From IMG/VR virus record IMGVR_UViG_3300030333_000129, positions 30,348 through 55,026 of that record: a stretch of 24,679 nucleotides of DNA; one strand, written 5' to 3'. A program made the position numbers and the translations under genes. Of this stretch, positions 1 to 24,679 are shown in pieces (the first letter of the stretch is position 1; each line of letters opens with the position of its first letter). The notes beneath the pieces were generated by a model. It was not told the DNA's origin, did not search any database, and was given only the letters and a program-made list of their open reading frames with translations. Origin of the DNA: a virus.

Positions 1-1
1 A

Positions 2-982
2 GTTGGTAAATCTGCAATAGTTAAAGAGATTGCGGAAGAACTAGCGAATGATAGAACTCTTACTGATTCAGTAAGTCCAAAAGATGATGAATTTGGTTTC
101 ATATCTTTTAGACTTGGGTTAGTAGAATCTATTGATTTGGGAGGGTTGCCTTACATTGAAGAGGGAACTCAAAAGAAAGCATTTCTAGGCAACTTGCCTA
201 GAGGTGGCGAGGGTCTATTTTTCTTGGACGAATTTGCACAAGCACATTCATCTGTCCAAGCAACGATAGGACAATTACTAGACCCAAAAGGTAAAAATGA
301 AGAGCGAAGAATTGGCGATTATGTTTTTCCTAGTGGGTGGAAAATTGTCTTAGCGGGTAATAGACATACTGATAGAAGCGGTGCGAATAAGATACTTAGG
401 CATTGTCAAGATAGAACTACTGCTATCCAGTTTACTCACGATGTGGACGACTGGTTAGAGTGGGCTGATAAGAACGACATTGACTTAAATGTTCAAGGTC
501 TTATTAGATTCATGCCACAACTATTATGGGACTTCGACCCTAAATGCAACGACCCACAGCCAAGTCCAAGAAGTTGGACAAGGTTAAGCGATACTTTGAA
601 AACGAATCCGCCTAAACGATTAATGCAAAAATTATTCGAGGGCGATGTTGGACAAGAATCAGCTATTGAATTGATGAACTTTATCTCACTTCAAAATGAT
701 GTTCCAAACATATCTGATATATGTAAGGGCAAAGATGTTGAAGTTATAGATGAAGCGGGTCTTTGCTATGCGACTACGATTGCATTAACAACTGCAATTA
801 ATGGAGCAAGTGAAAGTAATGTTTATGACTACTTTGAAAATGCTTTGAATTATTTAAAGCAACTTTCAACTGTAGAATTTTCTATATTCTTTGTTAGAAA
901 AATTACTGGACTTAGAAGCGAACTCAAAGAGTGCGATGTATATTCTAAGTTCAAGATTGATAACCAAGATTTAGAAATTTAA
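2..982 (+). CDS. MoxR/CbbQ-type AAA+ ATPase, 5' truncated by the window
   Basis: The reading frame is open from base 2, so the gene starts upstream of the window; a TTG at 137 is an internal leucine, not the start. The first visible codons read VGKS, the end of a Walker A loop. Walker B follows as LFFLDE (around bases 211-231), and AGNR near 352-363 looks like sensor 1. This order fits the AAA_5/MoxR branch. In that family the ATPase works with a VWA-domain partner to remodel or activate a target protein (RavA-ViaA, NorQ-NorD, CbbQ-CbbO). A VWA gene lies two genes downstream at 2227, in line with such a pair. The visible part has 326 codons, so only a short N-terminal piece is missing. The phage target is unknown. 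Confidence 0.88.
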   Translation, partial: VGKSAIVKEIAEELANDRTLTDSVSPKDDEFGFISFRLGLVESIDLGGLPYIEEGTQKKAFLGNLPRGGEGLFFLDEFAQAHSSVQATIGQLLDPKGKNEERRIGDYVFPSGWKIVLAGNRHTDRSGANKILRHCQDRTTAIQFTHDVDDWLEWADKNDIDLNVQGLIRFMPQLLWDFDPKCNDPQPSPRSWTRLSDTLKTNPPKRLMQKLFEGDVGQESAIELMNFISLQNDVPNISDICKGKDVEVIDEAGLCYATTIALTTAINGASESNVYDYFENALNYLKQLSTVEFSIFFVRKITGLRSELKECDVYSKFKIDNQDLEI

Positions 983-994
983 ATTTACATTACT

Positions 995-1036
995 GGGAGG
1001 GAATATTTATTATTTACTGGTAAATATTCCTTTCCC
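995..1036 (+). repeat. Long hairpin with TATTTACTGGTAAATA palindrome (copy 1)
   Basis: The stem GGGAGGGAATATTTA faces TAAATATTCCTTTCCC, with a two-base bulge. The top contains the palindrome TATTTACTGGTAAATA (1011-1026), which recurs through the window. It lies between the ATPase stop codon and hammerhead 1 and ends 13 bases before the predicted cleavage site, so it could cap the 3' end of the upstream message after cleavage. No U-run follows, so it is not a standard intrinsic terminator. Confidence 0.7.
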
Positions 1037-1040
1037 GCTC

Positions 1041-1097
1041 ATTCTGATATTGGAATGTGTATTCCAACTGACGATTCAAAAATGATGAAATCAGAAT
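1041..1097 (+). ncRNA. Type III hammerhead self-cleaving ribozyme, copy 1
   Basis: All parts of a hammerhead are present in order. Stem III 5' strand AUUCUGA (1041-1047) pairs with UCAGAAU (1091-1097). The cleavage triplet is AUA, with the cut predicted between 1049 and 1050. Stem I is UUGGAAU/AUUCCAA closed by loop GUGU (1050-1067). The core CUGACGA is at 1068-1074. Stem II is UUCA-AAAA-UGAU (1075-1086), whose first pair is U.U. The second core GAAA is at 1087-1090 and its last A pairs with U1048. Stem III is the open stem, which makes it type III. It lies in the leader of the 320-aa gene. Structure and core are seen directly; cleavage is inferred. Confidence 0.92.
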
Positions 1098-1108
1098 TTA
1101 TTAATTTT

Positions 1109-1124
1109 AATTCTTGGAGGAATT
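1109..1124 (+). promoter_or_regulatory. Shine-Dalgarno hairpin with UUGGAG loop, copy 1
   Basis: AAUUC-UUGGAG-GAAUU forms a 5-bp hairpin that ends directly before the ATG at 1125. The ribosome binding site GGAGG is split between loop and stem. The same loop with different, still complementary stems precedes the other three hammerhead-linked genes. Confidence 0.7.
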
Positions 1125-2087
1125 ATGAAAAATAATAATGTAAATACTTTATCTGAAAATGCTACTTTAGTTCGTTTCACAACGAAACATCCAAGCGGTA
1201 TTAAATCAGATAAGGATTTAAGAAAAGGTCTTGCAATAGACAAGGAAGCCAACAATGATTCACTTCATGTTGCTAAGTATATTTTTGGTAAGGAAACGAA
1301 TAAGTATTTTCGTAGAATTATCAATCAGTTTAGGTATAACTATTTTTATCCTATGACTGTCCCTTGGGATGATAACACTAGCGACTATGAGGGTAAGGTT
1401 CTTAGTGGGTGGCGACTATGCCCCAACAGAGAACTTGATAGACTCATGGATAAGGCTAACGAGTCCAAGTCTGACTTCCAAAAGGAAGTAGATTCATTTC
1501 TTGATAATTATGAAAATTTGATTGAAGCGAATAAACACAAACTGGGACAAGCATTTAAGTTGTCTGATTATCCTAATAAGGATGTAATAGCTACTAAGTT
1601 TAGATTCGATTTTGAACTTGGTACTGTTCCACAATTTAATACTAAGGATGTTCGTTTAAATGTATCTGAAAAACTTCGCAAGAAGATTGAACAAGACGCA
1701 TTAAAAAGAGCAACTAAAAATGTTGAAGCGATAACACGAACTACTGTCGATACTCTTTTGGAATCAGTAGAACATTTGGCTGACAAGCTAAAATCTTATG
1801 ACCCAAAAACAAAAGGTGGCGGATTCTTTAAGAACTCATCTTTTGATAAGTTAAGACAATTTTTAGATACTCTTCCAAGTATCAATGCTGACATTCTAGG
1901 GAATGACAAAACGATAGCGGAAGCACATCAAAATTTGGTTAGTGTCTTTGCAAAAATAAATGATGTCGATTCACTTCGTGATGATGATGATTATACTGAT
2001 AAGAAGCGAAAGCAACTTGCGGATGATTTAAAAGATTCAGTTGATGAATTGAAAGGCGGATTCTTAGACGATATGTATAAGAAGTAA
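1125..2087 (+). CDS. Conserved phage protein between MoxR ATPase and VWA genes (320 aa)
   Basis: A 320-residue soluble protein with no signal peptide or membrane segment. The centre has a pattern of aromatic and hydrophobic residues (FRFDFELGTVPQF, around residues 166-178) followed by a long charged helical region that may form a coiled coil, and the C-terminus is rich in Asp and Lys. It reminds me of the DUF3150-like proteins found between MoxR ATPases and VWA proteins in phages, but this match is from memory and moderate. The place in the cluster suggests an adaptor or substrate of the ATPase. The ATG is chosen because an SD hairpin sits directly before it. The leader carries hammerhead 1. 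Confidence 0.85.
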   Translation: MKNNNVNTLSENATLVRFTTKHPSGIKSDKDLRKGLAIDKEANNDSLHVAKYIFGKETNKYFRRIINQFRYNYFYPMTVPWDDNTSDYEGKVLSGWRLCPNRELDRLMDKANESKSDFQKEVDSFLDNYENLIEANKHKLGQAFKLSDYPNKDVIATKFRFDFELGTVPQFNTKDVRLNVSEKLRKKIEQDALKRATKNVEAITRTTVDTLLESVEHLADKLKSYDPKTKGGGFFKNSSFDKLRQFLDTLPSINADILGNDKTIAEAHQNLVSVFAKINDVDSLRDDDDYTDKKRKQLADDLKDSVDELKGGFLDDMYKK

Positions 2088-2098
2088 GCCAATGAGTT

Positions 2099-2138
2099 GC
2101 GGTGTAAAACTATTTACTAGTAAATATTTTTATATCGC
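2099..2138 (+). repeat. Long hairpin with TATTTACTAGTAAATA palindrome (copy 2)
   Basis: GCGGUGUAAAA (2099-2109) pairs with UUUUAUAUCGC with two G.U wobbles. The top is the palindrome TATTTACTAGTAAATA (2111-2126). The lower stem differs fully from copy 1 but stays complementary, and the wobbles are valid only in plus-strand RNA. It abuts hammerhead 2, and the cut site is 7 bases past its end. Confidence 0.7.
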
Positions 2139-2194
2139 TTCTGTCTTGGGATGTGTGTCCCAACTGATGATGACCCAAAAGGGTCGAAACAGAA
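2139..2194 (+). ncRNA. Type III hammerhead self-cleaving ribozyme, copy 2
   Basis: Stem III UUCUG (2139-2143) pairs with CAGAA (2190-2194). The cleavage triplet is the classic GUC (2143-2145), with the cut between 2145 and 2146. Stem I is UUGGGAU-GUGU-GUCCCAA (2146-2163). The core CUGAUGA is at 2164-2170, one extra U follows, stem II is GACCC-AAAA-GGGUC (2172-2185), and GAAA is at 2186-2189. Stems I to III differ in sequence from copy 1 while pairing is kept, which is strong support for RNA structure. It sits between the 320-aa gene and the VWA gene. Confidence 0.93.
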
Positions 2195-2206
2195 ACTCAT
2201 AAATCA

Positions 2207-2222
2207 AATTCTTGGAGGAATT
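2207..2222 (+). promoter_or_regulatory. Shine-Dalgarno hairpin with UUGGAG loop, copy 2
   Basis: AAUUC-UUGGAG-GAAUU, the same as copy 1, followed by AATT and the ATG at 2227. The TTG at 2212 is part of this element and is not a start codon. Confidence 0.68.
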
Positions 2223-2226
2223 AATT

Positions 2227-3636
2227 ATGAAAAATAGTGAAGAGCGAATGATTAAAGCGAGAGCGAAACTTATGAAAGGTAATGTTGGTATGGCAACTAT
2301 GTTATTAAAACTTACTTTGATTGAGGATAATCAGCGATGTCAAACAATGGCTACTGACGGAGTAAATATCTATTGGAATGATGAATTTGTTAAATCAATA
2401 TCAGATGATGAAATCCAAGCGGTATTAGTTCACGAAGCAAGTCATGTTATATGGGAACATCCGCTAAGAAAAGGGAAGCGAAATCACGAACTTTGGAACA
2501 TAGCTACTGACTATGTAATTAACTCTTGGATAAGATATGACTTAGGCATGGAACTTCCAAAAGACGGATTACTAGACATGAGGTATAAGGGACAAAGTGC
2601 GGAACAAGTTTATAGAACTTTATCTAACGATGAAGATTTACTAAACGAAGCTATCGAAGATTTAAAATCTAAATCTGATAATGGCGATTCTGATGATTCT
2701 GATTCTCAAAGTGGTACTGGCGATTCTGATTCTCAAAGTGGTACTGGCGATTCTGATTCTGATTCAGATACAAATTCTGATTCTGATTCTGACTCTAGTT
2801 CTGATTCTGATTCTGATTCCAACGATACTGCCAATGGAAATGGTAAAGGCAAATCTCTTGAAGAGAAACTTGCTGACTTACCAAAATCTAGTGGCGAAGT
2901 TTGGATTCCAACTAATGAAAATGGACAAGAATTATCGCCTACTGAAATGGCTGAACTACAAGAAGAACTTCAAAGAACTATCACAATGGCTGACAAGTTA
3001 GATAGTATTGGAAGTGGTTCTGTTGGTTCTCTTCGTGGTGCGGTGCAAAAACTCAATGAAACTTATGTTGACTGGGTTGATGTATTGCGAGACTTATTGC
3101 AGTCTGCTATCTCAACGAATCCTACTTGGACTAGATTGAATAGGCGACATTCTTGGCGAGGTATTAATTTACCTAGCAAAGACAAAGAGCCTAGAGGTGG
3201 CGAGATTGTAGTTGCAGTTGATACAAGTATGTCTATGACCCAAGAAGAACTTAATATCTTTGCTACTGAAACTCAATCCCTTGCGGACGAGTGCGGTATA
3301 GATAAGATTAGAGTTTGCTATTGTGATACGACTGTTATCAAAAATAGTAATGGCGAGTGGTGGGATGAATACGAACTTGATTGCGATGATTTAGAGTTCC
3401 AACTTCGTGGCGGTGGCGGAACTGATTTTGAACCGCCTTTCAATTTGTTTAATGAATATACAGATGATACAGACGATGTATTAGCCTTTATTTATTTTAC
3501 AGACGGATACGGAAGTTGTAGTGCGGAAGTTGAACCCAATGTTCCAGTAATATGGGCATTAACTGGTGGCGAAAACTATTGTACTGATGAACTGCCTTTT
3601 GGCGAGAAAGTTAGTATCGATATGTCTAGTCTTTAA
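2227..3636 (+). CDS. VWA-domain protein with N-terminal zincin-like domain (DUF2201-like, 469 aa)
   Basis: The N-terminal part has the metallopeptidase-like motif HEASH (residues 69-73) in a DUF2201_N-like context. A long acidic linker of Ser-Asp repeats (about residues 150-206) follows. The C-terminal half is a von Willebrand A domain with all MIDAS parts: DTSMS (332-336), Thr399 in GGTDF and Asp426 in FTDGYG. Proteins of this build are the usual partners of MoxR ATPases, and a MoxR-type gene lies upstream; I infer that the two act together on a target through the metal-binding site. Start: ATG 2227 after GGAGG; an in-frame TTG at 2212 lies within the SD hairpin. The leader holds hammerhead 2. 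Whether the zincin part still cuts peptides cannot be told from sequence. Confidence 0.9.
   Translation: MKNSEERMIKARAKLMKGNVGMATMLLKLTLIEDNQRCQTMATDGVNIYWNDEFVKSISDDEIQAVLVHEASHVIWEHPLRKGKRNHELWNIATDYVINSWIRYDLGMELPKDGLLDMRYKGQSAEQVYRTLSNDEDLLNEAIEDLKSKSDNGDSDDSDSQSGTGDSDSQSGTGDSDSDSDTNSDSDSDSSSDSDSDSNDTANGNGKGKSLEEKLADLPKSSGEVWIPTNENGQELSPTEMAELQEELQRTITMADKLDSIGSGSVGSLRGAVQKLNETYVDWVDVLRDLLQSAISTNPTWTRLNRRHSWRGINLPSKDKEPRGGEIVVAVDTSMSMTQEELNIFATETQSLADECGIDKIRVCYCDTTVIKNSNGEWWDEYELDCDDLEFQLRGGGGTDFEPPFNLFNEYTDDTDDVLAFIYFTDGYGSCSAEVEPNVPVIWALTGGENYCTDELPFGEKVSIDMSSL
2701..2754 (+). repeat. Tandem 27-base repeat coding an acidic Ser-Asp linker
   Basis: A 27-base unit occurs twice in a row (2701-2727 and 2728-2754). 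It is followed by many GATTCT/GATTCA hexamers to about 2820. They encode DSQSGTGDS twice and then an (SD)n run, a flexible acidic linker between the zincin and VWA domains. Such repeats change length easily by slippage. Confidence 0.85.
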
Positions 3637-3646
3637 TCACAACAAC

Positions 3647-3694
3647 ATGGTGGAGGGAAAAAGTATTTACTAGTAAATATTTTTTCTCTCGCCA
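3647..3694 (+). repeat. Long hairpin with TATTTACTAGTAAATA palindrome (copy 3)
   Basis: A stem of 24 positions with only one mismatch runs from AUGGUGGAGGGAAAAAG (3647-3663) up into the palindrome TATTTACTAGTAAATA (3664-3679) and back down to a pyrimidine-rich arm ending CGCCAU. Five of the pairs are G.U with the G on the 5' arm. The stem is therefore far better as plus-strand RNA than as minus-strand RNA. It lies between the VWA gene and hammerhead 3; the cut site is 16 bases past its end. Confidence 0.75.
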
Positions 3695-3700
3695 TCAATT

Positions 3701-3759
3701 TTTTCTGATATCAAGATGTGTATCTTGGCTGACGATTCTGAAAAGATGAAATCAGAAAA
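3701..3759 (+). ncRNA. Type III hammerhead self-cleaving ribozyme, copy 3
   Basis: Stem III UUUUCUGA (3701-3708) pairs with UCAGAAAA (3752-3759). The triplet is AUA, with the cut between 3710 and 3711. Stem I is UCAAGAU-GUGU-AUCUUGG (3711-3728), with a U.G pair at its base. The core CUGACGA is at 3729-3735. Stem II is short: UUC-UGAAAA-GAU (3736-3747), two pairs beyond a U.U. GAAA is at 3748-3751. The weak stem II makes this the copy most likely to be slow. It lies in the leader of the 277-aa gene. Confidence 0.9.
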
Positions 3760-3771
3760 TTAACTTATAAC

Positions 3772-3787
3772 TGACCTTGGAGGGTCA
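3772..3787 (+). promoter_or_regulatory. Shine-Dalgarno hairpin with UUGGAG loop, copy 3
   Basis: UGACC-UUGGAG-GGUCA. The stem is different in sequence from copies 1 and 2 (AAUUC/GAAUU) but fully paired, and the loop is the same. The ATG follows 8 bases later at 3796. Confidence 0.75.
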
Positions 3788-3795
3788 TATTTATT

Positions 3796-4629
3796 ATGGA
3801 AAATTCTAATAATAAAAATAGGTGGCTTCCAGTTTCTACTCATGTTTCAAGTGAAATTAAAACATGGTTAGAGAGATTGAAAGCTAAATACAATGTTGAC
3901 ATTTCAACACAACTTTTTCATGTAGTTACTAAGATGATTAAATCTGAAAAGCAATTAGAAAAGATAGTTGTTGCAAGTTTACTAGAGGAACATGAAAGTA
4001 AGGGTAATGCTTTACGAGATAAGGCTAGTGAACTGGGAATTGAGTACAATGTCGCTGACCAACTTGCACAAAGATTAGTGCCAGTTGTAAATGCTAATGT
4101 CGTTGATGTTTTTTCAAAACAGAAAACAAAGAAAGCAAAAGTTGGTGGTACAGAAAACATTATTAAAAAGTGTTTGAACAAAAATTCAGATGTCAAAACT
4201 GAAATGAAATCTAAGTTAGAGGAAGCAATTAGCGAATCGACAACGAAAGTTAAATCAGTTGATGATATTGATTGGCAAAGATTGGCTAATTGGAAATACA
4301 AAGACTTAGATATTCTTGGAATCTCTTTTGAGGGTGCTAAAATTCTTCAAGAAGATAATCTGAAAAGGGGATTTAAGAATGGCTTGTATGCAACTTTGCA
4401 TAGTCAAGCCTTGGGAATGTGGTCTGACCAAAAGCAAGATTTAACTATTCGAGAGATAGCTAAATTACAGCCAGTCATTAAAGACAATGGCGAGACTAGG
4501 GTTCTCACGATTCAAACTATTGTAAAAAGACTAATTAAAGCTATTGTGCATTTTGGAACTGCGGAAGAGAAAACACTATTGTTTGGAACTTCTGACATTT
4601 TTCCGCACAAGGCAAAAAAGTCTAACTAG
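3796..4629 (+). CDS. Hypothetical protein (277 aa) in the MoxR-VWA cluster
   Basis: I do not recognise a family over the full length. The N-terminus (PVSTHVSSEIKTWLERL, residues 12-28, then a helix to about 50) has the spacing of a ribbon-helix-helix or similar small DNA-binding fold, but this is weak. The middle is Lys-rich and helical; the C-terminal third (from about residue 155) looks globular, with several Trp residues. There are no cysteines in pairs, no signal peptide and no membrane segment. It is the third gene in this window with a hammerhead leader, and its ATG at 3796 follows an SD hairpin. Sharing the leader type with the ATPase-VWA genes suggests joint expression and possibly a joint role. 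Confidence 0.82.
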   Translation: MENSNNKNRWLPVSTHVSSEIKTWLERLKAKYNVDISTQLFHVVTKMIKSEKQLEKIVVASLLEEHESKGNALRDKASELGIEYNVADQLAQRLVPVVNANVVDVFSKQKTKKAKVGGTENIIKKCLNKNSDVKTEMKSKLEEAISESTTKVKSVDDIDWQRLANWKYKDLDILGISFEGAKILQEDNLKRGFKNGLYATLHSQALGMWSDQKQDLTIREIAKLQPVIKDNGETRVLTIQTIVKRLIKAIVHFGTAEEKTLLFGTSDIFPHKAKKSN

Positions 4630-4636
4630 AATAATA

Positions 4637-4650
4637 GACTAGTAAATATT
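4637..4650 (+). repeat. Degenerate copy of the TTTACTAGTAAAT palindrome (copy 4)
   Basis: GACTAGTAAATATT keeps the right half of the palindrome just after the stop codon at 4627-4629. A loose stem, TAGAA before and TTCTA after, can still form. It holds the same place as copies 1-3, between stop codon and hammerhead, but is decayed; other hairpins fill this gap. Confidence 0.5.
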
Positions 4651-4658
4651 TTTTTCTA

Positions 4659-4787
4659 CATCCTGCGATTTGGATGACTGTAAAAAAATTCTAATGCAAT
4701 TTAAGAGTAGGGTTTTTTAGGGTATCTTATGCCCTTAACCTACTCTTAACTTTGCAAGGAGCGAGTTCTCCTAGCGACAATTTTCGC
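4659..4787 (+). ncRNA. Multi-hairpin leader RNA upstream of hammerhead 4
   Basis: Four hairpins in a row. CAUCC/GGAUG lies at 4659-4676. A long stem spans 4695-4756: UGCAA with UUGCA outside, then UUAAGAGUAGG with CCUACUCUUAA (11 perfect pairs), then an inner AGGG/CCCU stem. AGGAG-CGAGUU-CUCCU follows, then GCGA-CAAUUU-UCGC (4774-4787), which touches the ribozyme. No U-run follows any of them and there is no open reading frame of note, so this is a structured RNA rather than a terminator. This gap (253 bases) is longer than the other three gaps (136-159 bases). Confidence 0.6.
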
Positions 4788-4848
4788 AAAACTGTATAGA
4801 AAATGTGTATTTTCTACTGATGATTGCCTAAAGGCATGAAACAGTTTT
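4788..4848 (+). ncRNA. Type III hammerhead self-cleaving ribozyme, copy 4
   Basis: Stem III AAAACUG (4788-4794) pairs with CAGUUUU (4842-4848). The triplet is GUA, with the cut between 4796 and 4797. Stem I is UAGAAAAU-GUGU-AUUUUCUA (8 perfect pairs, 4797-4816). The core CUGAUGA is at 4817-4823. Stem II is UUGCC-UAAA-GGCAU (4824-4837) with a U.U first pair. GAAA is at 4838-4841. It lies in the leader of the 73-aa gene. With the longest stems I and III of the four, it is a good first choice for a cleavage test. Confidence 0.93.
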
Positions 4849-4860
4849 ATTAAACTTAAC

Positions 4861-4876
4861 TGCCCTTGGAGGGGTA
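4861..4876 (+). promoter_or_regulatory. Shine-Dalgarno hairpin with UUGGAG loop, copy 4
   Basis: UGCCC-UUGGAG-GGGUA, five pairs including one G.U, with the same loop as the other copies and a third version of the stem sequence. ATG 4883 follows 7 bases later. Confidence 0.72.
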
Positions 4877-4882
4877 ATTATT

Positions 4883-5104
4883 ATGAAAATTACTTTAGAT
4901 AGAATCAAAAATATCGCAGAAGATATTATTGCAGATGATGAATGGGTAAATGATAGCCATACTAAAGCTGAACATAGCGGAATAAAGGCGGGATTATATT
5001 CTTTAATTCATCATTTAGAAGAAGTTGATACTAATTTAGACGATGACAATTTTGTTCTTACTCATAGCTTTGGAACATTAAAAGATATGGGGGGTTTAGA
5101 ATGA
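4883..5104 (+). CDS. Small hypothetical protein (73 aa)
   Basis: An acidic, helical 73-residue protein with no recognised domain. Visible features are DDEWVNDSHTKAEHSG in the middle (residues 20-35) and a hydrophobic helix GLYSLIHHLEE (residues 38-48). The ATG is set by the SD hairpin 7 bases upstream. The leader has hammerhead 4 and the multi-hairpin RNA. Its stop codon overlaps the start of the next gene (ATGA at 5101-5104), so the two are probably translated together; no ribozyme lies between them. Function unknown. Confidence 0.75.
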   Translation: MKITLDRIKNIAEDIIADDEWVNDSHTKAEHSGIKAGLYSLIHHLEEVDTNLDDDNFVLTHSFGTLKDMGGLE

Positions 5105-5385
5105 CTAATCGAGAACTATTAGAATTTACTTTGAAAGTAAACATAGGAACTTGCAACGAAATCTATACGAAGATTGATAGGCAACTAGAAGAAAAATCAG
5201 ATGTTGATTTATATTTAGTTAAATATTTTAATACTTTGGTTTCGATTAATCACAAAGTGCAAGATGTTTTATACAAAGAAAGGGCGGATATGAATTTGCC
5301 TTTTCCTAAACATCTTGGATTTACAAGTGATAATCAAATAATAGAAGTTGATGTGCAAGATATAGCGACACAAGTTGCTCTATAA
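5101..5385 (+). CDS. Small hypothetical protein (94 aa)
   Basis: A 94-residue protein, mostly helical, with no recognised family. It begins inside the stop codon of the previous gene (ATGA), which points to coupled translation; GGGGG at 5090-5094 lies just upstream and can act as a ribosome binding site. It is the last gene of the left plus-strand block: the stop at 5383-5385 is followed within 8 bases by a strong intrinsic terminator. Function unknown. Confidence 0.75.
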   Translation: MTNRELLEFTLKVNIGTCNEIYTKIDRQLEEKSDVDLYLVKYFNTLVSINHKVQDVLYKERADMNLPFPKHLGFTSDNQIIEVDVQDIATQVAL

Positions 5386-5392
5386 ATAAATT

Positions 5393-5438
5393 AAGGCGGT
5401 ATGCTACTTTAAAAGGTGGTGTACCGCCTTTTTTTTTG
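5393..5438 (+). terminator. Rho-independent terminator of the left gene block
   Basis: AAGGCGGTA (5393-5401) pairs perfectly with TACCGCCTT (5422-5430), with a smaller inner ACTTT/AAGGT stem, and the T-run reaches 5438. It follows the stop codon at 5385 and closes the plus-strand cluster that starts before the window. Confidence 0.93.
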
Positions 5439-5486
5439 GTCTAAAAAAAGAGGATATGGAAATTTGTGGAGGGGTGAATAATAAAA

Positions 5487-5572
5487 TATTTACTAGTATA
5501 TTGTTTATCCTGAGATATTCTGATAGCAATTACTAGCGTGTTCGAGCCTAGCACATAAAATATATTTACTGG
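5487..5572 (+). repeat. Two partial copies of the TTTACTRGTAAAT palindrome (copies 5 and 6)
   Basis: TATTTACTAGTATA lies at 5487-5500 and the half copy TATTTACTGG at 5563-5572. Around the first, GGAGGGGTGAATAATAAAAT can pair loosely with ATTGTTTATCCT, recalling the hairpins at 995, 2099 and 3647. ATTCTGATA at 5516-5524 matches the stem III plus triplet of hammerhead 1, but no ribozyme core follows. Confidence 0.5.
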
Positions 5573-5696
5573 TTTTCAGGCTGTGGATAAGTCTGTGGAA
5601 AAGTTGTAGATAAGTCTTGCAATTTGCTATCAAATACATTATATTAATGTTATTGAATTGCATAAGTTTTTCTTTATTTCTCAATGCAACTTTCAT
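5505..5696 (-). CDS. Doubtful small ORF (63 aa) in the candidate origin region
   Basis: This minus-strand ORF has CTTGGAGG nine bases before its ATG, the same ribosome binding sequence used by the hammerhead-linked genes, and a hairpin (5717-5740) just ahead of that. The protein (MKVALRNKEKLMQF...) is basic, has four cysteines and resembles nothing I know. The DnaA-like boxes and an AT-rich stretch lie inside it, and its make-up may simply reflect non-coding DNA. I list it only because of its ribosome binding site. Confidence 0.3.
   Translation of the reverse strand: MKVALRNKEKLMQFNNINIMYLIANCKTYLQLFHRLIHSLKTSKYILCARLEHASNCYQNISG
5582..5613 (+). other. Cluster of three DnaA-box-like 9-mers
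   Basis: TGTGGATAA (5582-5590) is an exact DnaA box on the reverse strand (TTATCCACA). TGTGGAAAA (5594-5602) and TGTAGATAA (5605-5613) are one-base variants. The starts are 12 and 11 bases apart, all in one orientation and close to helical phase. The next 80 bases are very AT-rich, as an unwinding element would be. Candidate origin of replication or host DnaA binding site. Confidence 0.55.
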
Positions 5697-5716
5697 ATGT
5701 TGAAACCTCCAAGGTA

Positions 5717-5748
5717 GGGGATAGTCGCAAGATTATCCCCTTTTTTTT
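5717..5748 (+). terminator. Second Rho-independent terminator
   Basis: GGGGATA (5717-5723) pairs with TATCCCC (5734-5740), followed by eight T. It reads on the plus strand. No plus-strand gene lies between this and the terminator at 5393, so it either catches read-through or ends a short RNA from the 5440-5740 stretch. On the minus strand the same hairpin precedes the ribosome binding site of the doubtful ORF at 5505-5696. Confidence 0.85.
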
Positions 5749-5758
5749 GGTAGTCATT

Positions 5759-5794
5759 TGATAGTCTATGATAGTTGACACACCATATGATAGT
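5759..5794 (+). repeat. Three TGATAGT iteron-like repeats
   Basis: TGATAGT starts at 5759, 5769 and 5788; the last two are extended as TATGATAGTT. Spacing of 10 and 19 bases puts them on about the same face of the helix. They lie about 150 bases from the DnaA-like boxes and ahead of the promoter at 5974. They may bind an initiator or repressor. Confidence 0.45.
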
Positions 5795-5825
5795 TAACAG
5801 ACCACCTAGTTCTCCGACTAAAAAA

Positions 5826-5839
5826 TTTACTGGTAAATA
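5826..5839 (+). repeat. TTTACTGGTAAAT palindrome (copy 7)
   Basis: ATTTACTGGTAAAT, followed by ATTATTTTTCTGGGA. The trailing T-rich run and CTGGGA also follow the copies at 6751 and (reverse strand) 15088, which suggests a longer repeat unit of about 30 bases. Confidence 0.65.
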
Positions 5840-5890
5840 TTATTTTTCTGGGATGGCAGGATGATGAGAAGCACAAGCCGTTGCAAAACA

Positions 5891-5907
5891 ATATACTGGT
5901 AAATATT
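5891..5907 (+). repeat. TTTACTGGTAAAT palindrome (copy 8)
   Basis: ATATACTGGTAAATATT, followed by a T-run and CCAG. It is 65 bases from copy 7, in the non-coding stretch ahead of the early promoter. Confidence 0.6.
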
Positions 5908-5949
5908 TTTTTTTCCAGATGCGTCAGTCATCTCTACGCTGTGTGTAAA

Positions 5950-5965
5950 TGTTCCACATGGAACA
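5950..5965 (+). other. parS-like palindrome
   Basis: TGTTCCACATGGAACA differs from a perfect 16-base palindrome TGTTCCACGTGGAACA by one central base. Established: bacterial ParB proteins bind parS sites of the form TGTTNCACGTGNAACA. It lies 8 bases before the -35 of the promoter at 5974, so it could instead be an operator. No ParA or ParB gene is in the window. If it is parS, the host's ParB or a phage ParB outside the window would be the binder. Confidence 0.5.
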
Positions 5966-5973
5966 ATGGGTAT

Positions 5974-6002
5974 TTCACTTTGATAGCATTTTGCAGTATA
6001 AT
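5974..6002 (+). promoter_or_regulatory. Sigma70-type promoter for the 6011-6563 genes
   Basis: TTCACT (5974-5979), a 17-base spacer, then a perfect TATAAT (5997-6002). The transcript should start near 6009, only about two bases before the ATG at 6011, so the message is probably leaderless. A palindrome at 5950-5965 just upstream could control it. Confidence 0.65.
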
Positions 6003-6010
6003 AATGGCTT

Positions 6011-6325
6011 ATGTATGCGGTAATAAGACACACATATCACTTAGATATACCAGAGCCAAGTAATGCTTATTCAACTAAGTCTAGTGCTAAATGGAAACAT
6101 TTTGTATGGATATTTGAAACTGAACTAAATGCTCTTGCTTTTGCCATATCTCTTTTAGATGACCCTTTGATTATGTCTAACGAATGGTTAGTCGAAAGTG
6201 CCATAAAACAATTAGAAGAAGATAGGTATTATCAAGTTGGTAAAGAAAGTGTTGCTATTGCAGAAGTGCAAGAAAGTCCGCAGATAATTTATAAGGATGA
6301 TAAAAATGAAAAGTCTATTCATTAG
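6011..6325 (+). CDS. Hypothetical protein (104 aa), probably leaderless
   Basis: A 104-residue soluble protein with no recognised domain; the middle reads WKHFVWIFETELNALAFA (residues 28-45) and the C-terminus is acidic. There is no ribosome binding site before ATG 6011. The TATAAT box ends 8 bases upstream, so translation likely starts on a leaderless message. An alternative ATG at 6004 is in another frame and gives only a short product. The gene overlaps the next one (6306) by 20 bases. It is the first gene after the candidate origin region, a common place for early phage functions. Function unknown. Confidence 0.65.
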   Translation: MYAVIRHTYHLDIPEPSNAYSTKSSAKWKHFVWIFETELNALAFAISLLDDPLIMSNEWLVESAIKQLEEDRYYQVGKESVAIAEVQESPQIIYKDDKNEKSIH

Positions 6326-6563
6326 ATGTTCGGAAGAAACCTACGAATTGGCACATTCTCTAGCTAAGAAAGAAAGTCGCTCACTAAACAAACAAATTAT
6401 TCATATGATTCATAGTGAAGCTGATAAAAAAAACATTGAGGTAGAAGATAAACCTAGTGTTGCACAAAATGGTACAGTATTACATCAATCTGAAACTACT
6501 TTTGAATCTAAACTTGGTTTACAAGGGATTGTTGAAACAATGAAACAGGATTCTTCTGACTAA
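6306..6563 (+). CDS. Ribbon-helix-helix (Arc/MetJ-type) DNA-binding protein (85 aa)
   Basis: The N-terminus KSLFIRCSEETYELAHSLA (residues 2-20) followed by a helix SLNKQIIHMIHSEA gives the beta strand-helix-helix pattern of small ribbon-helix-helix repressors. The C-terminal 40 residues are low in complexity and probably disordered. Start: AAGG at 6292-6295 stands about 10 bases before ATG 6306; the in-frame ATG at 6297 overlaps that site and is less likely. Palindrome clusters at 8794-8862 and 9161-9236 are possible targets; this is inference. The last 56 bases overlap the convergent gene 6508-7056. Confidence 0.68.
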   Translation: MKSLFIRCSEETYELAHSLAKKESRSLNKQIIHMIHSEADKKNIEVEDKPSVAQNGTVLHQSETTFESKLGLQGIVETMKQDSSD

Positions 6564-7056
6564 TATACCAAAAAGTTAGTAGTGCATTAGAACATTCTTG
6601 CATTACTAACTCCTTTGTTTCGCATATTTCTTTAGGATTATCTATCATAATCTTCCAAAAAACTTTTTCTTTGTTGTGTCCACAATCATTTACTAACTTT
6701 TTCTGTATTCTTGAAAGCATGACAGCTCTTGGCGGAGCTTGATTAAAACTATTACTGGTAAATATTTCTTTTCCCAGCCCAAAGGATTTTCCCAAAGCTC
6801 CACTTTTTGCTATCAATTCAAGATATTTATTACATACATTGTGCTGTTCTGCTGTAATTTTTTGTTGTAGGAAAGATTTATCGATGATATGTTGGTCGAA
6901 CACGATTGCTCTACCAACCTTGCTTTTACCTATTTTAGTTATTGCAACTTGGTTTCTGAAATGTAGATAGGGACTTCCAATGTCATTAACTTGTAATGTT
7001 TCAGAACTCCCAGTCAAAGTTATCTTCAACTTCTTCAATCTCTGCATATCTCCCAT
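6508..7056 (-). CDS. Hypothetical protein (182 aa) downstream of the primase-helicase
   Basis: No firm family. The central part (FDQHIIDKSFLQQKITAEQHNVCNKYLEL) recalls the xGxITxEQHxAGxxYxxL pattern of alphaproteobacterial DUF6456-like and related phage proteins; this is a weak match from memory. The C-terminal half has two Cys and looks helical. The frame overlaps the helicase end by 56 bases, which is long; the true start may be a non-ATG codon nearer 7020, just after GGGAG. The dispersed palindrome (6751-6763) lies inside the gene in frame and encodes KEIFTSN. Its 3' end runs into the convergent gene 6306-6563. Confidence 0.65.
   Translation of the reverse strand: MGDMQRLKKLKITLTGSSETLQVNDIGSPYLHFRNQVAITKIGKSKVGRAIVFDQHIIDKSFLQQKITAEQHNVCNKYLELIAKSGALGKSFGLGKEIFTSNSFNQAPPRAVMLSRIQKKLVNDCGHNKEKVFWKIMIDNPKEICETKELVMQECSNALLTFWYISQKNPVSLFQQSLVNQV
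6751..6763 (+). repeat. TTACTGGTAAAT palindrome inside a coding gene (copy 9)
   Basis: ATTACTGGTAAAT, followed on the plus strand by ATTTCTTTTCCCAG. It lies within the 182-aa minus-strand gene without breaking the frame. The same repeat with the same T-rich and CCAG flank occurs at 15088 on the other strand, also in frame. Confidence 0.65.
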
Positions 7057-8782
7057 TGACTGGATTAAAGGTCATATTAACACTTCCTAACTTACCTTGC
7101 CAACCCCACCTAGCTTTCCAGTTATGTATTTCAACTCCCTCTTCTCCTCTATAAACTGTTAATCCTGTATCAGCCTTACTAAACCAAGCATATGATTTAG
7201 CTACATCAACACCAGTACAAACATTCTTTTTGCCGTCTCTAATAAATGGTTTAGTTGGATGTGCAACGAAGAATACCAATACATCATGTTGTTTTGCAAA
7301 CAGTTGAACTTTTGTTAGCATTTCGCTAACCATATCAGTTTCTAATCCTGTATGCTCTGTATGTATAAAGTTAAATGGGTCTATGACTAAAATTCTTACA
7401 CCATATCTCATAACTGCACTTGCTCCTTTTTCAAGGATAGCTTCTATTGTTGGCAACCCGCCGTCTTGATAGTCTTGAAACAGTATGTGTTCTCTTATCC
7501 ATGTCTCTGCAAAGTCTTTTTCTTCTTGGGTCATTCTTGCGTTAAAACCCTCAAAGAATGGCTTACCTACAAGGATTTGAGATAACTGAACTGCATGAAG
7601 TTGAACTGGCTTTTCAAACGAACAGAAACAAGTTTTCCACCCATTATTCCTTGCTACATTGACTACAAGTTGGTCTATAAAGGCTGATTTGCCGTCTCCC
7701 GCATGACCAGTTGTAACAACTAAATTGCCTGTAGATAAGGTAAATATTTCATCTACACTAGGATATCCTGTTGATACACCACTTGGCATACCTTTTTCAT
7801 ACAAGCTTTGAAATTCATCTGCATAATGCTCTAAATTATTTAATCCATGTAAGGGTATAGGCTCTGCGTTGATGATTACATCCCTTAACTTTTCCGCTCC
7901 ATGTTTTATTAGTAAATCATTTGCGTCCTTGCAATCAAGATTATCTACTCTATAACATCTAGCTTTATTTAATCTTCTAGCTAATTCATCTGCTAGTATG
8001 TTGCCGTTTTCATCTGAATCTGTACATAAAATAACCCTTTCAACACCCTCAAACTTATCCCTGTCGTTCCATACATACTTAAATCTCCCATCCTCACTTG
8101 GGTCTATCTTGTTATCAGTAATCTTGTTTGGAGCACCATTGGGAACAGAATAACAATCTACATTCATCACACCCTCAAAGGCTGTTTTGATAGCTAGTGT
8201 GTCCATTTCTCCCTCTGTTATGATGATTGTGCTTTCTAATGTTGGCAATTTGCTATCATAAACCTGTTGACCCCATAGCTTTTGTGCGTTCCCATCCCAC
8301 CAAAAACTCTTTGTACCATTTGCACTCCTATACTTGACTGCTTCTACCTGTCCATCGCAAACGAAGGAAAAACCTATTACTGGTTTATTATTTTTTTCGG
8401 TCTGGATTACGCCTGTGGTTTCTGAGGCTGTGATACTTATACCCCTTGCCTTCAACCAATCACTAGCCTTGCTGTTGGGTATATTTTTTGGTGCTTCTAC
8501 TGGTTTTTTTACCTCTTGTTTTACTTCTTTTTTTACTGCTTTCATTTTGTATTCCTCTCTCCTCGATACTAATCCATTCATACCGCAATGATGACAATGA
8601 TATATAACTTTATCAGCTTCAATGTTTACTGATAAGGGTTTGTCGTGTTTGTTTTTACTCCTCTCACTTTGACATGAAAGACATGATATTTTGTGTTGAC
8701 CAAGCTTCATACCGCTTGTTCGTGATTGATTATTTATATGGCTTAAAAAATCTCTTTTATCCATTTCACTATTGACATACAT
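7001..8782 (-). CDS. Bifunctional DNA primase-helicase, T7 gp4/Twinkle type (593 aa)
   Basis: It makes primers and unwinds DNA at the replication fork. The N-terminal zinc-binding domain has Cys34, Cys37, Cys63 and Cys66. The TOPRIM primase domain has EGEMD at 190-194 and a DSDENG acidic motif near 254. A RecA-type DnaB-like helicase domain follows, with Walker A GHAGDGKS at 359-366 and Walker B-like ILVIDPFNFIH near 470. The length fits T7 gp4 (566 aa). Start: AGGAGG lies four bases before ATG 8782; a second in-frame ATG is six codons in. The upstream 90 bases contain three palindromes, likely operators. It is the core replication gene of this window, on the opposite strand from the recombination operon. 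Confidence 0.95.
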   Translation of the reverse strand: MYVNSEMDKRDFLSHINNQSRTSGMKLGQHKISCLSCQSERSKNKHDKPLSVNIEADKVIYHCHHCGMNGLVSRREEYKMKAVKKEVKQEVKKPVEAPKNIPNSKASDWLKARGISITASETTGVIQTEKNNKPVIGFSFVCDGQVEAVKYRSANGTKSFWWDGNAQKLWGQQVYDSKLPTLESTIIITEGEMDTLAIKTAFEGVMNVDCYSVPNGAPNKITDNKIDPSEDGRFKYVWNDRDKFEGVERVILCTDSDENGNILADELARRLNKARCYRVDNLDCKDANDLLIKHGAEKLRDVIINAEPIPLHGLNNLEHYADEFQSLYEKGMPSGVSTGYPSVDEIFTLSTGNLVVTTGHAGDGKSAFIDQLVVNVARNNGWKTCFCSFEKPVQLHAVQLSQILVGKPFFEGFNARMTQEEKDFAETWIREHILFQDYQDGGLPTIEAILEKGASAVMRYGVRILVIDPFNFIHTEHTGLETDMVSEMLTKVQLFAKQHDVLVFFVAHPTKPFIRDGKKNVCTGVDVAKSYAWFSKADTGLTVYRGEEGVEIHNWKARWGWQGKLGSVNMTFNPVNGRYAEIEEVEDNFDWEF

Positions 8783-8793
8783 AAAACCTCCTA

Positions 8794-8862
8794 TAGTATG
8801 TATATACTTACTATGTAGTATGTACTACCTAATATTAAAATATAGTAAGTATCTACTTACTA
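8794..8862. promoter_or_regulatory. Operator-like cluster of three palindromes
   Basis: TAGTATGTATATACTTACTA (8794-8813), TAGTATGTACTA (8816-8827) and TAGTAAGTATCTACTTACTA (8843-8862) share the half-site TAGTAWGTA. The third overlaps the stop codon of the 97-aa gene. The group sits just upstream of the primase-helicase ribosome binding site. A dimeric repressor or activator, such as the ribbon-helix-helix protein at 6306, could bind here; as RNA they could also form hairpins. Confidence 0.55.
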
Positions 8863-9146
8863 TATATACCAAAATACTTATCAACAATATCGCAGACATC
8901 TTCTGCAAGTCTCTTCTTAGATAATACTGGATAGGTATTTAATTCCTTAATTGCTTCTACAATGCCATCTGCTTGAATGTCATTACGATTACATAAATTG
9001 GAAAAGTCATCAGACATAAAGTATAATAAAGCTTCGTTAGATAACTTAGGATGTTTACTAGCAACATCTCTAACAGCTTGTTTAACCACAAGACCATCTA
9101 AAGTTTTTTGGTCTGTATCTGAATCAATGTGGTCTGTCTGAAGCAT
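8853..9146 (-). CDS. Hypothetical protein (97 aa), probably leaderless
   Basis: A 97-residue, mostly helical, slightly acidic protein with no recognised domain. There is no Shine-Dalgarno sequence before ATG 9146; a good promoter (-10 TAATAT at 9153-9158) puts the transcription start at or one base from the A of the ATG, so the message looks leaderless. It is the first gene of the minus-strand transcript that also carries the primase-helicase, 70 bases further on. Its position suggests an early replication or regulatory role, but the sequence does not show one. Confidence 0.68.
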   Translation of the reverse strand: MLQTDHIDSDTDQKTLDGLVVKQAVRDVASKHPKLSNEALLYFMSDDFSNLCNRNDIQADGIVEAIKELNTYPVLSKKRLAEDVCDIVDKYFGIYSK

Positions 9147-9152
9147 TAAAAT

Positions 9153-9181
9153 ATATTACATTAAACTCTTGACATTATCAA
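9153..9181 (-). promoter_or_regulatory. Promoter of the primase-helicase transcript
   Basis: On the minus strand: TTGATA (9181-9176), a 17-base spacer, TAATAT (9158-9153). The start point is predicted at 9146-9147, which is the start codon of the 97-aa gene. Confidence 0.68.
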
Positions 9182-9236
9182 CACATCAACTACACTTATA
9201 TAAGACATCAAAGGATTGAACTAACTAAGAGTTTAA
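9161..9236. promoter_or_regulatory. Inverted repeat flanking the divergent promoters
   Basis: TTAAACTCTT (9161-9170) and its exact reverse complement AAGAGTTTAA (9227-9236) lie 66 bases apart, about six helical turns, on either side of the divergent promoters. This is the layout of a pair of operators bridged by a looping repressor. Confidence 0.4.
9175..9204 (+). promoter_or_regulatory. Possible promoter of the recombination operon
   Basis: TTATCA (9175-9180), an 18-base spacer, TATAAG (9199-9204). The -35 overlaps that of the minus-strand promoter. The start near 9211 would give a leader of about 265 bases before ATG 9476. A better -35 (TTGACA at 9169) is too far from the -10 box. Confidence 0.45.
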
Positions 9237-9246
9237 ATTTGGTGTC

Positions 9247-9277
9247 GTAAGGTTAGCCAAGTTATCCCTAGCCTTAC
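9247..9277 (+). ncRNA. Leader hairpin ahead of the tandem RNA motif
   Basis: GUAAGGUUAG (9247-9256) pairs with CUAGCCUUAC (9268-9277), ten pairs with one U.G, loop CCAAGUUAUCC. Its last base touches RNA motif copy A. Confidence 0.55.
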
Positions 9278-9334
9278 TAGACTGATTTTTCCTCATGTGC
9301 GAGGGTGTTTCAATGTCGATAAATAACAAAACAC
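9277..9334 (+). ncRNA. Tandem structured RNA motif, copy A
   Basis: The order is CUAGACUGA, a U-run, hairpin CCUC-AUGUGC-GAGG (9291-9304), GUGUUU (9305-9310), a 10-base link, AAAUAACAA, then AAACAC (9329-9334), which pairs with GUGUUU. Copy B starts 65 bases later with the same conserved blocks but a different final stem, so the stem covaries. The 5' stem seen in copy B is not clear here. It resembles no riboswitch that I can name. Confidence 0.5.
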
Positions 9335-9341
9335 AGCATTG

Positions 9342-9400
9342 CTAGTCTGGTTTTTTCCTCTTGCGAGGTGGCTTGTACAGACTTAAAAATAACAAAGCCA
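9342..9400 (+). ncRNA. Tandem structured RNA motif, copy B (pseudoknot-like)
   Basis: AGUCUG (9344-9349) pairs with CAGACU (9378-9383). Between them are UUUUUU, hairpin CCUC-UUGC-GAGG (9357-9368) and UGGCUU (9369-9374), which pairs with AAGCCA (9395-9400) outside the first stem. This is an H-type pseudoknot with a U-rich first loop and an A-rich last loop (UAAAAAUAACA), the layout used by the SAM-II and preQ1 riboswitches. No ligand is implied; the sequence does not match those classes. Confidence 0.52.
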
Positions 9401-9420
9401 TAATTTGCGGGTCAGCTTTT

Positions 9421-9458
9421 TGCTAGTTTTACAACTCCCAAACCAAAAAAAACTAGCA
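9421..9458 (+). promoter_or_regulatory. Hairpin just upstream of the operon's first ribosome binding site
   Basis: TGCTAGTTTT (9421-9430) pairs perfectly with AAAACTAGCA (9449-9458). AGGAGGG starts four bases later (9462) and ATG at 9476. ACTAGC of this stem could also pair with GCTAGT at 9341-9346 in motif copy B, so the leader could switch between two folds that affect translation. Confidence 0.5.
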
Positions 9459-9475
9459 TTTAGGAGGGAAAGCGT

Positions 9476-9640
9476 ATGACAACACTAGATGAAAAAGAGA
9501 TTCTTTTGCTACAAATCTTGTTAGACAAAATCACACCACAACAAATGGCTCACATTAGAACTATGCTTAATGTAGATATCAATTATGTTAAGGCACTAAA
9601 AACCAAACTTAATTTTTTACCAAAAGGAGTCAATCATTAA
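9476..9640 (+). CDS. Small hypothetical protein (54 aa), first gene of the recombination operon
   Basis: MTTLDEKEILLLQILLDKI... is a 54-residue helical protein with two amphipathic helices and no known family. It has the best ribosome binding site of the operon (AGGAGGG, 8 bases before ATG 9476). It follows a leader of about 240 bases full of RNA structure. The stop codon overlaps the proposed ATT start of the next gene. As the first gene behind a structured leader, it may be the direct target of that control. Function unknown. Confidence 0.7.
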   Translation: MTTLDEKEILLLQILLDKITPQQMAHIRTMLNVDINYVKALKTKLNFLPKGVNH

Positions 9641-9818
9641 ACAATATAAACAATTAAATCCATACAGCATAAGAACACAGAATAAATTGCTTAGAAGAAT
9701 TAGAGATACTTTTTCTTCTAAAACAAATGAGGTCAAAAAACTAGAGGAAGTAAAAAAAGCAATGAAGAAGAAAAGAAAACTTGCAAAGAAAATGCGACAA
9801 AAAAATAGGAGAAAATAA
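9636..9818 (+). CDS. Small very basic protein (60 aa) with a probable ATT start codon
   Basis: The frame 9636-9818 is open and encodes a 60-residue protein with a Lys/Arg-rich C-terminal half (KKAMKKKRKLAKKMRQKNRRK, residues 40-60 less the last). There is no ATG, GTG or early TTG in the right place; AAAGGAG (9622-9628) stands 7 bases before ATT 9636, and ATTAA overlaps the previous stop as ATGA does elsewhere in this operon. The end overlaps the next ATG (TAATG). The charge suggests nucleic acid binding. A first ATG only occurs 42 codons in. ATT start codons are rare but known (E. coli infC). Confidence 0.5.
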   Translation: MKQYKQLNPYSIRTQNKLLRRIRDTFSSKTNEVKKLEEVKKAMKKKRKLAKKMRQKNRRK

Positions 9819-10060
9819 TGGAATTTAAAATAGAAGATGGCATACCTGTACCAAGAGCAGTAGGAAAGCCTAGGAAGTATGACTTACCTTTAGAGGACAT
9901 GAACAAGGGTCAAACCATACAAATACCTCTAGCGAAGTCTAAGATAGCTTCTGAGGTAAAGATAATTAGAAACACTTGTTTAAGGTTTACACACAAAAAT
10001 CCTAACTATAAGTTTACTGTTAGGCAATTAGAAGATGGAGTAGGAATATGGCGATTGTAA
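9818..10060 (+). CDS. Conserved phage protein, DUF7303-like (80 aa)
   Basis: MEFKIEDGIPVPRA...GKPRKYDLPLEDM...KFTVRQLEDGVGIWRL matches in layout a small phage family in which a VPxP start, a GRPxKYP motif, a middle AA-rich helix and a final RxxEDGxRVWR strand are typical; I recall it as DUF7303. The role is unknown, though these genes commonly lie in replication or recombination modules. Start: AGGAG six bases before ATG 9818, which overlaps the stop of the gene before. The 3' end overlaps the next small gene by 13 bases. Confidence 0.8.
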   Translation: MEFKIEDGIPVPRAVGKPRKYDLPLEDMNKGQTIQIPLAKSKIASEVKIIRNTCLRFTHKNPNYKFTVRQLEDGVGIWRL

Positions 10061-10215
10061 GTGAATTACATATAGTTGAAGAGCAACTAAGTAAAGCAAA
10101 AGAAATGCTACAGGATAGCAGAGAAATGGTTCAGAAAATGCAAGATATAGTTTTTTGTATGGAGATAGAGGTAGAGGAACTTAGAAGAGAGTTCAACATT
10201 AATGTAATAGAGTAA
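10048..10215 (+). CDS. Small coiled-coil protein (55 aa)
   Basis: MAIVSELHIVEEQLSKAKEM... is a 55-residue acidic helical protein with heptad spacing of hydrophobic residues across residues 6-48, so probably a coiled coil. AGGA (10042-10045) precedes ATG 10048 by a short space, and the gene overlaps the end of the previous one by 13 bases. No known family. It could dimerise or bind a larger partner, such as the nuclease encoded next, but that is a guess from position. Confidence 0.6.
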   Translation: MAIVSELHIVEEQLSKAKEMLQDSREMVQKMQDIVFCMEIEVEELRREFNINVIE

Positions 10216-10217
10216 TA

Positions 10218-11105
10218 TTGAAATACACTAACAAACACAATATACCGCAAGAGATTATCAATGCGGTTCATAACGACAACTACAGTAGGGGTAAGGCTAC
10301 TATATCTGCTACTGGTTTGTTGCAACCTCCAAGAATTAGATTATTGGCACAAGAACATTACGACAAGCTTACGATAGATGTATCAGATGAAATATGGAAG
10401 CTACTAGGACAATCAGTTCATACCATATTAGAAAGAGCCAATGAGAACAGCGAGGACATCATTACAGAACAAAGAATGTTCGCAACAGTCAATGACTGGA
10501 CTGTTAGTGGTCAGACAGATAGCATAGATGTTAAGAGCAATACACTAAAGGATTATAAGGTCACTAGTGTATGGTCAATTGTTTCTGCTTTGAAAGAGGG
10601 GAAAGTAGAGTGGGAACAACAACTTAATATCTATGCGTATCTCTACAAGCAGACAACAGGAAAAACTATAGACCAGTTAAATATTATTGCGATAGCGAGA
10701 GACTGGAACAAAAATCAGTATCTTCGTAGCGGTGGAGATTATCCGCCATCACCAATCACAGTTTTAAATATAGATTTATGGAGTGATGAAGAGCAAGAAG
10801 CTTTCATCAAACAAAGAGTTTCAATCCATCAAGAAGCAGAAGTGGATTACCTTATCAATGATAAGCTTCCGTTATGCACAGATGAAGAAAGGTGGAGAAG
10901 AAAAGATACTTATAGAGTGGAAAAGAAAGGTAGAAAGACTGCTGTTAGAGTGCTTGATACCCAAGAAGAAGCTAATGAGTATATAGGTGGTCATAAAGAT
11001 AGTAAGTTGCTGAAAGTCGTAGAAGCCAAAGGCGAGTGCGTTAGATGTGCTAACTATTGTGATGTGGCTGAATTTTGTAATCAATATAATGAGGAAAGCA
11101 AATGA
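10218..11105 (+). CDS. PD-(D/E)XK exonuclease, Cas4/RecB-like, with four-cysteine C-terminus (295 aa)
   Basis: The nuclease core is visible as Asp101 (GQTD), then Asp112-Tyr-Lys114 (DYK), with QLNIYAYL (the Q-x3-Y motif of RecB-type nucleases) some 35 residues further on. The C-terminus has Cys274, Cys277, Cys281 and Cys287 (C-x2-C-x3-C-x5-C), likely an iron-sulfur or zinc site as in Cas4 and AddB nucleases. The product should resect double-stranded ends for the annealing protein encoded at 11783. The start is TTG 10218; no ATG is available and the ribosome binding site is weak, so it may depend on coupling to the gene ending at 10215. The stop overlaps the next ATG. Confidence 0.83.
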   Translation: MKYTNKHNIPQEIINAVHNDNYSRGKATISATGLLQPPRIRLLAQEHYDKLTIDVSDEIWKLLGQSVHTILERANENSEDIITEQRMFATVNDWTVSGQTDSIDVKSNTLKDYKVTSVWSIVSALKEGKVEWEQQLNIYAYLYKQTTGKTIDQLNIIAIARDWNKNQYLRSGGDYPPSPITVLNIDLWSDEEQEAFIKQRVSIHQEAEVDYLINDKLPLCTDEERWRRKDTYRVEKKGRKTAVRVLDTQEEANEYIGGHKDSKLLKVVEAKGECVRCANYCDVAEFCNQYNEESK

Positions 11106-11455
11106 ATATTGAAGTAAAAGAAGCTATAGAGATTATTGAAAATGCTTTAATGTTTTATGCAGAAGAGGGTATATCTTCTGACAAAAAAGCACAAAAAGAA
11201 TTAGATAATGCTTGGAATATAGTAAAAGAAAAAAGGAACTATGGATATGGTTATGATGATACCAACTCTATAGCTATTGTTTGGGAAATAGATGATATTA
11301 GAAACCTAAGACCCGATTTGACTGATGATGAATGTATGGAAGTATTGGATTATACAGACAGAAAACATGACGCTTCTTTAGGTGTTTCTTGGGACACTTT
11401 AGAGTGGAACGCTGATTATCTGTTTCCAGTAAAGGAGGAAGCAAGTAATGGCTGA
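11102..11455 (+). CDS. Hypothetical acidic protein (117 aa)
   Basis: A 117-residue acidic protein with several Trp and Tyr residues and the segment DLTDDECMEVLDYTDRKHDA (residues 75-94). No family recognised. The ATG at 11102 overlaps the nuclease stop (ATGA) and the 3' end overlaps the next gene by 8 bases, so it is firmly part of the operon. High acidity and small size are common for phage inhibitors that mimic DNA, but nothing specific supports that here. Confidence 0.75.
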   Translation: MNIEVKEAIEIIENALMFYAEEGISSDKKAQKELDNAWNIVKEKRNYGYGYDDTNSIAIVWEIDDIRNLRPDLTDDECMEVLDYTDRKHDASLGVSWDTLEWNADYLFPVKEEASNG

Positions 11456-11786
11456 ACTAAAAATAAAACCAATTAAAAAGAAGATGATACTGCATATAGA
11501 TTTAATCTATTGGCAAACTGAGGAAATGTCTAGGGAAGATATTATTAATTTAGGTATTGGCACAAAAAAAGGTATTGAATGGGAAATATTTGGGTGTATA
11601 GGCGATTATCTACCTATTTCTTACATACATAACTGGGAAGAGGTAAAACCTGTTTTAGATGAACAAACAGAAGAAGGTATGCCTTTAGGAGATTATGCTG
11701 AACAAGAGTTTGAGTTAATGTGGCAACACCACAATAACCCTAAATACGAATGGGAATATGAATTTTATTATGGAGAAAGCGAATGA
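11448..11786 (+). CDS. Hypothetical acidic protein (112 aa)
   Basis: A 112-residue protein with a basic N-terminus (KIKPIKKKM) and a strongly acidic, aromatic C-terminus (WEYEFYYGESE). No known domain. AAAGGAGG (11430-11437) precedes the ATG by about ten bases, a good ribosome binding site. The stop overlaps the start of the annealing protein gene (ATGA). Function unknown. Confidence 0.74.
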   Translation: MAELKIKPIKKKMILHIDLIYWQTEEMSREDIINLGIGTKKGIEWEIFGCIGDYLPISYIHNWEEVKPVLDEQTEEGMPLGDYAEQEFELMWQHHNNPKYEWEYEFYYGESE

Positions 11787-12487
11787 GTGATAAAGAACTT
11801 ACTTATAAAGAAGTGTGGGACAAGCTATCTAAGATAGATTGTTCAGAAAAGATAGAAAAGAAAGGAAAATTAACTTATCTATCTTGGGCGTGGGCGTGGG
11901 GTATTCTACAAGAACACTATCCACAAGCACAATACTTATTCTATCAAGGCGAGGATGATGTGCCTTATGTCAGATATCCCGATGGAACTGGAGAGGTTAG
12001 ATGTAGAGTATCTATAGATAACTTAACTAGAGAAATGACGCTATGTGTTATGGACTTTAAAAACAATGCTGTTAAGAATCCTAATTCTTCACAAGTAAAC
12101 AATTCTAAAATGCGTTGCTTAACTAAGTGTTTGGCAATGTTTGGTTTAGGACATTATATCTATGCGGGAGAGGATTTGCCCGAAGATGTTGAAGATGAAA
12201 TAGAAAACTTAGATGATGAAACAGAATCTAAAGAAGAGCCAACACCAGTAGAAACTCCAACAGAAGATGTTGAAGCAGATAATGGTTATGGCACGGAAGA
12301 ATGGGCGGAGTTATTTGTCAAAAGCTTTTTAGAGTTGTCAAAACTTAGCAAGACTAAAGAAGCTATGACATCTTACTACAAGAATAACACTAAAGACTTG
12401 GCTACATTGAGGGATAACTTTCCTAAGATGAAAGCTGATTTGGATAGTGAACTTAAAACAATCGTATCAAACCTAAAGGAGGATTAA
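11783..12487 (+). CDS. Single-strand annealing protein, DUF1071/Sak-type (234 aa)
   Basis: The N-terminal 130 residues carry the pattern of the DUF1071 family (a Rad52-like phage annealing protein group): LTYLSWAWAWGILQEHYP (residues 28-45), a beta-rich stretch, then NSKMRCLTKCLAMFGLGHYIYAGEDLP (109-135). Such proteins bind single strands and anneal complementary DNA. The rest is an acidic linker and a C-terminal helical domain of about 60 residues. It lies after the end-resecting nuclease (10218) and directly before the SSB-like gene (12489), the usual order for a two-component recombination system. The ATG at 11783 overlaps the previous stop. Confidence 0.85.
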   Translation: MSDKELTYKEVWDKLSKIDCSEKIEKKGKLTYLSWAWAWGILQEHYPQAQYLFYQGEDDVPYVRYPDGTGEVRCRVSIDNLTREMTLCVMDFKNNAVKNPNSSQVNNSKMRCLTKCLAMFGLGHYIYAGEDLPEDVEDEIENLDDETESKEEPTPVETPTEDVEADNGYGTEEWAELFVKSFLELSKLSKTKEAMTSYYKNNTKDLATLRDNFPKMKADLDSELKTIVSNLKED

Positions 12488-12488
12488 T

Positions 12489-12800
12489 ATGTACGATAAC
12501 AAAAACCAAAGTGATGGAGCAATCTACACTAATAACTACAAACAGAATGAAAAACAGCCTGATTGGACTGGTAAGGTAGAGATTAGTAGAGATATGCTCA
12601 AAGAGTTAGTCAGTATCGTTAAAGAGGGCGGAACTGGAGAACTAAGAGTGGCTTTGTGGAATAGGACTTCCAAGAGTGGCAACGAATACAAGTATGCTAG
12701 GTTAGACATTCCACAAAAGAAAGAAGAACCTAAAGAAGAACCAGTAGAGGAAAAAGCAGATGATGTTGAGACCTTTACAGATGATGATATTCCATTTTAG
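12489..12800 (+). CDS. Small single-strand DNA-binding-like protein with SSB acidic tip (103 aa)
   Basis: The C-terminus ends in TDDDIPF, like the tip of E. coli SSB (DFDDDIPF), which recruits many repair and replication proteins. A Glu/Pro/Lys-rich linker (residues 75-95) leads to it, as in SSB. The folded part (residues 25-73: WTGKVEISRDMLKELV...GELRVALWNR...YKYARLDI) is shorter than a full OB fold of usual SSB and I cannot assign it. AAAGGAGG stands 10 bases before the ATG. The place after the annealing protein supports an SSB role. Alternative: a decoy that blocks host proteins which bind the SSB tip. Confidence 0.72.
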   Translation: MYDNKNQSDGAIYTNNYKQNEKQPDWTGKVEISRDMLKELVSIVKEGGTGELRVALWNRTSKSGNEYKYARLDIPQKKEEPKEEPVEEKADDVETFTDDDIPF

Positions 12801-12811
12801 AGGAGGGAGTA

Positions 12812-12985
12812 ATGGCTAAATCAAAAGTATTTAAGAAAGCATTGGAAAATGCTTTAAAGAAAGAGGGAGTGAAAAATGAGTGGATAGAAAAACATCTGCT
12901 CATTGATTCACTAGACTTAGATAAACCAAATAAAAGGGAGAAGAACAATGGCAAATCCAAGTGGAAAAACCCAAATCATTTCTGA
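12812..12985 (+). CDS. Small basic protein (57 aa)
   Basis: MAKSKVFKKALENALKKEG... is a 57-residue, Lys-rich helical protein with no known family. It has a strong ribosome binding site (AGGAGGGAG, 12801-12809) close to the ATG. Its 3' end overlaps the next gene by 38 bases in another frame, longer than other overlaps in this operon, so the last residues (GKSKWKNPNHF) may be the by-product of that overlap. Function unknown. Confidence 0.55.
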   Translation: MAKSKVFKKALENALKKEGVKNEWIEKHLLIDSLDLDKPNKREKNNGKSKWKNPNHF

Positions 12986-13211
12986 TGATAAATATACCTA
13001 CGGAAAAGATTTGGTGGTGCAAATTGAAGAAAACATAGACGAGTATATATTTTTTGAGTTCATGTCTGCGTACAGAACTTTGATTGAACAAATCAAAAAT
13101 GTCAAAGATGGTATGGGAACTTCATCCCATGAACAACTTATGGACTATCTGTTTTTGAAGATAGAGGAAGCTAGAGATGAACACTTTAAAAACAAGATGG
13201 GGATTGAATAA
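12948..13211 (+). CDS. Hypothetical protein (87 aa)
   Basis: An 87-residue protein with a short basic start, a beta-like segment and a C-terminal helix rich in charge (YLFLKIEEARDEHFKNKM, residues 66-83). No family recognised. AAAAGGGAG (12931-12939) precedes ATG 12948 by 8 bases. The stop shares an A with the next small ORF (TAATG). Function unknown. Confidence 0.7.
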   Translation: MANPSGKTQIISDDKYTYGKDLVVQIEENIDEYIFFEFMSAYRTLIEQIKNVKDGMGTSSHEQLMDYLFLKIEEARDEHFKNKMGIE

Positions 13212-13297
13212 TGGATAGACAAAAGATACCAGTACACTTACGCCATTTATCTGAATGGCGTTTAAGATGTTTGTTTTACATTTTCAGAGCGAGGTAG
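13211..13297 (+). CDS. Possible very small protein (28 aa)
   Basis: ATG 13211 overlaps the previous stop (TAATG), as with several real genes in this operon, and codes for 28 residues, MDRQKIPVHLRHLSEWRL followed by a hydrophobic, basic end. The gap it fills (92 bases) is otherwise empty. An 8-bp hairpin (13240-13261) lies within it, so the stretch may instead be a regulatory spacer. Only the position supports it. Confidence 0.35.
   Translation: MDRQKIPVHLRHLSEWRLRCLFYIFRAR
13240..13261 (+). promoter_or_regulatory. Intra-operon hairpin
   Basis: ACGCCATT-TATCTG-AATGGCGT, eight perfect pairs, followed by TTAAGATGTTTGTTTT. The T-rich tail is too broken for a strong terminator; it may attenuate transcription or mark an RNA processing point within the operon. 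Confidence 0.4.
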
Positions 13298-13303
13298 AAA
13301 TAA

Positions 13304-13492
13304 ATGTCAGCAAATATTAAAGATATTAGAAAAGAAGGTTGGAAACCAATGCAAAGTGAACAGGGCTTCGCTTGGTTTGGTGGTAAATCTCACGAACAAC
13401 TATCTCAATGGTTGCCCGATGAAGCTTTAGAAGATGAAAACTTTGAAGATATAGATTTCTTAGTTGTTGGTTGGAGAAAAGCTGATGGATGA
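13304..13492 (+). CDS. Hypothetical protein (62 aa)
   Basis: A 62-residue acidic protein with several aromatic residues (GWKPMQSEQGFAWFGGKS, residues 12-29) and a final VVGWRKADG. GAGG (13290-13293) precedes ATG 13304 by about 10 bases. The 3' end overlaps the next gene by 8 bases. No known family. Confidence 0.66.
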   Translation: MSANIKDIRKEGWKPMQSEQGFAWFGGKSHEQLSQWLPDEALEDENFEDIDFLVVGWRKADG

Positions 13493-13823
13493 ACATATAG
13501 AGAGTTGGCAAAATCAGATAAGGGATGTTGCTCCCTTAATGCAGAAAGCTGAATACGAGTTGTTGAAAGCAGAAGCAGATGTTAAGAGAGTGATTGCTTT
13601 GTGGAAAGCAGTCGCTCTTTCAGAGGGCATTAAAACTGCTACTGGACAAGATAACTATGCAGAAAACAAAGATGAAGTATATCAATCTAGGTTGGCTGTT
13701 GCGGTTGCTAAAGGTCAGTTAAGTGCTGTTAAAGTTGAACTAAAAGCATTAGAGGTTGGTTTTGAAGAGTGGAGAACTAAAATGGTTAATGCTAGAGAAG
13801 AAAGAAAGAGATATGGTGCATGA
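13485..13823 (+). CDS. Helical hypothetical protein (112 aa)
   Basis: A 112-residue Ala/Glu/Lys-rich protein, almost fully helical with a helix-turn-helix layout (residues 8-40 and 60-108), likely a coiled-coil hairpin. TTGGAGAAAAG gives a ribosome binding site (GGAG, 13473-13476) about 9 bases before ATG 13485; a longer frame from 13464 would start before that site. It overlaps the gene before by 8 bases and the next by 4 (ATGA). Function unknown. Confidence 0.7.
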   Translation: MDEHIESWQNQIRDVAPLMQKAEYELLKAEADVKRVIALWKAVALSEGIKTATGQDNYAENKDEVYQSRLAVAVAKGQLSAVKVELKALEVGFEEWRTKMVNAREERKRYGA

Positions 13824-13945
13824 ATATAGAAGAAGTTAAATGCTCTAAGTGTGCAAAGTTTGGCATGGATATTCTTGCAGAAAAAATAGATAAAGAAATT
13901 ATATGTACTATTTGTCAAGAGGGAGAAAATGAGGAGAGTGAATAA
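13820..13945 (+). CDS. Small zinc-ribbon protein (41 aa)
   Basis: A 41-residue protein with two CxxC knuckles, Cys8-x2-Cys11 and Cys29-x2-Cys32, the pattern of a tiny zinc ribbon. The rest is acidic. ATG 13820 overlaps the previous stop (ATGA), and the TAA overlaps the next ATG (TAATG). Such mini zinc ribbons are common in phage early operons and may bind nucleic acid or RNA polymerase; which one cannot be told. Confidence 0.68.
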   Translation: MNIEEVKCSKCAKFGMDILAEKIDKEIICTICQEGENEESE

Positions 13946-14136
13946 TGGCTAGGCGTAGAGAACAATCAATAAGTGATAATCAAATATCTATTAATAATCT
14001 TGAAAGACTTTTAAGTTATATCAAACAATGTCCATCAGATATTAAATACAAAATTAATCACATTTTCATTGATGAAAGTATTGTTCATGTTAAATTTTTT
14101 ATTAACGAAAATAAGGAAAATGAGGAAAGTAAATAA
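13945..14136 (+). CDS. Hypothetical protein (63 aa)
   Basis: A 63-residue protein with a basic start (MARRREQ), a helix NNLERLLSYIKQCP and a beta pair (KYKINHIFIDESIVHVKFFI, residues 34-53), then an acidic tail. No known family. GAGGAGAG (13930-13937) gives a good ribosome binding site for ATG 13945. It overlaps both neighbours by one base (TAATG). Function unknown. Confidence 0.68.
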   Translation: MARRREQSISDNQISINNLERLLSYIKQCPSDIKYKINHIFIDESIVHVKFFINENKENEESK

Positions 14137-14318
14137 TGGAACTAAAATTTAGAAAGAAAAAACAAAACACAAAGGGTATTCAGTTTAGATTAGACCCTAT
14201 AACAAGCAAGAATCTTAATAGTATGAGAGCATATTATAGTAAGAAAGCTGATAGAAGAGTTACCAATGGGGAAATAATCAAACAACTGATAAACAATCAT
14301 TATGAAGAAATCATTTAG
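14136..14318 (+). CDS. Ribbon-helix-helix-like DNA-binding protein (60 aa)
   Basis: After a basic arm (KFRKKKQNTKG) comes IQFRLDPITSKNLNSMRAYY (residues 15-34) and then VTNGEIIKQLINNHYEEI, which fits the strand-helix-helix pattern of ribbon-helix-helix proteins. It would bind DNA as a dimer and could regulate this operon or the origin region. GAGGAAAG (14122-14129) precedes ATG 14136. The end overlaps the next small gene by 17 bases. Confidence 0.65.
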   Translation: MELKFRKKKQNTKGIQFRLDPITSKNLNSMRAYYSKKADRRVTNGEIIKQLINNHYEEII

Positions 14319-14442
14319 TGGTAAAGGGTCTATGCAAAGACCCTTTGACAAAGATAAGTTTGATATAAACTTTGAAAAGATATTTGGAAACAAAAGAAAG
14401 AATGTCAATAAAGGGAAGAAAGCCAACAAAGAAAGAAGCTGA
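14302..14442 (+). CDS. Small basic phage protein (46 aa) with DxxFxxNFxxIFGxK motif
   Basis: MKKSFSGKGSMQRPFDKDKF (residues 1-20), then a helix ending IFGNKRK and a Lys-rich tail. The pattern of a basic start, RP, then FDxNxxxIFGxK is one I know from many small phage proteins of unknown role (for example those ending WDRIFGK). There is no clear ribosome binding site; translation is probably coupled to the gene it overlaps. The 3' end overlaps the nuclease gene at 14402 by 41 bases. The match is from memory. Confidence 0.6.
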   Translation: MKKSFSGKGSMQRPFDKDKFDINFEKIFGNKRKNVNKGKKANKERS

Positions 14443-14707
14443 ACACATGGACAAGGTAAGTCAGCTAGGTTGCATTGTTTGTAGAAATACTAATGGAAGT
14501 ATAACTCCTGCTGAAATACACCACATAGAGGGTAAGACAAAGGCTGATTCACATTTTAAAGTATTACCTCTTTGCTTTGACCATCATCGCAAAGGCAATA
14601 GATTTAGACCTATAAGCAGACATCCATATAAGAAAAGATTTGAGGAAGCTTACGGAAAAGAAGAAGAGTTGTTAGAACAAGTTAATAAGTTGTTAGATGA
14701 AGATTGA
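14402..14707 (+). CDS. Ref-like HNH nuclease (101 aa)
   Basis: A compact nuclease with Cys24-x2-Cys27, a His40-His41 pair and Cys58-x2-His61-His62, followed by RHPYKKRFEEAYGKEEELLEQV. This matches the Ref family (RecA-dependent nuclease of phage P1) and related HNH proteins, in which zinc-held loops frame a beta-beta-metal active site. It may cut DNA at recombination intermediates. Start: ATG 14402 (MSIKGRKPTKKE) is preferred over 14372 because the family begins close before the first CxxC; AAAGAAAGA precedes it. It overlaps the RusA-like gene by 11 bases. Confidence 0.8.
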   Translation: MSIKGRKPTKKEAEHMDKVSQLGCIVCRNTNGSITPAEIHHIEGKTKADSHFKVLPLCFDHHRKGNRFRPISRHPYKKRFEEAYGKEEELLEQVNKLLDED

Positions 14708-15107
14708 CTTGCCCTTAGAGGTTTACTACACAAAGAATAAGAAGTTTATCCTTAACTTAAACAACTATCGTAATGCTCATTACAGAACACTATCAAATGC
14801 CAAGAAGATTTATGCAGACAATTTAGTTGATAGGATTAGTTATCCTAAATACGAAGAGCCTGTTGTATTAACTTATACCTATTATGCAAAGAGTAAAAGG
14901 AGATTGGATGTGAGTAATCCTTGTTCTATTATTGATAAGTTTACTTGCGACGCTTTAGTTAAAGCAGGTGTGTTAGAGGATGATAGTAGCAAACAAATTA
15001 AACAAGTCATTTACAAATATGGGGGGATTGATAAAGACAATCCTAGATGTGAGCTTGAAATCGCAGCGTCCCAGCAGCAAAAGAAATATTTACCAGTAAA
15101 TGATTAA
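14697..15107 (+). CDS. RusA-like Holliday junction resolvase (136 aa)
   Basis: The pattern LNNYRNAHYR at the N-terminus, YYAKSKRRLDVSNPCSIIDKF (around residues 62-82) and CDALVKAGVLEDDSS (about 84-98) is that of the RusA family, whose conserved Asp residues (the DxxN and DD motifs) bind metal and cut four-way junctions. It completes the recombination set with the nuclease, the annealing protein and Ref. The last dozen residues (QQQKKYLPVND) are encoded by a copy of the dispersed palindrome (15088-15101), so the natural C-terminus has been changed or extended by the repeat. Confidence 0.85.
   Translation: MKIDLPLEVYYTKNKKFILNLNNYRNAHYRTLSNAKKIYADNLVDRISYPKYEEPVVLTYTYYAKSKRRLDVSNPCSIIDKFTCDALVKAGVLEDDSSKQIKQVIYKYGGIDKDNPRCELEIAASQQQKKYLPVND
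15088..15101 (+). repeat. TTTACCAGTAAAT palindrome at the 3' end of the RusA-like gene (copy 10)
   Basis: ATTTACCAGTAAAT in the opposite orientation to the other copies, with CCCAGCAGCAAAAGAAAT before it and ATTAATCCCAGGGA after it. TCCC (15069-15072) and GGGA (15113-15116) could close a larger stem. It is in frame with the resolvase. Confidence 0.68.
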
Positions 15108-15115
15108 TCCCAGGG

Positions 15116-15508
15116 ATGGAACAAATGCTAAAAGATATACTACAAGAAAAATTAGATAAACGAAAAAGAAAGTGGTGGGAGTGGCACAAAAAGAATCCAC
15201 AAGTTTGGGATAAGTTTGAGCAATACACATTGGAGGCTATCAATAGTGGTAGGAAAAAGTATTCGCATTGGGCGATAATCAATCGTATTCGTTGGCACAA
15301 TGAGATAGAAACTAGAGGTGGGGACTTCAAGATAAGTAATGATTACATCTGTTTCTATGCCCGTTTATTTCATGCTAGACATCCACAATACAAAGACTTC
15401 TTTACATTGAAACCATTGAAAGAAGAAAAAGATATAGCTATGTTAGAAAATACCCATTTGAGTAATGGGAATGTTAGCTCTCTTTCTAAGTTCGGGAATC
15501 ATAGCTAG
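15116..15508 (+). CDS. Conserved phage protein of unknown function (130 aa)
   Basis: KFEQYTLEAINSGRKKYSHW, INRIRWHNEIET and FKISNDYICFYARLFHARHPQYKDFF form a pattern I know from a widespread phage protein usually found in replication regions; its function is not known. The start is ATG 15116, or ATG 15125 three codons later, which has better spacing from AGGGATGGA. The family usually ends near FFxLR, around residue 103 here; the last 25 residues run into the convergent giant gene (15443-15508) and look like added tail. It is the last gene of the plus-strand operon; I see no terminator. Confidence 0.78.
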   Translation: MEQMLKDILQEKLDKRKRKWWEWHKKNPQVWDKFEQYTLEAINSGRKKYSHWAIINRIRWHNEIETRGGDFKISNDYICFYARLFHARHPQYKDFFTLKPLKEEKDIAMLENTHLSNGNVSSLSKFGNHS

Positions 15509-18500
15509 TCTCCTATCTCTTTCTAGTTCAAGTCTTTCCAAAGCGTCCTGTTTAGCTGTAATCGACATATTTTTATTCATAAGTATTGCGTCTCTTCTCT
15601 TTCTATATTTATCAAGATACCTTTCCATTTTTCTTACTTGACCTTTAATATTTAACACACCTTGCATACTATTCCTATATGCGTTGTATTCATCCATTCT
15701 TCCTTTATTTTTTAAATCATTGATAGTCTGGACTGCTCCATTAACTTCATTTCTTAATTCATAAAATTGTTGTTGCAATCCACCTGCTTGTTCTGTATTC
15801 ATTAAAACCCTATTAAATAAAGGTATTCTATTTAAACTCACATTACTAGGTAATATATCTTCTCCTGTAACACCTCTAGCGGTTACATCAATAAGGTTTA
15901 GTACATGACCACCAAGAGTTCCTGTATAACCTCTTATGACATGCTCTACTTTTGCAGGTGAAATATTAAAATATTCTGCTATTTCTTTTATTAAAAAATT
16001 GGTAGTTGGTCTTGCTTGTAATCCTGGTGCTTTCTTTTGTTGATAGTAGGGAACAATCTCTTGTCCAGTAAAAGTATTTCTATTATTTAATACTTCTGAT
16101 ATTGGTTTTAATAATTGAAATCCACCACCTGGTTGAAAGAAAGGTATATTTAAAGATGTTTGTGCACCTCTTCCTATACTTTGAATTGCTTCATCAACAG
16201 ACTTTCTTGTAAAAGCATCATCACCTAAAGTCATATCAAATACTCTTTCAGGAATAACTTTAAATAATAAACCTACTTCAAATGGTATAGGGATTTTAAC
16301 TGCATAATCTTTAAATATAGGAAATACCCAATTATCATCTCTAACTTCTCTTTTAAGATTTTTATACTCTTCATCATCGTGATAAATTAAATAATAAGCA
16401 AGTGTTAATGCTATAAGAGCACCAGCATTTTGAGCCATATTAAGTTGTATTCTTTTTTGAACTTGTTTAATAGTTTCATTTTCACCTAACTTTTCTGCTG
16501 CTGAATATTGTCCTGTGCTACTTCTCCATAAAACATCAAGACCTTGTACTCTTGCATTTAAGAAAGGTATTGCTGCAGTAATAAATCTAAATCCTGGATT
16601 AGCTCCTCTTCTGCCAAAGTTAATTATTTCTAAAGCTTGAAAAGCTGCTTCTGATTGTGCCTGTGCTTCGTTATAACCTTCTTTTTTTAATTTGTCATAT
16701 ATTGCGTTATAGACTGCTAAACGAGTAGCACCATCTGATTTAGTAGTTAAATCTCCTAATCCATCCCATACCATAAAGAAAGCTTTTTTAGCAGACATAC
16801 CATTTTCTTCGGTTAAGCCTGATAGTCGCATATTTCTTTTTATATATCTTTTTATACTTCCTTCGTCATTTTGAAAATCATAACCACCTATTACTCCAAA
16901 TCTTTCTAATTCAGACATATCTGCCATCATATTTTTTAATGTATCTAAAACAGGTGTATAGTTTGCTCCTGATGTAACCATAGTAGATAGACTATCTCTA
17001 AGTAAGTTGACCATAACAAAACCTGGGTCTCTAGTAACTGTATCTCTTAGTGTAGAGGCAAAACCTCCAAATACAGTTGTCATAAGACCTGATGGAGTTC
17101 CTCCTACTTCTTTAAATACATTAAAGGCTTCTATATTTTCTACTTGATAATATCTTTTTAATCCATTTTCAAATACAGTTACAACATCTAAATTATTTTT
17201 TAACTTAGGATTTTTAGAAATTTCTATAGGTGTTATTTCTTTTGCAGAACCATATATTTCCATATCTCTAATTAACTTAGCAGAACCATCATTTTTTAAT
17301 GCTGCAGTTAATATAGCTAATGAGTTTCTTGATATAGCTTCAATAACATCTACATCTATTTGTTTTGCAGAACCTTCTATTTTTATATTTAAAGGATTAT
17401 TAGGCAAAGAACCACTAGCAATATTTGGACCAGCAATAGTATCATCTGTCATCTTTCTATAGAAAGGATAGTAATCTGAATTAGTTGCCCATATTTCAGC
17501 AGTTCCTCTTGTTTCTATTTGTTTATCAAGTGTTAATGTTCTATTTAAAACATTAGCTTTATTCATTAACTCTTCATAAGATAATTGCAATAAATCATTT
17601 TCATTTTCTTTTGTTATAGCAGATATATCTCTTGCTAATTCACTTACATTTCTTGTTTTACTTAATAAACCTTTATCAACAGCAAATTTAATTAATCTAT
17701 TGTTCCATCTTTGATAATTTTGATAAGCTTCAACTACTTGTGGATAGGTAGATTCTATTTTTCTAATATCTTTTAGATTTTTTTCTGTGATAGGTGTTTC
17801 AATATTTCTACCAGCTTTATCAAAACCTTTCTTTCTTTTTAATAAAGCATAATATTTAAAGATACTTTCTAAATCTGTTGGTGTTCCATATAAAGGTGCT
17901 AGTATTTGCATCAAACCACCAGTACCAGTATCTCCATCAATAAAAGGATTATATTTTGTACTAATAGTTAATTGTTTTACATTTGATAATGCATCTATAC
18001 CTTGTATAGTTGAAGATACATAACCTGTATTTAACATACCTTGAAATAAACCTCTTGCTCTATCCATTAATCTAATAGCAGCCTGAGTAGATGTATCAGC
18101 AGTATTATTTAATCTTCTTACTTGTTCATTTTCTTCAGACATTTTTACAATAGCTTTTTGTGCTTTGTCTGCTTTATCAATTAATTGTTCTCTAAAGTTA
18201 TTATAAAAATATTCAATAGCACTAGAAATATTATCTTTAGCCACATCTATAAATCTATAACCCATAGAATTTTGAGGGCTAGTCTGACTACCTGTTTGTT
18301 TTATACCCTCTCTTATACTTGCATCAACACCATCAAGAGTTGGTGCAATTTTAGAGTAATTAGGAATATCACCTGGAAGTAATGCAGCTTCATCTTCTAT
18401 ATACTCTTTTGCAGCTTCTAAAGCTGAATCTGAGGCATTTAAATTATAAACAGGTATTCCGCCTCTAGCTGTATTATTAACTGTTTCTATAACTTCTTCT

Positions 18501-21500
18501 AAAGCTTTACTTGGAGTTTTATTATCTCTTCTACCTCTACTAAATAAAGGTAATTCAAAGCCTGTATCTTCTCCAAAATATACTCTATCAATAAATTCTT
18601 TTGCTTCATATAATGAATTTGTTTGGTCCTCAAAAATATCAAATTCACCAAGTGCTTTAAATGCAGTAAAACCTTCTGGGATTTTTGCAAATTTCCAAGC
18701 TGGTCCAGGTAATTCACTAAATCGTCCTGTTTCTTCAATAACAAAACCTCTATATTCATAAGCACCAGGTACTATATTTCCATCTAAATCCTTAACTTTT
18801 TTAGCTGGTCTAGGTTTATATGCTCTACTAAATGTAGGTAAGTCTGTATCAAATACTGATTCTTGAATAGGTTTTGTAAAATAAGATATATAGGGTAGAG
18901 CATCTTTATAGCGGTCAACTGTAGGAAAATTACCCATATTTTTATATGTATAAGGAACTTCTTTATTATAATATTCATATACATCTGCTGCTGTATAATC
19001 AGTATCCCAACCAGTTTCATCAGGTTTATTTAAAAGAAATACAAATTCATTTTTACTTCCTCCAATAGATTCCATACTAACTATTTGAAAAGTCCATCCA
19101 TCTTTTAGTGTTCCAATAATACTTGGATAATCTTTATTTTCACGACCTAATGAATCAATAAAATAACCTCCTTTTATACTAGTTAAGATACCTTGATTTC
19201 TTTCAGGACCAAATACTCCAACATCTGGTGAAATATCATTTTTTACTAATTCATTTTTTAATATAAGATTACCATCTTTATCTTCTAAAATATTATCATT
19301 TTCATCATATTGAATTTTTCGTTCTATTTTACCTTCATATAAAGTTCCATCTTTATCTAAAATAAATTTATTTTTTAAACGCCCAACAGAAGGTTTATTT
19401 TCAATATTAGTAGCTATAGGTGTAGAAGCTGCTCTACTAAATAAAGGTGGCTGTATGCCATCATCTAATTCTTTTAATCTTTGTTTTGTTTTATTTATAA
19501 TAGCTGATGTATTTGTTATAGCTCTATCTAATTTTTTTACTTCAAAATCTTTTAATATAGTAGTATCTACTGTTCTTTCTCTTTCTTTTTCAAACAATAA
19601 TTGATTGTGATAATTTAAACTTTCTTCTAGTATTTCTCTAGGTGCAGTATTTATTTGTTTTTGTGTTGTTGGATATTCTTTTGTTGTTCTACTAAATGTA
19701 GGTATATCTTCTACAGCTTTTAATCTTGGGAAATAACCCCATCGTGCCCAACCATTATTACCATCCCAACGAATATCCCCTGCTCTTAATTTAAAAGTAT
19801 GTACCCTTGATGGAGTTCTTTCAGGCATACCAAACATATCCATAATTTCATCCATTGCCGCAAAGTTTTTTTCTTGTTGTAAATTTATTGCACCTGTTTT
19901 ATCTATCTGTTCTTGCCTTCTTCTAGCTCTATCTGCTTCTCTTATTTCTTCTTTTGTAATTTTAGAATCTTCTACAAGAAGATTAGCTTCGCTTAAAAAC
20001 GGAGTTATTAAATCTCCTTCTCGTAAATCTCTTTGTGGTGCAGCTTGATACATAGTTATTTCTGCATTTGGATTGCCTTTAATTTCTTGTAATTTTCTTA
20101 AAAAATCAACTTCTTCTGCTAAACCAAAAAGCATATTTTGATAGTTAGGATTTTCTTTTATTATTTTTAATCCTTCTTTTCTTGTTGGTGCTGAATCTAT
20201 AATACGATTTATTATTGTAAGATTTCCTCTTTGTGTACTAAAATCTTGTAGTTTATTGTAATCTACAGTAGTACTAAATATAGAATAACCTTCAGGAGTA
20301 AATTCTTCTTCACTAGGTTTAGCATTTAAATCATGTGCAGGTGGACCATATTGTGCAGGTACAAAATCAGCTACATGACCAGATGTTTCATCTCTAGGTC
20401 CTCTTTTTGCAAATAAAGGTGTATCTAAATAGTCATCATCTACTTCATCTAACATTTCTCCCACTACTGGAGCAGCACCTTTATCTAATAACTTAGTTGT
20501 TCTAATCTTATCTCTAGCTCTCCTACCAACTCTACCAGCTTGAATTTGGTCAAATATTTGATTTGCATTATCAAAACCAGATATACGCAATGATTCACCA
20601 ACTTCAGCAAAAAATTCAATAATTTTATTGTATATACCTTCTGCTCTTTCTGGTAAAGGAGATTCAACTCTTCTATTTCTATACATTTCTGCAATAGCTT
20701 CTTCTGTATAAAGTTCTTCTTTTGTAGCAGGACTATAATAAACAGGTGCTCTAGTACGAGTTGCTTGTTCTTGTTCTTTAAAAGTTTGTTCATTTATGCG
20801 TTTAGCTCTATCGTAATAAGTTTCTTTTTTATTAAAAGCAAATGTATCAACAGATTTAGGAACTCTTATTTTCTTAACTTGTTTTTTTAGATAATCGTAT
20901 TCTTTTTCATTAATTAAATCTTTTTCTCTAAGAGCATGAATTAACTCATGGTCTAATATTTCATTTAATTTTCTTTGTATCTCAGCATCTGTAGCTTTGC
21001 CATCAGGATTAACAGCATTTAAAGATATAAATATAATATCTGTTTGTCTATCATATTCTCCTTCTACAGTTTCATCTCTACCTACAAATTCAATACTACC
21101 ATCTGATTTTTCTAATAATGCACCTGTAGATAATATGTCATTACTAACAACTACACCTGTTTCTTTTAATCCTATTCTAGCTAATCTTTTTCTTAACTCT
21201 TGTGCAAACTTATTTGTTTTACCTTGTTGCACAGATTCAGCAAAATCTATAGTTTTTTGTGTTTCTTCTTTAGGGGGTAGTTGTTGTGATTCTGTAATTT
21301 TTTGTTCTTGTTCTAATTGTGATATTGCTTCTGGTGATAATCTGCCTTCAGTAACAAGTCTATTAACAAACTCTTCTGTAGTTTCATTAAAAGCTCCTGC
21401 TCTACCATCTATTTTTTCTTGGAAATTATCTGCAATTTTATATTGATTACCTTTAACTTTTTCTGCTCTACCGCTATAAACTAAATCTTCAAAAAATTGT

Positions 21501-23458
21501 GGGTCTTTTATACCCATCATACCTAAACTTTTTTGATTAAATAAAACATTATCTTTTTTTAGATTTGTAACTGTATCTGCTACTTCTTGTGCAGAATACA
21601 TTCTAGGTTGTAGGTTTGGAAAATCTATTTTAGTGTTAAATCTTGGTATAGATTGTATTCTTGCAAGTAATAACTCTTTTTGAGGCTTTGTCATTGCTTT
21701 AAAAGAAGATGTACCAGTCCATCGTTTTGCTGCATATTCAAATGCAGGACTATTTACATTTATATTAATATTTTTTGCATTACCTATTTCTTTTAATCTT
21801 CCTATAGTTACATTTGTTTTATTATTGTTTTCTATTACAGATGGTATATTTTTACTATTAGAAACTTTAGCAACTTGCTGAGAAGTATCAGTAACAAAAT
21901 TATTAAAATCTTTTTTAGATAATATTTTTTTTACTTCTTCAAATGTATAGTTTTCTTTTAATGGTAGGTTTTTATACTTTTTGTTAGTGCCCATTAAAAC
22001 TTTTTGCATTGCTTCTGGAGTTTTTAATGATGTATCATATGGCACAATCTCTTTTAAACTTGCAGTAGTAGTGTCATTATCTATAACTGTTTGTCCTAAT
22101 TCGTAGGCTTGTGGACTTTTATTAAGTCCTAATATATATAAATCGTTATTTAATATTTGTGCTTCTTGATTTACTTCGTAATCTTTTAATAATTTTTCTT
22201 TTTCTTTTATAGCATCTACTTCTTTAGTAAAAGAATTAACTTCTCCTAGATTACTATCTATGAGAGAAAAAGTATTATTTTGATTTTTTCTTATTTGTAA
22301 TTGAGGTGCTGTAGAGACTTCTACAGGTTTAGGAATATTATCTAATAATGGAAGAAGTAAAGGTTCTTCTACAGAATCATCTAATGTTGGGTCTGCTATA
22401 TTTATAACACCTTGTTGTTGTGCTATATCAAACTTTTTAGTTTTTAATAAATCTTGTTTTTTTTGTTCTGCTCGTTTTTCTTTTTCTGCTCTATATTCTG
22501 ATGCTATACCTCTTCTACCACCATAACCTTGCAGAACAGTATTTAATACACCACCAGCAAAACCACCTACAGTAAAGTCATCAAATAAACTATCACCTAT
22601 AGGCAGTTCATCACTATAAAAACCTCTAGCATTTAAATCTTGTAATAGTCCTGCTGTACTTTCTTGTAATCCCTCTTGAATACCACCTGCTGTAAAGTTT
22701 CTAGCATGATTAAATATTTTTGCAGATGTTGGAGCATCTCTTAATGCACTCTTAGGTATGCTTTTAAAAAAATTAAATATAGGTAATGCTTCTGATGCAC
22801 CAATAACACCTGCTGTTAATGTACTTAAATTTTCAGCAAAAAATCCTGGTTTATCTTCTCCATATACTTCTTCTGCAATATCCATCATATCTGCATTTTG
22901 AGACATATAAACAGATGTACCTAAACCTGCTGGATATAAGAATGGTTTAGATTTTAAAAATTTTGCATTAAAATTTAAAGGATTAACTTTACCAAAACCT
23001 TTTGTTCCAGGTTTCATCATTGGAAGATATTTTGCACCTTGACCAGCTAAACCACCTAAACCAGCAAAAGGTATTATTGAACCTATAGCTTCACCAGCTT
23101 TAGTAGTAAAAGCATCTGCATATCTAGGGTCTCTATATCCTGCAATGTTTTGTGCTACTTTTTCTTCTGTAGCTTTCATTTTATCTGCAAGTCTTACTAA
23201 TGGACCTTCGCCTAATGAATCTTGTGCTAGTAATTCAACAGGACCTCTTAATCCAGAAAGGGTTGTTTGAGCTATACCTCTAGGAATACCTTTTAATGCT
23301 TCTGTGGCTTGTCCTAAAAATGTGCCTTCTATATATTCTTCTGCTACATCAGGACCATATTCAGGTATTTGTGATATTGCATAACCAACTTGTTCTCTAA
23401 GATTAGGGTCATCAGGAATTATTAATTCTCTTCCATCAGGTAATGTAAAAGTTTTCAT
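15443..23458 (-). CDS. Giant polyvalent virion protein: zincin, ADP-ribosyltransferase-like and LPD38-like parts (2671 aa)
   Basis: Probably a protein ejected with the DNA into the host. The N-terminal 150 residues resemble internal virion proteins, with a Gly/Ala-rich hydrophobic stretch (FAGLGGLAGQG, about 131-141). HELIH at 837-841 is a zinc peptidase motif, with a possible third ligand in TEEAIAEMY downstream. Residues about 1060-1245 (MYQAAP...GDLITPFLSEANLL...RAGDIRWDGNNGWARWGYFP) look like a phage ADP-ribosyltransferase domain. The last 600 residues (RDPGFVMVNLLRD near 2141) fit LPD38. Five motifs such as LPLFSR at 1013, 1252, 1337, 1540 and 1636 divide the middle. It starts two bases after the transglycosylase stop, without a clear ribosome binding site, so the two are likely coupled. 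CpG is rarer here than in the plus-strand genes. Confidence 0.85.
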   Translation of the reverse strand: MKTFTLPDGRELIIPDDPNLREQVGYAISQIPEYGPDVAEEYIEGTFLGQATEALKGIPRGIAQTTLSGLRGPVELLAQDSLGEGPLVRLADKMKATEEKVAQNIAGYRDPRYADAFTTKAGEAIGSIIPFAGLGGLAGQGAKYLPMMKPGTKGFGKVNPLNFNAKFLKSKPFLYPAGLGTSVYMSQNADMMDIAEEVYGEDKPGFFAENLSTLTAGVIGASEALPIFNFFKSIPKSALRDAPTSAKIFNHARNFTAGGIQEGLQESTAGLLQDLNARGFYSDELPIGDSLFDDFTVGGFAGGVLNTVLQGYGGRRGIASEYRAEKEKRAEQKKQDLLKTKKFDIAQQQGVINIADPTLDDSVEEPLLLPLLDNIPKPVEVSTAPQLQIRKNQNNTFSLIDSNLGEVNSFTKEVDAIKEKEKLLKDYEVNQEAQILNNDLYILGLNKSPQAYELGQTVIDNDTTTASLKEIVPYDTSLKTPEAMQKVLMGTNKKYKNLPLKENYTFEEVKKILSKKDFNNFVTDTSQQVAKVSNSKNIPSVIENNNKTNVTIGRLKEIGNAKNININVNSPAFEYAAKRWTGTSSFKAMTKPQKELLLARIQSIPRFNTKIDFPNLQPRMYSAQEVADTVTNLKKDNVLFNQKSLGMMGIKDPQFFEDLVYSGRAEKVKGNQYKIADNFQEKIDGRAGAFNETTEEFVNRLVTEGRLSPEAISQLEQEQKITESQQLPPKEETQKTIDFAESVQQGKTNKFAQELRKRLARIGLKETGVVVSNDILSTGALLEKSDGSIEFVGRDETVEGEYDRQTDIIFISLNAVNPDGKATDAEIQRKLNEILDHELIHALREKDLINEKEYDYLKKQVKKIRVPKSVDTFAFNKKETYYDRAKRINEQTFKEQEQATRTRAPVYYSPATKEELYTEEAIAEMYRNRRVESPLPERAEGIYNKIIEFFAEVGESLRISGFDNANQIFDQIQAGRVGRRARDKIRTTKLLDKGAAPVVGEMLDEVDDDYLDTPLFAKRGPRDETSGHVADFVPAQYGPPAHDLNAKPSEEEFTPEGYSIFSTTVDYNKLQDFSTQRGNLTIINRIIDSAPTRKEGLKIIKENPNYQNMLFGLAEEVDFLRKLQEIKGNPNAEITMYQAAPQRDLREGDLITPFLSEANLLVEDSKITKEEIREADRARRRQEQIDKTGAINLQQEKNFAAMDEIMDMFGMPERTPSRVHTFKLRAGDIRWDGNNGWARWGYFPRLKAVEDIPTFSRTTKEYPTTQKQINTAPREILEESLNYHNQLLFEKERERTVDTTILKDFEVKKLDRAITNTSAIINKTKQRLKELDDGIQPPLFSRAASTPIATNIENKPSVGRLKNKFILDKDGTLYEGKIERKIQYDENDNILEDKDGNLILKNELVKNDISPDVGVFGPERNQGILTSIKGGYFIDSLGRENKDYPSIIGTLKDGWTFQIVSMESIGGSKNEFVFLLNKPDETGWDTDYTAADVYEYYNKEVPYTYKNMGNFPTVDRYKDALPYISYFTKPIQESVFDTDLPTFSRAYKPRPAKKVKDLDGNIVPGAYEYRGFVIEETGRFSELPGPAWKFAKIPEGFTAFKALGEFDIFEDQTNSLYEAKEFIDRVYFGEDTGFELPLFSRGRRDNKTPSKALEEVIETVNNTARGGIPVYNLNASDSALEAAKEYIEDEAALLPGDIPNYSKIAPTLDGVDASIREGIKQTGSQTSPQNSMGYRFIDVAKDNISSAIEYFYNNFREQLIDKADKAQKAIVKMSEENEQVRRLNNTADTSTQAAIRLMDRARGLFQGMLNTGYVSSTIQGIDALSNVKQLTISTKYNPFIDGDTGTGGLMQILAPLYGTPTDLESIFKYYALLKRKKGFDKAGRNIETPITEKNLKDIRKIESTYPQVVEAYQNYQRWNNRLIKFAVDKGLLSKTRNVSELARDISAITKENENDLLQLSYEELMNKANVLNRTLTLDKQIETRGTAEIWATNSDYYPFYRKMTDDTIAGPNIASGSLPNNPLNIKIEGSAKQIDVDVIEAISRNSLAILTAALKNDGSAKLIRDMEIYGSAKEITPIEISKNPKLKNNLDVVTVFENGLKRYYQVENIEAFNVFKEVGGTPSGLMTTVFGGFASTLRDTVTRDPGFVMVNLLRDSLSTMVTSGANYTPVLDTLKNMMADMSELERFGVIGGYDFQNDEGSIKRYIKRNMRLSGLTEENGMSAKKAFFMVWDGLGDLTTKSDGATRLAVYNAIYDKLKKEGYNEAQAQSEAAFQALEIINFGRRGANPGFRFITAAIPFLNARVQGLDVLWRSSTGQYSAAEKLGENETIKQVQKRIQLNMAQNAGALIALTLAYYLIYHDDEEYKNLKREVRDDNWVFPIFKDYAVKIPIPFEVGLLFKVIPERVFDMTLGDDAFTRKSVDEAIQSIGRGAQTSLNIPFFQPGGGFQLLKPISEVLNNRNTFTGQEIVPYYQQKKAPGLQARPTTNFLIKEIAEYFNISPAKVEHVIRGYTGTLGGHVLNLIDVTARGVTGEDILPSNVSLNRIPLFNRVLMNTEQAGGLQQQFYELRNEVNGAVQTINDLKNKGRMDEYNAYRNSMQGVLNIKGQVRKMERYLDKYRKRRDAILMNKNMSITAKQDALERLELERDRRLAMIPELRKRANIPITQMGIF

Positions 23459-23460
23459 AT

Positions 23461-24679
23461 TTAAGTTAATCTTCTATCTACAGCATCTTGTCCATATGCT
23501 TTTACTACATAATTATAAGCATCATTACCTATTGGTCTGCCATCTTTACTCATAATTGATTTAAGTGTGTTTATATCTCCTCCTGAATTTAACCATTTGT
23601 CAACATTACCAGGTCCTAAATTATAAGCTAAAGTACCAAGAAAAATATCTCCATCATATTTATCTACCATTGCATAAAAATATTCTTCACCGACTCTTAT
23701 TTTTTCTTCAACAGAATCATTTTTAGCAGGTTCAATATTATAACCAGGGTTTTGAAGAGTACTAGGTAAAACTTGCATTGGACCTGTAGCTCCTGTAGTG
23801 CTATTTACAACATTTCTACCACTACTTTCTATTCTTATTATATTATCTATAAAAGGGTCTCCAGTAAGAAATTCTTTACTAGCATAACCTTCATCATTTG
23901 GATTTGGTGTTAATTGATTATTTCTTATATTTTTAAAAATTTCTTTATTTTGTAAAAGTTTTGAACCAACATTAAGAAAAGGATTTAATTTAAAAAAAGT
24001 ATCTTTTAATGCACCTGCTATACCTTTTGATTCTGTATCTGTTTCAACTTTTTTTTTAACAGTAACTGAATCAAGCAATTCTGAAAAATCAGTATCTTGT
24101 ATGCCATATAAAGCATTTATTTGTGCTACAGCAGCATCTCTTGCTTGAATTAATCTTTTATATTCTGGTGCTTCTTGGTCTCCAGTATAATCATCTATAG
24201 CTTTAGAAATAGCATTTAATCTGGTATATAACATTTGCTCTTGTTTACCAATTAATACTTTTTCTTTATATCTTCTTTCTTGTATATCACTAGCTAATGC
24301 AGTAATACCTTGACCAAGTTCACTTGTATTTCTGGCACCCATAATAATACCGCCTAGTTTAGCTAAATCTAATGGGTCCATTACTCGTTTAATTTCTTTA
24401 GTTTTTAATCCACTATCTTTATCACCAGTATCATCAGTATTAATATCAGCATCGTCCATTAAACTATATGCTGTTGTTACTCCACCAATGCCTAATATAC
24501 CTGCTGCTACTTTATTATTTTTTAGAAAATCTACAGCTCTATTTATAAGACCTTTAGATTCTTTTGTAACTTTAGGTATAACTGCTAAAGGACCACCTTG
24601 TGGAACTAAGTTTGTACCTGTTTGTGGAACTAAGTTTGTACCTGGAGGTCTTGGTGGTCCTACTGTTGGTCCACTTGTT
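23461..24679 (-). CDS. Lytic transglycosylase virion protein, N-terminus beyond the window
   Basis: The C-terminal 140 residues form an SLT-type lysozyme-like domain: DNIIRIESSGRNVVN with the catalytic Glu encoded at 23827-23829, GATGPMQVLPSTL and TLAYNLGPGNVDKWL. It should cut peptidoglycan during DNA entry. The frame stays open past the first ATG (24459) to the window edge, so the gene is longer. The added part has a proline-rich repeat (GTNLVPQ twice) and a hydrophobic segment VAAGILGIGGVTTAYSL (encoded near 24511-24463), a possible membrane helix. With the giant gene directly downstream it forms an ejection-protein pair like those of T7-like phages. Confidence 0.88.
   Translation of the reverse strand, partial: TSGPTVGPPRPPGTNLVPQTGTNLVPQGGPLAVIPKVTKESKGLINRAVDFLKNNKVAAGILGIGGVTTAYSLMDDADINTDDTGDKDSGLKTKEIKRVMDPLDLAKLGGIIMGARNTSELGQGITALASDIQERRYKEKVLIGKQEQMLYTRLNAISKAIDDYTGDQEAPEYKRLIQARDAAVAQINALYGIQDTDFSELLDSVTVKKKVETDTESKGIAGALKDTFFKLNPFLNVGSKLLQNKEIFKNIRNNQLTPNPNDEGYASKEFLTGDPFIDNIIRIESSGRNVVNSTTGATGPMQVLPSTLQNPGYNIEPAKNDSVEEKIRVGEEYFYAMVDKYDGDIFLGTLAYNLGPGNVDKWLNSGGDINTLKSIMSKDGRPIGNDAYNYVVKAYGQDAVDRRLT
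24598..24644 (-). repeat. Tandem 24-base repeat in the transglycosylase gene
   Basis: A 23-base sequence occurs at 24598-24620 and again at 24622-24644 (period 24). It codes for the octapeptide TGTNLVPQ in a proline-rich stretch ahead of the hydrophobic segment. The window ends soon after, so more copies may follow. Confidence 0.85.

Follow-up and report, generated by a model that had tools for sequence, protein, structure and literature searches.

Multiple hammerhead ribozymes were found clustered in prophages, where they flank individual genes or short runs of genes. They were proposed to yield mRNAs that span a single gene or an operon, and three tandem arrangements were shown to cleave in vitro, one of them also in E. 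coli (Perreault et al. 2011, PMC3088659). The same work covered HHphage of the haloviruses HF1/HF2, for which the mapped 5′ end lies no more than 3 nucleotides from the cut site (Perreault et al. 2011, PMC3088659). A 2017 review regards the role of hammerheads in bacteria and phages as an open question (PMC6155905).

We analyzed a window of 24,679 nucleotides from a viral genome (IMG/VR record IMGVR_UViG_3300030333_000129, positions 30,348 to 55,026), which carries a MoxR–DUF3150–VWA operon with a hammerhead in each of four gaps. The author of a preliminary description of this window did not know of a serial array separating consecutive genes; the belief that there was none on record is wrong in view of the clustered prophage hammerheads (Perreault et al. 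2011, PMC3088659). Like those clusters, the present locus has several hammerheads of mixed types, here in one orientation, around consecutive genes, and the same processing role is proposed. By contrast, the earlier clusters accompany non-constant genes and form tandem or triple sets, whereas here one orthologous operon keeps its sites across 42 contigs, with a swap of ribozyme type and with paired hairpins. HHphage is likewise a hammerhead variant shortly 5′ of a phage gene start, but it is a single copy with a variant core, belongs to an archaeal virus and precedes the first gene only. Clustered phage hammerheads and their proposed processing role are already known; new in the present work are the deep conservation across orthologous operons, the exchange of one ribozyme type for another, a composite unit at the gene boundary and the longer arrays in unrelated contigs.

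Four type III hammerheads in the operon gaps

Using an independent hammerhead descriptor (NUH, stem I of at least 4 pairs, CUGANGA, stem II of at least 3 pairs, GAAA, stem III of at least 3 pairs), we detected exactly four sites in the window, compared with 0.04 loci per window (maximum 1) in 200 dinucleotide-preserving shuffles. They are the four complete type III hammerheads of the preliminary description, with the same predicted cut positions, and lie one per gap on the coding strand (Table 1). The earlier statement that every gene is preceded by one is true of four genes; the copy belonging to MoxR lies outside the window and is type I, and the last gene (5101-5385) overlaps its neighbor without a ribozyme.

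All four copies contain the core (C3 U4 G5 A6 N7 G8 A9, G12 A13 A14 and A15.1–U16.1), the expected NUH cleavage triplet (AUA, GUC, AUA and GUA) and a GUGU loop on stem I, and their topology is that of type III, with loops closing stems I and II and with stem III open. Stem II is non-canonical: it starts with a U10.1–U11.1 mismatch in copies 1, 3 and 4, and in copy 2 it has an extra unpaired U before a G–C pair. The G10.1–C11.1 pair, a strong consensus at the base of stem II that lies outside the fixed hammerhead core, is thus a mismatch in 3/4 copies. The U–U mismatch occurs in natural hammerheads and is the best tolerated mismatch there (Perreault 2011, PMC3088659); since it is listed as a natural variant, we regard it as a variant feature and not as loss of the core, and it may slow copies 1, 3 and 4. 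When whole gaps were folded with RNAfold, the three-stem structure was recovered for copies 2-4, while for copy 1 the minimum-energy fold of the full gap differs and competes with the ribozyme fold, which was obtained only when the copy was taken alone.

The Rfam search that the preliminary description had proposed (Rfam 15) gave no hammerhead match in the window even at E ≤ 10. RF00008 (Hammerhead_3) did match sites in related contigs with 33-41 bits (E 2e-9 to 5e-7), the best of them (41.4 bits) below the gathering cut-off of 48.5 bits, and we therefore judge the null result in the window to be a limit of the models. The sites share with RF00008 the type III topology and the full conserved core, but differ from it in their sub-gathering scores and, in the window, in the missed copies and in the stem II base, which has U–U or a bulged U. 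A search of 446 kb of relatives with model R1 yielded 125 sites, every one on the cluster's coding strand; on 15 whole contigs, the yield was only 1-5 sites per contig.

Table 1. Features of the operon region, in window coordinates except where a contig is named.
Feature	Position	Strand	Remarks
MoxR's own ribozyme, type I	G000:C1:30117-30200 (L001:1318-1401)		just upstream of window
MoxR-like AAA ATPase gene	2-982	+	5′ part outside window; phrog_1297 ATPase, E 5.5e-55
Hairpin around palindrome TTTACTGGTAAATA, 5′ of ribozyme 1	995-1035	+	gap fold; palindrome; same element before type III sites in relatives
Type III hammerhead 1	1040-1097	+	predicted cut 1049/1050 (AUA); R1 79.8 bits, E 5e-17; in model's seed
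Shine-Dalgarno hairpin AATTC-TTGGAG-GAATT	1109-1124	+	
DUF3150 protein gene	1125-2087	+	PF11348, E 2.7e-6
Hairpin around palindrome TTTACTAGTAAATA, 5′ of ribozyme 2	2099-2138	+	gap fold; palindrome
Type III hammerhead 2	2138-2194	+	predicted cut 2145/2146 (GUC); R1 58.9 bits, E 1e-11; outside model's seed
Shine-Dalgarno hairpin AATTC-TTGGAG-GAATT	2207-2222	+	
VWA/metallopeptidase (DUF2201) gene	2227-3636	+	PF13203, E 1e-32; PF09967, E 6e-16
Hairpin around palindrome TTTACTAGTAAATA, 5′ of ribozyme 3	3647-3695	+	gap fold; palindrome
Type III hammerhead 3	3700-3759	+	predicted cut 3710/3711 (AUA); R1 77.8 bits, E 2e-16
Shine-Dalgarno hairpin TGACC-TTGGAG-GGTCA	3772-3787	+	
277-aa gene	3796-4629	+	no family match found
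Structured RNA, class not assigned, 5′ of ribozyme 4	4695-4756	+	stem partly conserved
Type III hammerhead 4	4787-4848	+	predicted cut 4796/4797 (GUA); stem I of 8 pairs; R1 48.6 bits, E 6e-9; outside model's seed
Shine-Dalgarno hairpin TGCCC-TTGGAG-GGGTA	4861-4876	+	
Two small overlapping genes	4883-5385 (4883-5104, 5101-5385)	+	no ribozyme between them
Strong intrinsic terminator past the operon's last gene	5393-5430	+	17 pairs, T run

Conservation and covariation in related phages

The phages that carry this operon form an aquatic group, dozens of which have kept the array. In the window and 42 related viral contigs, an intact core was present in 120 of 121 readable gene gaps. Genes kept alongside a broken core, which the preliminary description had named as counter-evidence, were seen at a single gap of the 121, where A9U disrupts the copy between DUF3150 and VWA. 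The MoxR–DUF3150 gap was occupied in 43/43 cases (38 type III, 5 type I), the DUF3150–VWA gap in 38 (32 type III, 6 type I), in addition to the broken core and four cases without any gap, and the gap between VWA and the next gene in all 39 readable cases. These counts are not independent events, since the relatives are mostly homologous. Most descriptors have the core built into them; the tally of gaps is less subject to this bias.

The observation that the stems vary yet stay paired extends to the relatives. In 41 distinct gap-free sequences, the 19-pair structure was 90.5% paired, as compared with 68.2% after shuffling and 31-46% for slid controls, and 14 pairs were altered on both sides (stem III, 5; stem I, 6; stem II, 3; score 0.684 versus 0.239). 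The proportion of paired cells was 87.5% in stem III, 100% in stem I and 79.9% in stem II, the base of which showed a mismatch in 33/41 rows of alignment A2 and G–C in 8/41. Among 89 distinct sites, every base occurs at N7, the sole core position left free (T66 A11 C9 G3), and H17 is A55 C33 T1; the descriptor excluded G at H17, yet no gap was empty for that reason. Hardly any variation is seen in loop I (UGUGUA) or loop II (NAAA), which fits a tertiary contact between the two without demonstrating one.

Type III and type I copies at the same boundary

The same gene boundary carries a type III hammerhead in some phages and a circularly permuted type I hammerhead in others, indicating that what is kept is the cut and not the sequence. 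A ribozyme in every gap across dozens of phages, together with replacement of the topology at one boundary, suggests that selection acts on the cut itself. The slot 5′ of MoxR is occupied by 29 type I copies, six copies of a third, uncertain form and one copy outside the automated tally that reads as type I; some of the type I copies in this slot have a conserved domain inserted in stem III (UUAAACCAGUA...CUGACCC...GGG). The type I copies in these phages are not recognized by RF00163, so that their support comes from alignment, pairing and position.

In six relatives, the third form has a stem I of 4 bp, an AATTAA loop and AA ahead of GAAAC. We did not classify it as a hammerhead, because its stem III has only 2-4 pairs and the inserted AA disrupts the spacing of the core. 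Type I matches at both ends of contig G003 were rejected as two copies and read as one in a terminal repeat.

Other elements at the gene boundaries

A hairpin lies directly 5′ of the type III copies, and most type I copies follow a stop codon, with a stop triplet within the last 9 nt in 73% of type I versus 24% of type III. RNA 5′ of type III sites is more stable than that 5′ of type I sites (deduplicated median z −1.98 versus −0.68, Mann-Whitney p 7e-6), in a comparison that pools pattern-scan matches and may include some false sites. The TTTACTRGTAAA palindrome is over-represented (16 matches versus 1.9 expected); it precedes most type III sites and is present away from ribozymes too. The hairpins that hold the Shine-Dalgarno sites covary.

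Strong terminators were found in the region only past the last gene of the operon. There was no excess of promoters, with 21 sigma-70-like sites found versus 20.8 expected, in a scan that is blind to promoters of a phage polymerase; the palindrome could therefore be such a promoter.

Proposed processing of the operon RNA and alternatives

Self-cutting at the gene boundaries is the best-supported mechanism, given the orthologous conservation, the covariation, the type I/III swap, the lack of promoter excess and the terminator only past the last gene. It is quite probable that, as the preliminary description had put forward, the hammerheads in the gaps cut one polycistronic operon RNA into single-gene messages. 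By analogy with the hammerhead family, these copies are expected to self-cleave and to leave the ends typical of it. The operon genes would be co-transcribed, and the nascent polycistronic RNA would be cut by the gap hammerhead just 5′ of the ribosome-binding site of each gene. Each downstream message would receive a 5′-OH, and at type III sites it would begin inside the hairpin of stem I. The upstream message would end in a 2′,3′-cyclic phosphate, shortly past a hairpin at type III sites; at type I sites, its end would retain stems II and III of the ribozyme. The outcome would be a set of single-gene messages made with no need for a host nuclease. The decoupling of stability and dosage suggested in the preliminary description may, together with separate translation of each gene, be the benefit.

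Polycistronic T7 early mRNA is cut at gene boundaries by RNase III, giving messages with terminal hairpins. That scheme needs a host protein, whereas the phage operon RNA would cut itself and bear 5′-OH and cyclic phosphate ends.

It is rather unlikely that the ribozymes are conditional switches instead of constitutive cutters, with cutting tied to upstream translation, a ligand or a protein and each gap serving as a regulated break point. Many type I copies do start right after the upstream stop codon, which would place stem I and some of the core beneath a ribosome terminating there, and both the stem III domain of some MoxR-slot copies and the covarying hairpins around the Shine-Dalgarno sites would suit regulation. 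The type III copies, however, sit past a hairpin and away from the stop codon, a simple stem III without the inserted domain is kept at the same place in other phages, and we know of no regulator or ligand for these ribozymes. A promoter or operator in each gap (the TTTACTRGTAAA palindrome), with the ribozyme merely trimming the 5′ end of separately started messages, would account for the strong over-representation of the palindrome and its position before most type III sites; this is improbable, since the palindrome is mostly absent from type I gaps, lies within stem III of the type I ribozyme, 3′ of the core, in some relatives (L021, L022), and gives way to unrelated hairpins at that place in other array phages (L124, by eye). 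Mobile elements commonly carry hammerheads and the flanked genes were not constant in Perreault 2011, but selfish or neutral RNA modules spread into gaps without service to the phage are a highly improbable source of the present array, in which the genes are constant, the core is intact in 120/121 gaps, changes in the stems are compensated and differing topologies substitute for each other at one boundary.

Building on self-cutting of the operon RNA, we tentatively propose that the gap is a standard unit made up of a 3′ hairpin, a self-cutting ribozyme, a Shine-Dalgarno hairpin and the gene, in which the topology is swapped but the cut is kept. Self-cleavage might then be the regular polycistronic processing of these phages, possibly under the control of translation of the preceding gene, and the same principle might apply in unrelated phages with arrays of at least 10, a reading that we consider possible but doubtful. 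The phage operon offers a clear system for testing the role of hammerheads; if the proposal is true, it would be a natural protein-free scheme of mRNA processing, and its modules would be usable for insulated multi-gene transcripts.

Related regions and longer arrays

By the descriptor, no hammerhead was found in the MoxR/VWA regions of two Schitoviridae (L055, L056), where the genes overlap, or in those of Acinetobacter phage At2 and cyanophage S-TIM66 (L054, L057). The pelagiphages HTVC027P and HTVC023P and two further structural relatives had no credible R1 site (best E 0.34) in the approximately 50 kb searched of each, and BLAST comparison of isolated phages with arrays L102 and L124 gave no match. 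Longer hammerhead arrays are present in unrelated contigs, with at least 12 hammerheads in one.

The operon and its four hammerheads

The source contig is 58,579 bases long, the window being its positions 30348-55026, and the MoxR-DUF3150-VWA operon makes up the first 5.4 kb of the window. A descriptor search (NUH, stem I of at least 4 pairs, CUGANGA, stem II of at least 3, GAAA, stem III of at least 3) revealed exactly four type III hammerheads in the window, all on the coding strand and each in a different one of the four real gaps (Table), compared with 0.04 matches per shuffled window. The coordinates in the preliminary description were correct to within one base, as were its cut sites. 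Judged by their sequence, these sites are almost certainly real hammerheads. Sigma-70-like promoters occurred at chance level in 900-6100, in a scan to which a phage polymerase promoter is invisible, and strong terminators were found only after the last operon gene. This pattern is compatible with, though not proof of, a single transcript, and it is quite likely that the ribozymes process the operon RNA.

Features of the operon and related loci (window positions unless a contig stretch, L, is named; L001 is the own-genome stretch including the region upstream of the window)
Feature	Location	Remarks
MoxR-like ATPase gene		operon gene, truncated by window edge
DUF3150 protein gene		operon gene
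VWA/DUF2201 metallopeptidase-like protein gene		operon gene
277-aa protein gene		operon gene, no known family
Two small overlapping genes		operon
Type III hammerhead 1	1040-1097	
Type III hammerhead 2	2138-2194	
Type III hammerhead 3	3700-3759	
Type III hammerhead 4	4787-4848	
Strong terminators	5393-5430; 5716-5741	
Palindrome TTTACTRGTAAATA without ribozyme	5487-5502; 5826-5839; 5892-5905; 6751-6764; 15087-15102; L001 ~450	
MoxR-slot type I hammerhead	L001:1318-1401	84 bases
Non-coding leader	L001:480-870	~400 nt
Broken core	L019:3421-3478	CUGACGU (A9U), stems retained
Weak tmRNA-like match	L035:6250-6361; L036:6308-6419	RF00023, 14-17 bits
Patescibacteria matches	L257:2473-6528	one strand

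Conservation gap by gap

A search with the VWA protein identified 42 viral loci (46-99% identity). A model built from 41 sequences found 125 sites in 446 kb, none of them on the wrong strand, the 41 seed sequences matching by construction and window ribozymes 2 and 4 lying outside the seed; 15 whole contigs held 1-5 matches each. In the least biased test, gene ends were set by tblastn in each contig and the gap was then inspected. The MoxR-DUF3150 gap carried a ribozyme in 43 of 43 cases (38 type III and 5 type I), and the VWA-to-next-gene gap was occupied in all 39 that were readable. At the DUF3150-VWA boundary there were 32 type III copies, 6 type I copies and one broken core (L019), the only one found, which may reflect a sequencing error or a recent loss; four contigs (L035-L038) had no gap there because the genes overlap. 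An intact core was thus kept in 120 of 121 gaps, although the contigs are related and these are not 121 independent events. After the cluster in two stretches of a divergent clade (L035 and L036), a tmRNA-like match lay far below the cut-off.

The 41 distinct type III sequences, from the window and its relatives, are of equal length and align without gaps. Their 19-pair structure was 90.5% paired, against 68.2% with partners shuffled and 31-46% with partners slid by 1-3 columns, and both sides had changed in 14 of the 19 pairs, bearing out the earlier observation that the stems vary between copies yet stay paired. Against these changing stems, the stem I loop UGUGUA and the stem II loop NAAA were nearly invariant. 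The sole weak spot was the base of stem II, with U-U in three window copies and an extra U in the fourth; a U10.1-U11.1 mismatch is also present in natural hammerheads (Perreault 2011, PMC3088659).

The preliminary description regarded gene-separating arrays as new. This claim falls, because clustered hammerheads flanking genes had already been described in prophages, with cleavage shown and a role proposed in processing into single-gene or operon-length mRNAs (Perreault 2011, PMC3088659). Three things are new here: conservation across orthologues at every gap, the swap of type and the paired hairpins; our search of the open-access literature found no paper on ribozymes of this phage group.

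Exchange of hammerhead type and the MoxR slot

Type I and type III hammerheads differ in the circular order of one core, and the same boundary carried type III in some phages and type I in others. The type I copies that L021 and L022 carry at the DUF3150-VWA boundary have the palindrome inside stem III. Upstream of MoxR, 29 contigs had type I, and 6 had a third form that is uncertain; the copy in L032, missed by the script, reads as an additional type I. The own-genome copy has a conserved domain inserted in stem III (UUAAACCAGUA...CUGACCC...GGG), also present in L006, L008, L026, L033 and L045, which could bind a ligand or protein.

At L001:480-870, and at the equivalent position in about 13 relatives, lies a non-coding leader that is conserved in part and has alternative middle sections. 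It ends in a hammerhead-like motif (GTC, a 4-bp stem with an AATTAA loop, CUGANGA, a stem, AA and GAAAC); Rfam gave no match at E <= 0.5 to the leader in L001, L021, L023 or L039.

Hairpins around the cut

A hairpin on the palindrome TTTACTRGTAAA precedes type III sites, its centre 26-42 nt 5' of the cut, except in slot 4, where another structured RNA takes the place of the hairpin. A stop triplet lay directly before 73% of type I sites versus 24% of type III sites, and the upstream RNA was less stable at type I (deduplicated median z, -0.68 versus -1.98; p 7e-6). One reading is that type III cleavage would leave an unprotected 3' end, so that a hairpin would be needed there; type I cleavage would keep stems II and III on the 3' end. 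Downstream of the ribozyme, a hexaloop (UUGGAG) with a covarying closing stem contains the Shine-Dalgarno site; among 48 distinct contexts following type III-form sites, the stem had at least 4 pairs in 43. Comparable hairpins are also present at other ribosome-binding sites in these loci, many before MoxR and other cluster genes, those following type I sites being pooled with the rest. The palindrome also occurs without a ribozyme (Table). In the own MoxR gap it forms an extra hairpin between TTAAA repeats, which looks as if inserted; relatives such as L045 lack it.

Hammerheads beyond this phage group

Pattern scans of viral contigs gave at least 119 stretches with the type III signature and 98 with that of type I. 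The descriptor matched in 142 of 192 loci examined, 53 of these 142 having no cluster genes within the stretch examined. One viral contig (G025, 39.8 kb, the whole contig of L102), whose genes in the stretch read are unrelated, held at least 12 hammerheads, many upstream of a small gene: 11 type I matches to RF00163, two exceeding Rfam's cut-off, and one clear type III. Schitoviridae relatives of MoxR/VWA had no ribozymes, and their genes overlap. Terminase relatives among isolates include the pelagiphages HTVC027P and HTVC023P and two other phages; none had sites in the stretches searched.

Patescibacteria (CPR) genomes (GTDB contigs, L250-L357) frequently carried type III hammerheads whose loops were likewise UGUGUA/NAAA, and they supplied most of the signature matches listed (e.g., L257, L354, L295 and L346). 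A search of the open-access literature found no paper joining the terms hammerhead, ribozyme and Patescibacteria. RF00008 matched at E <= 0.001 in 8 of 9 such genomes, with up to 13 in one, and in 0 of 14 control genomes. L257 alone had 10 descriptor matches in 4 kb.
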